The position numbers and the translations under genes were made by a program. From Acidobacteriota bacterium (GTDB taxonomy: Bacteria > Acidobacteriota > UBA4820 > DSQY01): 64,000 nucleotides of DNA. Where the stretch lies: NCBI GenBank assembly GCA_021787565.1, contig JAJYLT010000002.1, forward strand, positions 1 to 64,000, read 5' to 3'. The notes beneath the pieces were generated by a model. That model worked only from the letters and a program-made list of their open reading frames with translations. It did not search any database and was not told the origin of the DNA. Shown here in pieces: positions 1-64,000 of this stretch. Numbering within the stretch: position 1 is the stretch's first letter; the number at the start of each line of letters is the position of its first letter.

Positions 1-31
1 CCACCAACCAACTTCGCTCTCTCGTGCTCAT
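1..31 (-). CDS. Transposase gene, 5' end only (cut by window edge)
   Basis: On the minus strand an ATG at 31 opens a frame reading MSTRERSWLV and running off the window. A purine-rich GGAGGAG lies upstream. The N-terminus resembles ISNCY/IS481-type transposases that begin with a Ser-Thr-Arg-Glu-Arg-like helix, and the upstream repeats at 75-109 look like an insertion-sequence end. Only ten residues are visible, so the family is a guess. Confidence 0.4.
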   Translation of the reverse strand, partial: MSTRERSWLV

Positions 32-74
32 CCGTAGTGTCTCCTCCACGGTGGCTCCTTCCACCACCAGTTTG

Positions 75-109
75 AGGGGACATTTCTATCGAGCCCAAGA
101 GGGGACATT
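75..109. repeat. Insertion-sequence terminus with repeated AGGGGACATT
   Basis: AGGGGACATT occurs at 75-84 and again at 100-109, 25 bp apart, upstream of the partial transposase start. Repeated sub-terminal motifs of this kind are typical binding sites at the ends of IS21- and ISNCY-like elements. The outer boundary probably lies between 109 and the tRNA promoter at 144. The other end of the element is outside the window. Confidence 0.45.
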
Positions 110-143
110 ATCAAAGAGTCACGACATGGGGTCCCCCCCGCGG

Positions 144-172
144 TTGACGGGCCGACCTATCATCCTTACAAT
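144..172 (+). promoter_or_regulatory. Sigma-70 promoter of tRNA-Leu
   Basis: TTGACG (144-149), a 17-bp spacer and TACAAT (167-172) place transcription initiation at about 179, three bases before the tRNA. Near-consensus promoters with almost no leader are usual for stable RNA genes. Confidence 0.75.
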
Positions 173-181
173 AACGGCCTT

Positions 182-268
182 GCCGAAGTGGCGGAACCGG
201 TAGACGCAGTGGACTCAAAATCCACCGGCCGCAAGACCATGGGGGTTCGAGTCCCCCCTTCGGCACCA
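182..268 (+). tRNA. tRNA-Leu (anticodon CAA)
   Basis: The acceptor arms GCCGAAG and CTTCGGC pair and encoded ACCA ends the gene. The anticodon stem GTGGA/TCCAC holds the loop CTCAAAA, giving anticodon CAA. A long variable arm (class II) is present, followed by a T arm containing GGTTCGAGTCC. Its 3' 57 bases are duplicated at 6905-6961, so it is the attachment site of the adjacent element and integration rebuilt an intact gene. Confidence 0.95.
212..268. repeat. attL: 57-bp direct repeat in tRNA-Leu
   Basis: This is the tRNA segment from the anticodon stem to CCA, identical over all 57 bases to 6905-6961. The identity stops at both sides (G versus A before it, C versus A after it), so it defines the maximal crossover core for the integrase. 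Confidence 0.9.
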
Positions 269-278
269 CCTGATAATG

Positions 279-306
279 AAGGGGTTACGCTCCACCCCCC
301 TTTTTG
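279..306 (+). terminator. Probable terminator after tRNA-Leu
   Basis: AAGGGG (279-284) pairs with CCCCTT (297-302) across a 12-base loop and is followed by further T residues. It lies just inside the element, so it would replace the original tRNA terminator now displaced to 6975-7000. Confidence 0.45.
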
Positions 307-452
307 CCGTCCTCGACCGCCTCACCTCGGTTTCACAGGAATTTCACATCCTGAGCCGTCCAACCCCCCCCGGCGGCTCCTCACCCGTTGCCCGTGTTGC
401 AATAACTTAAAAAGGCGGCCGATGAGGCGCCACTCCTCCGCATCCCCGAGCA

Positions 453-489
453 TCACGCCAGCGCGTGACGATAGCGTGACGCGTCACGC
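453..489. promoter_or_regulatory. Two stacked palindromes built from GCGTGA(CG)
   Basis: TCACGC (453-458) faces GCGTGA (463-468), and the perfect 16-bp palindrome GCGTGACGCGTCACGC fills 474-489. The dyad centres are 21 bp apart, two helical turns, which suggests cooperative dimer binding on one DNA face. Candidate ligands are the element's AlpA-like protein, its RepA-type protein or an unidentified repressor. It could be an origin or an operator; no target gene is certain. Confidence 0.5.
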
Positions 490-512
490 AAAATCACAAC
501 AAGCAGAAGCAG

Positions 513-743
513 CGGATCACCCCCACGTGCGTACGCGTCATGGCGCTCGCGTCGATCGCGGCGTCTTCCTCGGCGGATCACCCCCACGTGCGTACGCGAA
601 CACCTACGATGCGTCGCGTCAGCGCAGCGGAATCTGCACACAAGCAGAAGCAGCGGATCACCCCCACGTGCGTACGCGTCATGGCGCTCGCGTCGATCGC
701 GGCGTCTTCCTCGGCGGATCACCCCCACGTGCGTACGCGTCAT
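513..743. CRISPR. CRISPR-like mini-array, module present twice, no cas genes
   Basis: Four copies of a 29-nt repeat start at 513, 574, 654 and 715. Copies 1, 3 and 4 are identical; copy 2 differs in its last four bases. Repeats 1-2 and 3-4 enclose the same 32-nt spacer (542-573 and 683-714), giving a 61-bp period, the usual type I-E unit. The first half, CGGATCACCCCCACGTG, matches the 3' half of type I-E repeats read on the opposite strand. The second half has ACGCG where the stem partner GGGG is expected, so the hairpin is altered. A 14-nt block, ACAAGCAGAAGCAG, precedes repeats 1 and 3, so the whole repeat-spacer-repeat module has been duplicated. An alternative reading is iterons for a replication protein. 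Confidence 0.4.
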
Positions 744-851
744 CGCGGACCGGAGCCGCCGCCAGAAGACCCGTAGGCGACGAAAAGAGAGCGGCCCGTT
801 AGAACATACAGGCCACCCCCGTTTCATTCGTCGTGGTGGTTCCTAGAGAGA

Positions 852-875
852 GGGGGGGGCCGTGAAGCCCCCCCC
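852..875 (-). terminator. GC-rich hairpin downstream of the element's minus-strand genes
   Basis: Eight G plus C (852-860) pair with G plus eight C (867-875) around a six-base loop. It lies 20 bp past the stop codon of the coiled-coil gene and probably ends the element's minus-strand transcript. There is no clear U tract. Confidence 0.4.
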
Positions 876-894
876 AAGCGGACGGCGGGCTTCG

Positions 895-1680
895 TTAGAA
901 GCCCACTACCTCTGGCGAGGCCAAAAGGAGCGGCTGGGGGTGGCTCTGCCCGAAGTGGCCACCGCAACCGGCTAGGCAGGACGCGTCGGCGAGAGGCACG
1001 ACAAGGTCAACCCCGAGCCCTTCGCTGTAGGCCGGCACCCGGAGGGTGGTTTCCGCCAGCCGATCGCGCTGCTTCCAGGCCAGGTTGCGGAGTAGAGCGT
1101 CGGTCTCTCCGAGGAACCTGGAATAGGTTCCGTAAAGGGTGTTGTCCTTGGGGTCGCATTTCTCCCGAAGATGCTGCGCCCTCGCTCTGCGCAGGACCAC
1201 GCGGCCCAAGCGGAGCCCGGCCTCCTTGGCCAGCGTCAAAGCCTCCTCGATGTCCTCAGCGCTTTCCTTGGCGCCCTTGTCCAGGGCCTCCAGGTGTGCC
1301 AGGCGCCATTCCCACTGCCGCCGCTCCTCGTGGGCTGCCTTGGCGGCGGTGAGGCTGGCGACAGCCTCATCAACTGCGGTCTGGGCAGAATCCTTCATCC
1401 GGCCCAGCCCAGAGAGCCGAGCCCGGCCCATTGCGGAGGCTGCGAGGGTGGAGCGAAGACGTTCTTCGGTCTCTGTGTCCGAGGCTCCGCTGGCAAGGGC
1501 GGTCTCCACCTCCGCCTGTGCAGCTTCGAGAGCCGCCAGCTCCACCGAAGCGGCCTTCTGCCGGGCCTCCACATCGGCGAGGTGCTGCTTCGCATCCTCC
1601 ACTGCCCGTTCCCGCGTCTCCACCTCCTCCGCGAGCCGGGCCAGGGTGCCTTCCGTCATGATCGCCTCTGCGGTCTTCAT
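895..1680 (-). CDS. Coiled-coil protein of unknown function
   Basis: 261 aa from the ATG at 1680. I chose this start because it lies just past the stop of the gene at 1683-1889, as expected for translational coupling; the open frame continues upstream through that gene. Residues of about 10 to 190 are rich in Ala, Glu, Lys and Arg in heptad-like order (EEVETRERAVEDAKQHL and similar), predicting a long coiled coil. The last 70 residues are not coiled and end in a Cys/Gly/His-containing tail. There is no signal peptide or membrane segment. It is the last gene of the element's operon. I do not recognise a family. Confidence 0.7.
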   Translation of the reverse strand: MKTAEAIMTEGTLARLAEEVETRERAVEDAKQHLADVEARQKAASVELAALEAAQAEVETALASGASDTETEERLRSTLAASAMGRARLSGLGRMKDSAQTAVDEAVASLTAAKAAHEERRQWEWRLAHLEALDKGAKESAEDIEEALTLAKEAGLRLGRVVLRRARAQHLREKCDPKDNTLYGTYSRFLGETDALLRNLAWKQRDRLAETTLRVPAYSEGLGVDLVVPLADASCLAGCGGHFGQSHPQPLLLASPEVVGF

Positions 1681-1682
1681 GC

Positions 1683-1889
1683 TCAGCCTCCGAGGGCCGG
1701 GTCTTGCCCGTGGTCGGGAAAGTCGGCACCGCGCTTCGGCCCCGGGTTGGATTGCTTCACCCGGCGGGCCAGCGCCTCCTGGTCCGCCTGCTTGAATGCC
1801 TCGATGGAGGGCAAAGGCGGCGCACCGTCGGGCATCCGCTGCGTGGGGTGAATGTAGACTCCGCCGTCCTTGCGTTCGATTCTGGCCAT
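1683..1889 (-). CDS. Small hypothetical protein (68 aa)
   Basis: Starts at the ATG at 1889 behind AAGGAG at good spacing, three bases after the preceding gene, and ends just before the coiled-coil gene. The product is hydrophilic, basic and proline-rich, begins MARIERKDGGVYIHP and shows no motif I recognise. The tight operon position and clear ribosome binding site support it as real. Confidence 0.6.
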   Translation of the reverse strand: MARIERKDGGVYIHPTQRMPDGAPPLPSIEAFKQADQEALARRVKQSNPGPKRGADFPDHGQDPALGG

Positions 1890-1892
1890 GGT

Positions 1893-2261
1893 TCACGCTC
1901 CTTTCTGGTTCTGGGGTGGGGCAATTACCTTGCCCTGGGTAATTCCGTTGATCCTGGGGCTTCCTACGGCGTCGTTTTTCGGCCGGGGGTGGCACCGACA
2001 GCAAATCCACGGACCGGGGGCCTCGGTGCCGTCGGTGTAGCGGACCATACCGCGCCAGAAGTCCGAGCCTCGGCAAGTGAAGCACGAGATGGGGGGGGTT
2101 GACTCGGGCACCAGCCGGAGCAATGAGGCTTTGCACTCCCTCACCCGCTGTAGGAGGTTCGCTGGCACCGCTTGGGGCGGGGCGAGCCGCAGCCGATCCC
2201 CATGCCGGGTAATGGTGACTCCTGCCGCCTGTAATTCGGTGAGCACTTCTGCCGCGTTCAT
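1893..2261 (-). CDS. TubC-like N-terminal domain / zinc-binding small protein
   Basis: 122 aa. Residues 1-55 (EVLTELQAAGVTITRHGDRL to LLRLVPE) match the short alpha-beta fold seen in TubC docking-domain-like proteins that are frequent cargo of mobile elements. Residues 60-90 hold CFTCRGSDFW and WICCRCH, probably a four-cysteine zinc site. It lies 4 bp after the RepA-type gene and within the same operon, so a replication or regulatory accessory role is plausible but unproven. Confidence 0.6.
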   Translation of the reverse strand: MNAAEVLTELQAAGVTITRHGDRLRLAPPQAVPANLLQRVRECKASLLRLVPESTPPISCFTCRGSDFWRGMVRYTDGTEAPGPWICCRCHPRPKNDAVGSPRINGITQGKVIAPPQNQKGA

Positions 2262-2265
2262 TGCC

Positions 2266-4017
2266 CTAGACCTCCATGAAGGCTTTGAGCGCCGCCGACG
2301 GGTCTAACAGGGAATCCGGTTGGGCGACAGCTCCCGACTGCTCCAAAATGCGGCAGTCCGAATGGAGGTCCGGAGCCATTTCTACTGTGCCCACCCCTTC
2401 GCTTGGCACACTTGGCACACTTCGATTTTTGCTTTCTACTAACGTGCTATTTTTCATGTGTGCCAACTGTGCCAAACCGGGAGTTGGTACACTTCGATTA
2501 AGCTCCCAGTACCATTCCCCATCCAAGGGGTTCTTCGAGGATTTCCAGGCCAGTAAGCCAGTTTCGCGGACCCGAAACAGGGTCCGGCGGGAAATTTCGG
2601 CCTTTTCGGCCTTTTTCCGGATTTCGTCGGACGAAACCGGACCGTCAGCCAGGAGGTCGGAGAGAAATTCGGCGGCTTCCTCCAGGGCTCCCCCACCATG
2701 CGGACCGCTCCCGGCCCCGGACTGGTCCAGGAGGGACGACGCCGTGTGCGGAGAAACGCCCTCCCATCGAATTCGGGCCACTTCCCCAAGCCCGTCTAGC
2801 ATCACGCCCTCCATCTCATACTGGAGGCTTGGGGCTTCCGGCCCGAGGTTGTTCTTCGAGGAGGACAAGACACGCACGCTTGGGTTTCCGGGGTCCTTCG
2901 CCACAAGGAAGCCGCTACGCGCCGCCCCGCCGATTCCGATGCTACCACCGCCCCTGTAGAGCGGAGAGCCTCCCGCGTTGGCTCCCTTGTTCAAGTGCCG
3001 GACGATCAACACGCTTGCCCGCAGCCGCTCCGCCATGGCTTCGAGGGGTGCGAGCGCGCGCCGAACATCCTGGTCGCGGTGTGAGTCCACGCCTCCGCTC
3101 AGGAGGGCCATTAGGGGGTCCAAGATAACCAGCCGGGCACCAACCCGGAGGGCGGCCGCCTCGATCACCGGGATGTCGGCCGGAAGGGTGGGGATGCGCT
3201 GCCCCCCTTCGGCGTCGGGAACGCCGGATAGGGCGACGATCCGCGACAGGTTGGCCCCGGCCGCCTTCAACCTGGGAACGATGGTATCACCCACCCCGTC
3301 TTCCACGCTCACCACCAAGGCACCGCCCAACAGCCCCGGAGAGCCGTCGGGCATCGGCGCCCCCGTGGACAGCCGGGCGGCAAGGTCAAGGGTCAAGGTG
3401 GACTTTCCACAGCCGGGATCACCGTCCAGAACCGCGATTTTCCCCAAATAAAGGCGGCCCTGCCACAGCGGGGAAACGGCCTCCGGGACTACCTCGGAGC
3501 ACAACACGCCGGGGGGTTTGGCCGCCTTGCTCCCTTCCAACCCATCGCGCATTCTGGCGAGCCGTACGAACCTACGGAGGAGATCACCAGCTCGTGCTTC
3601 CTGCCCGGCGGCGGTTGCCGCCCCGAGCTCGACGGCGAGGCTCGAAAGGCAGGAGTCCAACGCCCCAAGCCGGAGAGCCAGGCCGTACGAGGTGATGGCC
3701 CCCTGCTTCATCTTCAGTAGATCACCGTCGGCAAGCGCCGACAGGCCCTCGAAGCCTCCGATCCGATCCACGATATGCCGGGGATCATGAGCCATGAGGG
3801 CATCGCTCACGGCCGCCAAGTCGTACGGGAGGCCTGCTTTATGGCGGGCCGCCAGGAACCGCGCAAGATCACGTTGGCCGGAGAGCGGGAAGTCGACCGG
3901 TCGAACGTGGCGCAGCACGTCGGCAGGATCAGCCCCCGATAGGATGCGGCCGAGGAGCCGGTCACCCATGGCCTGAAGCTCGCCAAAGGTCGCAGTCGGC
4001 AGGGGTTCCGCGTTCAC
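2266..4017 (-). CDS. RepA-type AAA/RecA-fold ATPase (replicative helicase-like)
   Basis: 583 aa. Residues of about 10-110 resemble the helical DnaB N-terminal domain (ILSGADPADVLRHVRPVDF, then GGFEGL). Walker A is GDPGCGKST near residues 199-207 and Walker B is RLVILDPLMALL near 290-300, followed by RHLNKG, matching plasmid RepA/KaiC-like hexameric helicases. A winged-helix-like segment lies near 460-520. It probably unwinds the element's origin after excision. The start overlaps the previous small gene by 4 bp. No primase gene accompanies it, so host primase is presumably used. Confidence 0.8.
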   Translation of the reverse strand: MNAEPLPTATFGELQAMGDRLLGRILSGADPADVLRHVRPVDFPLSGQRDLARFLAARHKAGLPYDLAAVSDALMAHDPRHIVDRIGGFEGLSALADGDLLKMKQGAITSYGLALRLGALDSCLSSLAVELGAATAAGQEARAGDLLRRFVRLARMRDGLEGSKAAKPPGVLCSEVVPEAVSPLWQGRLYLGKIAVLDGDPGCGKSTLTLDLAARLSTGAPMPDGSPGLLGGALVVSVEDGVGDTIVPRLKAAGANLSRIVALSGVPDAEGGQRIPTLPADIPVIEAAALRVGARLVILDPLMALLSGGVDSHRDQDVRRALAPLEAMAERLRASVLIVRHLNKGANAGGSPLYRGGGSIGIGGAARSGFLVAKDPGNPSVRVLSSSKNNLGPEAPSLQYEMEGVMLDGLGEVARIRWEGVSPHTASSLLDQSGAGSGPHGGGALEEAAEFLSDLLADGPVSSDEIRKKAEKAEISRRTLFRVRETGLLAWKSSKNPLDGEWYWELNRSVPTPGLAQLAHMKNSTLVESKNRSVPSVPSEGVGTVEMAPDLHSDCRILEQSGAVAQPDSLLDPSAALKAFMEV

Positions 4018-4208
4018 GGCCGCACTGCCAAGGAAACCAACAGGGCCAGGGCCAGCCAGAGGAGCCCGGCGGTCATGAGTCCGAGGATGGCCGAAGCTCG
4101 CGAATGATCAGGGGGTTGCACGGGTTCTTTTGGGGTGCTAGATTGGGAATGCAAGGTTTGCGCTCCTTCTTCTACGAACCGGCGGCACTCGCTATGCTGC
4201 CGGTTCAT
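4014..4208 (-). CDS. Small single-pass membrane protein (64 aa)
   Basis: It overlaps both neighbours by 4 bp, which strongly suggests coupled translation. The N-terminal 35 residues are polar; residues of about 40-62 (SAILGLMTAGLLWLALALLV) form one transmembrane helix ending in RP. No family is recognised. Its place between the HTH and helicase genes suggests an element-specific function. Confidence 0.6.
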   Translation of the reverse strand: MNRQHSECRRFVEEGAQTLHSQSSTPKEPVQPPDHSRASAILGLMTAGLLWLALALLVSLAVRP

Positions 4209-4438
4209 TGCTTTGCCTCCCGGTCAACCGTCTCTTGAGCCGTGGAAGTGGCGGAATGGGCTTCGAGCCACGCTTCCACGTCGGACCGTCTGTACCGGGT
4301 CCGCCCCTTCCGCCCACCCAGGCGAATGTACTTCGGGCCTTTCCCCTGCATACGCCACCGGGCTAGGGTGAATGGGTTGAGATTGATAGCTTTCGCCGCC
4401 TCTGGGCCGGTCAGCATCTCCTCGATCATCTTCTGCAC
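4205..4438 (-). CDS. AlpA/excisionase-like helix-turn-helix protein
   Basis: 77 aa in the MerR-like HTH_17 style: LTGPEAAKAINLNPFTLARW forms the helix-turn-helix, followed by the wing with YIRLGGRKGRTRYRRSDVEAWL. Such proteins bend att DNA for excision or regulate integrase genes. It overlaps the downstream membrane-protein gene by 4 bp, and the 30-bp palindrome at 4494-4523 lies 56 bp upstream of its start, where an autoregulatory site could be. Confidence 0.8.
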   Translation of the reverse strand: MQKMIEEMLTGPEAAKAINLNPFTLARWRMQGKGPKYIRLGGRKGRTRYRRSDVEAWLEAHSATSTAQETVDREAKQ

Positions 4439-4491
4439 CTCCGTCGAAGAGATAATGCAATGCTTGGCCTAAGTCCAGCATAATCATGCGC

Positions 4492-4902
4492 TTAACGTGA
4501 ACATAGCGTGCTATGTTCACGTTTCTCCTTTTCCCGTTTCCGTAGCCGGGCGCAGCGCGTGCGGACGTTCTCGGCGGTGTCCATCCACTCATCTTCCGTT
4601 CTCCCGCCCGGCGGGGAGAAGAACACGCAGCCTTTCTTGGTAGTCAAGCCGCCTCCCAGCTCTCCCACGATTTTCTTGAAGGCCGGGAGCTTGGGGCACC
4701 CATACTTCACGAAGAGGGCATAGAAGGCGGCCTTCTGGCTCGCGTTCGGGGCGTTCGCAGCCCTGGCTTTCACGCTTTCCGCCTGTGCCTTCGCGTGGGT
4801 TCTGAATGGGTCTGGCGGAGGCGCGATGATCGGGCGCCCCTCGGCCTGAAGGGCTCGAATCCACTCCAGGGGCGATTGATCGGGGTCTTTACGTTTCGGC
4901 AT
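4492..4902 (-). CDS. Hypothetical protein (136 aa)
   Basis: Start ATG at 4902 is chosen for the GGAGG just upstream; the open frame extends further but through proline-rich shadow sequence. The product is basic at its C-terminus (RCARLRKREKEKREH), has a Pro-rich segment near residue 27 and a central FYALFVKYGCPKLPAFKKIV. No family is recognised. The stop codon and last codons lie inside the 30-bp palindrome at 4494-4523, so the palindrome is partly coding. Confidence 0.6.
   Translation of the reverse strand: MPKRKDPDQSPLEWIRALQAEGRPIIAPPPDPFRTHAKAQAESVKARAANAPNASQKAAFYALFVKYGCPKLPAFKKIVGELGGGLTTKKGCVFFSPPGGRTEDEWMDTAENVRTRCARLRKREKEKREHSTLCSR
4494..4523. promoter_or_regulatory. Perfect 30-bp palindrome AACGTGAACATAGC-GT-GCTATGTTCACGTT
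   Basis: Two perfect 14-base arms surround GT. The arms are AT-richer than the surroundings. It overlaps the 3' end of the 136-aa gene and precedes the AlpA-like gene by 56 bp. It could be an operator, an RNA hairpin terminator/attenuator or a replication structure. No T tract follows, which argues against a simple terminator. Confidence 0.6.
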
Positions 4903-5026
4903 GGGTCCGCCTCCGTACGGTTCCGCAGACAGGGGGGTGGAGCTGGGAGGGGGCGGAGTCCCCCTCCCCAGGCACGGGATCAGCGCGTCTGTTAGCTCCA
5001 TGAGGGTCAAGCTATGCCTCCACCAC

Positions 5027-5055
5027 AATGTCCCCGTACACATGGGGGTGAACCG
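5027..5055 (+). repeat. Solitary type I-E-like CRISPR repeat
   Basis: The 29 bases AATGTCCCCGTACACATGG plus GGGTGAACCG have the layout of a type I-E repeat: TCCCCG, a short central loop, then GGGGGTGAACCG. CCCC and GGGG can pair as in a normal crRNA stem. It is on the opposite strand to the array at 513-743. No second copy lies 61 bp away, so it is a lone unit or a relic. Confidence 0.4.
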
Positions 5056-5064
5056 CGCAACATC

Positions 5065-5191
5065 GCCGATGTCGTCGGACAGGTGCTCGATCTCCGGATG
5101 GACCGTCAGCGGACAGGAGCCGATGTCGTCGGACAGGTGCTCGATCTCCGGATGGACCGTCAGCGGACAGGAGCCGATGTCGTCGGACAGG
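5065..5191. repeat. 54-bp tandem repeat, 2.35 copies
   Basis: A 54-bp unit beginning GCCGATGTCGTCGGACAGG starts at 5065 and 5119 with identical sequence, and a third, 19-bp partial copy starts at 5173. CGGACAGG recurs twice in each unit. It fills most of the gap between the 136-aa and 99-aa genes (4903-5207), which holds no convincing gene. Possible roles are iterons or an unstable satellite repeat. Confidence 0.7.
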
Positions 5192-5207
5192 CCAGGCCGC
5201 GATCAAC

Positions 5208-5507
5208 TTACGCCTCCACCGCTGCGACGCCGAAGGCTTCCTCCCACTCCATTTCATGCTCGGGGAGGCTGTCCCACAGCTCCATAGCTTCCTCGCGGGT
5301 GGTGGGCTCCAAGGTGTCCAGCTCGCCTTCCCACTGGGTCAGCCGGACGGTGAAGAAGTTTCCCTTCGCCGTCTTATAGAGGTAGGTGTTATGGCCGTGG
5401 CGCTCGAAGTTATGGCCGTCCCAATAGCAGTCATGCGCCACGACTTCAGCCTTGGCGGTGCTGTACCGCGTCCCTGAAATTGTCCGCTCCATGTCCACGG
5501 GTTTCAT
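5208..5507 (-). CDS. Small phage/element protein (99 aa), function unknown
   Basis: Compact acidic protein beginning MKPVDMERTISGTRYSTAKA, with a central aromatic/His-rich stretch (CYWDGHNFERHGHNTYLY) and an acidic C-terminus (SLPEHEMEWEEAF). The pattern of a short beta-rich domain followed by an LPEHE helix recurs in small proteins of mobile elements, as far as I recall. Its start overlaps the integrase stop by 4 bp, so it is probably co-translated with integrase. Confidence 0.65.
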   Translation of the reverse strand: MKPVDMERTISGTRYSTAKAEVVAHDCYWDGHNFERHGHNTYLYKTAKGNFFTVRLTQWEGELDTLEPTTREEAMELWDSLPEHEMEWEEAFGVAAVEA

Positions 5508-6730
5508 CTCTTCGCCTCCTTCACGAGATACAACTTGCTCCTCTGCTCGCTCGCCGCGTTCGTGGCCTTCGACAGCTCATCAATCCCAAGCGGCGAGTAG
5601 ACCCGCGCCGTGATGGCCACGTTGCTATGTCTCAGGAGCCGGGAGGCCACGTGCACCCCGGCGGTTCTGGCGATGGCCAGCCCATACGTTCGGCGGAGGT
5701 CGTGAAGATTCACATCCGGCACCTTGGCGGCCACGCGGACGGCCTGCCAGGGCCTCTTGAGGTCCGCCCTCGGCTTCTCTGGCTTGAGTCCCGGGACGAT
5801 GAAGGGTGAGCCCTCCACGCGCGGCAGGGCTCGCAGCATTTCCACGGTGGAGTCGGCTAGCGGGATTTGCTCGCCCGTCCTCCCCGACTTGGGCCGTGGG
5901 ATGCGCCAGAGCTTACCGTCCAGGTCGAAGTCTGCCCACGTGGCGCGCAGCACTTCCGATGTCCTGGCTCCTGTCTCAATGAGCAAGGTGAAGGCGGCCC
6001 GCTCGAATGGATCATCCAGCCGGGATACGGCGATCAAGGCGCGGCCTAGCTCATCGTCGTTGAGGACGCGTTGCCGGGGTGGGTTCTCGGGGAAAGGCCG
6101 AATGCGCAAGGCTGGGTTGGTGGGGATCAGCCCTCGGCGCCACGCGTGGGCCAAGCAGGCGCGGATGCTGGCCAGGAACCGATTGGCCGTCGTGGTTCTC
6201 GAAGGGTTCCGTCCCTTCCACCGAGCCGACGGACCGAGCCCCTCAACCTTGACCAGCTCCACCAGCCGCTCGATATCCTCGGTGGTGATCTTGGTCAAGG
6301 GCAACGTCCCCATGCGCTTCACGGCGAAAGCAAGGAAGTGCTCATCACTGCGAACGTGGGCCTTCTTCTCGCGGATCAAGGCCAGGTACTCAGCTACCCA
6401 CAGCTTGAAGGTTTGGGCCGTTGCCTTACGGCCCTCTACCTTCTGATCCTGGGGATCAACCCCCATGGCCACCTTGCCCGCTGCTACCCTGGCCACCTCA
6501 CGGGCCTGGGCGAGGGTGAGGGGTCCATAGCGGCCTATGGTGAGCTGGCGCCGACGATTGGGTGGACCATAATAGAAGATGAAGGTCTTCGCGCCGGACG
6601 GGAAGACTTGGACGCCGAAGCCGTGTTGGTCCGAGTCGAAGAGCCGGAGCGAGGGCCTGCCCGGCGGGCAATGGAGGGCATCAATGACCACCTTAGTTAG
6701 TCGTTTGGTTTTCTTGGGTTTCCTGGTCAT
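5504..6730 (-). CDS. int: Tyrosine recombinase (P4/DUF4102-type integrase)
   Basis: 408 aa from the ATG at 6730; an in-frame start at 6790 would add 20 unlikely residues. Residues of about 8-90 are the DUF4102 arm-binding domain (YYGPPNRRRQLTIGRYGPL). A SAM-like core-binding domain spans about 105-205. The catalytic domain shows Arg in ETGARTSEVLRATW (about 254), HDLRRTYG (about 345), LLRHSNVAITARVYSPL with the later His (about 370) and nucleophile Tyr (about 380). It catalyses integration and excision at the tRNA-Leu 3' end and lies 175 bp from attR. Confidence 0.92.
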   Translation of the reverse strand: MTRKPKKTKRLTKVVIDALHCPPGRPSLRLFDSDQHGFGVQVFPSGAKTFIFYYGPPNRRRQLTIGRYGPLTLAQAREVARVAAGKVAMGVDPQDQKVEGRKATAQTFKLWVAEYLALIREKKAHVRSDEHFLAFAVKRMGTLPLTKITTEDIERLVELVKVEGLGPSARWKGRNPSRTTTANRFLASIRACLAHAWRRGLIPTNPALRIRPFPENPPRQRVLNDDELGRALIAVSRLDDPFERAAFTLLIETGARTSEVLRATWADFDLDGKLWRIPRPKSGRTGEQIPLADSTVEMLRALPRVEGSPFIVPGLKPEKPRADLKRPWQAVRVAAKVPDVNLHDLRRTYGLAIARTAGVHVASRLLRHSNVAITARVYSPLGIDELSKATNAASEQRSKLYLVKEAKR

Positions 6731-6904
6731 GTCCGGTCTCCGTTCCGGGTGGAAAGCACTCCATTTCCTTCCTTTCCACAGCACATTCACAGGAAGCAGG
6801 GCCGGGAAGGGTGGTTACTCGGTTATGCTCCCTGGCCTAAATCTAGGGCTTTGCGCTTCACTTGTCAATGGTGGGTGGGTGCCCGGAAATGGTCCGACCG
6901 GGAG

Positions 6905-6961
6905 ACTCAAAATCCACCGGCCGCAAGACCATGGGGGTTCGAGTCCCCCCTTCGGCACCAA
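6905..6961. repeat. attR: second copy of the tRNA-Leu 3' half
   Basis: Identical for 57 bp to 212-268, ending in GGCACCA. The sequence before 6905 cannot form a D arm or the 5' acceptor strand, so this is not a functional tRNA. The native chromosome resumes at 6962 with the original terminator. Confidence 0.9.
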
Positions 6962-6974
6962 GGATTGTGCCCGG

Positions 6975-7000
6975 GCGGGGAGGGGAAACCCTCCCCGCCG
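6975..7000 (+). terminator. Original tRNA-Leu terminator
   Basis: GGCGGGGAGGG and CCCTCCCCGCC form a perfect 11-bp stem around GAAA, 14 bp past the CCA of the displaced tRNA 3' end. The U tract is weak (TGTTT). A near copy is at 7238-7261. Confidence 0.6.
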
Positions 7001-7200
7001 GTGTTTCCGTCCTCATCGAAGGCGCGAGAAGGGGAGGCGAGAAGGGCGGGAGACGGCGTAGGCCCGCCGCGAGAAGACGAGCGAAGAGCGAGCGTTCGCA
7101 GCGAAGCGGGGCAAGCCGAGGGACCCGCCCCGGGAACCATAGGCGGCCTTGAAACGCAGCCGCGAGACCCGCGAGCGGCGAGGCTTCTAGGCCGCGTAGG

Positions 7201-7261
7201 TTCGAGTCCCCCCTTCGGCACCAAAGATGGTTCCCGGGCGGGGAGGGGAAACCCTCCCCGC
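7201..7261. repeat. Third tRNA-Leu 3'-end remnant with its terminator hairpin
   Basis: The 23 bases 7201-7223 equal the T arm to CCA of tRNA-Leu, and GCGGGGAGGG-GAAA-CCCTCCCCGC (7238-7261) repeats the native terminator. The preceding bases do not form the rest of a tRNA. It is probably an older attachment-site scar. Confidence 0.6.
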
Positions 7262-7371
7262 TGGTGTCTGCGGATGCGGCGAAGGCACGAGAAGGGGGGG
7301 CGAGAAGGGCGGGAGACGGCGTGGCTTCAGCGAGAATGCCACCGCAAAGCGCCCCTCGGCGGGGGATTCAT

Positions 7372-9126
7372 CTAACGTACGACTTTGAGAATCCAGTGAT
7401 CCTCGTCAAGCCCGACGGCTGCAACGTCCTGGTTGACAGGGAGGATGAAGGTCTGGATGCGCCGGTCGTTCCAGACGCTTCTCGTTTCCGCACTCCCATC
7501 CTGATAGTGCAGGGTCAAGTCCACGGGCATGATGTAGGTATCCCGTTGTTCAGAACGGCGCCGCACCAAGTGCTTCTGCTTCTGGGTGAGGGTGACGGTC
7601 AGGGCACTGCCGCCTTGGCTGGACGCGAGGCTGTAGATGGGGCGCTTCGAGGTGTAGACCCATTCGTCGAAGAACCAGGCGAGGGATCGGCCGTAGGCTG
7701 CCTCGAAAGCGTGTCGAAGATCGTCCGTGGTGGCGTTCCCGTAGGCGTGCGCCTGGCGGTAGTCGGCCAGACCTTGCCAGAAGGCCGCTTCTCCCACGAC
7801 GTGGCGCAGCATGTGGAGCACCCATGCGCCCTTGTCGTAGATCGCGCCCGTGTCCGCGAAGGGCTTGTTCGCATTGGTGACGTAAACGCTGCCACCCAGG
7901 TAGCCGTTGTAGGCACCGTCGTCGTACTGGCTGATGACGTCGCTCTCCGAGAGCCCGTTAGAGCGTGCGATCCAGAGCACTTCAAAATAGGTGGCGAAGC
8001 CCTCGTTCAGCCAGATGTCGTTCCAGGTGCCGCAAGTCACCTCGTCCCCCCACCACTGGTGCGCCAGTTCGTGAGCGTAGATTGCCTCGAAATTCCCCGA
8101 CCGCCCCAGGAACGCGTCTCCCATGCTCGTAAGCGTCTGGTGTTCCATGCCGCCGCCCCACGGAAAGGCCACCATCCCGTACTTTTCATCGATGAAGGGG
8201 TATTCCCCACAGAGTTCTGCGAAGTAGCGGATCATGTCCGGTACGGCCTGCACGTTTCCGGTGGCCGATTGAAGGGACTCGGGATAAACGTAATAGTTGA
8301 CCGGCATGGTGGTCGAGCCGTTCAGCGCCGAGTAGGTATCCGAGAAAGAGGCATAGTTGGTTACGTTGGCCGAGATCAGATAATTGGCGATCGGATAGGA
8401 CTCCCTCCAAAGGTAACTCTGGGTGCCATCGGGGTTATTGAGCACCTCTTGAAGAATGCCGTTGGAGGCTCCGATCATGCCGGAAGGCACCGTGAGAATC
8501 ATATCCAGGGTGGCCTTATCGTCCACGTCATCAACGCAGGGCCACCAGGCATAGGAATCAAAGGGCTCTGAGAGAGTCGTGGCGCTGGGGACCCCGGCGT
8601 GGCTCGCGAAGAGGATGCCTCCGCCCAGGCCCGAGGAGGTCACCGGAGAACCACCGTAGGAGACCGCTATTTCGTGTCGGCTTGAGGGGAGCAGCTCGGG
8701 TGCGAAGGCGAGCGTCACGTTGGAGCCCCTTCGGTTGATCGTCGAGAGAATGGTTCCATCGAGAAAAGCGCCACTCATGTTCAGGGCGGGGTGGAGGCGA
8801 AGGCGGAGTTGGCCGAGAGGGGCCGTGGGGTGAAAGGTGATCGTGACCGTGCCCTGGATAGTTCGCCCAGCGGAGTTGATGTGGATGTCGATGCGATAGT
8901 TTTCGATATCCAGTGCCTGGTGGGGCTGGACTCCGGCGGCCTCAGTCCGAGCCCTCTCGAAAAGCTCCTTCGCCTTGAGGGTGCTCTCCTCCACGTGGAA
9001 GCGGCGCGCGTCGCAAATGGAGTCACAAAGGGGGTCGTCGGAAGGTCGTCCTGCGGGAGCAACAGCAAACAGAGGTGTCGCAATGGCCAGGAGAAGGGCG
9101 GCGAGGCGAATTCTTGCGCCAGGCAT
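7372..9126 (-). CDS. Secreted M1-family zinc metallopeptidase
   Basis: 584 aa from the ATG at 9126, chosen because it is followed by a signal peptide (RIRLAALLLAIATPLFA) and preceded by GGAGG. The gluzincin site is HELAH at residues 352-356 with the third ligand Glu375 in NEGF. The usual GxMEN exopeptidase motif appears as GGGMEHQ, so N-terminal amine recognition may be altered. Residues of about 65-250 are the beta-sandwich domain typical of M1 enzymes. It probably cleaves peptides in the periplasm or outside the cell. It follows fabG in the same direction but with a 95-bp gap, and its role is unrelated to fatty acid synthesis. Confidence 0.88.
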   Translation of the reverse strand: MPGARIRLAALLLAIATPLFAVAPAGRPSDDPLCDSICDARRFHVEESTLKAKELFERARTEAAGVQPHQALDIENYRIDIHINSAGRTIQGTVTITFHPTAPLGQLRLRLHPALNMSGAFLDGTILSTINRRGSNVTLAFAPELLPSSRHEIAVSYGGSPVTSSGLGGGILFASHAGVPSATTLSEPFDSYAWWPCVDDVDDKATLDMILTVPSGMIGASNGILQEVLNNPDGTQSYLWRESYPIANYLISANVTNYASFSDTYSALNGSTTMPVNYYVYPESLQSATGNVQAVPDMIRYFAELCGEYPFIDEKYGMVAFPWGGGMEHQTLTSMGDAFLGRSGNFEAIYAHELAHQWWGDEVTCGTWNDIWLNEGFATYFEVLWIARSNGLSESDVISQYDDGAYNGYLGGSVYVTNANKPFADTGAIYDKGAWVLHMLRHVVGEAAFWQGLADYRQAHAYGNATTDDLRHAFEAAYGRSLAWFFDEWVYTSKRPIYSLASSQGGSALTVTLTQKQKHLVRRRSEQRDTYIMPVDLTLHYQDGSAETRSVWNDRRIQTFILPVNQDVAAVGLDEDHWILKVVR

Positions 9127-9221
9127 TCGGAAGGGCCTCCGTGCGCATGATGACACGGGAGGCGAAACACATAAAGCCTCCTGGTGGAACACGTGCCGGG
9201 CCGCCACGAGGGCCTCGGCCG

Positions 9222-9965
9222 TCACATGTACATTCCGCCGTTCACCGAGAGGGTCTGGCCCGTGATGTAACCCGCGTCGTCGCTGAGCAGAAAGGCCACG
9301 GCGCGCGCGATGTCCTCGGCGCTGCCGAATCGCTTCATGGGGATGATCGAGGCCATCTGCTCCTTCTGCTGCTCGGTGAGCTTGTCGGTCATGGCCGTCA
9401 CGATGAACCCCGGAGCCACCGCGTTGCAGGTGATGTTGCGGCTGGCCAGCTCGCGAGCGGTCACCTTGGTGAGCCCGATGATGCCGGCCTTGCTGGCCAC
9501 GTAGTTGGCCTGGCCCGCATTCCCCATGAGACCCACTACGGAGGCGATGTTCACGATGCGGCCGAAGCGCTCGGCCATCATGGGTTTGAGGGCGGCCTGG
9601 CTGAGGTTGAAGGTGCCCGTCAGGTTGACGGAGAGGACAGCGTCCCAGTCCTCCGGTTTCATGCGCATCAGCAGGGCGTCGCGGGTTATGCCCGCGTTGT
9701 TGACCAGCAGGTCCAGGCGCCCGCCCTGTTCCGAGACCACCTGGACGGCCGCTTCACAGGAGGCGCGGTCGGAGACGTTGAGCTCCAGGGGGACGACCTT
9801 CAGGCCGCGGGCCGATAGCGCTTGCGCGGATTGGGTCATGCCCGCGAGGTTGAGGTCGCCGCCGAAGACGCGGGCACCCTCGCCGGCTAGCCGCTCCACG
9901 ATGGCGAGACCTATTCCCTGGGCCGCTCCGGACACGAGCGCTACGCGATCTGAAAAACGAGCCAT
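9222..9965 (-). CDS. fabG: 3-oxoacyl-[acyl-carrier-protein] reductase
   Basis: 247 aa classical short-chain dehydrogenase. The Rossmann motif SGAAQGIG is at about 11-18, NNAG near 90, and the catalytic Ser-Tyr-Lys lie in NIASVVGLMGNAGQANYVASKAG (about 140-158). The C-terminus GYITGQTLSVNGGMYM is typical of FabG. It reduces 3-oxoacyl-ACP with NADPH in fatty acid elongation. It is last in the yceD-rpmF-plsX-fabH-fabD-fabG run and preceded by GGGAGG. An acpP gene, which often follows fabG, is absent here. Confidence 0.95.
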   Translation of the reverse strand: MARFSDRVALVSGAAQGIGLAIVERLAGEGARVFGGDLNLAGMTQSAQALSARGLKVVPLELNVSDRASCEAAVQVVSEQGGRLDLLVNNAGITRDALLMRMKPEDWDAVLSVNLTGTFNLSQAALKPMMAERFGRIVNIASVVGLMGNAGQANYVASKAGIIGLTKVTARELASRNITCNAVAPGFIVTAMTDKLTEQQKEQMASIIPMKRFGSAEDIARAVAFLLSDDAGYITGQTLSVNGGMYM

Positions 9966-10013
9966 GTTCGCCTCCCTCGATGTGGTGGTGTGGTGCGGGG
10001 GCCCTTCCCCCGA

Positions 10014-10952
10014 TCAGTCCTGGAGCCCCGCGAGCGCCTTGTCCAGGCTCTCCGGAGACTCCACGTTCAGGAGCTTCCAATCCCGGTTGACCCGCTTGGC
10101 CAAGCCGCAGAGGACGGTGCCCGGGCCCAGCTCCAGAATCGTATCCACGCCCTGGCTTTGCAGGAAGAGCAGGGTCTCGCGCCACCGTACGGGCGAATCC
10201 ACCTGCGCGATGAGCTTGGCGCGGGCCGACGCCCCCTTGGTCGTGGGAGCGGCGTCCACGTTGGCCACCACGGGCCACCTCGGATCCGAGAATGCGAGGG
10301 CTTCGAGCTCGGGCGTGAGGCGCTCGCGCGCGGGGGCCATGAGGGAGCAGTGGAACGGGGCCGAGACGGGCAAGAGGACGGCCTTGCGGCAGCCGAGCGC
10401 CTTGGCCATCTCCACGGCCCTGTTGACCGCCTCCGCGTGGCCGGCGATGACCACCTGTCCCGGGGCGTTGTCGTTGGCTGGACTGACGACCTGGCCCTGG
10501 GCCGCCCGGGAGCAGGCCTGTCGGACCGCGTCGATCTCGATGCCTATCAGAGCGGCCATGGCGCCCACCCCAACGGGGACGGCCTCTTGCATGAACTGCC
10601 CACGATGACGAACGATTCTCAAGGCTTCCGCCAAGGGAACGGAACCGGCGGCCACGAGGGCGCTGTACTCGCCGAGGGAATGGCCCGCGAAGTAGGCGGG
10701 CGCCAAGTCGGGTCTGACGCTCGTGAGGGCTGCCCATGCCGCCACGGAGACGGTCAGGACGGCGGGCTGCGTGTTTTCGGTGAGATTCAGTGCTTCGGCT
10801 GGCCCTTCCCAGAGGAGCTTGTGAAAATCCGCCTCCAGGGCCGCGTCCGCGTGCGCAAACACCTCGGCCGACTCGGCGAAGGTCTCACAGAGGCCTTTGC
10901 CCATGCCCACGTACTGAGAAGCCTGACCAGGAAAGACGACGGCGATCTTCAT
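10014..10952 (-). CDS. fabD: Malonyl-CoA:ACP transacylase
   Basis: 312 aa from the ATG at 10952. FPGQASQYVGMG at the N-terminus and the nucleophile elbow GHSLGEY (Ser92) identify FabD; the catalytic His is in APFHCSLM near residue 200. It transfers malonyl from CoA to ACP. The gene lies between fabH (71 bp upstream) and fabG (48 bp downstream) on the same strand. The open frame extends upstream through fabH, but the MKIAVVFPGQ start is standard for the family. Confidence 0.95.
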   Translation of the reverse strand: MKIAVVFPGQASQYVGMGKGLCETFAESAEVFAHADAALEADFHKLLWEGPAEALNLTENTQPAVLTVSVAAWAALTSVRPDLAPAYFAGHSLGEYSALVAAGSVPLAEALRIVRHRGQFMQEAVPVGVGAMAALIGIEIDAVRQACSRAAQGQVVSPANDNAPGQVVIAGHAEAVNRAVEMAKALGCRKAVLLPVSAPFHCSLMAPARERLTPELEALAFSDPRWPVVANVDAAPTTKGASARAKLIAQVDSPVRWRETLLFLQSQGVDTILELGPGTVLCGLAKRVNRDWKLLNVESPESLDKALAGLQD

Positions 10953-11023
10953 GGACTCCCCTAAGGCACGATGACTTGTTTCAGGAACGCTGCTGGCGCC
11001 GCTGCAGCGCCCGTCGCCGCTCG

Positions 11024-12010
11024 CTACCAGCGTATCAATCCAGAACCCCAGGTGAGACCGGCACCGAAGGCGGCGAAAAGGAGGATGTCGCCCGGCTGTA
11101 CCCTGCCGGAGCGCACCAGCTCGTCCAGCGCGATAGGGATGGAGGCGGCCGAGGTGTTCCCGATGCGGTCGATGTTGAGGTAGATGGTCTCGGGCGGCCA
11201 TCCGAGGCGCTCGGCGACGGCGTTGATGATCCTCACGTTGGCCTGGTGGGGTACGAACCAACGCACGTCCGCAGGGGAGAGCCCCGCCCGTTCGATGGCC
11301 TCGCGGCAGACCGATTCGAGGGAGCGGACGGCGATCTTGAAGGTCTCGTTGCCCTTCATCTTGATCGTGTGCAGGTTGGCGTCGATCATGGCGTGGCTCA
11401 CGGGGATCTTGGAGCCTCCACCGGGCAGGGTGATGAATTCGGCCATGGAGCCGTCGGCGTGGATCGCCGAGGAGAGAAGCCCCCGGCCGTTCTCCTCCGC
11501 CGAGAGGACCACGGCTCCCGCGCCGTCCGCGAAAAGGACGCACGTGGCGCGGTCCCGCCAGTCCACGTACTTGGAGAGGATCTCGGCCCCAACCACGAGG
11601 ACGTGGCGGGCCAGTCCGTTGCGGATGAAGCTGTCCCCAACGGTGACGGCGTAGATGAAGCCCGAGCAGCCCGCCGCCATGTCGAAGGCGGCCGCTTTCT
11701 TGGCGCCGATCATGTGCTGGACGAAGCAGGCGGTGGAGGGAATGGGCTGATCGGGGGTCACCGTGGCGACGATGATCAGGTCCAGCTCTTCGGCTTTCAG
11801 GCCGGCCATCTCCAGGGCGCGGCGAGAGGCCTCGGCCACGAACAGGGAGAGGTACTCGTCGTCAGCGGCGATTCGCCGCTCTCGGATGCCCGTGCGAGTG
11901 GTGATCCACTCGTCGGTCGTATCCACCATCTTTTCGAGGTCGGCGTTGGTCAGGACCTTCTGCGGCAGGGAGTGTCCCGTGCCGCTAATTCGCGACCGAA
12001 CGTTTGCCAT
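11024..12010 (-). CDS. fabH: 3-oxoacyl-ACP synthase III
   Basis: 328 aa KAS III. The catalytic triad is Cys115 (DMAAGCSGF), His in VPHQAN (about 254) and Asn in IGNTSAA (about 284). It condenses acetyl-CoA or another short acyl-CoA with malonyl-ACP to start fatty acid synthesis. Its start lies inside the 3' end of plsX (26-bp overlap), consistent with one operon and translational coupling. Confidence 0.96.
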   Translation of the reverse strand: MANVRSRISGTGHSLPQKVLTNADLEKMVDTTDEWITTRTGIRERRIAADDEYLSLFVAEASRRALEMAGLKAEELDLIIVATVTPDQPIPSTACFVQHMIGAKKAAAFDMAAGCSGFIYAVTVGDSFIRNGLARHVLVVGAEILSKYVDWRDRATCVLFADGAGAVVLSAEENGRGLLSSAIHADGSMAEFITLPGGGSKIPVSHAMIDANLHTIKMKGNETFKIAVRSLESVCREAIERAGLSPADVRWFVPHQANVRIINAVAERLGWPPETIYLNIDRIGNTSAASIPIALDELVRSGRVQPGDILLFAAFGAGLTWGSGLIRW

Positions 12011-13019
12011 TGGGGGTGTCCTTCATACGCGCGTGAATCTGGTCGATGATCCGCTGGTTCAAGCCGGCCAGGCAGAAGTCGCGGGCAAGGCGGAGGGCGT
12101 TCATGATGGCCTTGGGCTGCGAACGGCCGTGGCAAATGATGGTGACGGCCTGGACGCCCAAGAGGAGCGCCCCGCCGTACTCGGCGTAATCCATCTTGGC
12201 CTTCAGTCCCTTGTAGACCTTGGAGGAGAGAAGGTATCCCAGCTTGGAGATGGCGCTTTGCTGAAAGCCCTCCCTGAGCGCCTGCCCGATGTATTCGTAA
12301 ACCGACTCGCCGGTCTTCAGCACCACGTTTCCGGTGAACCCGTCCGTGACGATGACGTCGGCCTCGCCTCCGAAGAGCCCGTGCGCCTCCACGTTACCCG
12401 TGAAATTGATGTTCGCCTGCTGGAGGAGCTTGAACACCTCCTTGGTCAGGTCGTTGCCCTTGATGTCCTCCTCCCCGATGGAGAGGAGGCCCACGCGCGG
12501 GTGCTCGATGCCGGTGACCTGAGAGGCGTAGATGCTCCCCATGATCGCGAACTGCAGGAGCTGGGAGGGCTTGCAGTCGCTGTTGGCCCCAACATCCAGG
12601 ATGAGGGATGCGCCCTTGGCGTGCGGCAGCCATGTGGCCAGCGCGGGCCTTTCCACGACCTCGATGCCGCCGATCACCAGTTTCGCCGTGGCCATGACGG
12701 CGCCCGTGTTTCCGGCCGAGACCAACCCCTGGGCCTCACCGGCCTTGACCAGCTCGGCCGCGATGCGCAGGGAGCTCCGCCGCTTCTTGCGGATGGGCGT
12801 CATGGGAGGGTCGTCCATGGTGACGACCTCCTCGGCGTGCACCACGGAGAGCCCCTCGTCCTCTGCTTTGAGCTGGGCGAGTTCGCGCCTAAGCCGCGGC
12901 TCGTCCCCGACGAGGACGGTCCGGACGCCGAATCGCCGATAAGCCTCCACCGCGCCGATGACCTCGGGAAGTGGAGCCCGGTCCCCCCCCATCGCGTCAA
13001 GAGCGATGCGGATGGTCAT
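11985..13019 (-). CDS. plsX: Phosphate acyltransferase PlsX
   Basis: 344 aa, normal length. The family signature MTIRIALDAMGGDRAP is at the N-terminus, with later SAGNTGAVMA, DVGANSDCKP and VTDGFTGNVVLK. It makes acyl-phosphate from acyl-ACP for glycerolipid synthesis at the membrane surface. It sits between rpmF (7 bp upstream) and fabH (overlapping), the arrangement conserved in many bacteria, linking phospholipid and fatty acid initiation. Confidence 0.96.
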   Translation of the reverse strand: MTIRIALDAMGGDRAPLPEVIGAVEAYRRFGVRTVLVGDEPRLRRELAQLKAEDEGLSVVHAEEVVTMDDPPMTPIRKKRRSSLRIAAELVKAGEAQGLVSAGNTGAVMATAKLVIGGIEVVERPALATWLPHAKGASLILDVGANSDCKPSQLLQFAIMGSIYASQVTGIEHPRVGLLSIGEEDIKGNDLTKEVFKLLQQANINFTGNVEAHGLFGGEADVIVTDGFTGNVVLKTGESVYEYIGQALREGFQQSAISKLGYLLSSKVYKGLKAKMDYAEYGGALLLGVQAVTIICHGRSQPKAIMNALRLARDFCLAGLNQRIIDQIHARMKDTPNGKRSVAN

Positions 13020-13026
13020 TCAATCC

Positions 13027-13209
13027 TCAGGTTTCCTTGACTTCGATGACGGCGCGTCCGTCGTAGTGGCCGCACGCGGGGCAGACCTGATGCGGTGGCC
13101 GTTTCTCGTGGCACTGGGGGCAGTCCACCAGGTTGGGCAGACTCAGGGCGTCGCCGGTGCGGCGTTTGTCCCTGCGGGTTTTCGAATGGCGGCGTCTGGG
13201 GTTAGGCAT
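13027..13209 (-). CDS. rpmF: Ribosomal protein bL32
   Basis: 60 aa. The basic N-terminus PNPRRRHSKTRRDKRRTGDAL is the family signature, and CPQC with CPAC forms the zinc ribbon (the zinc-containing C+ type). Start ATG at 13209 lies 4 bp after yceD. The yceD-rpmF-plsX-fabH order matches the classical operon. Confidence 0.96.
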   Translation of the reverse strand: MPNPRRRHSKTRRDKRRTGDALSLPNLVDCPQCHEKRPPHQVCPACGHYDGRAVIEVKET

Positions 13210-13212
13210 GGG

Positions 13213-13734
13213 TTACTCCTTTCGTGGGGAGACGAACTGAGCCAGCGGGACCCAGCGCAAATCCGGATCGGGGGGGCAAGCGCAGGGGCCCTGGTTCAGG
13301 TCGGCACCGCAACGGGGGCACAAGCCTTTGCAGTCCTCACGGCAGAGGATCTTCTCCGGCACTTCGAGGTACATCTGCTGGGCCATGAGGTCTTCGAGCT
13401 GCAGCGTATCCTCGTCATAATACGTGATTTCGTCAGATTCGGTAGAAACGTCTACGGCCTCTTCCACGGGTGCCTGGTCGGCGGGTCGAAATTCGAGAGA
13501 GAATGCGCAGGTCCCGGCCATGGAGGCCGGCGCGAGGCAGCGGGAGCAGGGCGCCACGACCGCATACTCAAACTTCCCGTCCAGCTTGTGAGCCCCCTTC
13601 CAGGGTTCAACCAGCAGGGAGAGCTCGCCCGGGGTGACGGTAGCCTCGTAGTGGAAGCCGAGCTCCAGCCGGAACGGTGCCACGCGCTCGTGAAACTCTA
13701 CCGGCTGAACCACATCCGAAAAGCGGATCCACAT
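13213..13734 (-). CDS. yceD: YceD/DUF177 family protein
   Basis: 173 aa. It has the DUF177 core with CSRCL near residue 60 and a C-terminal cysteine cluster CREDCKGLCPRCGADLNQ plus CACPPDPDLRW, the usual YceD ending. The family is linked to 23S rRNA accumulation and is encoded beside rpmF, as here. A sigma-70 promoter lies 28 bp upstream (13762-13791), making this the first gene of the fatty acid operon. Confidence 0.9.
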   Translation of the reverse strand: MWIRFSDVVQPVEFHERVAPFRLELGFHYEATVTPGELSLLVEPWKGAHKLDGKFEYAVVAPCSRCLAPASMAGTCAFSLEFRPADQAPVEEAVDVSTESDEITYYDEDTLQLEDLMAQQMYLEVPEKILCREDCKGLCPRCGADLNQGPCACPPDPDLRWVPLAQFVSPRKE

Positions 13735-13761
13735 GGCGCGACGGCTCCTCCTAAGCGCAAC

Positions 13762-13791
13762 AGAATACCACAGTTAGCGGCTTCCCGTCAA
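13762..13791 (-). promoter_or_regulatory. Sigma-70 promoter of the yceD-fab operon
   Basis: On the minus strand TTGACG (13791-13786), an 18-bp spacer and TATTCT (13767-13762) precede the yceD start at 13734. The spacing and boxes are close to consensus. No FabR/FapR-like palindrome is evident beside it. Confidence 0.6.
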
Positions 13792-13917
13792 GGGCGGTGG
13801 GCCATTGGAGCGGTTTTTCCGCTTCCGGTTTCTTGCGCGCTCGGTGAACCCGGATGCCGACATCACACCTTCCCTAACTCCCACCTTCGGGTGATAATGA
13901 GCAGAGGGGGAGGCCTT

Positions 13918-14532
13918 ATGCCCGTTCGAGAAGAAGCCTTTCCGTTCGCCGGACCTCCGGCCGTGGCCGGCGTGGCCCTGGCGATCCTGGGGCATCCCGT
14001 CTGGTGCGGCGCACTCCTGCTCGTGAGTCTGTGCGCGTGCGCCTTCTTTCGCGATCCGGAACGGCATCCGCCGCCGGACGGGCGTTTGATCGTGGCCCCG
14101 GCGGACGGGCGCATCCTCATCGCGAGAAGGGAAGGGGAGCACACCAAGATCAGCATCTTCATGTCGGTGTTCAACGTGCACGTCAATCGCGCACCCTCCG
14201 ACAGCCGGGTCTCAGCCTCGTTGTACAACCCGGGCAAGTTCCTGGCCGCGTGGAACGACAAGGCCTCCCTTGACAACGAGCAGGTCAGGATCCAGTTGAA
14301 GACCGAACACGGCCCTGTGGAAGTGGTTCTCATCGCGGGCCTGATCGCGAGAAGGATCGTGTGTTGGGCCGTCGAGGACCGGCAGTTCAGGCGGGGCGAA
14401 AGGATCGGTCTGATCCGATTCGGTTCGAGGGTGGACCTGCTGCTCCCGGCCGACGAGGTCGAACTTCTCGTCGCGCCGGGGGAGCGGGTGCGGGCGGGCC
14501 GTACGCCGGTGGCCCGCTGGAGCGTGGGCTGA
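13918..14532 (+). CDS. psd: Phosphatidylserine decarboxylase (short, archaeal-like type)
   Basis: 204 aa from ATG 13918, chosen for AGGGGGAGG eight bases upstream; an ATG at 13897 is in frame but lacks such a site. Two hydrophobic segments occupy residues of about 12-42. VAPADGRI and FMSVFNVHVNRAP are family motifs. The pyruvoyl-forming cleavage site is the Gly-Ser in IRFGSRVDLLLP. It converts phosphatidylserine to phosphatidylethanolamine at the membrane. Its stop overlaps pssA. Confidence 0.92.
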   Translation: MPVREEAFPFAGPPAVAGVALAILGHPVWCGALLLVSLCACAFFRDPERHPPPDGRLIVAPADGRILIARREGEHTKISIFMSVFNVHVNRAPSDSRVSASLYNPGKFLAAWNDKASLDNEQVRIQLKTEHGPVEVVLIAGLIARRIVCWAVEDRQFRRGERIGLIRFGSRVDLLLPADEVELLVAPGERVRAGRTPVARWSVG

Positions 14533-15338
14533 TGACTCCTCGCCGTCTGGGCCCCCTCGCGCGAGTCGGCCGGCCCATCCCTATCCGGAGGGGCGTGGCC
14601 GCCCTCCCTTCGCTCTTCACCGTCGCCAACATGTTCTGCGGGTACTACGCCATCATCCTGGGTTCCAAGCACAGGTTCGAGTGGGCCGTCACGCTGGTCA
14701 TCATGGCCGGCATCCTGGACAGCCTGGATGGGCGTATCGCGCGAATGACGGGCACCTCCAGCGAATTCGGAAAGGAGCTGGACTCGCTTTCGGACTTCCT
14801 CTCCTTCGGTCTCGCGCCGGCTCTGATCCTTTACCACTGGGGATTCGCTGACCTCGGGCGCACGGGTTGGCTCTTCGCTTTTCTCCTGCCGGTGGCGGGG
14901 GCCCTGCGATTGGCGAGGTTCAACGTCCAGGCCGCCAAGGTGGACAAGCGCTACTTCGTGGGGCTGCCGATCCCGGCGGGCGCGGCCGCCGCCGTTCTCC
15001 CGCTCTACTTTTTGCCCGAGGGGCTGCCGCCGGCCTTTAAGGCGGCGGCTCTGGCGTACGTGGTGGCGCTCTCGTGGCTCATGGTGAGCACGATTCGCTA
15101 CCGGTCTTTCAAGGAGTTCGACTGGCGGGAGAGGCGGCCGTCGCGGCTCGTCTTCGTGCTGGCCCTGGTGCTGGTGCTCGTAGCCCTCTACCCGACGCTC
15201 ATCCTGCTCCTCCTGGCCGTCGGATACGCCCTGTCGGGCCCGGCTGGCTGGGTATGGATCAAACTGATCAGACGGAGCTACCCAGCCGGAGAAGAGGGGC
15301 CTCCGGAGATCGCCGGGGAGGAGCAGCATGAACCCTGA
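14532..15338 (+). CDS. pssA: CDP-diacylglycerol-serine O-phosphatidyltransferase
   Basis: 268 aa. The start overlaps the psd stop as ATGA. The CDP-alcohol phosphotransferase motif D-G-x2-A-R-x8-G-x3-D-x3-D is seen as DGRIARMTGTSSEFGKELDS followed by LSD near residues 65-88. About seven transmembrane helices follow. It makes phosphatidylserine, the substrate of the upstream decarboxylase; the pair supplies phosphatidylethanolamine. Confidence 0.93.
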   Translation: MTPRRLGPLARVGRPIPIRRGVAALPSLFTVANMFCGYYAIILGSKHRFEWAVTLVIMAGILDSLDGRIARMTGTSSEFGKELDSLSDFLSFGLAPALILYHWGFADLGRTGWLFAFLLPVAGALRLARFNVQAAKVDKRYFVGLPIPAGAAAAVLPLYFLPEGLPPAFKAAALAYVVALSWLMVSTIRYRSFKEFDWRERRPSRLVFVLALVLVLVALYPTLILLLLAVGYALSGPAGWVWIKLIRRSYPAGEEGPPEIAGEEQHEP

Positions 15339-16311
15339 GTCCCGCTACGTGGCGCTCATCGGCGCCGGATCTCTCGAGGTCCTGGAACTGAAGTTGCGCC
15401 TCGTGGAGATGGGTGTGGAGGAATCGGCGATTCTGGTCTTCGGGCCCAAGCTCGGGACCTGGGAGATGTCGGTAGACGATGACGCGGCGGCCATCTACCT
15501 GCCGCTGGATGAGGAGTTGCTCAGCAAGGTCGGAACAGTCTTCCTGTTCACGAGCGATGCTCAGGCACGGCAGTTTGTGCTCGATTGGGCACAGAGGGCC
15601 GGGGCCCTCGTCCTGGACCTCTCCCTCCAGACGGGTGCTCGCGGCGGGTGGTGCAACCCGCTGGCCGATGAAGATACCCTGCGGTCGAGGGGCGCTCTGC
15701 TCAGCCTTCCTGCCCCCGCCGCTCTCTTTCTGGGCCTTGCGTTGAATGCCCTGGAAGGCCAGGAGATCCCTTCCGTGGACTGCCACCTCTTCTTGCCCGC
15801 GTCGGTCAGGGGCGAGGCCGGGGTGGACGAGTTGTTTCAGCAGAGCGTGAGCCTGCTGAACTTCAAGGCGCTTCCGACGGAGATCTTCGGCCGGCAGGTG
15901 GCTTTCAACCTGTTTCCGTCCGAGGCCCAACCCGGCGACGAGGTTTTTGGGGACCAGGTCCGTTGCATCAGCAATCGGCATCTGAGTATGACCCTGGTGT
16001 CCATGCAGACTCCCGTGTTCCACAACACGGGCCTCTCCTCTCTGGTCCACCTGCAAACCGCGGCGGATCCCGAAAGGCGAATGCGCGCCGTCCTGAAGAA
16101 GCAGGGCTACTTTCACCTGTTCAGCGGAGAACGGTGGCCCTCGCCGGCGGAGGTCGGGCAGCTCGAATCACCCATCCTCGGAGTCCGCAGGCTGCGGGAC
16201 GATGTGCTGTGGATCTGGATGCTATTCGACAACGTGAAGGCGGGAATGGCCCCGCTCGCCGCGAGGGCCTTCAAATCCCTGCGAGGGAAACCGGCCGGCG
16301 GTCAGTCTTGA
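15328..16311 (+). CDS. Usg-like aspartate-semialdehyde dehydrogenase paralogue
   Basis: 327 aa with an N-terminal Rossmann start (VALIGAGSLEVLELKLRLVE) and a C-terminal dehydrogenase-like domain (VAFNLFPSEAQPGDEVFGDQ, then RHLSMTLVSMQTPVFHNTG) resembling USG-1 proteins. Where aspartate-semialdehyde dehydrogenase has its active-site Asn-Cys-Ser-Thr, this protein reads LPAPAALFL, so catalysis is unlikely. It overlaps pssA by 11 bp, suggesting co-expression with phospholipid genes. Its function is unknown. Confidence 0.7.
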   Translation: MNPESRYVALIGAGSLEVLELKLRLVEMGVEESAILVFGPKLGTWEMSVDDDAAAIYLPLDEELLSKVGTVFLFTSDAQARQFVLDWAQRAGALVLDLSLQTGARGGWCNPLADEDTLRSRGALLSLPAPAALFLGLALNALEGQEIPSVDCHLFLPASVRGEAGVDELFQQSVSLLNFKALPTEIFGRQVAFNLFPSEAQPGDEVFGDQVRCISNRHLSMTLVSMQTPVFHNTGLSSLVHLQTAADPERRMRAVLKKQGYFHLFSGERWPSPAEVGQLESPILGVRRLRDDVLWIWMLFDNVKAGMAPLAARAFKSLRGKPAGGQS

Positions 16312-16499
16312 AGGCCGAGATCCTCGATGGCCTGAAGATCGGGCTCCTGTCCCTCGGCGTAGGCCTGCGGAAAGTGCTGAAAAATGTGCATGCAGTCCAA
16401 GGAACAGAACGAGAAGGACTTGCCCTCGTAGGTGACCTCAAAGGTCCCCGCTTCGGAACTCAAGAAACCACCGCAAACAGGACAGCGTTCCAGGGTCAC
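16302..16499 (-). CDS. Small YHS/TRASH-like metal-binding protein
   Basis: 65 aa from GTG 16499 behind AGGAG. CPVC near residue 6 and FCSLDC near residue 31 form a probable four-Cys metal site, followed by MHIFQHFPQAY, the YHS/TRASH layout of metal-sensing or chaperone modules. It overlaps the Usg-like gene tail-to-tail by 10 bp. A link to the copper genes at 16744 onward is possible by motif (compare the YHS of CopA) but not shown. Confidence 0.65.
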   Translation of the reverse strand: MTLERCPVCGGFLSSEAGTFEVTYEGKSFSFCSLDCMHIFQHFPQAYAEGQEPDLQAIEDLGLQD

Positions 16500-16691
16500 G
16501 GGTCGTCTCCTGCCTAAGGAACTGTCAAAGGCCGTGCCATGTTGGCAGCGCTTCGTCGAAACGCTGGCGGAGTCAAGCGCGGGTGCGGCAGAAGGTTGCT
16601 ATTCGTTCCCATCGGCAGCTCCGATCTGGGGCCAAGGTGTTACCTGTGGAAACGGAAGAAGCGAAGCCACGCCCCATTCTCGCCACGCAAA

Positions 16692-16722
16692 GAGGGCCTC
16701 CCGTAGAAACCGGGAGGCCCTC
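16692..16722 (-). terminator. Terminator of the copper operon
   Basis: AGAGGGCCTCCCG and CGGGAGGCCCTCCT pair around TAGAAAC, about 20-50 bp past the stop of the last operon gene at 16744. It is likely also to stop opposing transcription. Confidence 0.65.
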
Positions 16723-16743
16723 CTGATCCGCCGGTGATTCGCC

Positions 16744-17142
16744 CTAGAGCTTCTTGACGGTATCGACCTCGATGGCGCTGATACCGTCGCGCTGGAAGAG
16801 CGGCCCGGTCACCTCCACCTGGTCGGCGGCGTACCCCTTGGCCTCCTCGAAAGGTTTGCCATCCTTGTGGCTGGCCACCAGCAGGTAGACTTTGCCGTCC
16901 GCCGTTCTTAGCCCCATGGGCTGGCCGCCCTTCAGGCACATCAAGGCGCACTGCTGATGTTTCATGCCCATGGCGCCATGGCCGAGGTAGCAGGCCATAT
17001 CCAGGATCTCGCCCTTCACCGTGACGCTTGCCTCTTTATCCATCTTCATGGGGCCAGCGGCGAAAACGGCCGACCCGATGAAACTCATCAGGGCAAGGGC
17101 GAAAAGGGTCATCAGGAAACCACGCTTACTGACGCGCTGCAT
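16744..17142 (-). CDS. Secreted small protein, OB-fold-like, Cys/His/Met-rich motif
   Basis: 132 aa with a signal peptide (FLMTLFALALMSFIGSAVFA). The mature part has VKGEILDMACYLGHGAMG followed by MKHQQCALMC, then a short beta-rich domain (DGKVYLLVA, DQVEVTGPLF). The clustered Cys, His and Met are suited to copper binding. It is the last gene of the cusC-cusB-cusA-copA-cytochrome run, 55 bp after the cytochrome. A periplasmic copper-binding role is inferred from context only. Confidence 0.65.
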   Translation of the reverse strand: MQRVSKRGFLMTLFALALMSFIGSAVFAAGPMKMDKEASVTVKGEILDMACYLGHGAMGMKHQQCALMCLKGGQPMGLRTADGKVYLLVASHKDGKPFEEAKGYAADQVEVTGPLFQRDGISAIEVDTVKKL

Positions 17143-17197
17143 CGTTCACCTCCTTTAGCAAGTGAGTAACAAGTTGGGAAAGACGCCTATTCCGGAG

Positions 17198-18019
17198 TCA
17201 TTTGGGTGCGCCGACGCGCCCAGGTGGCTCGTCTCTCAGAAACTGCACGTAGGCCCACAGGGCGTCCACATCCTGGGGTTTGAGGACGCCACGGAAGCTT
17301 GGCATATAGAGGTTCGCACGCCCCAGGAAGAAGGAGGCGGCGGGATTCCGAGCCATGCGTTTGGATCGGCCTTCCATCACCCACTCGCGGAATTCCTCCT
17401 TGTTCTGGACTAGGCTTGAGAAGTCCGCCCCGATCCATCCGGGGACGGTGAGGGTGAAGGAGCGCGGGTTCGGCACGCCGCCCGAGCCTCCGATCCCGTG
17501 GCAGGACTCGCACCCGTACTTGCGCGAGAGCGTGAAGCCGTCCGCCACGGTACCCGAGTCGGGAACCCGGTAGCCGTCGGCCGCCATGACGTAGAGAGCG
17601 AGATCGCGTATCTCCGAGGGGCGCAGGCGTCCCTTGAAGGCGGGCATATGAAAGAGCGGGGCCGCCTTCGTGCCCGGTTCGGCCGGGCTGGTTGGCGGGG
17701 GGGCGACCGTCTTCTTGGGTGGAGCTTCTGGCCGCCCGTAGCTGATGAAGTTCTCCACCTCCTTGGGATTCTTGACGTACATCATCAGGTTCCCGCGGTA
17801 GAAGGAGGGGACGCTGCCCCACCGGCTTCCCGGGTCGTCGTGCTGGTCGCGCTGGAGAGGGGCGTGGCAGGCGAGGCAACCGTTCTTTGCGGCCAGCTTG
17901 GCCCCCGCGCGAACGGGGTTGCGGGTGCGGTAGGTCCAGTACCAATCGGGCCACCACCTGGCCGTGGCGCCCAGAATCACGATCGCCGCGGCGAGCCCCA
18001 CGACGCGTCTCTTCTTCAC
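17198..18019 (-). CDS. Membrane-anchored diheme cytochrome c
   Basis: 273 aa. An N-terminal hydrophobic anchor ([13 protein letters not shown]) is followed by two class I cytochrome domains with CLACH near residue 49 and CESCH near residue 175. Candidate axial Met ligands lie in [13 protein letters not shown] and [13 protein letters not shown]. The start overlaps copA by 4 bp, so it is an integral member of the copper operon. A possible task is electron transfer for periplasmic Cu(I) oxidation, but that is inference. Confidence 0.85.
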
Positions 18020-20472
18020 AGGGCCACCCTGCGCAGACGCAGCGCGTTGGTGATGACCGACACCGAGCTGAAACTCATGGCCGCGCTCGCGATCACGGGG
18101 CTCAGCAAGAGACCGAAGAATGGGTATAGTATGCCCGCAGCGATGGGAATGCCGATCGTGTTGTACACGAAGGCGAAGAAGAGGTTCTGCTTGATGTTGG
18201 CCATGGTCTTCCGGCTGAGCGTGCAGGCCTTGGCGATGCCGCGCAAATCACCCTGCAGAAGAGTGATGCCAGCGCTCTCCATGGCCACGTCCGTTCCCGA
18301 ACCCATGGCGATGCCAACCTGGGCCTGAGCGAGCGCCGGGGCGTCGTTCACTCCGTCGCCGGCCATGGCCACGAAGCGCCCCTCGCCCTGGAGGCGCTTC
18401 ACGACGGCGCTCTTCTGGTCCGGAAGGACGTCCGCCTCGACCTCCTCGATGCCCAGCTCGTCGGCCACGGCCCGCGCCGTGACGCGGTTGTCGCCCGTCA
18501 GCATGACGATGCGGATCCCTTGTTCCTTCAATGACCTGACGGCCTCAGCGGTGGTGCGCCTGACGGGGTCCGAGACGGTGATCAAGCCGGCCAGTCGTCC
18601 TCCAAGGACTACGAACATGACGGTCCTGCCTTGCTTTCGAAGTCCTTCCGCCCTTTCGGCGAGCGTTCCCTCCCCGATGTTCATGGATTGCAGCCAGCGG
18701 GCGTTGCCGAGGGCGACGGCGCGCTTGCCTACCTTTCCGGTCACTCCCTTACCCGTGACGGATTGGAATTCCTCGACCTTCTGGAGCGCGATGTGTCGTT
18801 CTTCGGCGCCGGCGACGATGGCCGCGGCGAGAGGATGCTCGCTGGCTCGCTCGATGCTTGCGGCGAGGCCAAGGAGCTCGTTTTCGGAGAGGCCGTCGAG
18901 GGCCACGACCTCCCTCAACCTGGGTCTGCCTTCGGTCAGGGTGCCCGTCTTGTCCACCACCAGCGTGTCCACCTTCTGAAGGGTCTCCAGGGCCTCGGCG
19001 TTCTTGATGAGAACCCCAGCCCGGGCGCCCCGGCCGGTGGCCACCATGATGGACATGGGGGTGGCGAGGCCGAGGGCGCACGGGCAGGCGATCATCAGGA
19101 CCGCTACCGCGTTGACGAGTGCGTAGGCCAGGGCGGGCTGGGGACCCAACAGGGCCCAGACGATGAAAGTGACCACCGCCGAGAGGACCACGGCCGGCAC
19201 GAAATAGGAGGCCACGGCGTCGGCGATGCGTTGGATGGGGGCCCGGCTTCGCTGGGCCTCGCCCACCATGCGGACGATCTGGGCCAACAGGGTGTCGCCG
19301 CCCACGCGCTCGATCCGCATGGTGAACCCGCCGGTAGCATTGACCGTTCCCCCGGTGACGCGGTCGCCGGGGCTCTTCTCGACGGGGATGGGTTCGCCGC
19401 TCATCATGGATTCGTCCACGGAGCTGGAGCCATCGAGTACGAGGCCGTCCACGGGCACCTTCTCGCCGGGACGCACCCTCAAGGTGTCGCCGGGGCGAAC
19501 CTGGTCGAGGGAAACGTCCGATTCGGATCCATCGGACATGACCATCCTCGCCGTCTTCGGCGCTAGCCCCAGCAGCGCCTTGATGGCGCTCGACGTGCGG
19601 CTTCTGGCCTTGAGTTCCATCACCTGGCCCAGAAGAACCAGCACCGTGATCATGGCGGCCGCGTCGAAGTAGGTGGCGATCTGGCCGCTCTCGTCGCGGA
19701 AGGCGGGCGGAAAGACCTGCGGGAAGAGAAGGGCTACTACGCTGTAGGCGTAGGAGACGCCGACGCCCATGCCGATGAGCGTAAACATGTTCGGGCTGCG
19801 GTGGACCACAGAATCCCATCCCCGCCTGAGCAGAACCCACCCCGCCCAGAGAACCACGGGCGTGGAGAGAATGAATTCCAGCCATCCCGCCGCCCTGGAG
19901 GAGATGAGGTGCTGAATGGTGAGCGCGGGGACCATGTGGGGGAGGGCCACGATAAAAAGAGGCACGGTCAGGGCGAGCGCCACCCAGAAGCGCCGCTTCA
20001 TGTCCTTGAATTCAGGACTCTCCTCTTCGATTGTGACCGTCTCCGCCTCAAGGGCCATGCCGCACTTGGGGCACGCGCCGGGATGGTCCTGTCGGACTTC
20101 GGGATGCATGGGGCAGGTGAAAACGGTGGCGGTCGCGGGCGCCGTGATGTCCATGGGCCCGAGAGCCATGCCGCACTGGGGGCAGGCGCCCGGCCGGTCC
20201 TGTAGCACCTCGGGATCCATGGGACATGTGTAGCGGGTGACTCCCGGCGCCGATTTTGCCACGCTGCGAGCTGGTTTTTCGCCGAGGTAGGCACGCGGGT
20301 CCGCTTGGAACCTTTCCAGGCAGTGCGCCGAGCAGAAGTAATAGGTGGTGCCACCGTGCTCGAAGCGGCCCGCGGTCCCGTCGGGGGAAACGGTCATGCC
20401 GCAGACGGGGTCCCGTGCGCTCGCGAGCGGGCCGTCGGCTCCGTGTGCTTCTGTCTCTGCTTGCCTCTTCAT
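18016..20472 (-). CDS. copA: Cu(I)-type P1B ATPase with YHS and two heavy-metal-binding modules
   Basis: 818 aa from ATG 20472 (GGAGG upstream), preferred over TTG 20538. N-terminal order: YHS domain (DPVCGMTV to [10 protein letters not shown]), then two modules CPMDPEV...CPQCGMAL and CPMHPEV...CPKCGMAL. The transport motif is CPC (Cys463-Cys465), the phosphorylated Asp is D507 in DKTGTLT, SEHPLA is the P1B His-Pro motif, [10 protein letters not shown] is the hinge, and [13 protein letters not shown] with [15 protein letters not shown] are the Cu(I) site helices. It exports Cu(I) or Ag(I) from the cytoplasm to the periplasm, feeding CusCBA. Confidence 0.93.
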
Positions 20473-20545
20473 CCGTTGCCTCCACGGCGATCTCGCCACA
20501 TGCCACCCAGGATGCGGGCACTTGCCCCCTGGTGGCAACCGATCC

Positions 20546-23500
20546 CTACGACAGGCGCTCCCGCGCGGACAGGGCGCGCCTCTTCCAGAGCAGATAAATG
20601 GCGGGATAGACGAGTAATTCCATCAGGAACGAGGTGAAGAGCCCTCCCACCATGGGCGCCGCCACGCGCTTCATCATGTCCGCGCCCGTGCCTTGGGACC
20701 ACATGATGGGCATCAGGCCCATGGCCGCCGCGGTGACGGTCATCATCTTGGGGCGAATGCGCTTCACCGCTCCGTGGACGATGGCATCGTGGAGGTCGCC
20801 CAGGGATCGCAGGCGCCCGGCCTTCAAGGCCTCGTCGTAGGAGAGGTCCAGGAACAGTAGCATGAAGACCCCCGTCTCCGCGTCCAGCCCCATGAGCGCG
20901 ATCATCCCGACCCAGGTGGCGATGGAGACGTTGTAGTGCAGGAAGTACAGCAGCCAGACGGCGCCCACCACGGAGAAGGGGACCGCTAGAAGCACCACCA
21001 GGGCTTTGAAGGTGGACTTGGTGTTCATGTAGAGGAGCAGGAAGATGAGCAGCAGCGTGATGGGCACCACGACTTTCAGGCGCTGCCGCACTCGGATCAT
21101 GTTCTCCCACTGTCCGCTCCAGACGAGGGAGTAGCCCGTGGGCAGGTGAACCGCCTTCTCCACGGCCTTCTGCGCGGCAGCCACGTACGAGCCCACGTCC
21201 CGCCCCATCAGGTCCACGTAGACGTAACCGGCCAACATCCCGTTCTCATCCCGTATCATGGAGGGCCCCAGGTCCGTGCGGACGTCGGCCAGCTCCTCCA
21301 TGGGCACCTGCACCCCGGTGGGCGTGCTCACGAGGATCCGACGGAGCTGGTCGAGGTTCGCGCGCAGGTCGCGGGAGTAGCGCAGATTCACCGAGTAGCG
21401 TGCGCGGCCCTCGACCGTCGTGGTGATGTTCTCGCCTCCCACCGCCGTCATGATCACGTCCTGCAGGTCCTGGATGGTGAGGCCGTAGCGGGCCAGCGCG
21501 TCGCGCTTCGGGACGAAGTCCACGTAGTAGCCCCCGCCGGTGCGCTCGGCGAAGACGCTGCGCGTGCCGGGGACCTTCTGCAGGACCCGCTGGAGCTGCT
21601 CTCCGATGCGCTGGATCTCATCCAGGTTGTCGCCGAGGATCTTGATCCCGATGGGCGTTCGCACGCCCGTGGTGAGCATGTCGATGCGGCCCCGGATAGG
21701 CATGGTCCAGGCGTTGGTGTTGCCCGGGATCTGAATGGCCCTGTCCATCTTGTCGATCAGCTCGTTGTAGGAGATATGGTCGGACCAGATGTGGCTCAGC
21801 AGCCCCTTGAGCCATCCGGGCGCCCAGGAGGAGTACCAGCGGGGTTGAGCCTCCCACTGGGACGCGGGCTTGAGCACCACCGTGGTCTCCATCATGGAGA
21901 AAGGCGCGGGATCGGTGGACGTGTCCGCTCGGCCGGCCTTCCCGAAGACCGAGACGACCTCGGGAAAGGACTTGAGGATGCGGTCTTCGGTCTCAAGCAG
22001 CTCCTGGGCCTGCGTCACCGAGATGCCCGGCAGGGTGGTCGGCATGTAGAGGATCGTGCCCTCCTCCAGGGGCGGCATGAACTCCTGGCCGAGCTTGAAG
22101 TAGATGGGCACGGAGACGGCGATGATGAGCAGGGCCGTTGCGATGACGCTCTTGGGGTGGCGCAGGACGAAGCGGCACGGCTTCTCGTAGAGCCAGAAGA
22201 GGACCCGGCTCACCGGATGTTTCTCCTCGGGGTAGTAAGTGCCAATGAGCAGGGCGTCGAGAGTGCGGGCCAGGAGGCGGGGCTTCACCTTGAAGCGCTC
22301 CATCCGGGCGAAGAGCATGCGAACGGCCGGATCGAGCGTGACGGCCAGAACCGCCGCGATGGCGATAGCGAGCGTCTTCGTGTAGGCGAGAGGCTTGAAG
22401 AGGCGCCCCTCCTGACCCGTCAGCGTGAAGATGGGCAGAAAAGCCACGGCGATGACGGCGAGGGAGAAGAAGACCGAGGGCCCCACCTCCAGCAGGGCCT
22501 CCAGGCGCACGGCGTGGAAGTCGCCCACGCGGCCGCCCTCCTGCCACAGCTCCAGCTTCTTGTAGGCGTTCTCCACCTCCACGATGGCTCCGTCCACGAG
22601 CACGCCGATGGAGATGGCGATCCCGGAGAGGCTCATGATGTTGGAGGTGATGCCCATGAAGTACATGGGGATGAAAGCCAGGAGCACGCTGATGGGAATC
22701 GTGATGATGGGCACCATGGCCGAGGGGAAGTGCCAGAGGAAGAAGAGAACCACCAGGCTCACGACGAGCATTTCCATCAGCAGCTCTTCGCGGAGGTTGT
22801 CGATGGAGCGCTGGATGAGCTCGGAACGGTCGTAGGCCGGCTCGATGGTGACGCCGGCGGGGAGCGAGGCTTTCAGGGAGGCGAGCTTGGCCTTGACCCG
22901 GTCGATGACGTTGAGGGCGTTCTCGCCCTGGCGCATGACCACGATACCGCCGACGGCGTTTCCGTCGCCGTTCCAGTCCAAAATGCCGCGGCGCATTTGA
23001 GGACCGAGAGCCACCGTGGCAACGTCCTTCAGGAGAACCGGCGTTCCGCCGGGAGTCGCCTTCACGACGACCTTGTCGAGGTCGGAGGTGGATTGGAGGT
23101 ATCCTTCGCCGCGCACCATGAACTCGGTGCCCGCGAATTCGATGATGCGGCCGCCCACCTCGTTGTTGCTCTGCCGGATGGCCCTGGCCACGTCCAGGAT
23201 CGAAAGGTTATAGGCCTGGAGCCGGATGGGGTCGATGGTCACCTGGTACTGCTTCTGGAACCCTCCGATGCCCGCGACCTCGGCCACGCCGGGGACGCTC
23301 TCCAGGGCGTAGCGGAGGGTCCAGTCCTGGTAGGAGCGGAGCTGGGCCAGATTGTGCCGGTTGCTGTGGTCCACGAGGACGTACTGATAGATCCAACCAA
23401 CGCCCGTGGCGTCCGGCCCCAGCTCGGGATGGACGCCCGCCGGCATGTTGCCCTGGATCTTGGAGAGGTACTCCAGAACCCGGCTGCGGGCCCAGTAGAT

Positions 23501-23803
23501 GTCGGTGCCGTCGTCAAAGACCACGTAGACGTAAGAGAAGCCGAAATCCGAGAAGCCCCGGATGGCCTTCACCCGCGGCGTTCCCAAGAGGGCGGCGATG
23601 ATGGGGTAGGTGACCTGATCTTCGATGACGTCCGGGCTTCGGTCCCAGCGCGTGTACACGATGACCTGGGTGTCGGAGAGGTCGGGAATGGCGTCGAGGC
23701 GGATGTGGTGGAGGGCGTAGACGGCGTAGGCGACCGCCGCCGCCACGAGAGCCAGCACCAGGAATTTGTTGTGCGCCGAGAAGGTGATGAGCTTCCGGAT
23801 CAC
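20546..23803 (-). CDS. cusA: Heavy-metal RND efflux pump, CusA-type
   Basis: 1085 aa. RND architecture with twelve transmembrane helices and two large periplasmic loops. Signatures: [40 protein letters not shown] (proton-relay helix) and [19 protein letters not shown]. The HAE3/HME type fits Cu(I)/Ag(I) export. It lies between the membrane fusion gene (4 bp upstream) and copA, and would form the tripartite complex with cusB and cusC. Confidence 0.93.
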
Positions 23804-23807
23804 GGGG

Positions 23808-25274
23808 TCACTTCCCGGTCGCGATGGCCTGAAGGGCGGCCTTGAGTGAGGATTCCGAATCCACCAGGAAGTTGGCTGACGTGACGACGCGCTCGCCTGG
23901 CGTAAGGCCCGAGAACACTTCGAAGTAGCCGTCGCTGCGCGGTCCGAGGGTCACCTCGACGGGGGTGAGGGTGCCGTCGGAACCGGCCACGAAGGCGTAG
24001 TTGTGCTCTCCCGCCGGCAGGATCGCCGAGTCGGGAACGGCGGTCCGTATCCCGAGGTCGTACTCCAGGTGGGCATCGCCGAACATGCCGGGTTTGAGGA
24101 CCATCCCCGGGTTGGGGATCACCATGCGGGCCTTCAGCGTCCGAGTGGTGGGATCGAGGAAGGGGTCGAGGAGGCTGACGCGCCCTTCGAAAACCTTGCC
24201 TGGCCAGTAGGGGAGGGTCACCTTGGCCGGCATGCCCACCTTGACGTAGGGAAGATCCGATTCGTAGAGTTCGGCCTCGGCCCACACCGTCGAGAGATCG
24301 GCCACGACCATGAGGGGATCGCCCGGCGTGATGCGCTGTCCGGGAAGCACCGTCTTGTCCGTCACGTACCCGGAGGCCGGTGCGTAGAGGGTCAGCTCCT
24401 TTTCTACCCGCCCGGTCTTCTCGATTCGCTCGATCTGGGCCTGGCTGACGTCCCAGAGCCTCAGGCGCCGCACCGCCGCGTCCACCAGCGCCTGACCGCC
24501 CTGGGATACCTGGCTGTAAGGACTCCGGGCGAGCTGCTTGGCGGCGCTCAGGGCGGAGAGCAGCTCCTGTTCGGAGGCCAGCAGGTCGGGGCTGTAGATG
24601 GAAAGGAGCGGCTGGCCCCGGCGGATGGCCTGCCCCGTGGCGTTGACGTAGAGCTTCTCGACCCAGCCGCCCACCTTCGTGTTCACGCGGTAGAGGCGCG
24701 TCTCGTCGGGCACGATCCGTGCCGCGGTGCGCACGTCGCGGCGCAGGTCGCGCTCCTCGACCAGGCCGTAGGTCAGGCCCATGCGGCGTGCATCGGCGCC
24801 CGTCACGGAAATGCTGGCGAGACCAGCCGGCGTTTGGGTGGAAGATGCGGTTACCGTGAAGGGCACCATCTCCATGCCCATGGAGTCCTTACCGGGGTGG
24901 TCGCTGACCTCGTTGGGGTTCATGGTGGAGCGCCACATGGTCTTGGTTTCGGGCCGGGGCGGCAAGGTCGTGGTGGCCTGAGCGGGCGCGTCCCCCGGGT
25001 CGGCGGAGGCGGCTTGCGGTGACGGAGAGGCCGGCCCAGTATCCGGCCGGACGGCTTGGCCGGGGGACGGTTTCGACTTCACGGGCACGAGCCTCATGCC
25101 GCAGATGGGGCAGTCCCCGGGTTTGTCGGAAGTCACCTGGGGATGCATGGGGCAGTGGTACAGCGGAGCTTCCTGCGCCTTCCCGCTGACGGAGCACGCC
25201 GAGAGGACCACGAGAAGGACCATGACGGCAAAGGCGGCGAAAGACAGCTTTGTCGTGCGCGGTTGCATACTCAC
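23808..25274 (-). CDS. cusB: CusB-type membrane fusion lipoprotein
   Basis: 488 aa. Lipobox LSAC with Cys27. A heavy-metal-binding module (HCPMHPQV...CPICGMRL) follows at about 38-65, then a second, partial one near 112-138 (MWRSTMNPNEVSDHPGKDSMGMEM). The barrel-sandwich and coiled-coil hairpin occupy about 190-360. It binds periplasmic metal and couples CusA to the outer membrane channel. It directly follows the cusC stop with no gap. Confidence 0.92.
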   Translation of the reverse strand: MSMQPRTTKLSFAAFAVMVLLVVLSACSVSGKAQEAPLYHCPMHPQVTSDKPGDCPICGMRLVPVKSKPSPGQAVRPDTGPASPSPQAASADPGDAPAQATTTLPPRPETKTMWRSTMNPNEVSDHPGKDSMGMEMVPFTVTASSTQTPAGLASISVTGADARRMGLTYGLVEERDLRRDVRTAARIVPDETRLYRVNTKVGGWVEKLYVNATGQAIRRGQPLLSIYSPDLLASEQELLSALSAAKQLARSPYSQVSQGGQALVDAAVRRLRLWDVSQAQIERIEKTGRVEKELTLYAPASGYVTDKTVLPGQRITPGDPLMVVADLSTVWAEAELYESDLPYVKVGMPAKVTLPYWPGKVFEGRVSLLDPFLDPTTRTLKARMVIPNPGMVLKPGMFGDAHLEYDLGIRTAVPDSAILPAGEHNYAFVAGSDGTLTPVEVTLGPRSDGYFEVFSGLTPGERVVTSANFLVDSESSLKAALQAIATGK

Positions 25275-26612
25275 TCAATGCTCCTTCTGGTCTTGGGGGG
25301 TGACGGCGGGCTGGCCAGCCCCTTCGCGGGACGCGGCCTGGAGGGATGGCACGCCCAGGATGGCTTCCATACGGGCAAGGGCTATCTGAAAATCGGCCTG
25401 CGCCATGAGGGTCTGCCCCTGATCGCCGTAGTAGCCGGCCAGCGTGTTCAGCAGAGTCGTGAAGTCGGTCTTCCCGACGCCATAGCTGGCCAGGCTCGAT
25501 TCATAGGCCTGCTTGGCCTGGATCAGGAGTCCGTTCTGAAGCAGTTCGAACGCGGCCCGATCGCGCGAAGCGGTCTGCCAGGCCCGAGTGAGATCGTAGC
25601 GAACCTGGTTCATAACGCCGGCCGTCTCCTGTTTGGCCCCCTCCTGCTGGGCCAGGGCTTCATCCAGGGCGGGGCGGTAGCGGTCCTTCCGGTGGAAGAA
25701 GGGCAGGGTAATTCCGACCATGGCCGTGAGGTAGTCTCCCCCGCCCATGGTCACGTCGTTGTGGCGGTAACGCCCGCCCACGATGAAGTCTGGCTTGAAA
25801 TCCTTTCTGGCGATGGCGACCTGTCTCTCTTCAACCTGCTCCCTGGCCTCCGCGACGGCGATGCGCGGCGCTCCCGCGTTCAGTTGGTTCAGAAGACCGT
25901 CCAGGGAGGGCTCCTTGGCCGGTTCGGGGATCTCCACCTGCTGGAGGAGTGAACGGTCGAGAGACCCGCCCAGGAGGTCCGTCAGCCGGGCGGCGGCGAT
26001 CTCCCGCTCCTGCAGCAGGTCGAGGCGCTCCTTGTCGGCTTGTGTGATGGCGGTCTGGGCCAGAAGCACGTCGGTTTGCGTGCCCCCGCCGGAGGCGTAG
26101 AGCGCCATGGCCCCCTTGGCGGCGGCCTTCAAGGCATCCGTGGTCTGGCCATTGAGATCCAACAGCCGCAGGTCCAGCGCGTACCGATAGGCTGCCGCCT
26201 TGACCTCGCCCCGCAGTTCGCTCTCCATGACCCGCAGATCGGCCTGGGCCGCGGCCGCCTGGCGGCGCGCTTTTTCCTCGCGAAGCTTGCGCTTACCCGG
26301 ATAGGGTAGCTCCTGCGTGACGCCGACCGAGACCCCTTTGCTGAGCGCGTCTCCTGCATTGAAATGGTTCACCGACAGCATCATGAGTTCCACGTCGGCG
26401 GTGGGGTCGGGAAGAGCCTTGGCCTGAGGGAGACGGTCGAGGGCCGCCCGCACCGTCTGGCGCTGGGCGGCCAGGGTGGGATTGTGGGCGATGGCCGTCT
26501 TCACCAAAGTCGCGATGGGGTCCCGCGCGGGCGCTTCAGGCGTCTGGGCCTGACAGGCCAAGGCGGCCACTACCATTGCGAGGGTCCCTACCACGGCAGC
26601 AATCGGCTTCAT
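25275..26612 (-). CDS. cusC: TolC-family outer membrane channel of the Cus system
   Basis: 445 aa. Signal peptide (AAVVGTLAMVVAALACQAQ), then two long helical repeats characteristic of outer membrane efflux proteins, including TQELPYPGKRKLREEKARRQ. It is the first gene of the metal operon, 47 bp downstream of the sigma-54-like element at 26659-26674. It opens the outer membrane exit for CusBA. Confidence 0.9.
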   Translation of the reverse strand: MKPIAAVVGTLAMVVAALACQAQTPEAPARDPIATLVKTAIAHNPTLAAQRQTVRAALDRLPQAKALPDPTADVELMMLSVNHFNAGDALSKGVSVGVTQELPYPGKRKLREEKARRQAAAAQADLRVMESELRGEVKAAAYRYALDLRLLDLNGQTTDALKAAAKGAMALYASGGGTQTDVLLAQTAITQADKERLDLLQEREIAAARLTDLLGGSLDRSLLQQVEIPEPAKEPSLDGLLNQLNAGAPRIAVAEAREQVEERQVAIARKDFKPDFIVGGRYRHNDVTMGGGDYLTAMVGITLPFFHRKDRYRPALDEALAQQEGAKQETAGVMNQVRYDLTRAWQTASRDRAAFELLQNGLLIQAKQAYESSLASYGVGKTDFTTLLNTLAGYYGDQGQTLMAQADFQIALARMEAILGVPSLQAASREGAGQPAVTPQDQKEH

Positions 26613-26658
26613 CCTGGCTCCTCACCGGTGCCCGCCCCGCGGGCGGTGGTCCCTTCCA

Positions 26659-26674
26659 GGCACGTTGCGTGCCA
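26659..26674 (-). promoter_or_regulatory. Sigma-54-like promoter of the cusCBA-copA operon
   Basis: On the minus strand TGGCACGCAACGTGCC has the GG-N10-GC spacing of -24/-12 promoters. The -24 box is perfect; the -12 box is GTGC instead of TTGC. It lies 47-62 bp upstream of the cusC start, opposite an NtrC-type regulator. The site is a near-perfect inverted repeat (GGCACG-TTG-CGTGCC), so it could instead be, or also be, a protein-binding dyad. Confidence 0.6.
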
Positions 26675-26897
26675 AGGGCGGCGGGTTTCGCCCGCCGGGG
26701 ACGTATCCGCCGTTATGCGGACCGGTGGTGAGATTGCTATGACCTCCCGGCCGGGAACTTCTGGAACCGCACACCGTCCATTGTAGAATATTACGCGCTC
26801 CATGTGGTTAATAGTATTCAGGGGCGCGGTAGCCAGCGTGCGGGCCAAAGGTCTGACTTGGCCCAGGCCTTGCAACCACGGACCCGGAGGGCAGGCG

Positions 26898-27980
26898 ATG
26901 GACAAACGGACATCCTGGGTTCGGATCCTCATCCTCGTGCTGATGACGGCCCTTACGCTGTCTCTCCACTACATGCTCTTTCCCATGTCTCATTGGCTGC
27001 ACCTGCTTCATCGCCGCCTCTGTTACGTGCCCATCCTCCTGGGCGGGCTCTGGTTCGGATTGGCCGGGGGCTTCGGCGTGGCCCTGGTGATCGCCTCCGC
27101 CACGCTGCCGCTGGCGCTCATGTACCACGGCCCTCTTTGGACCAACGAGGACCTCATCGAGATCACCTTCTACTTCGGCCTGGGCATTCTGACGGGGGTG
27201 CTCGTGGACAAGCGCGAGCGCGAGCGGTCGAACGCCGAGCGGCTCCAGCAGCAGCTCGAGCGGAGCGAGCGGCAGGCCGCCCTCGGCCGCCTCGCCTCGG
27301 GTGTGGCCCACGAGGTGCGCACGCCGCTGGGTTCCATTCAGGGGGTTGCCGAGATCCTGGCCGAGGACTACCCGGAGGACCACCCCAAGCGTGCCTTCCT
27401 CGATATTCTCCTTGCGGAGGTCGGCCGCCTCAAGACCGTGGTACAGGAGTTCCTCGACCTGGGGCGGCCCATTTCCGTTGAGCCCGCCGAACTTGGGGCG
27501 CGGGATGTGGTCGAGAGCTGCCGCAACAGCCTCATGGCGATGCTGGAGGGCTCCGGGGCGCGCGTGGACGTCCAGGTGTCCCCGGGTTGCCGCGTGTGGG
27601 CGGATGGGTTCCGCCTGCACCAGGCCCTTACCAACCTGCTGCGAAACGCCCTCCAAGTCTCTGCCGGCGGCGGCCGTGTGAGAATGGCGGCCCGCGACGA
27701 GGAGGCAGGCTGCCTATTCGTCGTGGAGGACGAAGGCCCCGGGCTTCCTCCAGGCGAGGAGAGTCGCCTCTTTGAGCCCTTCTTCACGAAGCGGAAGGAC
27801 GGGACGGGGCTCGGCCTCGCCCTGACGCGGCAGATCGCGGAGGCGCACGGAGGCTGGGTTAAGGGAGAAAACCGGCCCGAGGGCGGGGCCCGCTTCAGCC
27901 TCTGGCTACCCGTGCGTGGCAAGGCGCCGGTCGAAGCTGGCGGGAGCGTCGTCCCCACCGGCCGGGCGGGGGAGAGGTGA
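26898..27980 (+). CDS. Membrane histidine kinase, probable metal sensor
   Basis: 360 aa from ATG 26898 behind GGAGG. About four transmembrane helices fill residues 8-103 with almost no periplasmic domain, so sensing is within or at the membrane. A coiled linker leads to the H box ASGVAHEVRTPLGS with His138, N box LTNLLRNALQ, and G boxes EDEGPGLPPGE and GTGLGLAL. It phosphorylates the overlapping response regulator. Divergent placement from cusC suggests it responds to copper or silver. Confidence 0.88.
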   Translation: MDKRTSWVRILILVLMTALTLSLHYMLFPMSHWLHLLHRRLCYVPILLGGLWFGLAGGFGVALVIASATLPLALMYHGPLWTNEDLIEITFYFGLGILTGVLVDKRERERSNAERLQQQLERSERQAALGRLASGVAHEVRTPLGSIQGVAEILAEDYPEDHPKRAFLDILLAEVGRLKTVVQEFLDLGRPISVEPAELGARDVVESCRNSLMAMLEGSGARVDVQVSPGCRVWADGFRLHQALTNLLRNALQVSAGGGRVRMAARDEEAGCLFVVEDEGPGLPPGEESRLFEPFFTKRKDGTGLGLALTRQIAEAHGGWVKGENRPEGGARFSLWLPVRGKAPVEAGGSVVPTGRAGER

Positions 27981-29314
27981 CCGTGGCGCGCGCTGCTCGC
28001 ATTCTGATGGTCGAAGACGACCCCAACCTGCGCAGAATCCTCTCCTACCACCTGGAAAGGCTGGAGTACACCGTGGCCCAGGTCGCCGATGGACGCTCGG
28101 CGATGGTGCGCCTGGCGGCCGAGCCCTTCGATCTCGTCGTCACGGATGTGCGCATGGCGGGAATGGACGGGATTGAACTGCTCCGGGCCATTCGCGAGAA
28201 GGATCCCGACCTGCCCGTGGTGGTCATGACGGCCTACGGGACCATTCAGGATGCGGTAGAGGCCATGCGACTCGGGGCCGCCGACTACCTTACAAAACCC
28301 ATCGAGCGGGAGACCCTTCACCTCACGGTCCAGAAGGCCCTCAGGGTCTCGGACCTTCGCAAAGAGAACCGGCGCCTGAGAGAGAACCTCCAGGAGAAGC
28401 GGCCCGTCGAATCCATCCTGGGTACGAGCGCGCCCATCCAGAAGCTGCTCGATGCCGTCCGCCGCGTGGCTCCCACGGACGCCACTGTCCTGATCACGGG
28501 GGAGAGCGGCACCGGAAAGGAGTTGGTAGCCAGGGCCCTTCACTCCCTCTCTCCGAGGACGGGCAAGCCCTTCGTGGCCATCAACTGTGCCGCCATGCCC
28601 AGGGAGCTCCTGGAGAGCGAGCTGTTCGGGCACGAACGGGGCGCCTTCACGGGAGCCACCGAGACCAAACCCGGCAAGTTCGTCCAGGCCAACGGCGGGA
28701 CCCTCTTCTTGGACGAGATCGGCGACATGGACCTGTCGCTCCAGGCCAAAATCCTCCGGGTTCTTCAGGAGCGGGTCGTGGACCCGGTCGGATCGCGTGC
28801 CTCGAAAGCGGTGGACGTGAGGGTCCTGGCGGCCACTCATCGGGACCTGTCCGGGGCGGTAAAGGCGGGGGCCTTTCGCGAGGACCTCTACTGGCGCCTG
28901 AACGTCATTCCGATCAGCGTGCCTCCGCTCCGGGAGCGCCGGGAGGATGTCCCGCTGCTGTTCTCTCATTTCGTCAGGCAGTTCGGCGGCAGTAACCCCA
29001 AACTGGACCACGGGGCCATGGCCATCCTAAGAACCTACCATTGGCCGGGGAACGTTCGCGAACTCCAGAGCCTCTGCCATCGCCTGGCCATCCTCTACCC
29101 GGACCAGGCCGTCGTTCCGGCCATGCTCCCGCCCGAGATGCGGGGCGTGGAGCCAGACAGCCAGACGCCGGCGGAGGGCTTGTGGGGAATGGAGCGGGAG
29201 GCCATCGTGAAGGCCCTCCGGGAGCACAACGGGAATCAGTCCGCCGCCGCCCGCTCCCTTCGCATCCCCAGGCACATCCTCATCTACCGCATGAAGAAGT
29301 ACGGCCTGTCCTGA
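27977..29314 (+). CDS. Sigma-54-dependent response regulator (NtrC/ZraR type)
   Basis: 445 aa from GTG 27977, overlapping the kinase by 4 bp. The receiver domain has Asp57 (VVTDVRM). The AAA+ domain has Walker A GESGTGKE near 170, the sigma-54 contact loop GAFTGA near 220 and a Walker B LFLDEIGDMDLS. The C-terminal Fis-type HTH is EHNGNQSAAARSLRIPRHIL. When phosphorylated it should open the -24/-12 promoters found at 26659, 29504 and 30542. Confidence 0.93.
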   Translation: MTVARAARILMVEDDPNLRRILSYHLERLEYTVAQVADGRSAMVRLAAEPFDLVVTDVRMAGMDGIELLRAIREKDPDLPVVVMTAYGTIQDAVEAMRLGAADYLTKPIERETLHLTVQKALRVSDLRKENRRLRENLQEKRPVESILGTSAPIQKLLDAVRRVAPTDATVLITGESGTGKELVARALHSLSPRTGKPFVAINCAAMPRELLESELFGHERGAFTGATETKPGKFVQANGGTLFLDEIGDMDLSLQAKILRVLQERVVDPVGSRASKAVDVRVLAATHRDLSGAVKAGAFREDLYWRLNVIPISVPPLRERREDVPLLFSHFVRQFGGSNPKLDHGAMAILRTYHWPGNVRELQSLCHRLAILYPDQAVVPAMLPPEMRGVEPDSQTPAEGLWGMEREAIVKALREHNGNQSAAARSLRIPRHILIYRMKKYGLS

Positions 29315-29426
29315 CCTCTCTGGCGGGAGCCCCAGGTCCGGTCGGCCGTCGTGAAGCCCGTGGTGGTCGGCGCGCATCCGTGGGCAATGGCGCCGCGGGC
29401 GCCTAGCCGCTGTATTCGAGACTATC

Positions 29427-29444
29427 CTTCAAGGGCCTTTGAAG
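29427..29444. promoter_or_regulatory. Candidate enhancer dyad for the NtrC-type regulator
   Basis: CTTCAAGGGCCTTTGAAG is an 18-bp palindrome with one mismatched pair. It lies about 60-77 bp upstream of the -24 box at 29504, a usual distance for an activator-binding site. No matching copy was found near the other two sigma-54 elements, so the assignment is weak. Confidence 0.35.
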
Positions 29445-29503
29445 CACTGCCGACATTCCACCAGCGATCGGACGCAGGTGAGGCGTATGCAATGAGTTGC
29501 GGA

Positions 29504-29519
29504 TGGCACGCTGCTTGCT
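29504..29519 (+). promoter_or_regulatory. Sigma-54 promoter (TGGCACG-CTGC-TTGCT)
   Basis: It matches the -24/-12 consensus exactly with GG-N10-GC spacing, 48 bp upstream of the cupredoxin start at 29567. It lies just after the NtrC-type regulator gene, supporting direct control. Confidence 0.8.
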
Positions 29520-29566
29520 TGAAGGGTCGCGCCTCACGGGTCAAGCGTCGGGGCAAGGAGGCGTCC

Positions 29567-29983
29567 ATGCCGGCGAATGGGAAAGAGGACGGACTGGTTC
29601 CCGCGGTCATGCTGACGGGAGGGCAGGCCCTGGTGGTGATGGCGGTGAGCCTTACCGCCATGGTGGCCGCCATCATCTTCACCATCTACCTCGATCATAA
29701 GAATCAGGTCCACCCCTTCCCGGTAGTGACCATTACGATGGACGCCAAGGGGTTTCACCCGGCCATCCTTCACGTGAAGACCGGACAGCCGGTGGAGCTG
29801 CGGTTCGTGCGAAGGGAGGGCGGATTCTGCACGAAGGGCGTCGTTCTGAGCCATTGGGGCATCGATCGAAGCCTGAAGGTGGGGCAGGTCACCAGCATCG
29901 TCGTGGACCCCCTCAAGCCGGGCGGGTATCCCTTTCACTGCCGCATGGGTTGTCTGAAGGGAGTGATCTGGGCGGGAACGTGA
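29567..29983 (+). CDS. Membrane-anchored cupredoxin-like protein 1
   Basis: 138 aa from ATG 29567 (AAGGAGG upstream). One transmembrane helix (ALVVMAVSLTAMVAAIIFTIYL, about 20-42) is followed by a cupredoxin fold: TITMDAKGFHPAILHVKTGQ near 55-75 and a C-terminal copper-loop-like HCRMGCLKGVI. An extra Cys lies in GGFCTKGVVL. It is probably a periplasmic copper-binding protein, anchored by its N-terminus, and is expressed from the sigma-54 promoter just upstream. Confidence 0.75.
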   Translation: MPANGKEDGLVPAVMLTGGQALVVMAVSLTAMVAAIIFTIYLDHKNQVHPFPVVTITMDAKGFHPAILHVKTGQPVELRFVRREGGFCTKGVVLSHWGIDRSLKVGQVTSIVVDPLKPGGYPFHCRMGCLKGVIWAGT

Positions 29984-30076
29984 TCGGCGCCTCGGTCCGT
30001 GTCGAGGCACCTTGCGGTTGGCGATGGGAAGACACGCCGCGGGCAAGGGGCGGCATAAATCATGGGGGAGGTGGTC

Positions 30077-30514
30077 ATGGAACATAAGCGCGACAAGCTC
30101 GGTTTCCTTGAGAAGGAATCGGGATCGATCGGCTGGGAAGTGGCCATCGTGACGGGGTGCGTGGTCTTGGTTGTCTTGTCGGCGGCCCTCTTGCCCTGGG
30201 GCGGCATGGGAAGAGCCCAAGTCCGAAACATCGCGGTGGAGGGAGCCTATTCGCCGGCCACGGTCGAGATCGTCCTGGGGCGGCCCGCGGAACTGCGATT
30301 CTGGCGCCCCAGCGACTCGGCCTGCACGCGGAGGCTCGTGGTGGAGGGGCTGCACATCAGCACGAGGCTCAAGCCTTTCGGGATCACGGAGGTGAAATTT
30401 ACGCCCAGGCGGACGGGACATTTTGCCATGCACTGTGGGATGGAGCACCTCAAGGGCCAGGTGGTCGTGAAAGATCCTCTGAACCCCTCGGCATTCTGGC
30501 CCGTCTACTTCTGA
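30077..30514 (+). CDS. Membrane-anchored cupredoxin-like protein 2
   Basis: 145 aa from ATG 30077, preferred over ATG 30062 for the GGGGGAGG upstream. One transmembrane helix (VAIVTGCVVLVVLSAALLPW) precedes the domain: VRNIAVEGAYSPATVEIVLG, SACTRRLVVEGL, then HFAMHCGMEHLKGQVVV. It is a clear paralogue of the protein at 29567, with Cys, His and Met candidate ligands. No separate promoter is obvious, so it is probably co-transcribed from 29504. Confidence 0.75.
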   Translation: MEHKRDKLGFLEKESGSIGWEVAIVTGCVVLVVLSAALLPWGGMGRAQVRNIAVEGAYSPATVEIVLGRPAELRFWRPSDSACTRRLVVEGLHISTRLKPFGITEVKFTPRRTGHFAMHCGMEHLKGQVVVKDPLNPSAFWPVYF

Positions 30515-30541
30515 GCACGGCGCGCGGCCAGGAAGGAATGG

Positions 30542-30557
30542 TGGCACAGAGGTTGCA
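30542..30557 (+). promoter_or_regulatory. Sigma-54 promoter (TGGCACA-GAGG-TTGCA)
   Basis: Perfect -24/-12 sequence with GG-N10-GC spacing, 105 bp upstream of the secreted Gly/Met-rich protein at 30663. It is the third such site within 4 kb and all three flank the regulator gene. Confidence 0.8.
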
Positions 30558-30662
30558 TTAGTACCCATGGCCGATGGGCCTTGAAAAGGTTAAGTGACTG
30601 CAAGAACCGTGGTTAACAATGGTTGATTGTGGAGAGAAGTATCCAGAAAGGAGCGCATCGTG

Positions 30663-31640
30663 ATGAATAGTAGACAGGCTCGGCTGGGGGAAACCAGGGC
30701 GACCCACACTCATCGGACCGTGCGGGCCACCGCTTGGCTGTGGGCGGCGCTGGCCGCCACGCTTGTGGCCGCCGTGGCTCTGCCTGCCGGCGCTCAGACG
30801 ACGGGGATGCCCGAGGGAATGGCCTACTTCGCGGGTCCCATCACGGGCATGGACGGCATGAGCGTCACCATCCAGGGGGCTAGGCTCGCCCTGGGTTCGC
30901 AGGCCGTCTATGTGGGTGAGGACTCATCCGGAAACCTACAGACGCTGACGCCCGCCGACTTCCAGGTGGGAGACACGGTCAGTGCCTTCGAGACCAACAA
31001 CAGCGGCACTCCAACTCTCACGTCGCTCTACCGGGGCTTGACCTTTATGGTTCAGGGCCAGGTGACGGCGATTCAGAACGACAGCCAGGGCAACCCTCAG
31101 ACCGTCACGGTGGATGGAGTCTACGCCATCAACGTCTCGCGGGCGCTCTTTGATGGCATGTCCTCCAGCGACATGGGCAGCGGCATGGGCGGGAACCTGA
31201 CCGGCGGAATGGGCTCGGGTGGCATGATGGGAGGCGGCGGGATGGGTGGCGGCGGCATGGTCAAAGAGAGCACCACCGTCAGCAACACCCAGCTCCTGCA
31301 GGTCGGCTCCTACGCCGCCTTCGGCGGCATCGTGAGCAACGGCCTGTATGCCGCCGTCTTCGCCCACGTCATGGCCAACGGCATGATGGGCAACGGTTCC
31401 ATCCAGGGGCTCATGCACGACTCCTCGGGCAACGTGTCCGGATTCACCATGGGCAAGGGCGGCTCGAATACGAACGTGGTGATGAACGGTGCCACGCAGA
31501 TCACCAGGAAGGGTCAGATGATGTCCGCCAACTCCCTTTCGACCGGTATGAAGGTCAAGGTCCAGGGGCTTACGCGCACCGACGGCTCCATGCTGGCCCA
31601 GTCCATCACGGTCAAGGGCAAGGGCGGCGGAATGATGTAA
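30663..31640 (+). CDS. Secreted DUF5666-like protein with Gly/Met-rich segment
   Basis: 325 aa from ATG 30663 (GGAG upstream; a GTG immediately precedes it). Signal peptide with TAWLWAALAATLVAAVALPAGAQ. Repeated small beta domains (VQGQVTAIQNDSQGNPQTVTV; MKVKVQGLTRTDGSMLAQSI) resemble DUF5666. Residues of about 168-202 are a Gly/Met run (GGMGSGGMMGGGGMGGGG) that could bind Cu(I) or Ag(I) through thioethers. Sigma-54 control links it to the metal regulon. No enzymatic motif is visible. Confidence 0.7.
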   Translation: MNSRQARLGETRATHTHRTVRATAWLWAALAATLVAAVALPAGAQTTGMPEGMAYFAGPITGMDGMSVTIQGARLALGSQAVYVGEDSSGNLQTLTPADFQVGDTVSAFETNNSGTPTLTSLYRGLTFMVQGQVTAIQNDSQGNPQTVTVDGVYAINVSRALFDGMSSSDMGSGMGGNLTGGMGSGGMMGGGGMGGGGMVKESTTVSNTQLLQVGSYAAFGGIVSNGLYAAVFAHVMANGMMGNGSIQGLMHDSSGNVSGFTMGKGGSNTNVVMNGATQITRKGQMMSANSLSTGMKVKVQGLTRTDGSMLAQSITVKGKGGGMM

Positions 31641-31671
31641 CAGTGCGGCTCTCCTCTCCTCCAGCCCGGGT

Positions 31672-31706
31672 CGGGCGCCGCATCTGGGCGCCCGGCCCTT
31701 TGTTTT
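31672..31706 (+). terminator. Rho-independent terminator
   Basis: CGGGCGCC and GGCGCCCG pair around GCATCTG and are followed by CCCTTTGTTTT. It lies 32 bp past the Gly/Met-rich gene and ends the metal-regulon side of the window. Confidence 0.7.
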
Positions 31707-31778
31707 CGGAATCCTGGCAGGAGAGTTGAGGCGACGCAAGCACCCCTAGCAACAAGGAGGCGGCCTCTTCCCGCGACC

Positions 31779-32624
31779 TCAATGGTCGAAAGGATCGGGG
31801 CAATACCCTCCGCGAAACCCCTGCGCCTGCTCCCTGCGCTGTAAGGGGCAGGGGTTGCGCGGAGGCGGCGGCAGGATGCCCAGGGCCATCAGCTGCGGAC
31901 GGAACTCGTAGCGGATGCGGAGCGAGGCCGCGGGTTCGCGTTCGAGCTTCACGCGCACCCGCACGACAGGGTGGTCCACCTTGTCTCCGATGCCCGTGGC
32001 GGCGAATTCGTCGGAAAGGCCGGCCGAGGCCTGCGCCGAAGCCTTCTCCCGGCTGCTTCCCGGAGAGGGGGCCGGGCACGCTTCCGGCGAGGGATGCCTG
32101 TCCGACTGCGCCATCCCCCCGGCCTGGGCTCGCGTGGAGGGCCGCCCCAGGATGGGAACGGGGGGTGGCTCGGGGATGGCCTCGCGATAAAAGACCGCCT
32201 CGATGACGCCTAGGTTGTCCGTCTGCCCCAGCCAAGCGCCGTAGGAATGCTTTTCGCCCGTGAAGAAGAACTTGCGGGCCCGAGAACCGTTCACCTGCCA
32301 GCCGTCGATCTCGATGCTCTCGTAAGGATCAAGTACCCATTTGCTGGCCCTTTGCGGCGTCGTGTGCTTGGCGTCGATGGTGTTCAGCCCATCCACGGAC
32401 AGGGCCACGGCCACCCGGCAGGGCAACGGGTTGGTGATCCGCAGCGTGTAGTCCTTGCCGCGGACGGCCTCGATGTAGGTCGTATCCCCCTTGCGGTACT
32501 CCGGCGTGGCGTAGCCTCCCACCGCGACCTGGAGCCCGAAGCCACGGCGCTCGGCGGCATGGGAAGGAAGGGCCAGCGCCAGAAGGGTCAGTGCAACGGC
32601 GACCATGGAATTCAGCCTGCTCAT
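31779..32624 (-). CDS. Secreted protein of unknown function (281 aa)
   Basis: Start ATG 32624 follows GAGGAGG and is followed by a signal peptide (MVAVALTLLALALPSHA). The mature N-terminal half (about 25-155) is a beta-rich domain with VEAVRGKDYTLRITNPL-like order, RVAVALSVDGLNTIDAK and WVLDPYESIEIDGWQ, comparable in appearance to periplasmic carbohydrate- or lipoprotein-like sandwiches. A proline-rich linker and a second domain (VVRVRVKLEREPAASLRIRY) follow. I do not recognise the family. It stands alone, divergent from the DUF2784 gene. Confidence 0.65.
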   Translation of the reverse strand: MSRLNSMVAVALTLLALALPSHAAERRGFGLQVAVGGYATPEYRKGDTTYIEAVRGKDYTLRITNPLPCRVAVALSVDGLNTIDAKHTTPQRASKWVLDPYESIEIDGWQVNGSRARKFFFTGEKHSYGAWLGQTDNLGVIEAVFYREAIPEPPPVPILGRPSTRAQAGGMAQSDRHPSPEACPAPSPGSSREKASAQASAGLSDEFAATGIGDKVDHPVVRVRVKLEREPAASLRIRYEFRPQLMALGILPPPPRNPCPLQRREQAQGFRGGYCPDPFDH

Positions 32625-32906
32625 GGGAACCTCCTCGTCAGACACTTCCAGAGACCACGGCCGGCCGCGAAGGTTCCGCGCTTGTGTTTGCGATGAGCTG
32701 TGAAATTTCCCTGGCGCCCGGGCGTTGGCAGAAGAGTGGGCATCAGAAGGCTGCTGCACATCAACCGGGGTGATCACAGCCGGGGGATGCGGTGCTCGCG
32801 GTCCCGGCGGCGGCTTGGCCTCAGGTCCGGCTTGTCCTCGTGGCCTCCCTGCGGCTCCTGGCCCTCCGCCACCCGGTGCTGCCGCACATGGGCCTGGATT
32901 ATCGAA

Positions 32907-33305
32907 ATGGACCGACTGTACGAGGCTGGGGCGGACGCCGTAGTACTCTTTCACCTCGGATTCGTTCTCTTCGCGGTGTTCGGGGGACTGCTGGTGCGGC
33001 GCCGGCCGAGACTGGCGTGGGTTCACCTGCCGGCCCTGATGTGGGCTGGAGCCGTCGAGTTCGCCGGCTGGATCTGCCCCTTGACGCCCCTGGAGGGCTG
33101 GCTCCGTGTCCAGGGCGGCGGGACGGGCTACCGCGGCGACTTCATCGCCCACTACCTCCTCGCCGTGCTCTATCCGGCGGAGCTCACTCGGGGGATTCAG
33201 CTCCTCCTCGGCCTGCTGCTCGTCCTGTTCAACGCGGCCGTGTACGCATGGGTTCTGCGCTCGAAGCGGAGGAACAGCGAAAACACTCCGCGCCACGGTG
33301 CTTAG
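32907..33305 (+). CDS. DUF2784 membrane protein
   Basis: 132 aa from ATG 32907. Three to four transmembrane helices. The family pattern is clear: FHLGFVLFAVFGGLL, then WVHLPALMWAGAVEFAGWICPLTPLE and a terminal helix with LLGLLLVLFNAAVYAW. Function unknown. The gene overlaps the beta-CASP nuclease tail-to-tail by 4 bp. The 282-bp stretch 32625-32906 upstream holds no gene or clear promoter beyond an 8-bp palindrome GAAATTTC. Confidence 0.8.
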   Translation: MDRLYEAGADAVVLFHLGFVLFAVFGGLLVRRRPRLAWVHLPALMWAGAVEFAGWICPLTPLEGWLRVQGGGTGYRGDFIAHYLLAVLYPAELTRGIQLLLGLLLVLFNAAVYAWVLRSKRRNSENTPRHGA

Positions 33306-34714
33306 GCCAGGGCCACGGTCTCGCCCTGCTTCAGAATCTCGACCGAGCGCACGCCTAGCCCGAGAAGGTGCTCCCTGAGGTGCGCCTGAGCCGCAGGCTC
33401 GCCGTGGACCAGGAAGACGCGCTTGAGGCGGGTGTGGTCGAGGCCCGAGACGAACTCGCCAATTTCACGGTAGTCGGCGTGGGCCGAGAAGGCGTTGAGG
33501 ATCTTGACGCGGGCTTTGACCTCGTGGAGCTGTCCGAAGATCTTCACCTCGGGGCGCTTGTCCGCCAGGGCACGTCCCAGCGTGTTGGCCGCCATGAAGC
33601 CGACGATGAGGATGGTGTTGCGCGGATCGCCCACCGCGTGCAGGAGGTGGTGGACGATGCGCCCGGCCTCGCACATGCCCGAGGCGGAGATGATGACGCA
33701 CGGCATTCGCAGGTCGTTGAGCTTCTTGGACTCCTCGGGATCGCTGATGTAGTGAAGCGAGTCGAAGGCGAAGGGGCCAGCGGCGCGTTCGAGGAAGCCC
33801 GAGCAGATGTCCGCATCGAAGCACTCGCCGTGGGCCCTGAAGATGCCCGTCGCCGACACGGCCATGGGGCTGTCCACGTAGACGGGGATGGGCGGAATCC
33901 GGCCGGCATCGTGCAGGTGGTGGAGGAGGAAGATCAGCTCCTGCGTCCTCTCCACCGCGAAGGCCGGAATGATGACGCGTCCTCCCCGCGAGGCGGCGTC
34001 ATTGATGACCTGCGCCAGCTCCGACTCGGCCAGGCTCATGTCGTCGTGGAGCCTGTCGCCGTAAGTGCTCTCGCAGACGAGATAGTCCACGGCTGGGAGG
34101 GGGTCGGGGTCGCGCAGAATGGGCATGTTTTTGCGGCCAAGGTCCCCGGTGAAGCCGATGACGAGGGGTTCGCCATCGTTCTGCACCTCAAGCCGCGCCA
34201 TGGCCGAGCCCAGAATGTGGCCGGCGTCGTAGAGGGTCGCGCTCACCCCGGGAGCTATCGGGTAGGGCCGCCGGTAGGCGGTCGTGACGTACTGCCCGAG
34301 TGCCGCCTCCACGTCGGCCTCGTCGTAGAGCGGCGCGAAGATCTTGCGCCAGGGCTGGTGGTTCCGGTGCTCCTGCTTTTCGAGGAAGCGCGCATCGTAG
34401 GCCTGGATGCGAGCCGAATCGCGAAGGACGAGGCTGGCGATGTCGCGCGTGGCGGGGGTGGAGAGGATGTCCCCCGAGAAGCCCTGCTTCACGAGGACCG
34501 GGTAGGCGCCGCAGTGGTCAAGGTGGCCGTGGGTGTTGATGCAGGCATAGAGGGAGTAAGGCGAGAACGGAAGCTCCAGGTTCTTGCGGTGGGCCTCCTC
34601 TCGGTGTCCCTGGAAGATGCCGCAATCCACCAGGAGCCTGACGTGGCTGGTTTCGAGCATGTGCTTGCTCCCCGTCACCTCCTGCGCCGCCCCGTAGGCC
34701 GTGAGCTTCAGCAT
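33302..34714 (-). CDS. Metallo-beta-lactamase/beta-CASP RNase-like protein
   Basis: 470 aa from ATG 34714. The MBL motif HGHLDHCG lies near residue 62, with upstream LLVDCGIFQGHREE. The beta-CASP region contains YGDRLHD, PAFAVERTQELIFLLHHL, SASGMCEAGRIVHH, and C-terminal SAHADYREI with VHGEPAA. It matches the YSH1/CPSF-like predicted exonucleases involved in RNA processing. Two zinc ions are expected. Its 5' end faces dispersed repeat copy 1. Confidence 0.9.
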   Translation of the reverse strand: MLKLTAYGAAQEVTGSKHMLETSHVRLLVDCGIFQGHREEAHRKNLELPFSPYSLYACINTHGHLDHCGAYPVLVKQGFSGDILSTPATRDIASLVLRDSARIQAYDARFLEKQEHRNHQPWRKIFAPLYDEADVEAALGQYVTTAYRRPYPIAPGVSATLYDAGHILGSAMARLEVQNDGEPLVIGFTGDLGRKNMPILRDPDPLPAVDYLVCESTYGDRLHDDMSLAESELAQVINDAASRGGRVIIPAFAVERTQELIFLLHHLHDAGRIPPIPVYVDSPMAVSATGIFRAHGECFDADICSGFLERAAGPFAFDSLHYISDPEESKKLNDLRMPCVIISASGMCEAGRIVHHLLHAVGDPRNTILIVGFMAANTLGRALADKRPEVKIFGQLHEVKARVKILNAFSAHADYREIGEFVSGLDHTRLKRVFLVHGEPAAQAHLREHLLGLGVRSVEILKQGETVALA

Positions 34715-34773
34715 TCTCTCCTCCTCGAAGCCAGGGTACCGCCCGCCGGCAAGATAGGCAACCGGGAAACGGA

Positions 34774-34924
34774 CCCCCAATTCCGCGATAGCGGCTCAAC
34801 GCCTGCGTAGGAGCGGCGCCTCGCCGCGAACCGGGTGACCCTGCGACCAGGATGCGGTGCCCGCGTACGGTCCGTCGCGTCGGGGGCGGCGCTCCTAAAG
34901 TGCAATTCCATCGCGGAATTTGGG
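34774..34924 (-). repeat. Dispersed 151-bp inverted-repeat element, copy 1
   Basis: Reverse orientation relative to copies 2-4. The ends CCCCAATTCCGCGATA and CATCGCGGAATTTGGG are inverted, with an inner inverted pair GTAGGAGCGGCGCCTCGCCG and GGGGGCGGCGCTCCT. There is no coding potential. It lies between the beta-CASP nuclease start and a truncated 5'-nucleotidase remnant. Target-site duplications are not evident. Confidence 0.85.
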
Positions 34925-34979
34925 CGGACCGGCTCGGCCCGCTCACGGATTCTGCCATGCTCGGTTGGGGACGGAAGCC

Positions 34980-35333
34980 ATGAGTGGGATTTCGGCTCGG
35001 GCGTGCTCGCCAAGAGGGCCCGCTAGGCTGGGTTCCCGTTTCTCCCAGGTGTCGGGACTTGCGGCCACCTATGAGGGGGGAAGGGCGACGTCCATCGGGG
35101 TGGATGGGGAGCCGCTGGCGCCGGAGCGCGAGTATTCGGTGATGTGCACGCAGTTCTTGCTGAATGGGGGAGACGGCCACGTCGAGTTCACGCAGGGCGC
35201 AGACCCCCGGGACTGGGGGATCAGCCTGCAGGAGCTGATGAGGCGCGCGCTGGCCGGATCGGGGCTCGTCATCCCCGCCGGGACTGGCCGGACCCTGCGG
35301 CCCGCCGCCGAGGCCCTCCAGCCGGCGGCCTAA
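34980..35333 (+). pseudogene. C-terminal remnant of a 5'-nucleotidase
   Basis: The frame translates to the end of a 5'-nucleotidase C-terminal domain: RFSQVSGLAATYEGG, VDGEPLAPEREYSV, then FLLNGGDGHVEF and a final helix. The metallophosphatase domain and most of the C-terminal domain (several hundred residues) are missing. The missing 5' side faces the repeat at 34774-34924, so a deletion ending at or near the repeat is likely. Confidence 0.7.
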
Positions 35334-35362
35334 GCCTCCATCCGCGTAGCCTCGGCGCGGAA

Positions 35363-35386
35363 ATGGCCCCGGCTGAGCCGGGGCCA
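35363..35386. terminator. Bidirectional hairpin
   Basis: TGGCCCCGGC-TGA-GCCGGGGCCA is a perfect 10-bp stem between the 5'-nucleotidase remnant and the end of the octaheme cytochrome gene, which point at each other. It has a short flanking A/T on both sides. Confidence 0.6.
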
Positions 35387-35455
35387 TTGAGGAATGGTGA
35401 GGCTCGAAACGCCCTCATCGGGCCTCTCGAAGGGCGGCCGTATCTCCCGCGGCGC

Positions 35456-36781
35456 TTACTCTCCGTAGCGTTTCTGGTAGAACTCCTGGATCTTCGCGCG
35501 GTCCTCCTTGGAGAGCCCCCGCTTCAGCCAGCGGTTGGTCGGTTCGTTGATGACGTCGGCCGTGACGCCGGGCAGAAGCGCCTCCGCCTCGGGAAGGAAA
35601 CGGCTGTAGAAGTCCTTCGCCACCTCGTAAAAACCATGCCACTGGACGTAGTCGGGGCCCATCATGGAGGCCCCCATTCGGGCGCGCCGGCCCTCGTGGT
35701 GCCAAAGCTCGAAGTAGTCCCACTGGATCTTCTGCGAGAAGGGCGACGGGCCCAGCTTGCCGGCCGCCTGGAGCTTGGCCATGATGGCCTTGGCGGGCTC
35801 CCCAAATTTGCTGTTGTAGAGGTCCACCACGTCGTCGTACTGGACGTAGAAGTTGTTCACCCAGTCCGAGGCGTGGCAGTTGAGGCAGACCTTCTTCATC
35901 TCGTCCCGCTTCTGCCGCCAATTCGGAAGATGGATCGACACTTCGGGGCGGAGCGTCCAGGAGAGCCGCGTTCCCACGTCGTGGGTTTCGGCCACGCCTT
36001 TGGCGGCCCCCATGTGGCAGGTGGCGCAGGTGGGGGCGGCGCTGTAGTCCTTGCCCAGCACCCAGGAGCGGGAGTCGAGGTTCATCTGCCCCTTCAAGGT
36101 TCGGTAGGTGACCCCGTGCTTGCTCTCCGCGTAGATCTCCTCCTGCGGGTGATCGGGGCCCAAATGGCAGTAGCCGCAGCTCTCGGGCTGCCGCGCGATG
36201 GCCACGGAGAAGGTGTGGCGGCTGTGGCAGACCGAGCACGAGCCCTTGGAGCCGTCGGGGTTGATGCGCCCGATGCCCTCGTTGGGCCACGTGGCGGGGT
36301 CCAGCTTGCCATCCTTCAGCACCTTGACCGTACTGCCGTGGCACTTGACGCAGCCGCTCACGGCGGCGGGGGGACCCTCCACGATGTCCCCGAGGACGTT
36401 GTCGAGGGAGCCCAGGATCTGGCCCGCCTGGGCGTGGTGGCTCGCCTCGAACTGGGCCGTCTCGTCGGGGTGGCACTCGCCGCACTGCTTGGGCGTCACG
36501 ACGGCGGAAATCCGCTGTCCGAAGTGTTCGAAGCCGTCGGGGCGGCCCTTGTCCACCTGGTGGCACTCGAAACAGGCGATGCCGGCTTGGGCGTGGCGGC
36601 TCTGCGCCCACTGCTGGACGACGACGGGGTCTGCCTCCTTCTGGTGGCAGGCGATGCAGGCCCGACTCTCCTTGGAGGTCTGAGCGACGAGGGCGGGGAG
36701 GTCAGGTTGGGCGGCCAGGGTGGCGGCAGGAGCGAGCAGCGTGCAGAACGACCAGAGCGCGACGATTCGTTTTCGTTCCAT
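35456..36781 (-). CDS. Octaheme cytochrome c, hydroxylamine oxidoreductase-like
   Basis: 441 aa from ATG 36781 (ATG 36793 also possible), with a signal peptide. Eight CxxCH sites are present in order: CIACH, CFECH, CGECH, CVKCH, CSVCH, CGYCH, CATCH, CLNCH. The layout and the C-terminal MMGPDYVQWHGFYEV region fit the HAO family. Whether the active-site cross-linking Tyr is present needs an alignment; without it the enzyme would act as a nitrite or hydroxylamine reductase. It is last in a run with NO reductase and an Rrf2 repressor, so periplasmic nitrogen-oxide chemistry is likely. Confidence 0.85.
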   Translation of the reverse strand: MERKRIVALWSFCTLLAPAATLAAQPDLPALVAQTSKESRACIACHQKEADPVVVQQWAQSRHAQAGIACFECHQVDKGRPDGFEHFGQRISAVVTPKQCGECHPDETAQFEASHHAQAGQILGSLDNVLGDIVEGPPAAVSGCVKCHGSTVKVLKDGKLDPATWPNEGIGRINPDGSKGSCSVCHSRHTFSVAIARQPESCGYCHLGPDHPQEEIYAESKHGVTYRTLKGQMNLDSRSWVLGKDYSAAPTCATCHMGAAKGVAETHDVGTRLSWTLRPEVSIHLPNWRQKRDEMKKVCLNCHASDWVNNFYVQYDDVVDLYNSKFGEPAKAIMAKLQAAGKLGPSPFSQKIQWDYFELWHHEGRRARMGASMMGPDYVQWHGFYEVAKDFYSRFLPEAEALLPGVTADVINEPTNRWLKRGLSKEDRAKIQEFYQKRYGE

Positions 36782-36845
36782 GGATCCCCCCATGAAAGGT
36801 GAGACTCTCCATCCTTACGGCCTGTGAAGTTCCTCCTGGACGGTG

Positions 36846-36874
36846 CCGCCCGCGGGCACGGCGCCCGCGGGCGG
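36846..36874 (-). terminator. Strong hairpin between cupin and octaheme cytochrome genes
   Basis: CCGCCCGCGGGC and GCCCGCGGGCGG form a perfect 12-bp stem with a five-base loop. It lies inside the presumed operon, 15 bp past the cupin stop, and lacks a U tract. It may attenuate or protect the transcript so that cupin and cytochrome are expressed at different levels. Confidence 0.5.
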
Positions 36875-36888
36875 GGACGCCGTCCGAC

Positions 36889-37233
36889 CTATCGAATCGC
36901 CACGGGAGAAGCGGCCTTCACCATGGTCAGCAGGAAGACCAACCGCTCCCGCGCCGTGATGGCGTGGTTCAGGCCCGCGGGCATGACGAATAAGGCGTCC
37001 GGTGCGGCCTGGTGGATTTTGTCGCCCAGTAGGATGTCGCCGGTCCCCTCCAGGACGTGCACGACGGCCTCGAAGGGGGCCGCGTGCTCGCTGAGGGCTT
37101 GGCCGGGTTCGAAGCAGAAGAGCACGAGCTTGAGCGTCGGCGACTGGTAGAGGGTCTTGCTGACGATGCCGCTCTCGGCGAATTGGATGGCGGCGCGAAG
37201 CTCGTGGACCGACGGGACGAGGGGCTCGCTCAT
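36889..37233 (-). CDS. Small cupin-domain protein
   Basis: 114 aa single-domain cupin: FCFEPGQALSEHAAPFEAVV is cupin motif 1 and MPAGLNHAITA is motif 2, giving probable His/Glu metal ligands. It starts 15 bp after the qNor gene and is co-directional, so it is probably expressed in response to NO. Similar cupins accompany nitrosative-stress genes, but the substrate is unknown. Confidence 0.8.
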   Translation of the reverse strand: MSEPLVPSVHELRAAIQFAESGIVSKTLYQSPTLKLVLFCFEPGQALSEHAAPFEAVVHVLEGTGDILLGDKIHQAAPDALFVMPAGLNHAITARERLVFLLTMVKAASPVAIR

Positions 37234-37248
37234 TCTTGGATTCTCCTC

Positions 37249-39567
37249 TCAGGCGGCCGCGGGGGCAAGGTCGCGCTTGGCGTAGGACCGCAGCGCCGCA
37301 ATGACGATGGGCACGACGCCCGCGAAGATGAAGGTCATGTCGGCCACGATGCGGAGCCATTCGAGGGTGTGGAAGGTGCCCGTCATGAGGAAGCTCAGCC
37401 GCCGTGCGTGCCAGTAGCCGTGGGTCACGGAATCCCAGAGCTGAAGAACGCCCGCGGGGAAGAGGTCGAGCAGGACCATGAGGCCGAGCCCCACGTTCAG
37501 GCCTATGAAGCCGGCCTTGACGAACTTCTCCGTTCCGGCCCAGACGGCGTCGCTCTGCATCGCCCGCAGGCAGAAAACGAGGACGCCGAGGGCGAGGAAC
37601 CCGAAGACCCCGAACATGGCGGCATGGCCGTGGTTGGCCGTCAGCGTGGTCCCGATCTCGAAATAGGAGACCACCGGCAGATTGATGAGGAAGCCGAAGA
37701 TGCCGGCGCCCACGAAGTTCCAGAAGCCCACGGCCATGAGAAAGTAGAGGGCCCATTTCTGCTGGATGACCAGGGTGTTCGTGCCTTGGGGACCGGAGCC
37801 CTTCGTGAGCTTGATGAAGTCCCAGGCGTCGAGCGTGAGCAGGGTCAGGGGGACGATCTCCAGGGCCGAGAAGCAGGCGCCCAGAGCCATGGTGAGGGGC
37901 ACCTCGCCCGTGAAGTACCAGTGGTGCCCGGTGCCCACGATGCCGCCCGCCAGGTAGAGGATGGCGTCCAGGTAGACCACGCGCGTGGCGTTCCTGGCGG
38001 TCACGAGGCCCATCTGGTTGAACATGATGGCCACCAGCACCGTGGCGAAGAGCTCGAAGAAACCCTCCACCCAGAGGTGAATGATCCAGAAGCGCCAGTT
38101 GTCGATCACCGCGAAGTTGGTGTGCGGGCCGTAGAAGAGCGCGGGCAGGTAGAAGACCGGAATGGCCACGGCGGCGTAGAGGAAAAGGGATGCGAGCTCG
38201 CCCTTCCCGGGCACTTTGAGGGCCGGTTTGAGGGCGCGGAACATGAGATAGAGCCAGAAGATCAGCCCCACCGCCAGCAGAAGCTGCCAGAAGCGCCCCA
38301 GATCCAGGTATTCCGAGCCCTGGTCGCCCACCCAGAACCAGAGGCGCCCCAGAAGATCATTCAGGCCGAGGTACTCGCCGAAGAGGCTTCCCAGGACGAC
38401 CACCACGAGGGCACCCAAAAGCAGATTGGTGCCGAGCTTCTGCCCCTTGGGCTCCCGGCCGCCCACCCAGGGCGCGAGGAAGAGGCCGCCGCCGACCCAG
38501 GCCGTGGCGATCCAGAAGATCGCGAGCTGGAGGTGCCACGTGCGAAGGAGCGTCCACGGAAGATACTTGGCGATGTCGATTCCGTAGAAGGCGAAGGGCT
38601 CGACGCGGTAGTGGGCCAGGGCGCCCCCTACGAGGGTCTGCAAGAGGAAGAGGAGCGCCACGACCGCGAAGTACTTTCCGGTAGCCCACTGGCTCTGCGT
38701 CAGGCTCCAGCCTCCCTTCGCGGGGCCGGCGAGCTCATCGGTCGTCCCGTCCCCCTTCCACCCGAGGTAGTTGAACTTGCCGAAGATGAAGAGGACGAGC
38801 CCGAGCCCAGCGAGGAGGGCCACGAGGCTCAGGGCGCTCCAGAGGTAGGCTTCGGCGGGAGGGTGGTTACCGACGAGGGGTTCGTAGGGCCAGTTGTTCG
38901 TATAGGAGTAGTCCTTGCCGGGACGGCGCGCGACGGTGGCCCAGGCGGCCCATGCGAAGTAAGAGCTAAGGTCTTCAAGGTCTTTCGGATTCTTGATGTA
39001 GTCGGCGGGAAGTCCGGGCGCGTAGTCGTTTTGGGTGAAGTGGGCGCCCCATTCCTCTTGGGTGAAGTAGGCGGCCCACTCCTTCGCCTGGCTCTGGTAG
39101 GCGGCCACCTCGCCGGGCGTGAAGACCAGGGTCTTGGTGGCTGGGTCGTAGCGGTTCTTTTGAAGGGAGGTGGCCGTCTCCGCCTTAACGGCATCGGCTT
39201 CGCCCGTGGTGAGCTGGTCGAAGGGCTTGCTGAAATCCTCCTGAGCGATGGTCTGCTGGTCAATGAGCGCCAGGCGGTGAAGGTACTCGGCGCTGTAGTC
39301 GGGTCCCAGGTAAGCCCCGTGGCCCCAGAGGGTCCCGTGCTCCATGAGGCCGTACTTGAGGAACACGGCCTGGCCGTGCTCGATGTCCTGACCCGTCATG
39401 ATGGTCGCCCCGGAGCCATCCACGACCTTCTCGGGAATGGGTGGGGCATATTTGTAGCTGAGCATGGTCACGATGGAAAGGATGGAGAATCCGGCGATCA
39501 TCACCAGGATCGCCGTGTGCCGCCACCAGGGCGAGAGGGGCTGCGCGCTTTCCGAAACCGATGCCAT
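37249..39567 (-). CDS. norZ: Quinol-dependent nitric oxide reductase
   Basis: 772 aa from ATG 39567 behind AAGGAGG. The N-terminal extension (GTLWGHGAYLGPDYSAEYLH) is the cytochrome-c-like domain of qNor that lacks heme c. Heme-copper oxidase helices follow, with candidate ligands in RTWHLQLAIFW, IIHLWVEGFFE, GTGHHWYFTGEV and ANHGHAAMFG. The Glu in HLWVEGFFE is typical of NO reductases. It reduces NO to N2O at the membrane with quinol and needs no separate NorC. Confidence 0.93.
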   Translation of the reverse strand: MASVSESAQPLSPWWRHTAILVMIAGFSILSIVTMLSYKYAPPIPEKVVDGSGATIMTGQDIEHGQAVFLKYGLMEHGTLWGHGAYLGPDYSAEYLHRLALIDQQTIAQEDFSKPFDQLTTGEADAVKAETATSLQKNRYDPATKTLVFTPGEVAAYQSQAKEWAAYFTQEEWGAHFTQNDYAPGLPADYIKNPKDLEDLSSYFAWAAWATVARRPGKDYSYTNNWPYEPLVGNHPPAEAYLWSALSLVALLAGLGLVLFIFGKFNYLGWKGDGTTDELAGPAKGGWSLTQSQWATGKYFAVVALLFLLQTLVGGALAHYRVEPFAFYGIDIAKYLPWTLLRTWHLQLAIFWIATAWVGGGLFLAPWVGGREPKGQKLGTNLLLGALVVVVLGSLFGEYLGLNDLLGRLWFWVGDQGSEYLDLGRFWQLLLAVGLIFWLYLMFRALKPALKVPGKGELASLFLYAAVAIPVFYLPALFYGPHTNFAVIDNWRFWIIHLWVEGFFELFATVLVAIMFNQMGLVTARNATRVVYLDAILYLAGGIVGTGHHWYFTGEVPLTMALGACFSALEIVPLTLLTLDAWDFIKLTKGSGPQGTNTLVIQQKWALYFLMAVGFWNFVGAGIFGFLINLPVVSYFEIGTTLTANHGHAAMFGVFGFLALGVLVFCLRAMQSDAVWAGTEKFVKAGFIGLNVGLGLMVLLDLFPAGVLQLWDSVTHGYWHARRLSFLMTGTFHTLEWLRIVADMTFIFAGVVPIVIAALRSYAKRDLAPAAA

Positions 39568-39649
39568 GGGCCTGCTCCTCCTTACATACGCCAATAACCC
39601 TATGGTTCAAACTTTTACAAGGCCGAGCGGGGACCGCGCCAGCCGCTCT

Positions 39650-40261
39650 TCACATGTGCCCGGGGCAGCCCACGCAGGCGGCGCCTTCAGCCATTCGGGA
39701 GGCATCGGGGGGATAGGCTTCGATGAGGCGCTCGGCCAAGGTGTGGTAGCGCTCGTGGGTGCCCTCTCCCATCTCGTCGCGTTCGAAGCGCTCCATGGCG
39801 GCGGCGAGCTTATCCATTTCATCCGGTGGAATGGCCTGCTGGGCCATGGGGTAGAGGATATTGTCTTCCTTCATGATGTGGGCGCGGATGAGCGGGACGT
39901 AGGCACCACCGTGTTCGATGACCGCCTGGCGCTCGTCGTCGGTGAGGGGACCGTCGCCCGCGCCGATGGAGGCCAGCACTCCGATGTGGTCGCGTCCCTC
40001 GCGGTGTTCGGCGATCATCACGGCCACCGGGCCGAACTCCTTGGGGAAGCCGAACTGGTTCATGAGGACGAAGAGGCGGTCCTCCTCCTTGCCGTGGTGG
40101 CACTTGTCCGTGAAGGTGCGGAAGAAATCGGCGTAATCCCTCACGGTCTGGCGATCGGCCTCGGCCTGGCGGTCCAGATTGGCCACGAAGGTATCGAGTG
40201 AGCCGGCCACCTGCTCGATGAGGCGGTGCTCGTGCATGAGGGTCTCAAGGGCTTCGACCAT
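39650..40261 (-). CDS. Hemerythrin-like protein
   Basis: 203 aa from ATG 40261 behind AAGGAGG. HHE-domain ligands: MHEHRL at the start, CHHGKEEDRLF near 55-65, AEHREGRDHI near 85, HIMKEDNILYP near 130. A C-terminal VGCPGHM adds a Cys/His end. This is the layout of di-iron proteins used for nitrosative stress defence or as NO/O2 sensors. It lies between the Rrf2 gene and qNor. Confidence 0.85.
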   Translation of the reverse strand: MVEALETLMHEHRLIEQVAGSLDTFVANLDRQAEADRQTVRDYADFFRTFTDKCHHGKEEDRLFVLMNQFGFPKEFGPVAVMIAEHREGRDHIGVLASIGAGDGPLTDDERQAVIEHGGAYVPLIRAHIMKEDNILYPMAQQAIPPDEMDKLAAAMERFERDEMGEGTHERYHTLAERLIEAYPPDASRMAEGAACVGCPGHM

Positions 40262-40323
40262 ATGGGTTGCCTCCTTCAAAAAGGCGCGACGGGGACCGTC
40301 GGCCGAGGGCAAAGTCACTCCGC

Positions 40324-40728
40324 CTAGGGCTGAAGCCCCGAACGGAGATCGGCGACGGTGGTTTTCTCCAACAGGGTGTCGTATTCGCTCTGCACGCGAG
40401 TCCAACGGCAATGCAACGGACAGGGATGGGCGTCGTCGCAGGCCCGGAGGCCGAAGACGCACTGCCTGACCAGGGATGGGCCCTCGAAGAGCTCCAGGAC
40501 GCGCCCGATGGGCTGGGCCAGGGCCTGCTCCCTCAGCAAGAAGCCCCCGCCCCAGCCCTTCTGGCTCTCGACGAAGCCGCGCTTGCGGAGCTGGTTCAGG
40601 ATCTTCGACAGGTAGTTGGCGGGAATGCGTGTGGCTTCGGCGATCTGCCCGCCCTGGACCCACTGGCCTGGTCGATCGGCGAGGAACCCGAGAGTCATGA
40701 GCGCATATTTGGTGGTCTGAGAGATCAT
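40324..40728 (-). CDS. nsrR: Rrf2-family repressor, NsrR-like
   Basis: 134 aa. The winged helix covers residues 1-65 (YALMTLGFLADRPG; IPANYLSKILNQLRKRGFV). Cys90, Cys97 and Cys103 have the spacing expected for an Fe-S cluster in NsrR/IscR-type proteins, with a further Cys107. NO destroys such clusters and relieves repression. The gene heads the hemerythrin-qNor-cupin-octaheme run, and a dyad over its own -10 box suggests autorepression. Confidence 0.85.
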   Translation of the reverse strand: MISQTTKYALMTLGFLADRPGQWVQGGQIAEATRIPANYLSKILNQLRKRGFVESQKGWGGGFLLREQALAQPIGRVLELFEGPSLVRQCVFGLRACDDAHPCPLHCRWTRVQSEYDTLLEKTTVADLRSGLQP

Positions 40729-40740
40729 CTCATCACCTCA

Positions 40741-40756
40741 AGACATGAACATATCT
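40741..40756. promoter_or_regulatory. Probable NsrR-like operator
   Basis: AGACAT-GAAC-ATATCT is an inverted repeat with one mismatch per arm. It overlaps the -10 box and start point of the promoter at 40748-40776, the classic position for a repressor site. No clear second copy was found before qNor. Confidence 0.6.
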
Positions 40757-40776
40757 CCTGAGATCGAAAAAGTCAA
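40748..40776 (-). promoter_or_regulatory. Sigma-70 promoter of the nsrR-hemerythrin-qNor operon
   Basis: On the minus strand TTGACT (40776-40771), a 17-bp spacer and TATGTT (40753-40748) precede the ATG at 40728 by about 20 bp. The predicted leader is only about 13 bases. The remaining upstream sequence to 40947 shows no gene. Confidence 0.75.
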
Positions 40777-40947
40777 GACCCTCATCCGTCGTCTTCTACC
40801 CTCTTATCCCTCAAGGAGAGATCGCGGCTTCACAAGAGAGGTCAACAGGATACGGAGCCCGGTTCGTTCATACGGGGTGCCGGGCAATCCGTCGCGGGCG
40901 GTCGCGCGTGCAAGGCTGGGCCATTGCCCTGTTGCCCGCGGCGTGGT

Positions 40948-42576
40948 TCACCAAGGCTTCATGCCGGGACTGCTCTCGGTATGCGGTTTGAGCTGGTCCT
41001 GCAGGGCCTTCGGTGGGGGCATGTGCAACTGCTCGAGGACGTCCGGCGGTTTGGGAGGCGGCGGTTGCCTCGGCGGGTTCTTCTCGGGTGGGGGAGGCGG
41101 CTCGGGAGGCATGGTGCGCAAAATCCATTCGTACAGAAGCTCCGCCTGCCGGTCCTGCGGGTCCATGACGAGGCGCGTCTTCAGGGCCCCCATGGCCTTT
41201 TCGCGATCGCCCTCCTGGACGAAGGCCTCGGCGAGGTTGTACAGGGCCGCCCCCTTCACCCGCGGATCGGGGCCCGCCAGGGCGAGCATGAACTCCTCCC
41301 TGGCCGCCTGGGGTTTCTTCAGCGCCAGGAGGCAGGTCCCCCGATTGTAGTGAAGCAGGGCACGGAGATCGGGCGTCCTTGCCTGCTGCTGGGCGCGCGC
41401 GTACAGCCCCTCGGCCCGCTCCACCCGGCCGGCATCGTAAGCATCGGAGGCCTGCTTGGCCAAGCGGGGGGCGGACTGGCCGCGCGTGGAAGAAGGCATC
41501 ATCATGGCCGCGGCGGCTATGAGGAAAGCGACGACCACCGTGCCTGCGGCGGGCGCGCCGCCGTTGGGTCGCCTGGTTTGGGTGCGCGGGATTCTCCGCC
41601 CGGGAATCAGCATGGCGAGCAGGAGCAGAAATAGGGCGGGTCCGAGGAACCAGGCGTACTGCTCTTGACGCATGGCGCGGGACTGGGAGGCGTACTCCTT
41701 GCGCTTGAGATGGCCCAGCTCCTCCATGATGCCGGGCACGGCGCTTCCGGAGCCGCTCAAGGACCAGTAGCGGCCGTCCGTCAGGGCGGCCACCTGCCGG
41801 AGGACCTCCTCGTGAAGCGAGGAGTGGGCCGGTCCGCCGGTGGAGGGATCGGTCACCGGCTTCCCGTCAGGTCCGGGGACCGTGCCGCCCGCCGTGGTTC
41901 CCACGCCGACGCAGAAGATCTTGACTCCCCTGGTCGCCGCCTTGCGCGCCGCCGCGGCCGTGTCCTGCGCCTGGTCTTCCCCGTCGGAAAAGATCAGGAT
42001 CACCTGATCCCGGTCCCTCTGCTCGGGAAGCAGCTTGAGAGCCTTCAGGATGGCGCGGCCGATGTCCGTCCCCTGCACCGGGATGAGATCGGAGTCGGCC
42101 ACGTCCAGGAGCATGTTGATGGCCCCGCTGTCCTCGGTGAGCGGTGAGAGGATGACGGGAACCCCGCTGAAGGCGACGAGCCCGAAGCGGTCGTCCCGGT
42201 CGCTGGCCAAGAGGCTCCTGATCTCGAGCCGCGCGCGTTCCAGGCGCGAGGGCTGGGTGTCGTTCACGTCCATGCTTCGGCTGGTGTCCAGGCATACCAC
42301 CACGTCCAGTCCGACCTTCTCCACCGTCTCCGCGACCTCGCCCCACTGCGGACGGGCGAAGCCGATGAGCGCGAGGGCGAACGCGAGCCAGAGGCACGCG
42401 GCCGCCACCAGGTCCCATTCTCTCGCCGGGGGTCTGGCCAGTTCCCGCACGCGCTCCTGCCCGCCCCAGCGCAGGAGGGCCCGAGATCTGCGGAAGCGCC
42501 CCACCAGGGCCAGCGCTAGGAGTACGGGGAAGAGCCAGAGAAGCCAGATGCCGGAGGGGTTGGCGAAGAGGGTCAC
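40948..42576 (-). CDS. BatB/BatC fusion: VWA-domain and TPR protein
   Basis: 542 aa. Two N-terminal transmembrane helices, then a von Willebrand A domain with MIDAS DTSRSMDVND near residue 97 and FSDGEDQAQD. Another membrane helix lies near 320-340 and a third hydrophobic stretch near 350-370. TPR-like repeats follow (YDAGRVERAEGLYARAQQ, LLHYNRGTCLL, ALYNLAEAFVQEGD) and a Pro-rich tail. In Bacteroides-type loci BatB and BatC are separate; here they are joined. It overlaps batA by 4 bp. Confidence 0.85.
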   Translation of the reverse strand: MTLFANPSGIWLLWLFPVLLALALVGRFRRSRALLRWGGQERVRELARPPAREWDLVAAACLWLAFALALIGFARPQWGEVAETVEKVGLDVVVCLDTSRSMDVNDTQPSRLERARLEIRSLLASDRDDRFGLVAFSGVPVILSPLTEDSGAINMLLDVADSDLIPVQGTDIGRAILKALKLLPEQRDRDQVILIFSDGEDQAQDTAAAARKAATRGVKIFCVGVGTTAGGTVPGPDGKPVTDPSTGGPAHSSLHEEVLRQVAALTDGRYWSLSGSGSAVPGIMEELGHLKRKEYASQSRAMRQEQYAWFLGPALFLLLLAMLIPGRRIPRTQTRRPNGGAPAAGTVVVAFLIAAAAMMMPSSTRGQSAPRLAKQASDAYDAGRVERAEGLYARAQQQARTPDLRALLHYNRGTCLLALKKPQAAREEFMLALAGPDPRVKGAALYNLAEAFVQEGDREKAMGALKTRLVMDPQDRQAELLYEWILRTMPPEPPPPPEKNPPRQPPPPKPPDVLEQLHMPPPKALQDQLKPHTESSPGMKPW

Positions 42577-43574
42577 GGCACCATCCTCCCCGGGCCGCCC
42601 TGCCAGAGGACCAGCGCGGCCAGGCAGAAGAGGGCGACGGCCAGCGGATAGAGGAACAGATCGCGGTAGCGGACGTAGCCCGAGGTGGTGATCTTGCTCC
42701 GCTCCAGCCGGTCGATAGCCTGGAAAATCTTGGAGAGGGCGCCGGCGTCCGACGCGCTGAAGTAGACCCCGTCCGTGATGTGCGCGATCTCTCTCAGCGT
42801 CTCCTCGTTAAAGCCGATATGGACGTACTGGAAGGTCTTGCGGCCGTTCTCGTCCGCGATGGGATAGGGGACGACCCCCTTGCTGCCGATCCCCACCGCA
42901 TCCCCGCGGATCTTGTGGTCCTTGAGCAGCCTCGCGGCCTGCAGAGGATCGAACTGCCCCCGGTTGTTCTCCCCGTCGGTGAGCAGGATGATCACCTTGC
43001 TCTTCTCCGGAGCGGAAAGGAGCCTCTTGCCCGCGGCGACCAGGGCGTCGCCGATGGCGGTCCCGTCCAAATCGGGGCGGTTCACCGCGTTCACCTCCTC
43101 GACGATTGAGAGCAGCGTGCGGTGATCGAGCGTCAGGGGGCAGCGGAGAAAGGGCACCGCGGCGAAGGTGATCAGCCCCAGGCGGTCGTTGGGGCGCTTG
43201 CGGACGAAGTCGGAGAGGACGGTCTTGGCGACGTCGATGCGGTTGTTGGGTTGGAAGTCCTCGGCGATCATGCTGCCGGAGACGTCCAGGCAGACCATGA
43301 TGGCCACGCCTTCCGTGGTGACCTGGGTCCGGGCCGTCCTGATGGCCGGCCTCGCCAGGGCGAGCGCCGCTGCCGCGAAGGCCGCCGTTATCAGCCCCGC
43401 CGAGATCCAGGGCAGAAACCGGTTGCGTCCGCCGAGGGCCTCGAGCAGCGTGGCCGGAGGGTAGGGAATGGCCCTCCGGGCTCTGTGAAGGAGCCAGGCC
43501 CTGTAAGCCAGGTGGGCCGGAACCGCGAGCAGCAGCCACAGCCAGGACGGGTGGCGGAATACGAACTCGCTCAT
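42573..43574 (-). CDS. batA: BatA-type VWA-domain membrane protein
   Basis: 333 aa. N-terminal membrane helices, VWA domain with MIDAS DVSGSMIAED near 98 and LLTDGENNRGQFD, and a C-terminal membrane helix. It overlaps its neighbours by 4 bp on both sides. MoxR-associated Bat proteins are implicated in envelope integrity and stress tolerance; the partner ATPase is at 45416. Confidence 0.85.
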   Translation of the reverse strand: MSEFVFRHPSWLWLLLAVPAHLAYRAWLLHRARRAIPYPPATLLEALGGRNRFLPWISAGLITAAFAAAALALARPAIRTARTQVTTEGVAIMVCLDVSGSMIAEDFQPNNRIDVAKTVLSDFVRKRPNDRLGLITFAAVPFLRCPLTLDHRTLLSIVEEVNAVNRPDLDGTAIGDALVAAGKRLLSAPEKSKVIILLTDGENNRGQFDPLQAARLLKDHKIRGDAVGIGSKGVVPYPIADENGRKTFQYVHIGFNEETLREIAHITDGVYFSASDAGALSKIFQAIDRLERSKITTSGYVRYRDLFLYPLAVALFCLAALVLWQGGPGRMVP

Positions 43575-44518
43575 GACGCCTTCTCCAGCGGGCGGGGACG
43601 AGCCACGGCCGCCAAGAGGCGGTGGATGCGGTTCCAGGCTTGGGTCTCCTCCTCCTCCTCGGGCCGATAGCGGGCGAAGCGGACGCGGTCACTGAAGACC
43701 AGGACCGAGAGGAGGTCTTCCGCGGCGGCGCCCTGGAGCTGCTCAGCCCGTGTCCAGTTCGCGCGGACCTCGGAGGTGGTCCACTCCAGGAAGGGAAGGC
43801 TGAATCGCGCCTCCAGATACTCGCGCAGCAGTTGGGATACCTGCGCGAAGCGTGCGTCCGGCGGGATGGCGGCGGCCCTCAGACGCTCCATCTCCTGGCG
43901 GATCCAGCGCTCTGGATCGGTCTCCCTCAGAGAGGGCTTCTGCTCGGGGCGCCTGGGCCTTCGGCGAAGGTGCCGCCTCCACAGAAAAGCGCCGGCGAAG
44001 GCGAGGCCCGCGGCGAGCAGAGCCAGAGCAGCCCAGCCCCACGGAAAGGGGAGGGGCACGGGCAGGGGCGGCTCGGGAGGCGGCTGGGGCTGGCGGCCCG
44101 GAGGAAGAAGAGGCGCGATGGAAATGGGCGGCGGAGTCACGGCGTAGACCAGGACCGATGCGGGCAGGTGGACCGCGACGCGGGCGGGAGGGAGCGACAC
44201 CGCGCCGGTGGCGAAGACCTGGACCGTCAGATCGAGCCTCAGGACCCCGGGAAAGGTCTCGGGGGGATGCTGGCGGATGGTGGCGATGCGTGCTCCTCCC
44301 CAATCCGCTCCCTCGGTGAGGTCTCCCTCCAGGTAGAAGGAGGCCGCGGGGATGGGGATGTCGATCTCCAGCGGGATGAGGTTCCCGAGGTGGTACACGC
44401 CGGGGGCCCATTGGGACGGGACCGCCTTGGGCGGAGGCTCTGGAGCCGCGTGGATCGCACCGGACATGGGAAGCAAGGCGATCGCCGCGGCCAGGGCGTA
44501 CGGTGCGAGCCGTCTCAT
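43571..44518 (-). CDS. Bat-cluster membrane protein (unknown function)
   Basis: 315 aa from ATG 44518, which overlaps the DUF58 stop. Signal peptide, periplasmic beta-rich region (residues of about 30-170), one membrane helix (PFPWGWAALALLAAGLAFAG) and a cytoplasmic helical domain (ARFAQVSQLLREYLEARFSLP-like order). The position between DUF58 and BatA genes is standard for a DUF4381-like or BatD-like component. Confidence 0.7.
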   Translation of the reverse strand: MRRLAPYALAAAIALLPMSGAIHAAPEPPPKAVPSQWAPGVYHLGNLIPLEIDIPIPAASFYLEGDLTEGADWGGARIATIRQHPPETFPGVLRLDLTVQVFATGAVSLPPARVAVHLPASVLVYAVTPPPISIAPLLPPGRQPQPPPEPPLPVPLPFPWGWAALALLAAGLAFAGAFLWRRHLRRRPRRPEQKPSLRETDPERWIRQEMERLRAAAIPPDARFAQVSQLLREYLEARFSLPFLEWTTSEVRANWTRAEQLQGAAAEDLLSVLVFSDRVRFARYRPEEEEETQAWNRIHRLLAAVARPRPLEKAS

Positions 44519-45396
44519 GCCGCCCGCCCGCGGAGGCGGCTCCTGAGGAAGCGCACCAGCGGCGCCGCTACGTCGCCCGAAGTACTCAGGACGAGGGTGT
44601 CCACGCTGGCCCGGCGCAGGCTCTGCAAGAGCATCTGCTTCTGGCGGAGGCGGGTTTCCCGGAAGCGGCGCCTGAGCGATGCCGATCCCGTCCAGGCCCA
44701 GCCGTAGCGGCCCGTCTCCGGGTCCTCCCACTCGGTCCACCCGCCGGAGGGGAGCTCGAGCTCGGCCGGGTCCTCGACGTAGACCGCGCTGAGGTCGTGC
44801 CGACGCGCCAGGACCGGCAGACCCCGCCCGAGCGGCGCCTGGAAGTCGGAGCAGAGAAAAACCGTGGCTCTCCGCGGCACGAGCCTGCTGATGGTGGCGA
44901 AGCAGGCTGGAAAGTCCGTGCCCCGACCTCTGGGTTCGAAGTAGAGAATCTCCCGCACCAGGCGGAGCACGTGTTCGACGCCCTTGCGTGGAGGAATGAA
45001 CAGCTCCGTCCGGTCCGAAAACAGGAGCAGACCGACGCGATCCTGGCTCCTGATGGCGGAAAAGGCCAGGAGGGCCGCGAGCTCGGCGAGCGACTCGCTC
45101 TTGAGGCGTGAGGTGGTCCCGAAGCGAAGGGAGCCGCTCACGTCCACCGCGAGCAGGAGAGTGCGTTCCCTCTCTTCGTGGAACTGCTTGATGTGGAGGC
45201 TCCCCGTGCGCGCCGTCACGTTCCAGTCGATGGAACGGTAATCGTCGCCGGGCTGGTAGGGGCGGACGTCACTGAATTCCATCCCCTGGCCCTTGAAGGT
45301 GGAGTGGTACTCGCCCGCGAGGACCTCGTTGACCGCCTTGCGGGTCTTGATCTCGATCTGCCTGACTTTCTTGCGGATCTCTTGGATGTCCAGCAT
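44515..45396 (-). CDS. DUF58 (MoxR-associated) protein
   Basis: 293 aa. The DUF58 core GQGMEFSDVRPYQPGDDYRS with IDWNVTAR lies near residues 35-62, and a VWA-like fold begins at LLLAVDVSGSLRFG. It is the usual companion of MoxR ATPases, 19 bp downstream of moxR. It has no membrane helix. Confidence 0.9.
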   Translation of the reverse strand: MLDIQEIRKKVRQIEIKTRKAVNEVLAGEYHSTFKGQGMEFSDVRPYQPGDDYRSIDWNVTARTGSLHIKQFHEERERTLLLAVDVSGSLRFGTTSRLKSESLAELAALLAFSAIRSQDRVGLLLFSDRTELFIPPRKGVEHVLRLVREILYFEPRGRGTDFPACFATISRLVPRRATVFLCSDFQAPLGRGLPVLARRHDLSAVYVEDPAELELPSGGWTEWEDPETGRYGWAWTGSASLRRRFRETRLRQKQMLLQSLRRASVDTLVLSTSGDVAAPLVRFLRSRLRGRAA

Positions 45397-45415
45397 GGGC
45401 GCTTCGAGAGGAGCC

Positions 45416-46402
45416 CTAAGGCACTTCCACGCTCTCGAATATCCGGGAGAGGAGGTTTTCCGGCGTAATGGATTCGGCCTCGGCCTCGTAAGTAAGGATG
45501 AGGCGGTGCCTCAGCACATCCATGCCCACGGCCTTCACGTCCTCGGGCGTGACGTAGGCGCGGCCCCTCAAGAAAGCGTGGGCCTTGGCGGCCAGCGTCA
45601 GGAAGAGCGTCGCCCTGGGGGAAGCCCCGTAGCGGATGTAGCCCTCCGCCGACAACTTGAAGCGGCTCGGGGTGCGCGTGGCCTGCACGAGGCGCACCAC
45701 GTAGTCCTTGATCCTTCCGTCCACGTAAAGCCCGTCCACGACCACCCGGGCCCGCAGGATGTCTTCGGGAGCCACCACGGCGGTGGCGACGGGGATGCGC
45801 CCGGTGCTCATGCGGTCCACCATCTGCCGCTCCTCCTCCGCGCTCGGGTAGGTCAGGACCACCTTCATGAGGAACCGGTCCACCTGAGCCTCGGGCAGGG
45901 GATAGGTGCCCTCCTGCTCGATGGGGTTTTCGGTGGCCATCACGAAGAAGGGATCGGGAAGGGGAAAGGTCTTGCTTCCCAGCGTCACTTGGCATTCCTG
46001 CATGGCTTCCAAGAGGGCCGATTGCACCTTCGCCGGCGCCCGGTTGATTTCGTCGGCAAGCAGAAACTGGGTGAAGATGGGCCCCTTTTTCGGATCGAAG
46101 GTGCCCTCCTTGGGGTTGTAGACGAGCGTTCCGATCAGATCGGCGGGCAGGAGATCTGGAGTGAACTGGATCCGCTGGAAGGAAGCGCTCACGGCGCCCG
46201 CCATGGACTTGGCGGCCAGCGTTTTGGCCAGCCCCGGGACGCCCTCCACGAGGACGTGACCGCGCGCCAGCAGGCAGATGATGAGCCGCTCCAAGAGGGC
46301 ATTCTGGCCTACGATAACCCTGCGCACCTCCTCGATGAGACGGGTCGTGGTGGCGGCTTCCGCGTCCACCCTCCGCTGGAGTTCTCGCAACTGTGCGTCC
46401 AT
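45416..46402 (-). CDS. moxR: MoxR-family AAA+ ATPase
   Basis: 328 aa from ATG 46402. Walker A is GVPGLAKT near residues 54-61, Walker B LLADEINRAPAKVQ, sensor ATENPIEQEGTYPLPEAQVD and Arg finger region DRFLMKV. MoxR proteins act as chaperones for the VWA proteins encoded beside them. It is the first gene of this cluster; its 5' end faces dispersed repeat copy 2. Confidence 0.93.
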   Translation of the reverse strand: MDAQLRELQRRVDAEAATTTRLIEEVRRVIVGQNALLERLIICLLARGHVLVEGVPGLAKTLAAKSMAGAVSASFQRIQFTPDLLPADLIGTLVYNPKEGTFDPKKGPIFTQFLLADEINRAPAKVQSALLEAMQECQVTLGSKTFPLPDPFFVMATENPIEQEGTYPLPEAQVDRFLMKVVLTYPSAEEERQMVDRMSTGRIPVATAVVAPEDILRARVVVDGLYVDGRIKDYVVRLVQATRTPSRFKLSAEGYIRYGASPRATLFLTLAAKAHAFLRGRAYVTPEDVKAVGMDVLRHRLILTYEAEAESITPENLLSRIFESVEVP

Positions 46403-46462
46403 GCAGGCCTCCCGGGGGCGATTGTACCGGCGGGACGGGGATGGAATCAAGAAGCATGGCCC

Positions 46463-46614
46463 CCCCAAATTCCGCGATGGAATTGCACTCGTAGGAGCGC
46501 CGCCCCCGGCGCGACGGACCGTACGCGGGCACCGCATCCTGGTCGCAGGGTCACGCGGTTCGCGGCGAGGCGCCGCTCCTACGCGGGCGTTGAGCCAATA
46601 TCGCGAAATTTGGG
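46463..46614 (+). repeat. Dispersed 151-bp inverted-repeat element, copy 2
   Basis: Begins CCCCAAATTCCGCGATGG and ends ATCGCGAAATTTGGG. Inner arms are GTAGGAGCGCCGCCCCCGGC and GAGGCGCCGCTCCTACG. It differs from copy 4 at only a handful of positions, so the family moved or recombined recently. It fills the divergent moxR-scpA intergenic region. Confidence 0.9.
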
Positions 46615-46677
46615 AGAGAGGCCGCGGGTGATTGGCGCCGAGCGTCCGGAGCGGGTAACATGGCGGCGGAGGATAGG

Positions 46678-47445
46678 ATGGCCATCATCGAGCCGGCGAC
46701 GAAGGAACAGGCTGAGACCGCGGGTTCCTCCAAGGAGCCGCGCTACCACCTCCCCGTCTTCGAGGGCCCCCTGGACCTCCTGCTCTACCTCATCCAGAAG
46801 AGCGAGATCGAGATCACCGACATCCCCATCGTGCAGATTACCGAGCAGTACAGCGCCTACCTGGAACAGATGCGGGATCTGGATCTCGACGTGGCGGCCG
46901 ACTTCATCCTGATGGCGGCCACGCTGATCCACATCAAGAGCCGCATGATCCTTCCCCGCCCGCAGGAGGGGGAGGTGGGAGATCCCCTCGAAGACCCGCG
47001 GCAGCCGCTCGTGGAGCAACTGCTGGAGTACAAGCGGTTCAAGGAGATCGCCCGACTGCTGGAGGAAAAGCTGGCGCTCTCATCGGCCCAGTTCTCCCGC
47101 GAGGCCGACGCGCTGGCGGCCGGGCTGGACCCCGAGCGTAGCTCGCTGGACGTGGACCTCTACGATCTGCTGGAGGCGCTCCAGCGGGTCGTCAAGCGCG
47201 CGGCGGACCGCAAAGAACGGCTGGTCTACGCACCCGAGGTGAGCCTGACCGCGAGGATCAACGCGGTCCTTGAACTGCTGGAGGGACATGGCTCCCTGCT
47301 GTTCACGGAGCTGTTCGAAGGGGGGTGCACCCGCCTGCACGTGGTGGTCACCTTTCTCGCCCTGCTGGAACTCGTCAAGCAGCGGGTGGTCCGGATCTTC
47401 CAAGAGGTGCCCCTGGGGCCCTTCCGCGTCGTCCTGGTGACCTAG
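46678..47445 (+). CDS. scpA: Segregation and condensation protein A
   Basis: 255 aa from ATG 46678, chosen for GGAGG seven bases upstream; ATG 46660 is also in frame. The kleisin N-terminus is VFEGPLDLLLYLIQKSEIEI with DIPIVQITEQY, followed by ADFILMAATLIHIKSRMILP. The C-terminal winged helix holds VVVTFLALLELVKQRVVRIF. It bridges SMC heads in the condensin complex. scpB is not adjacent; the next gene is convergent. Confidence 0.93.
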   Translation: MAIIEPATKEQAETAGSSKEPRYHLPVFEGPLDLLLYLIQKSEIEITDIPIVQITEQYSAYLEQMRDLDLDVAADFILMAATLIHIKSRMILPRPQEGEVGDPLEDPRQPLVEQLLEYKRFKEIARLLEEKLALSSAQFSREADALAAGLDPERSSLDVDLYDLLEALQRVVKRAADRKERLVYAPEVSLTARINAVLELLEGHGSLLFTELFEGGCTRLHVVVTFLALLELVKQRVVRIFQEVPLGPFRVVLVT

Positions 47446-48587
47446 CGCGGGAGTCCGGGGAGCGGGGCGGCTTCGCCGCACCGTGAACCCGGCAGGCGGA
47501 GATCGAGGCGGACCGCTCCTCCGTCCAGCTCCTGCCCGTGGATCTCGGCGTCCAGCCTTTGGGCGGCCATTTTGGCCGCCGGCAGTCCGAGGTGAAAGGA
47601 AGGGGATTGGAGGCCGGGCATCCGGCTGGGCTCCGGCACGAACCGTTCCAGGTAGCGCACCAGGGGTGGAGCGTCCCGCCTTCTCTCGGGGACGGTCAGA
47701 CTCCAGGTGGCCGCTTCGCCTTGTGCGCCACAATCGGCGATGATGACAGCCGAAGGGGCGGCCATATCCAGGGCGTTGAGCGCGAGAATCTCCAGCACGT
47801 ACAGAGCGAGGGGCTCGCTGGAAACGACGTGGAGACGGGAATGGCTGGTGCGGGCCAGGAAGCGCCCACGAGGCACCAGGCCCGTCTCCTCCCACCTTGT
47901 CAGGAGGTGGTTCCAGGCGTCCTCCAAGAAGACTTCACGGCGTCCTTCCTGCTCCTGGGAACGGAGCAGGCGGGAGAGGTCCAAGAAGGCCTCCACCATG
48001 GCCGAAAGGGTGGCGATGTTCCTCTGCACGGTGCGGACGGGCTTCTCCATCTCGGCAGATAGCGGGCCGTAACGGCCTCTCAGCAGCAGTTCGACATACC
48101 CCTGTATGACCACGGGCGGAGTCACGAGTTCGTGGAAGAGTACGGCAAGCAGGTCACTCTGGGCCGATGGGGGGTGCTCCGGCTTGTGGGGAGGCGAATC
48201 GTCCGCGTGGCTCTCCGATGAGTCAGCGGCTTCCGAGGGGAGAACCAGCACCGCGTAGGCCGCCTCCACGCCCGATCCCTTGGGGACAGGACGAATCTCG
48301 ATGATCAGGGACTGGGAGGAGCCGCCCGACAGGGGAACCGCGATGCGGTGCGTGGAGGGCCGGCCAGGCATCACCGGTAAGTGGGTTTGAATGGCCTTCG
48401 AAAGAACTTCCAGGGAAGAACGGCCAGGTGGGGCGCCGGCCGGTAGCGCCTCCAAGGAGATGCCAGGCAGCGACGAAAACGAGCTATTGAAGAAAAAGAT
48501 GCGCCCGCCGCCATCCGCCAGACAACAGGCCACGCCGATTTCGTCCAGCGTGGCGCACAACTCCTCCTCACTCAAGGACCCGCCCAT
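47442..48587 (-). CDS. Degenerate histidine-kinase-like protein
   Basis: 381 aa from ATG 48587 behind GGGAGG. A PAS-like domain lies at about 8-120 (LDEIGVACCLADGGGRIFFF). The dimerisation helix has FHELVTPPVVIQGYVELLL, resembling an H box. The ATPase part has NALD where the N box is expected, but no clear D-x-G-x-G; HLGLPAAKMAA replaces the second glycine box. It may not bind ATP normally and has no partner regulator nearby. It overlaps scpA tail-to-tail by 4 bp. Confidence 0.7.
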   Translation of the reverse strand: MGGSLSEEELCATLDEIGVACCLADGGGRIFFFNSSFSSLPGISLEALPAGAPPGRSSLEVLSKAIQTHLPVMPGRPSTHRIAVPLSGGSSQSLIIEIRPVPKGSGVEAAYAVLVLPSEAADSSESHADDSPPHKPEHPPSAQSDLLAVLFHELVTPPVVIQGYVELLLRGRYGPLSAEMEKPVRTVQRNIATLSAMVEAFLDLSRLLRSQEQEGRREVFLEDAWNHLLTRWEETGLVPRGRFLARTSHSRLHVVSSEPLALYVLEILALNALDMAAPSAVIIADCGAQGEAATWSLTVPERRRDAPPLVRYLERFVPEPSRMPGLQSPSFHLGLPAAKMAAQRLDAEIHGQELDGGAVRLDLRLPGSRCGEAAPLPGLPR

Positions 48588-48705
48588 CTCCAGCCTCCCT
48601 CCCGAAGCATACACCCGGACATTGGGATGTCCAAGAATCACGGGTGTCCCCATGGATCCGCCCTGCGGTGCTTTTCTGCCCGGCGGAGCGAAGCGGATGG
48701 TCCGG

Positions 48706-48856
48706 CCCCAATTCCGCGATGGAATTTGGCGCGTAGGAGCGCCGCCCCCGGCGCGATGGGCCGTTCACGGGAACCGCATCGTCTCGAAGGGTTCCCCCGG
48801 ATCGCGGCGAGGCGCCGCTCCTACAGAGGGGTTGCGCCTCCACCGCGGAATTTGGG
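48706..48856 (+). repeat. Dispersed 151-bp inverted-repeat element, copy 3
   Basis: Begins CCCCAATTCCGCGATGG and ends CCGCGGAATTTGGG, with inner arms GTAGGAGCGCCGCCCCCGGC and GAGGCGCCGCTCCTAC. It is more diverged in the centre than copies 2 and 4. It occupies most of the 330-bp divergent gap between the degenerate kinase and mlaE; nothing else is recognisable there. Confidence 0.9.
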
Positions 48857-48917
48857 TCCGGGGCGCGGCTTGACCCCGCCGACGCCACAAAGCTATCCTC
48901 TCGGGGGAGGATATCCA

Positions 48918-49682
48918 TTGGATTGGAGGAAGTGGCGAGTCTGGCAGGGACTGGAGTACCTGGGCGGGATCTCCGTCCTGGCTCGGGACACCGGGAAGGC
49001 CATCGTCTCCTCCCGCTGGGAGTGGGACCTCCTGAGCTATCAGATGGACCTCCTGGGCGTCCAATCGTTCTCCATCGTGTTGATCACCTCCGTGTTCATC
49101 GGCATGGTGCTCGCCCTGCAAACGGCCTACGCCCTGCGGTCTTTTGGAGCGAAGCTCTACGTCGGCGAGGCGGTGACCCTCTCCATGACCCGCGAACTTG
49201 CGCCGGTGCTCATCTCCCTGATGGTCGGGGGCCGGGTCGGGGCCGGGATCACGGCCGAGATCGGCTCCATGAACGTCACCGAGCAGATCGACGCGCTCAG
49301 GGCGTTGGGGGCCAACCCCGTCCGTAAGCTGGTGGTCCCCCGCCTGCTGGCCGTCGCGTTCACTCTGCCGCTCCTGGTGCTCATCGCCGACGCCCTGGGA
49401 ATCTTCGGGGGATACCTCATCTCCACCTTCCAGCTTCAGATTGCGGGCCGCTTTTACATGTCTCACGTGTTTCGCCTGCTGCAGTTCTCGGATGTCTTTT
49501 CGGGACTCGGAAAGACGCTGTTTTTCGCGCTGTCCATCACCCTCATCGGCTGTTACAACGGGATGAAGGCGAGTGGCGGGGCGGACGGGGTGGGCCGGGC
49601 CACCACCTTCACGGTGGTCCTCAGTTCCATCGTCATCCTCATCTCCGATTTCTTCCTGACCAAGCTTTTCCTAGCCTTCTAG
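48918..49682 (+). CDS. mlaE: MlaE-type lipid ABC transporter permease
   Basis: 254 aa from TTG 48918, chosen because GGGGGAGG lies eight bases upstream and the family is about 255-260 aa; the frame continues upstream only through the repeat element. MlaE signatures: TSVFIGMVLALQTAYALRSF, then LAPVLISLMVGGRVGAGITA and EQIDALRALGANPVRKLVVP. About five membrane helices. With MlaF and MlaD it moves phospholipids between inner and outer membranes. Confidence 0.9.
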   Translation: MDWRKWRVWQGLEYLGGISVLARDTGKAIVSSRWEWDLLSYQMDLLGVQSFSIVLITSVFIGMVLALQTAYALRSFGAKLYVGEAVTLSMTRELAPVLISLMVGGRVGAGITAEIGSMNVTEQIDALRALGANPVRKLVVPRLLAVAFTLPLLVLIADALGIFGGYLISTFQLQIAGRFYMSHVFRLLQFSDVFSGLGKTLFFALSITLIGCYNGMKASGGADGVGRATTFTVVLSSIVILISDFFLTKLFLAF

Positions 49683-49685
49683 TCC

Positions 49686-50438
49686 ATGGAAACCTTCATC
49701 GAGTACCGCGAAGTTGAGAAGGGCTTCAACAACAACCGGGTGCTCCGGGGTGTCGATCTGACCGTGGCCAAGGGGGAAACGCTTGTCATTCTCGGAGGGT
49801 CCGGTTCGGGAAAATCGGTCCTCTTGAAACTGACCATAGGGCTGCTGAGGGCTGACCGCGGCCACATCCTGGTCGCCGGTCAGGACGTGACCCATCACAC
49901 CGAGGAGGAGTGGATGGCGGTGCGCCACCGCATCTCCTACATGTTCCAGTGGGGAGCCCTGTTCGATTCCATGTCCGTCTACGACAACGTGGCCTTTCCG
50001 CTCAGAGAGCACAGGGCCTGCGACGAGCCGGAGGTGGAGAGGCGGGTGTCGGAGAAGCTTGCCTTGGTGGGGTTGAGCACCGCCAAAGACTTGTACCCCT
50101 CGGACTTGTCCGGAGGGATGAGAAAACGGGCGGCGCTCGCCCGTTCCATCGTCATGGAACCGGACTGCATCCTGTACGACGAACCCACCTCAGGCCTCGA
50201 CCCGATCACCGCCGACAGCATCAACCGGCTCATTAGAAGGACCCAGAGGCTCCTGGGCGTAACCTCGGTGGTCGTGACGCACGATATCCAAAGCATGTTT
50301 CGCGTTGCTGACCGCCTGGCATTCCTGTACCAGGGGACCATGGCCTTCATCGGCACGCCTGAGGAGGCCAAGGTCTCCGAGCACCCCGTGTTGAGGGGCT
50401 TTATCGAGGGGAGAAACCCCGATGAAAACGAACCCTGA
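49686..50438 (+). CDS. mlaF: MlaF-type ABC transporter ATPase
   Basis: 250 aa, starting 3 bp after mlaE. Walker A GGSGSGKS (37-44), ABC signature LSGGMRKRAALARS near 142, Walker B CILYDEPTSGLDP, and H-loop THDIQSMF. It powers the MlaE permease in the cytoplasm. It overlaps mlaD by 17 bp. Confidence 0.95.
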   Translation: METFIEYREVEKGFNNNRVLRGVDLTVAKGETLVILGGSGSGKSVLLKLTIGLLRADRGHILVAGQDVTHHTEEEWMAVRHRISYMFQWGALFDSMSVYDNVAFPLREHRACDEPEVERRVSEKLALVGLSTAKDLYPSDLSGGMRKRAALARSIVMEPDCILYDEPTSGLDPITADSINRLIRRTQRLLGVTSVVVTHDIQSMFRVADRLAFLYQGTMAFIGTPEEAKVSEHPVLRGFIEGRNPDENEP

Positions 50439-51570
50439 GTGGCGTTCCGTAAGGATCGGGCTCCTGGTGGCCCTGGCCCTCGTCGTCGCGGCGCTAGCCA
50501 TCGTTGGCATCAGCAGCCGGCAGAACCTCTTCGAGCGGAAGGCGGAGTATTACAGCTACTTCCCCGACGCCCTCGGCCTCAAGGAGGGCAGCGGGGTCTG
50601 GTACCAGGGCGTCCAGGTGGGGTTTATCTCCAAGATCTCCTTCAGCCGGAATCCTGACATTCAGCACGTAAGGGTGGACTACAAGATCAACGCCTCGCTT
50701 GTGCCGCGGATCCGCTCGGGGACGAGAGCCTCGATCCGTACGCTCGGCATGCTGGGAGACAAGTACCTGGCGCTCATCTCCCCGACCGTCACCTCCAATG
50801 AGCCGATCATCCTGCCCGGCCACGAGATCCCCATCGACAAGACGCTCAACTTGGAGATGCTCGGCAAGGGCGCGCAGGACCTGATCAGCAATACCATAGA
50901 GCTGTCGAAGAACATCAACCTGCTGGTCTCCGAGATCAACAGCGGCCAGGGAACGCTCTCCCGCCTGCTGAACGATCCGGAGCTGGGTAAGGAGACGGTG
51001 GAGCACCTCAAGCATATCGGCGACAGCATGGATACGATCGCCAGCAGCATCGCGGGCGGGAGGGGCCTGGCGGGCAAACTCCTCGTGGACCCCGTCTACG
51101 GCGAGAAGACGGCGCGGGACCTGAGCGATTCGCTGGCCCGCACCAATCAGATCCTCAAGGACATCCAGGAGGGGAAGGGCGGAGCGGGGGCCTTTCTGGC
51201 CAAGAAAGGGGATGGAGAGAGGATCGTCCGCAACCTCGCCCTCACCTCCGACGCCCTCGCCCAAGTGGCGGCGGGGCTCCAGAAGCCCGGCACTCTGGGA
51301 AACAAGCTCTTCATGGACGATGCCTACGGAGAGCAGCTGGGAGGGAACTTGCTCTCCATCAGCGATTCCCTGGCTTCAATCCTCAAGAAGGTGGACGAGG
51401 GCAAAGGAACGCTGGGGGCCCTGGTGAACGACCGCTCGGTATACGATACTCTCTCGGCGGTGGCCGAGGGCATCCGCAAGAGCCCGATCGTGAGCTGGTA
51501 TCTGAAGCGGAAGGCGGAGACGGCGGCCGAGGCCGCCAAGCGGGCGCAGGAAAGGGGAACGACTCCATGA
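50422..51570 (+). CDS. mlaD: MlaD-type MCE-domain protein
   Basis: 382 aa. N-terminal membrane anchor (IGLLVALALVVAALAIVGI), MCE domain at about 38-125 (YYSYFPDALGLKEGSGVWYQ, then ASIRTLGMLGDKYLALI), and a long helical C-terminal region with repeats like GKGGAGAFLAKKGDG and GKGTLGALVNDR. It forms the periplasmic lipid-carrying ring. It overlaps the epimerase gene by 4 bp. Confidence 0.92.
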   Translation: MKTNPEWRSVRIGLLVALALVVAALAIVGISSRQNLFERKAEYYSYFPDALGLKEGSGVWYQGVQVGFISKISFSRNPDIQHVRVDYKINASLVPRIRSGTRASIRTLGMLGDKYLALISPTVTSNEPIILPGHEIPIDKTLNLEMLGKGAQDLISNTIELSKNINLLVSEINSGQGTLSRLLNDPELGKETVEHLKHIGDSMDTIASSIAGGRGLAGKLLVDPVYGEKTARDLSDSLARTNQILKDIQEGKGGAGAFLAKKGDGERIVRNLALTSDALAQVAAGLQKPGTLGNKLFMDDAYGEQLGGNLLSISDSLASILKKVDEGKGTLGALVNDRSVYDTLSAVAEGIRKSPIVSWYLKRKAETAAEAAKRAQERGTTP

Positions 51571-52517
51571 GAGTGTTGGTCACGGGAGCGGCCGGCTTCA
51601 TCGGGTCGCACCTCTGCGAACGCCTGGTGTCCAGCGGCCAGCGGGTCACCGGGGTGGACAACTTCGATCCCTACTACGACCGGACGACCAAGGAGCGGAA
51701 CCTCAGGGCGCTGACGGGATCGGACGGGTTCCACTTCCTGGAGCTGGACCTGCGGGAGCGGGCGGCCGTGGCATCGCTCGTGGCCCAGGGTTGGGACGTG
51801 GTGGTCCACCTTGCCGGGAGAGGAGGGGTTCGTAGGAGCATAGCGGAGCCCCTGGCCTACGCGGAGAACAACTACATCGCCACGCTCAACGTCCTGGAGG
51901 CCATGCGCGAGGGAGGATGCGGCCGGCTGGTCTTCGGCTCCACCTCCAGCGTCTACGGCTCGCGCAGCACGGCACCGTTTCGGGAGGACGATCCCACCGA
52001 CCGGCCCCTCTCACCCTACGCCGCCACGAAGAAGGCCTGCGAGGTGCTCTGCCACGCCTACCACCATCTCCACGGCCTGCAGATCTTCGCGCTGCGGTTC
52101 TTCACGGTTTACGGTCCTCGGCAGAGACCCGACATGGCCATCTACCGGTTCGTGCATGCCATCTCCCGCCACCAGCCCATCGAGCGCTACGGCGACGGCT
52201 CCACCGAGCGGGACTACACCTACGTGGAGGATATCGTCGAGGCCACGTCCCTGGCGGTCGAACGCGTGAAGGGCTATGAGATCATCAACGTGGGCGGATC
52301 GAGGACCACCAGCCTGGGGACGCTCATCGAGCTCATCGAGCGATTGCTGGGCGAGCGGGCCATGGTCGTGGAGAAGCGCCTTCCCCCCGGGGACGTGCCG
52401 CTCACTTCGGCGGACACGACCAAGGCGGCGCGCCTCCTGAACTTCGAGTCGCGGATCCCCATCGAGGAGGGGCTGAAGAGATTCATCCAATGGTTTCGTG
52501 AGGAGCAGATTGCATGA
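51567..52517 (+). CDS. NAD-dependent sugar-nucleotide epimerase
   Basis: 316 aa extended SDR. TGAAGFIGSH at residues 6-15, catalytic Tyr151 and Lys155 in SPYAATKK, RFFTVYGPRQRPDMA and RDYTYVEDIV. Order and neighbours (UDP-glucose dehydrogenase overlapping by 4 bp) suggest UDP-glucuronate 4-epimerase for surface polysaccharide synthesis; UDP-glucose or other substrates remain possible. Confidence 0.85.
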   Translation: MRVLVTGAAGFIGSHLCERLVSSGQRVTGVDNFDPYYDRTTKERNLRALTGSDGFHFLELDLRERAAVASLVAQGWDVVVHLAGRGGVRRSIAEPLAYAENNYIATLNVLEAMREGGCGRLVFGSTSSVYGSRSTAPFREDDPTDRPLSPYAATKKACEVLCHAYHHLHGLQIFALRFFTVYGPRQRPDMAIYRFVHAISRHQPIERYGDGSTERDYTYVEDIVEATSLAVERVKGYEIINVGGSRTTSLGTLIELIERLLGERAMVVEKRLPPGDVPLTSADTTKAARLLNFESRIPIEEGLKRFIQWFREEQIA

Positions 52518-53812
52518 GAGTGACGGTGGTGGGAACCGGCTACGTGGGTCTCGTCTCGGGCGCCTGTCTGGCCCATTTCGGATTGGACGTGACGTGCGCC
52601 GACGTGGACAAGGGCAAGATCGACAAATTGAAGAAGGGGATCATCCCCATTTATGAGCCGGGGTTGGAGGAGGTGGTTCACCGGAACGTTCAGGCCGGGC
52701 GCCTGCGCTTCACGACGGACGTGGCCGCCTCCATGCCCCCCGCCGAGGTGGTCTTCCTGGCGGTGGGTACGCCGCCCCTCCCCGACGGCAGCGCCGACAT
52801 GCGGCACATCTTCGACGCCGTGACCATCTTTTCCGAGAACCACCGGGGCTACCAGGTGGTCGTGACCAAGAGCACGGTGCCCGTCGGGACCGGGGCGAGG
52901 ATCGAGGCCATCCTGAGCGAGAAGCATCCGCGTGAGAGCTTCGCCGTCGTCTCCAATCCGGAGTTTCTGCGCGAAGGCTCCGCCGTCATGGACTTCATGA
53001 AGCCTGAGCGCATCGTGGTCGGGTGCGACGATCCGAAGGCCCAGGAGATCATGCGCAGGCTCTACAAGCTCCAGACGGACCAGAACGTGCAGTTGCTGAT
53101 GACGGGGCGCGTGAGCGCGGAGCTGATCAAGTACGCCAGCAACGCCTTCCTCGCCACCAAGATCTCGTTCATCAATGAAATATCCCGCCTGTGCGAGGAG
53201 GTGGGCGCGGACGTCATGGACGTGTCGAGGGGGATGGGGATGGACACGCGCATCGGGCCGCGTTTCCTGCACCCGGGTCCCGGATACGGCGGCTCCTGCT
53301 TCCCGAAGGATACCCGGGCCCTTCTTGACGTGGCCAGGGTCCACAAGGTGGGCCTCAGGGTGGTGGAGGCGGCTGTGGCCGCCAACGACGACCAGATCCA
53401 GCGCTCGCTGAACAAGATCCAGCGGGCCTTCGGTGAGGTGAAGGGGAAGACCGTCGCCCTCCTCGGCCTGGCCTTCAAGAGCGATACGGACGACATCCGT
53501 GAGTCGCCGGCCATGAAGATCGCGGCGGCCCTCCTGGACGCGGGGGCCAAGGTGCGGGCCCACGATCCGGCGGCCTCCGCCAACGCGATGCGCGAACTCC
53601 CGCAGCTCAAGACATTCGGGGACCCCTATGAGGCGGCCAAGGGAGCGGACGGTATCATAGTGGCCACGGAGTGGAACGAGTTCAAGAAGCTGGACTGGCC
53701 CCGCATGAAGGAGTGCCTGAAGGCCCCGCTGGTGGTGGACCTTCGCAACCTCTACGACATCCGGGAGATGGCCGAGGCGGGGTTCTCCTGCTTCTCGGTC
53801 GGGCGCCCCTGA
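52514..53812 (+). CDS. ugd: UDP-glucose 6-dehydrogenase
   Basis: 432 aa. Rossmann start VVGTGYVGLVSGACLAHFGL, SPTPPL-like segment AVGTPPLPDGSADM, NPEFLREGSAV, and the catalytic Cys262 in GYGGSCFPKDTRAL. The C-terminal UDP-binding domain has GLAFKSDTDDIRESPAM. It oxidises UDP-glucose to UDP-glucuronate, the likely substrate of the overlapping epimerase. Confidence 0.95.
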   Translation: MRVTVVGTGYVGLVSGACLAHFGLDVTCADVDKGKIDKLKKGIIPIYEPGLEEVVHRNVQAGRLRFTTDVAASMPPAEVVFLAVGTPPLPDGSADMRHIFDAVTIFSENHRGYQVVVTKSTVPVGTGARIEAILSEKHPRESFAVVSNPEFLREGSAVMDFMKPERIVVGCDDPKAQEIMRRLYKLQTDQNVQLLMTGRVSAELIKYASNAFLATKISFINEISRLCEEVGADVMDVSRGMGMDTRIGPRFLHPGPGYGGSCFPKDTRALLDVARVHKVGLRVVEAAVAANDDQIQRSLNKIQRAFGEVKGKTVALLGLAFKSDTDDIRESPAMKIAAALLDAGAKVRAHDPAASANAMRELPQLKTFGDPYEAAKGADGIIVATEWNEFKKLDWPRMKECLKAPLVVDLRNLYDIREMAEAGFSCFSVGRP

Positions 53813-53862
53813 GTTTGCGGCCACCGGGCCGGAGGACGAGCCGCACGGCGGGGGAGCGGATC

Positions 53863-54513
53863 ATGCTCGAGTGCGTGGACAACCCCTTCGGGGGGGGAGA
53901 GGTTGCTCTCCCCCTTCGCTTGATGCACGGGGATTGGTGGAAGGACGAGGACCTTCCCATCGCCTGGGAGCGCTACCTGGGAGCACGCCCACTCGCGGTG
54001 GAGGTGGGCTTCGGCAGCGGAGAGTTTCTCCTCGCCATGGCCAAGCTCCATCCCGAAACGGGCTTCGTGGGCATCGAACAGTTCGCCGAGGGTTATCGCA
54101 AGCTCTTGAAGCACGTGGCCGCGGAAGGACTCATGAACGTGTTCGCCGCCATGGGGGACGCCTTCATCCTCCTCAACCTGGCCTTCGAGGAAGGTAGCCT
54201 CGATTCCGTAACGATCAACTTCCCGGATCCTTGGCCCAAGGCGAGACACGCCCGCCGGCGGTTGCTCTCGGCCGAGTTCTTCAGGATCGCGGCTCGCAAA
54301 CTTCGCGACGGTGGCCAGCTCCGCGCGGCGACCGACGATCCGACCTTCGCGCAGCAGGCGATGGAAGCCTTCGGCGCCGTACCCGAGCTCCTGCGGTGCC
54401 ACCCCGAACCCTGGCTGAGCGAGTCTCCCTACCCCTTCCGGACCCGGTACGAGAGGAAGTGGATCGTGGAGGGACGGGCTCTTCACTATTTCATCTACGA
54501 GCACCGGCGCTAG
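53863..54513 (+). CDS. trmB: tRNA (guanine-N7)-methyltransferase
   Basis: 216 aa from ATG 53863 behind GGGGGAG. SAM-binding VEVGFGSGEFLLAMAKLHPE near 46-65, GIEQFAEGYRKLL, and NFPDPWPKARHARRRL, the TrmB signature. It makes m7G46 in tRNA. An extra N-terminal strand is slightly longer than in short homologues. Confidence 0.92.
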   Translation: MLECVDNPFGGGEVALPLRLMHGDWWKDEDLPIAWERYLGARPLAVEVGFGSGEFLLAMAKLHPETGFVGIEQFAEGYRKLLKHVAAEGLMNVFAAMGDAFILLNLAFEEGSLDSVTINFPDPWPKARHARRRLLSAEFFRIAARKLRDGGQLRAATDDPTFAQQAMEAFGAVPELLRCHPEPWLSESPYPFRTRYERKWIVEGRALHYFIYEHRR

Positions 54514-54535
54514 CGCCGGATGCCGAGGGACACCC

Positions 54536-54946
54536 ATGCCGCACGTAAAACTCGCCGGGGAACTGGATCCGGCCCGAGTCTGGAAACGGCCGCCCGCGTA
54601 TCACTTCTCGATCCCGGAGGAGGAGCTTCACATCAAGTTCAGCGAATCGTTCCTGAATCACGAGGGGAACGTGCTTCTTCTGAAGTACATCTTGGTGGAG
54701 GGGCGATTGACCCAGCGGGTACAGGTGCTCATCGTGCGTACGGACGCCGAATGGCTCGTGAAGCTGGACGGGACCTATCCCATCTTGCGAACGGCCGGAG
54801 TCAAGGTCCTCCTCGCCACCATCGGGGCGTGGCTGGCCTCGCTGGGGCTGCGAATGGTGGCCTCGAACCTCGGTCCGTACGAGGCAAGGGGCGCATTCTA
54901 CGCGCTGCACATGTCCGCGGAGATGGAAGGGCCCACGGAGGAGTGA
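54536..54946 (+). CDS. Hypothetical protein (136 aa)
   Basis: Starts 22 bp after trmB with GAGGGAC upstream. Soluble alpha-beta protein: FSIPEEELHIKFSESFLNHE, then LLKYILVEGRLTQRVQVLIV, and a C-terminal LRMVASNLGPYEARGAFYAL. No signal, no Cys pairs. I do not recognise the family; co-transcription with trmB is plausible. Confidence 0.65.
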   Translation: MPHVKLAGELDPARVWKRPPAYHFSIPEEELHIKFSESFLNHEGNVLLLKYILVEGRLTQRVQVLIVRTDAEWLVKLDGTYPILRTAGVKVLLATIGAWLASLGLRMVASNLGPYEARGAFYALHMSAEMEGPTEE

Positions 54947-55033
54947 GGCCGCGGAGGCCGGACTCCCGCCCCTTTCCCAGCATCCCGCCGGTTTGAACGT
55001 GGAGTCTTGCCCGCAACTTGTCGTCCGAGCGGC

Positions 55034-55660
55034 CTAGTACGAGATGGCATTCTTCGTCTGTTTGGCCGCGTACAGCCTCTCGTCCACTCGGCGCAGGATG
55101 TCCTCGATGGGCCGCTCGGGGACGCCCCCATCGCTCCAGAGCATGCCGATGCTGGCGGTGGTCCCCACGGCCTCCGAATCCACTTCATGGCCGAAGCGGT
55201 CGTTGACCTGCTTGAAATCGTCGCAGTCCACGAACAGGAGCCCGAAGGGCTGGCCTTCCTTGAGGCAGGAAGCCACGCTCTGTTCGAAGTAGCTCTTGTT
55301 GAAGAGGCGCGTCAGGGCATCTGCTGGAATGGGAGTGGCCGGTGTACCAGTCCTTGTCCTCCATGAGCTGGACGAGGTCTTCCACCAGCGCCTCCCGCGT
55401 GCGGCTCTGTTTGGCCCCGTGGAGCCCCTTGAGGATGGCGAGGGCCTGCTCCAGCACGAACTGCCCCTCGGATGGATAACTGTGACGGACGCCCTCGCGG
55501 AGCGCCAGGCGGATAGTGATAGGCGGACTTCCAGTCGCCTTTTCGAAGCCGGGCGTCCAGGATGTTCGAGAGCCGTTGGGCGAGGAAGTCGGCTTTGGAT
55601 AAGCCGGTCCAGCGGCGCAGCTCGCCATCCGAATGGATGCGCTTTTGTCCGCCTCAATCG
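55034..55660 (-). pseudogene. Decayed GGDEF-domain gene
   Basis: Three reading frames each carry part of one protein: ELRRWTGLSKADFLAQRLSN, then YPSEGQFVLEQALAILKGLH to EDKDWYTGHSHS, then DALTRLFNKSYFEQSVASCL with LLFVDCDDFKQVNDRFGHE. At least two frameshifts are needed. The segment joins GHE directly to TTASIGM, so the GG(D/E)EF active loop is deleted. The end RRVDERLYAAKQTKNAIS is intact. It cannot make cyclic-di-GMP. Confidence 0.8.
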
Positions 55661-55704
55661 GGAGGGGTGGGACGGCGCGGCAGGGAGGAACGGCTGTGGA
55701 ACGG

Positions 55705-57051
55705 CTACGGGCCCGCGGTCTCCGGCCGAGCCAGGGCGCCCTCCGTGAGTGAGGGCTCCCGCAGGAATTCGGCGAGCCGGATCTCGCCGAGGGCGGTATC
55801 GAAGGCCGACCCTTCCCGTTCGATCCACGCCTTCGAGGTCGGGCAGCGGTCCTTGAGGCTGGCCATGAAGGTCTGGTGGTAGAGGCGGCCCACCTCCCCG
55901 ACGGTGATCATGGACGGGGGGCGAAAGGGGAGGAGACCGTCGTCCTCAGTCCGTGCGAGCAAGCCGGCCCTCTCCAGGGAGGCGAACCAAGTTCTGGCCT
56001 GGTCCGGATGGACGTAGTACCGCCTGATCAGTTCGTCTGCGTCCTGCGGCGCCTTCCCCTCCGCGAAGGCCCGAAGTATCTCCAGGAAAAGAGCGAGCGA
56101 GACCTGTCTTGAAAGCGGGACGAATCCCTTTGCAAGAGCTGAGCGCCGCCTTGCCTCCATCTGAAGCAGTTCAATGTGCTGGAGCACGTAGGCCAGCTCG
56201 GCGCCCACGAGCACGATGATCCACGAGTAGTAGATCCAGATCATGCCGATGGGAAGGATGGCCACGGAACCGTAGACTTTGCCCACCGTGCTGCGACTGA
56301 AAACGAGCTCCACGTATCGGCTCAGGGCGACCTTCGCCACCTCCCAAAGGAAGGCGGCCAAGAGGGCTGCGGCCAGGGCGGGCCTGGTTTGGACGCGGGC
56401 CCTGGGCACGAACCGGTACAGGCAGAAAAAGGCTGCCAGGGTCAGGAGGTAGGGGATCCCATAGTGCAGCAGGAGCAAGGTTTTGAACCACTCCTTGCGG
56501 ATTCTCGCGGTGAGGGCGAAGGAGAGCCCGACCAGAATGGGCAGGAGCGTGACGCCCATCCAAAGCAAGGAGACCCGCGACAGGACGCTTCCCGTCCTCT
56601 TCTGGGACCGCCAGATCTCGTTCAGCGCCTTCTCTACCAGGAGGATGAGCGAGCTTCCGAGGAGCAGCAGAACCAGAACGGCGATGGCGCCCGAAACCCC
56701 CGAGCCCAGAAGCCCGAGGTTCTTGGAGATGCTGTCGAAGAGGTCCATGACCACCTGGCGCGCGGCGGGGGTCATGAGCTGCCGGATCAGCGCGCTCTGG
56801 ATCTCGGCCACGTGCTCCTTGAAGAGGACCGAGTGGCTCACGATGAACAGGAACAGGGCGGTGAGCGGAAAAAGGTAGAGCAGGGTGAAGAAGGAGAGGG
56901 TGGCCGCCCTGAGCGTGACGAGATCTTCCCATCCCTTATGGGCGGTGTGGTAGAGAACCCGGAGCCATAGGTCCAGCAGGCTCCGCAGCCGCGAAACGTG
57001 CTGGGCCTCCCGGAGCACGACGGTGCTGATCCGATCCCTCCAGGGCGTCAT
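55705..57051 (-). CDS. YihY/UPF0761 family membrane protein
   Basis: 448 aa from ATG 57051; ATG 57063 or 57156 are alternatives and none has a clear ribosome site. Six membrane helices with family motifs TLRAATLSFFTLLYLFPLTA and YGSVAILPIGMIWIYYSWII. A C-terminal cytoplasmic winged-helix-like domain (DADELIRRYYVHPDQARTWF) is longer than in E. coli YihY. Once misnamed RNase BN; real function unknown. Confidence 0.8.
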   Translation of the reverse strand: MTPWRDRISTVVLREAQHVSRLRSLLDLWLRVLYHTAHKGWEDLVTLRAATLSFFTLLYLFPLTALFLFIVSHSVLFKEHVAEIQSALIRQLMTPAARQVVMDLFDSISKNLGLLGSGVSGAIAVLVLLLLGSSLILLVEKALNEIWRSQKRTGSVLSRVSLLWMGVTLLPILVGLSFALTARIRKEWFKTLLLLHYGIPYLLTLAAFFCLYRFVPRARVQTRPALAAALLAAFLWEVAKVALSRYVELVFSRSTVGKVYGSVAILPIGMIWIYYSWIIVLVGAELAYVLQHIELLQMEARRRSALAKGFVPLSRQVSLALFLEILRAFAEGKAPQDADELIRRYYVHPDQARTWFASLERAGLLARTEDDGLLPFRPPSMITVGEVGRLYHQTFMASLKDRCPTSKAWIEREGSAFDTALGEIRLAEFLREPSLTEGALARPETAGP

Positions 57052-57199
57052 GCATGCCAGCATAAGCGAGACGTTGGGCGCCCGCAAGAAGGAAGGGACG
57101 ATCCCGATTGCGGTATTGGGGACCTTGGATTTGGGATCGGGCGGGGGGTGGAGCATTGGGCGATGGAACGGTGGGGCCTAGGACCAGCGCAGACATAAC

Positions 57200-57342
57200 T
57201 TAACGTTTTCGCATCCCATCTTCGCGCGATCTTGACGCGATTCTCGATCGCAAAATCCTCAACGTAGTCTTCAGCTACGCCTGCGGTTTTGCTCCCTCCA
57301 ATCGCGCCAATCTCACACGAATCTGGGCGCGAATTCCGTTAA
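57200..57342. repeat. Structured non-coding element with nested inverted repeats
   Basis: The outermost pair is TTAACG (57200-57205) and CGTTAA (57337-57342). Inside, GCAAAATCC and GGTTTTGC (57250-57292) enclose CGTAG/CTACG around a seven-base loop. GCGATT and AATCGC form an intermediate pair. The base composition is AT-richer than its surroundings and no frame is protein-like. It lies between the kinase 3' end and the yihY 5' end and could be a mobile intergenic repeat or a structured RNA. Confidence 0.55.
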
Positions 57343-57361
57343 CCTATTCCTGCGCGGGTCC

Positions 57362-58309
57362 TTACTGGCGCTGGCCGCAGAAGGGGCAGTTCACGGCCCT
57401 GCGGGGCAGGGGCCGTCGGCAGTGGAAGCAGAAGGCCTCGCGTTGTGGATTGTCCCGCGCGGCGATGCGCTCGCGGATGTCCGCCAGCTCGCGTTCCCTG
57501 TGTGGCGTCAGGCGGATGTGCCGGAGGTCCTCCAGGAGGTCCAGGGCGTTGCGGTAGCGCTGCGACAGATCGCGGGCCATGGCCTTCACGATGATGTCGC
57601 TGAACTCCTTGCTCACCCGCCGGTTCTTGAGGACCGGTGGCGTGAACCGCCCGGCGGCCACGAGCTCCTCGATGCGCGAGGGGTTCAGGTCGAAGAACGG
57701 AAGCACTCCCGTGACCATCTCGTACATCATCACGCCGATGGAGTACACATCGGAGGCGAAGGTGGTTCTACCCTGAAAGTGCTCCGGCGCCATGTAAGGG
57801 GGCGAGCCGATGCGCGTCGAGGCGTAGGGGGCCCGTTCCAGGAGCCGCGAGATGGAAAAATCCACGACCTTGGCCTCCAGGTCTTTCGTTAGGAGGACGT
57901 TGCTGGGCCGGAGGTCTCGGTGCAGGATATTCCGGGAATGGGCGTAGCGGACCGCGTCCGTGATCTGGACGGACCAGGAGAGAGCCCGCTGTTCGTCGGC
58001 CTGTCCCTCGCGCGTGAGCCATTCGGCTAGCGATTCGCCCTCCACGTACTCCATGACGATGAAGAAGGTGCCCGAGGCCTCGTCCTTGTCGGCGGTGAGC
58101 ACGGACACGATGTGGGGATGGTTCAGGGGAGCCATGAGACGCGCTTCGGAGGCCAGATCCTCGATGCTCAGGTTCTGCCGGTGGGGGACCTTCAGGGCCA
58201 CCCATTTACCGATGTAGGTGTCCTCGGCTAGAAAAACGGCCCCGAATCCGCCGTTCCCCAGCGGCTTGACGATGCGGTACTTGCCGACGACCTGGTCCTT
58301 GAGGAACAT
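57362..58309 (-). CDS. Ser/Thr protein kinase with C-terminal zinc ribbon
   Basis: 315 aa from ATG 58309. Glycine loop LGNGGFGAVF, Lys40 in VALKV, catalytic HRDLRPSN (130-137) and activation segment beginning DFS (150-152) instead of DFG. The catalytic Asp and Asn are kept, so activity is likely. Residues of about 292-314 are a zinc ribbon (CFHCRRPLPRRAVNCPFCGQ). No membrane segment follows, unlike PknB. The gene stands alone. Confidence 0.88.
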   Translation of the reverse strand: MFLKDQVVGKYRIVKPLGNGGFGAVFLAEDTYIGKWVALKVPHRQNLSIEDLASEARLMAPLNHPHIVSVLTADKDEASGTFFIVMEYVEGESLAEWLTREGQADEQRALSWSVQITDAVRYAHSRNILHRDLRPSNVLLTKDLEAKVVDFSISRLLERAPYASTRIGSPPYMAPEHFQGRTTFASDVYSIGVMMYEMVTGVLPFFDLNPSRIEELVAAGRFTPPVLKNRRVSKEFSDIIVKAMARDLSQRYRNALDLLEDLRHIRLTPHRERELADIRERIAARDNPQREAFCFHCRRPLPRRAVNCPFCGQRQ

Positions 58310-58373
58310 GCCCCTCCCGAAGGACACAGTATACACGGAGAGGCTGAAGTCCCGAACCGTTCGCGAGACGCGT

Positions 58374-59129
58374 TCAGCGCGACAAACCCCTCGATAGGCG
58401 GCGGCCGGCCTTGCGGACCCTCGTCCGCACGGAGCGGCGGAGCGGCCTCCGGCGCAGGGGGCCCATCACCACGAGGTGGGGTTCCTGTTCGGCCTCGTCG
58501 AAGAGGACGTAGGCGGGGTTGGAGCTGAGCCAGGAAGAGGGATTCAGGAAGCCGACCTCACCCGAGAGGTCGCTCTCGCGGCGGTGGGTGTGTCCCACGA
58601 CTACCCACCGGGCCCCCTTCGCCGAGGCCTTCTCCAGTGCCCTGCGCTTCACCTTGGCGACGGCGCGCGCGAAGATCACGTTGGACCGCTGGGCCCACTG
58701 GATGGCCGTCTTCCGCGGCACGTCGAACCAGATGGCGAAGCCGTAGAAGATGTCGCGAAGGTTCTTCAATCCCCTCGTCCGACCGTGGAAGTCATCGAAC
58801 TGGTCACCGTGTACGACGTAGACCTTCTCCCCGCGGAAGAGAAATGAGTACTCCTCCCTGATCGGAACGCCGAGCAGGTGCCCCAGGACGCCAGCGGAGC
58901 CGTCGTGGTTGCCTCGGATCCAGATCACCTCGCGGCGCGCTGAGAGCGCGCGAATCCGCTCCACCACCTTCCAGTGCCGGTCCTTGAGGCGTCGGAAATT
59001 CAGATCGTCGAAGATGTCGCCGTTGAGAATCACACGGTCGAAATCGGCGCGCTCCAGGAGGGCGGAAAGTTGCCCTGCCCGGCAAAGCGGTGAGCCGAGG
59101 TGGACGTCACCCAAGACGATCGTTCGCAT
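58374..59129 (-). CDS. Calcineurin-like metallophosphoesterase
   Basis: 251 aa. Motifs: GDVHLGS at 7-13, NGDIFDDL near 36, RGNHDGS near 72, VHGDQFDDFHG near 109 and GHTHRRES near 177; all metal ligands are present. The spacing resembles UDP-2,3-diacylglucosamine hydrolase LpxH-like proteins. The C-terminal tail is very Arg-rich. Substrate not determined. Confidence 0.85.
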   Translation of the reverse strand: MRTIVLGDVHLGSPLCRAGQLSALLERADFDRVILNGDIFDDLNFRRLKDRHWKVVERIRALSARREVIWIRGNHDGSAGVLGHLLGVPIREEYSFLFRGEKVYVVHGDQFDDFHGRTRGLKNLRDIFYGFAIWFDVPRKTAIQWAQRSNVIFARAVAKVKRRALEKASAKGARWVVVGHTHRRESDLSGEVGFLNPSSWLSSNPAYVLFDEAEQEPHLVVMGPLRRRPLRRSVRTRVRKAGRRLSRGLSR

Positions 59130-59260
59130 AGTCCAATCCTAGAAAAGATCTTAACATACGGAGGCAGCTCCTTGCCCCGCCGTGGCCCCCGCGCGATAAT
59201 AAGACGGGGCCCGCTCGGAAGGGCGAAGACCGGCAGCTACCGAAAGGGGGGGACAGCGAG

Positions 59261-59677
59261 ATGCCCGTGAACGTTCGATGGGTCGAGAAGAGCGCCTTCG
59301 CGGCCCGCTCCGAAGGCAACCACTGGATCATGATGGACAGCACCTTCAACGGTGGCGACGGCGCCGCTCCCTCGCCCATCGAGTACGTGCTCATGGGGCT
59401 GGGCGGCTGTTCAGGCATCGATCTGGTGGCCATCCTGCAGAAGATGCGGCAGGACGTGACCGGGGTGGACATCGAGATCGAGGGCGTGCGCGCCGATGAG
59501 CACCCCAGGGTCTACGTCAAGGTCCACGTCCGCTACAGGGTGCGCGGCAGGAATCTCAACCCGGCCCGCATCCAGGCCGCGGTCGAACTGGCCGACGAGG
59601 AGTACTGCGCCATCGCCGCCATGCTGAGGAAGACGGCCGACTACACCTACGAGGTAGTCGTGGAGCAGGAGGCGTAA
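59261..59677 (+). CDS. OsmC-family protein
   Basis: 138 aa with GACAGCGAG upstream of the ATG. APSPIEYVLMGLGGCSGIDL contains redox Cys50, and EYCAIAAMLRKTADYTYE contains Cys116; the pair is the OsmC peroxidase signature. It probably reduces organic hydroperoxides. A 131-bp gap separates it from the divergent phosphoesterase. Confidence 0.9.
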   Translation: MPVNVRWVEKSAFAARSEGNHWIMMDSTFNGGDGAAPSPIEYVLMGLGGCSGIDLVAILQKMRQDVTGVDIEIEGVRADEHPRVYVKVHVRYRVRGRNLNPARIQAAVELADEEYCAIAAMLRKTADYTYEVVVEQEA

Positions 59678-59767
59678 GGGCGGCCTGGCGCGGGCAAGTC
59701 CCGCGTCCGGGCCATGAGCCTGATGCCTCGTGGAGCGAGGAGCGCCACGGACAGCCGGGAGGACGCG

Positions 59768-60997
59768 ATGCAGATTTCGAAGCGGGCCACGACCATCCAG
59801 GAATCGCCTATCCGCAAGCTGGCGCCCCTCATGGTGCTGGCCAGGCAGCGGGGCCTTGCCATCCATCACCTGAATATCGGGCAGCCGGACATTCCCACCC
59901 CCTCGCCTTACCTGGACGCGGTGGCCGAATACAGGCGGCCCGGCGCCGTGCTCTCTTACGGGCCCAGCGACGGCCTGCCCGAGCTGAGGCAGGCCATCGC
60001 GGATTACTTCGGCCGCTACGGGGTCCCGTTGGGTGCGGGCGATGTGCTCGTGACCACCGGAGGCAGCGAGGCGGCCTTTTTCGCGCTCAACCTGGTGGCG
60101 GACCACGGCGACGAAATCATCATTCCCGAACCCTTTTACACGAATTATAACGGCTTCGCCTCCATGGCCGGGGTGAGGGTAGTCCCCGTCACGACACGGG
60201 CCGAGGAGGGCTTTCACCTGCCCCCCGCCGAGGCCTTCGAAAGGATCATCTCCAGGAGGACGAAGGCCATTCTGGTCTGCTCCCCTAACAACCCCACGGG
60301 CACCATCCTCACGACCACCGAGCTGGGCATGCTTCGGGAACTGGCCCTGCGGCACGGTCTGTTCCTCATCGCCGACGAGGTCTACAAGGAGTTCACCTAC
60401 GAGGGCGCCGTGCACCACAGCTTCCTGGAGATGGAGGACCTCGCCGAGCAGGTCATCGTGATCGACTCCGTCTCGAAGCGATTTTCCGCCTGCGGGGCGC
60501 GCGTGGGGTGCCTCATCAGCAGGAACCGCGCCGTCATGGAGTGCGCCCTGAAGTTCGCCCAGGCCCGCCTGTGTCCCCCTACCATCGAACAGGTGGGGGC
60601 GGTGGCCGCGTACCGCATGGATCCGGCCTACTTCGATCCCATCCGGGGGGAGTACCAGGCGAGGCGGGACGCCCTCTATTCGGGGCTGACGACCCATTCC
60701 GGCGTGGTGCTTCGCAAGCCGGACGGCGCCTTCTACATGATCGTTAAGCTGCCCGTGGCGGACTCGGACGACTTCGCCCGCTGGCTTCTCTCCGACTGGT
60801 CGCTGGAGGGAGAGACGGTGATGGTTGCGCCGGGGAGCGGCTTCTACGCGACTCCCGAGTTGGGTCACGACGAGATCCGTGTGGCTTACGTCCTCGAGGT
60901 GGAAAAGCTGGTCCGCGCCTCGCGCATCCTCCTGGAGGGGATGGAACGGTATCTCTCGGCCGGCGCGGCCGGGCAAGCCGGCGCGGCGAAGCGCTAG
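59768..60997 (+). CDS. Class I/II aminotransferase
   Basis: 409 aa from ATG 59768 behind GGGAGG. IGQPDIPTP near 37, GGSEAAFFAL, the PLP-phosphate region SPNNPTGT, and Lys237 in DSVSKRFSACGARVGCL, which binds PLP. The C-terminal Arg is in HDEIRVAYVLE. The order fits aspartate-aminotransferase-like AspC/AlaA subgroups; the amino acid cannot be told from motifs. Confidence 0.88.
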   Translation: MQISKRATTIQESPIRKLAPLMVLARQRGLAIHHLNIGQPDIPTPSPYLDAVAEYRRPGAVLSYGPSDGLPELRQAIADYFGRYGVPLGAGDVLVTTGGSEAAFFALNLVADHGDEIIIPEPFYTNYNGFASMAGVRVVPVTTRAEEGFHLPPAEAFERIISRRTKAILVCSPNNPTGTILTTTELGMLRELALRHGLFLIADEVYKEFTYEGAVHHSFLEMEDLAEQVIVIDSVSKRFSACGARVGCLISRNRAVMECALKFAQARLCPPTIEQVGAVAAYRMDPAYFDPIRGEYQARRDALYSGLTTHSGVVLRKPDGAFYMIVKLPVADSDDFARWLLSDWSLEGETVMVAPGSGFYATPELGHDEIRVAYVLEVEKLVRASRILLEGMERYLSAGAAGQAGAAKR

Positions 60998-61028
60998 GCG
61001 CTCGGTGGGGCAGGGGCGGGCTGGAGCC

Positions 61029-61991
61029 TTGAACGGAACGGACCTTGGCGAACCCATCCGGGTGACCTTCGCCATAGCCGCGGGCGACGGCTCCGAAGAG
61101 GCATTCCGGAAGCTGGCGAGGGAGATCTGTGCGCGACTTCCAGGGACCGAGGCGCGCTGGGAATCAGCGGGGGGGCCAGCGTGGGTCGCGGTCGATCTGC
61201 CGGAGGGGCGGATGTCCCGGTGGGAGATGATTCCCGACCAGGCCATGGAGGCGCCCTTCTTCGCGTTCTTGGACCCGAACGGTGCAGATTCCGATCTGGA
61301 CGGCTCGACGAAGGCGGTCTTGGCTGGTCTTCGGCGGCCCCCCCAATTGGTCGTCTACGGCGCGAGGTGGTGTTTGGCCAGTGCCGAGATGGTGCGCCTG
61401 GCCTCCCGCTGCCTGTTGGCCAGACCGGGAACGGGCGTGACGGTCGTGGACGTGGAGCGCCTTCCCCGCGACCGCATCCCGGCTGGCATCGAGACCGTCC
61501 CGGTGACCTTCATCGGGACGGAGGCCAGGCTCTACGGAAGTCTTTCCGAGGCGGAGCTCGCGGCGGGTTTGGCGGCATGCTCCAGGGATCTCGGGCCGGA
61601 TCACACGCTGGCCCAGATGCTCAAACAGAAGAAGAGGCGAGAGGCCCTCGCTCTCTTGCGGGCGCGCGTCCTTCCGGTCTCCGCCCTGGCGAGGGCGGCG
61701 GGTGACCCTCTTCACCTTGAACTGCGTCTGGGGGCCCTGGTGCTGTTCTCAGAAATTGGCCGCCATGACCGGGCCTTGGCGGCCGAAGCGACCCCGACGT
61801 TGTGCGCACGGCTTTCGGACCCCTCCCCGCAAATTCGAGGGGACGTGCTGATGGCGCTGGCCGAGGTGGGGGATCTGCGCGCGCTCCCATCGGTGGAGTC
61901 ACTGATGGACGATGCCGATGCCGACGTCCGAGAGGCGGCCGTGGAGGCCGCTGAGCGAATCCGCCAGAGCAACCTCTGGGGTCGCTACTGA
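61029..61991 (+). CDS. Thioredoxin-like / HEAT-repeat protein
   Basis: 320 aa if TTG 61029 is the start; the site GGAG lies close and a GTG upstream is possible, so the N-terminus is uncertain. Residues of about 95-180 look like a glutaredoxin/thioredoxin fold with YGARWCLASAEM, one active-site Cys instead of CxxC, plus the cis-Pro region TVPVTFIG. Residues of about 225-315 form HEAT-like helices (SDPSPQIRGDVLMALAEVGD; DADADVREAAVEAAERI). A redox-linked scaffold is possible. Confidence 0.65.
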   Translation: MNGTDLGEPIRVTFAIAAGDGSEEAFRKLAREICARLPGTEARWESAGGPAWVAVDLPEGRMSRWEMIPDQAMEAPFFAFLDPNGADSDLDGSTKAVLAGLRRPPQLVVYGARWCLASAEMVRLASRCLLARPGTGVTVVDVERLPRDRIPAGIETVPVTFIGTEARLYGSLSEAELAAGLAACSRDLGPDHTLAQMLKQKKRREALALLRARVLPVSALARAAGDPLHLELRLGALVLFSEIGRHDRALAAEATPTLCARLSDPSPQIRGDVLMALAEVGDLRALPSVESLMDDADADVREAAVEAAERIRQSNLWGRY

Positions 61992-62047
61992 AGGAGGCGC
62001 GACGCGTCTCTCCAGGCGGTCACAGAGGGCTGCCGCAGAGAGCGCTC

Positions 62048-62215
62048 CTATCCCGCGAACTGCTTTCGAAGAGCCGCCTTGTGGAGCTTGCCCGCGCTGG
62101 TGAGGGGCAGGGTCTCCACGAAGACGAACCGTTCGGGGATCCAGAAGCGGGCCAACCTGCCCTCCCGAGCCTTGGATTGAAGATACTCGGCGCATGGGAG
62201 TTCCGCAAGCGTGAG
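62048..62215 (-). pseudogene. C-terminal remnant of an AMP-forming acyl-CoA ligase
   Basis: One frame reads LTLAELPCAEYLQSKAREGR followed by LARFWIPERFVFVETLPLTS, then AGKLHKAALRKQFAG and a stop at 62048-62050. This is the end of the FadD-type C-terminal domain with the catalytic Lys in SAGK. Everything upstream is missing, and the missing 5' side faces the repeat at 62263. It is a second deletion remnant bordering this repeat family. Confidence 0.75.
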
Positions 62216-62262
62216 GCGAAGCCGCCGGCGCGCCGCCGCAGTTCAACGTGGGAGGAAGCGAG

Positions 62263-62414
62263 CCCCAAATTCCGCGATGGAATTGCACTCGTAGGAGCGC
62301 CGCCCCCGGCGCGACGGACCGTACGCGGGCACCGCATCCTGGTCGCAGGGTCACCCGGTTCGCGGCGAGGCGCCGCTCCTACGCAGGCGTTGAGCCGCTA
62401 TCGCGGAATTGGGG
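62263..62414 (+). repeat. Dispersed 151-bp inverted-repeat element, copy 4
   Basis: Begins CCCCAAATTCCGCGATGG and ends ATCGCGGAATTGGGG, nearly identical to copy 2 along its length. It lies between the acyl-CoA ligase remnant and the PAP2 gene promoter, again between divergent coding directions. Confidence 0.9.
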
Positions 62415-62427
62415 CGAGCAAGCTCCG

Positions 62428-62456
62428 TTGAACTGGAGGGAATCAGTTGTTATACT
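62428..62456 (+). promoter_or_regulatory. Sigma-70 promoter of the PAP2 gene
   Basis: TTGAAC (62428-62433), a 17-bp spacer and TATACT (62451-62456). The expected start point, 62462-62464, coincides with the ATG at 62461, suggesting a leaderless or nearly leaderless mRNA, or a start codon further downstream. Confidence 0.7.
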
Positions 62457-62460
62457 TCAA

Positions 62461-63315
62461 ATGTATGGATTGGAGCCGGAGGCTTCTTTGGCCCACATAG
62501 ATTGGGTATTGCTTTTCGGCGTGTGCATGAGCGGCCTGTCTCTGTGGGCGCTGCTCAAGTGGTGCCTTCCTCAGAACAACCCGCTCAAGGTCATCTGGGA
62601 GGTGGTGCGCGCCAACGCCGCCAGGACGGCCTCGCTGTTTTACGTCCTGACGATCTCCGGCATCATATTCCTGGATATCCTGGAGACGAAATACGACGCG
62701 GCCATCACCCGCTATCTGAACTGGGACTTCACGGGACTGTTCCTCCGGGTGGAGGGGTCGGCCACCGCCCTGTTCCAGATCGTCCATTTCACCGCACTCA
62801 CCTACGCGCTTTCCGCGATCTACCTGTACATTTTCCCCGTCATGGGCGTCGTGGCAATCCTGGTGGCCTACCGAGACGGCGAACACAAGGTGGCCAGGAA
62901 GATCTTTTGGGGGGCCGTGTTCAACTATCTCTTCATCCTCCCGTTTTACGTTCTGGTGCCCGTCACGGAGCGCTGGGCGGCTGGGGATGGCGAGGTCACC
63001 CTCCTCATGAACCAGATCTCCCCGCTTCTCATCGAGGGGCTCCGGCCCATGAGCGGCCTCAACAACTGCTTCCCCTCCTTTCACGTCTCGCTGTCGCTCA
63101 CCTTTGCCCTGCTCATATCGGAGAGCTCGAACCTGCGGCTCCGGCGGACCATGTTGGCACTCGCCGGCCTCGTGACCTACTCCACCCTGTACCTGGGATT
63201 CCATTGGGCCCTGGACGTGTTCGGGGGCGTCCTTTTCGCAGCCTTCTGCACCGTGATCGCCAATTGGGCCGTGGAGAATCTCCGCCTCGAACAGGTCCTG
63301 TACCGAGCCCGATGA
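62461..63315 (+). CDS. PAP2-superfamily membrane phosphatase/transferase
   Basis: 284 aa. About six membrane helices. The conserved GLRPMSGLNNCFPSFHVSLS and LGFHWALDVFGG supply the PAP2 catalytic His residues and Asp; PSFHVS rather than PSGH resembles inositol-phosphorylceramide-synthase-like members. It probably acts on a lipid phosphate or transfers a head group. Its stop overlaps the start of the glycosyltransferase gene, so the two may build one glycolipid. Confidence 0.85.
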   Translation: MYGLEPEASLAHIDWVLLFGVCMSGLSLWALLKWCLPQNNPLKVIWEVVRANAARTASLFYVLTISGIIFLDILETKYDAAITRYLNWDFTGLFLRVEGSATALFQIVHFTALTYALSAIYLYIFPVMGVVAILVAYRDGEHKVARKIFWGAVFNYLFILPFYVLVPVTERWAAGDGEVTLLMNQISPLLIEGLRPMSGLNNCFPSFHVSLSLTFALLISESSNLRLRRTMLALAGLVTYSTLYLGFHWALDVFGGVLFAAFCTVIANWAVENLRLEQVLYRAR

Positions 63316-64000
63316 ACCCGCGGACCGCCATTCTCTCCTACGCACTGGGAACGGGCCACCGACGAGTGGCCGAACTGGTGCAGGGCGGCCTCACCAGCCT
63401 AGGTCACGACTGCGAGCACCGACCCCTTGAAGAGTGGGTGCCGTGGGAGTACGACGCGCTGTTCCGAAGCGGTTATCTCCTGCTGGCGCTCCGATTCCCG
63501 AAGGTCTGGGATTATATGTACAACTCGCCCTTCTTCACCCGTAGAGGAAAACTCGCGCTCCCCGGGATGGGGGGCAGGGTGATCCGGCGGTTCGCGCGCG
63601 AAGGTCTCTCGGAGTGTGACCTGGTAGTGGCTACCCAGTACAACGCGATGGAAGTAGCGGCGGACTGGAAGCGCGCCTCCGGATCACGACTGAAGCTGGC
63701 GGTGGTGATCACCGATTACGACGTCTATCCGCTGTGGGCACGGCCCGAGGTGGACCTCTACCTCATTCCGCATCCGGATCTCGTTGCCGTCCTGACGAAC
63801 CTGGGAGTCGCGGAGGAGCGCATCGCCCCTACGGGAATTCCCGTGTCCCCTGTTTTCGAGGGAATCCACGACGGATTGGCCGTGAGGGCCTCACTCGGCC
63901 TGGACTTGGCCAAACCGACCGCCCTCATTTTCGGCGGGGGAATCGGGGCGGGACCGCTGCGAGAGGCGGTTGAGGCCTTCCTGGGGCTGGGAGAGTGGCA
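63312..64000 (+). CDS. MGDG-synthase-like glycosyltransferase, partial
   Basis: The frame is open from ATG 63312 to the window end (229 codons seen). The start overlaps the PAP2 stop as ATGA. ILSYALGTGHRRVAELVQGG is the GT28-type N-terminal loop, and VVITDYDVYPLWARPEVDLY with GIPVSPVFEG is typical of monogalactosyl- or processive diacylglycerol glycosyltransferases. FGGGIGAGPL begins the nucleotide-binding domain. It probably transfers a sugar to a membrane lipid. Confidence 0.85.
   Translation, partial: MNPRTAILSYALGTGHRRVAELVQGGLTSLGHDCEHRPLEEWVPWEYDALFRSGYLLLALRFPKVWDYMYNSPFFTRRGKLALPGMGGRVIRRFAREGLSECDLVVATQYNAMEVAADWKRASGSRLKLAVVITDYDVYPLWARPEVDLYLIPHPDLVAVLTNLGVAEERIAPTGIPVSPVFEGIHDGLAVRASLGLDLAKPTALIFGGGIGAGPLREAVEAFLGLGEW

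Follow-up and report, generated by a model that had tools for sequence, protein, structure and literature searches.

In this work we have analysed a window of 64,000 nucleotides at the start of an Acidobacteriota contig, in which a sequence-only reading had seen a duplicated CRISPR-like module carried by a small integrative element. The carrier was recognised correctly: it extends from a tRNA-Leu(CAA) gene to a 57-bp duplicate of the 3' end of that gene (Table 1), and no cas genes were found within it, in agreement with what had been stated. Judged by its sequence, the gene set, comprising an integrase, an AlpA-type HTH protein, a RepA-like protein and small proteins, is organised like a phage satellite or a small integrative element. 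For the coiled-coil protein neither a relative in viral contigs nor a structure match of note was found, and padloc gave weak matches to other coiled-coil proteins only. Some 240 bp past attR there is a third partial tRNA-Leu 3' end (7182-7300), whose 119-nt flank is 82% similar to 6919-7037, and which resembles a scar left by a previous integration at this tRNA. An exact tandem repeat begins shortly beyond the solitary repeat at 5027-5055.

Relatives of the RepA-like protein occur mostly in elements of Actinomycetota. One of these elements, from Haloactinopolyspora alba (L033), has at 14474-14687 four 28-nt repeats, CTCCCCGCCGCCCGCGCCCGGGCAGGAC, with a period of 61-62 nt; unlike normal spacers, several of the unique stretches between or after them have hairpins, and from the neighbouring ORFs tested integrase and AAA_25 were the only Pfam families obtained.

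Table 1. Features of the integrative element and of the repeat array (window positions; L051 is the sibling tRNA-Pro element on contig C2)
Feature	Position	Strand	Remarks
tRNA-Leu(CAA), integration target	182..268	+	ARAGORN; 3' end 212-268 = attL
Replication-type gene fragment	427..512	+	79/86 identities to L051 12811-12893, minus strand; contains palindrome GCGTGACGCGTCACGC and block ACAAGCAGAAGCAG
Altered type I-E repeat R1	513..541	-	crRNA strand = minus
32-nt spacer, copy 1	542..573	-	no protospacer found
Altered repeat R2	574..602	-	last four bases AACA, not TCAT
41-nt linker between both 100-nt copies	599..639	.	
Second copy of 100-nt block 499-598	640..739	.	exact duplication
Altered repeat R3	654..682	-	
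32-nt spacer, copy 2	683..714	-	identical to copy 1
Altered repeat R4	715..743	-	ortholog, by alignment, of the sibling's intact solitary repeat (G000:C2:150441-150469)
Non-coding leader, 5' side of repeat	744..862	-	100% identical in sibling (L051 9471-9590); RNA-structured, z -4.4
Coiled-coil protein	895..1680	-	common to sibling
TubC_N-like protein	1893..2261	-	common to two other elements of host genome
RepA-like AAA_25 helicase/primase-type protein	2266..4017	-	
AlpA/excisionase-type HTH protein	4205..4438	-	
Intact solitary type I-E repeat AATGTCCCCGTACACATGGGGGTGAACCG	5027..5055	+	
54-nt tandem repeat, 2.4 copies	5065..5191	+	starts 9 nt past solitary repeat
Tyrosine integrase	5504..6790	-	
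attR, 57-bp tRNA-Leu 3' duplicate	6904..6960	.	exact copy of 212-268

Architecture of the array

The array starts 513 bases from the contig end. Its 25-nt core, CGGATCACCCCCACGTGCGTACGCG, occurs in exactly four copies (starts at 513, 574, 654 and 715), with no fifth copy elsewhere in the window at up to three mismatches and none in 100 shuffles; a 15-nt core of the altered repeat does not recur exactly anywhere else in the host genome. The copies form two repeat-spacer-repeat units of 29-nt repeats around a 32-nt spacer, with the exact 61-nt period of type I-E arrays (29-nt repeats with spacers of about 32 nt). The two pairs and their identical spacers had been described correctly, but the 29-mer is exact for three copies only: R1, R3 and R4 end in TCAT, and R2 differs in its last four bases. 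Both units are enclosed in an exact 100-nt duplication (499-598 and 640-739). R3 and R4 share 30 identical nucleotides, and the second spacer that would be expected after R4 from a plain tandem duplication is absent. On the left side the gene fragment is joined directly to R1, and on the right side the ancestral leader adjoins R4. The ACAAGCAGAAGCAG block that had been noted before each pair is the end of the 86-nt coding-gene fragment, whose gene is intact in the sibling element, and by this alignment it is not a CRISPR part.

The conserved 5' handle GTGATCCG is present in all four copies. The first and third of the seven type I-E stem pairs are broken and the repeat folds no better than shuffles, which bears out the earlier statement that the normal stem cannot form. 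The palindromic Cas6e stem-loop is found in the solitary repeats at 5027 and C2:150441 and in none of the four array copies, which Cas6e should not recognise, because the TCCCC of the 5' stem arm is now ACGCG(T).

Type I-E arrays carry different spacers that match foreign DNA; here there is a single spacer, duplicated. It had been suggested that this spacer be searched against phages, plasmids and its own genome, and that search yielded nothing: none of 396 genomes from the phylum, its own included, has a protospacer at up to three mismatches, and viruses, phages and plasmids gave neither a full match nor any match of note. A 20-nt exact match in four viral contigs was discarded as chance, since the four represent a single virus and the match does not extend beyond 21/32. 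Beside the array there is no seed match with a PAM, and within the element there are just distant matches of a 6-nt seed with a PAM.

The leader lies on the correct side for a CRISPR leader and has an RNA folding z of -4.4 alone and -4.6 together with the sibling repeat. No consensus promoter was found for it, and searches of phages and viral contigs gave no copy of it. It may belong to the transcript, serve as a promoter-leader, or be a DNA site with no relation to either, for example an origin or a packaging site.

Solitary repeats and their kinship to CRISPR

The same genome contains at least two more such elements, one in a tRNA-Pro gene on contig C2 (49-bp att) and one in a tRNA-Cys gene on contig C3 (44-bp att). 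One protein of the latter (L014 5127-5861) looks, by eye, like the small subunit of a terminase, as would suit a phage satellite. A one-mismatch search of the host genome located GGTTCACCCCCACGTGCGT at C2:150442, inside the tRNA-Pro element, where there is a single repeat of type I-E whose minus strand reads GATGTCCCCACGCACGTGGGGGTGAACCG and which forms a perfect 7-bp stem; beside it lies a different replication protein, of the DnaB type as identified by eye. The non-coding 5' flank of this solitary repeat, about 120 nt, is 100% identical to that of R4, whereas the coiled-coil gene beside the flank is far more diverged between the two elements. For this reason R4 is, on the alignment, the ortholog of the C2 solitary repeat. 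The two differ by the block change of TCCCC to ACGCG(T) in the 5' stem arm and by a T in place of A in the handle, and position by position the altered array repeat agrees with the intact one at 20/29. Since the new bases resemble the palindrome GCGTGACGCGTCACGC, about 20 bp left of R1, a template switch from this palindrome is a possible source of the new stem arm.

The pattern CGGTTCACCCCC-N8-GGGGAC has exactly three sites in the host genome (C2, C6:5030 and C20:2235), with none in a reversed control and none in eight family members at zero to one mismatch. The C6 site is the window repeat at 5027-5055, an intact solitary copy in the same element as the array that the sequence-only reading had missed. 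Like the sibling repeat it is solitary, intergenic and on a mobile element without cas genes, and the stem changes between the two are partly compensatory (A-U to G-U, C-G to U-A). The C20 repeat, with two broken stem pairs, is intergenic between ordinary genes and outside any recognised element. The three have the 29-nt unit alone in common, and their flanks differ. Other GGWTCACCCCC sites in the genome were rejected on inspection as chance matches, none having the ATGTCCCC arm and stem.

Are these repeats related to CRISPR? In a blastn search of 72,556 plasmids (7.3 Gb), the C2 solitary repeat gave 395 matching places, distributed over 38 records; most of these are CRISPR arrays, each matched at many places. 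It is identical at 27/29 to the repeat in Thermomicrobium roseum, present there as a 61-nt unit with two copies, and at 25/29 to the array of Thermus thermophilus HB8, which lies beside cas1e, cas2e, cas6e, cas5e, cas7e, casB, casA and cas3, and it also matched an array of Acaryochloris marina beside I-E cas genes, and Acetobacter persici. The Thermus array, on pTT27, shares with the sibling repeat an identical core, GTCCCCACGCACGTGGGG, and has a period of 61-62 nt; unlike the array studied here, with its altered repeats and no cas genes, it is a full array by cas1e-cas3. The two I-E repeats on the Thermomicrobium roseum plasmid lie 61 nt apart (L109 9001-9090), and the annotation shows no cas gene within 9 kb of them. 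One viral contig has a solitary repeat identical to the C2 copy at 28/29. Three related viral contigs (L072, L073 and L075) have a similar repeat, GATGTCCCCGCCCACGCGGGGGTGATCCG, directly after a promoter-like TATGGT, with more degenerate I-E-like hairpins behind it; this is likely a solitary-repeat locus. The 5027-5055 repeat gave two weak matches among the plasmids, one in a 61-nt array beside type IV csf2, and agrees at 22/29 at best with the array repeats compared and at 25/29 with a viral solitary repeat. Rfam gave no match, and is uninformative here, as it also missed a genuine I-E array.

The altered array repeat retrieved few arrays, and with two positions left free it was absent from both the viral collection and that of 84,980 species. 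Because of this, and of its 20/29 agreement with the intact form, the case for CRISPR descent of the array is built on orthology and not on the altered sequence alone. The I-E resemblance that had been pointed out is upheld by the orthologous intact repeat and by its matches to real I-E arrays, and its explanation by genuine common descent is, at the level of sequence, well supported.

The search for I-E cas genes in the rest of the genome, which had been proposed as a check, found no I-E signature genes, and neither did a search of the order. In targeted searches Cas1, Cse1 and Cas6e were all missing from the host genome, which is 98% complete, and the 13 genomes of its order have neither Cse1 nor Cas6e. 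Cas1 is present in two family members, whose arrays have a period of 69-72 nt and are not I-E. Cse1 was found in 2/60 relatives, both from other families of the phylum, one of them with ordinary 61-nt arrays.

Origin and state of the array

We propose, with somewhat better than even confidence, that the array is a cas-less mini-array of degenerate I-E repeats that arose from a solitary repeat unit (SRU, a Racr-type RNA anti-CRISPR) of a satellite-like element and has since decayed. Such elements carry a decoy RNA against CRISPR immunity, from which the array probably derives in broken form. Its origin from a solitary repeat is well supported, and its function is what we infer. SRUs on mobile elements act as RNA anti-CRISPRs, as shown with other elements (Camara-Wilpert et al. 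2023, PMC10651486), and the intact repeats found here would be members of this class. In the working state, in a type I-E host, the minus-strand SRU transcript, a structured leader followed by the repeat, would be bound and cut by Cas6e, and would tie up Cas6e/Cas7e as a Racr does. The array would have formed when one repeat and a 32-nt spacer were inserted at the single repeat, as in type I-E spacer acquisition; the short block change TCCCC to ACGCG[T] would then have destroyed the stem, and a later 100-nt segmental duplication, with its 41-nt linker, would have copied the unit. The unit looks like an insertion of repeat plus spacer because R3 and R4 share 30 nt and no second spacer follows R4. 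It is the geometry by itself that suggests acquisition at the SRU, and a chance duplication with a 61-nt period is a possible source of the unit.

The working units are likely the intact solitary repeats and not the array, and in type I-E hosts only. The array, as far as its sequence tells, is most likely inert in the present host, which lacks I-E genes, and all the repeats, the intact ones included, are probably silent there. The array should be inactive because the Cas6e stem is missing, and in RacrIF1 a mutation of the stem base abolished activity (PMC10651486). Several observations speak against our proposal: about 90% of SRU-bearing viruses infect CRISPR-bearing hosts (PMC10651486), whereas the present host has no matching system; the altered repeat is well removed from the intact SRU and retrieves few arrays; the spacer is matchless; the leader has no consensus promoter; and the C20 SRU lies between ordinary genes with a damaged stem.

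The repeats could instead be iterons or other protein-binding sites that are CRISPR-like by chance; RepA would bind them at a replication origin, or a helper terminase at a packaging site. Four direct copies close to an end of a small replicating element would suit this explanation, P4-like satellites carry such direct repeats, and the perfect conservation and the structure of the 120 nt next to them could be those of an origin or a cos/pac site. An iteron family is conserved with its cognate initiator, and this is not what is seen: the sibling retains one copy beside its DnaB-type protein, and other loci with RepA relatives have no such repeat. Both facts disfavour this explanation, which had been the alternative offered by the sequence-only reading; moreover, the best plasmid matches of the intact form are dominated by I-E arrays, and the three SRUs share the 29-nt unit and not the flanks. 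We regard it as unlikely. Of much the same low probability is that an I-E array once existed in a host or a plasmid and has left the intact repeats and the present array as inert remnants, dragged along by recombination and never selected. The repeat junctions do coincide with module boundaries, as where the gene fragment meets R1, one SRU is outside any recognised element, and the present host has no system to serve; yet the leader is more conserved than the adjacent coding DNA, the stem is partly kept by compensatory change, and SRUs occur in two different satellites.

More doubtful still is a functional mini-array, or a guide of the CreA kind, by which host Cascade would be directed at a rival element, at the host itself or at the promoter of a linked toxin, much as had been imagined for a competing element or host control. 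The exact 29+32 geometry, the handle kept in every copy and a leader on the correct side agree with it, and CreA genes also consist of two degenerate repeats around a spacer (PMC8501985). It is disfavoured because Cascade, target and stem are all lacking: the I-E signature genes are missing from host and order alike, no protospacer turned up, no seed match with a PAM adjoins the array, and the Cas6e stem is lost. In addition, CreA repeats diverge from each other, whereas those of the array are nearly identical. We consider equally improbable that the leader of about 120 nt and the repeat make up one longer structured Racr-like RNA of satellites, and that this RNA has diversified in the window, where its stem-swapped repeats and duplicated repeat-spacer-repeat would still act on Cascade through the conserved handle and without Cas6e.

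How does the derivation from a solitary repeat that we favour compare with described systems? The sibling SRU resembles the Racr SRUs (PMC10651486) in being single and intergenic, with intact stem and handle, on a mobile element without cas genes, and its 93% identity (27/29) to a genuine I-E repeat is above the 90% cut-off of that study. It differs from them in that its host has no matching subtype and that it follows a long conserved structured leader. The window repeat has turned into a four-copy array that does not have the intact stem base needed for Cas6 binding. Virus-borne mini-arrays without cas genes have been described (Medvedeva et al. 2019, PMC6858448), likewise with one or two spacers and leader-like sequence on the correct side, and stand-alone repeats also occur among them. 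Those, however, are archaeal, with intact repeats and spacers matching related viruses, whereas here one spacer is present twice, with no target, and the stem is lost. The antitoxin gene creA of CreTA (PMC8501985) similarly has a spacer between two degenerate repeats and retains the 5' handle; in our case the host has no Cascade, neither a linked toxin gene nor a promoter pairing with the spacer was recognised, and the repeats are nearly identical.

A single genome here holds both intact single repeats and, next to the same leader, a derivative in several copies, and it captures the step from solitary repeat to mini-array. If confirmed, this would mean that hosts lacking type I-E CRISPR receive mimics of its repeat from satellites, and it would help to decide whether solitary repeats can seed arrays by spacer acquisition.
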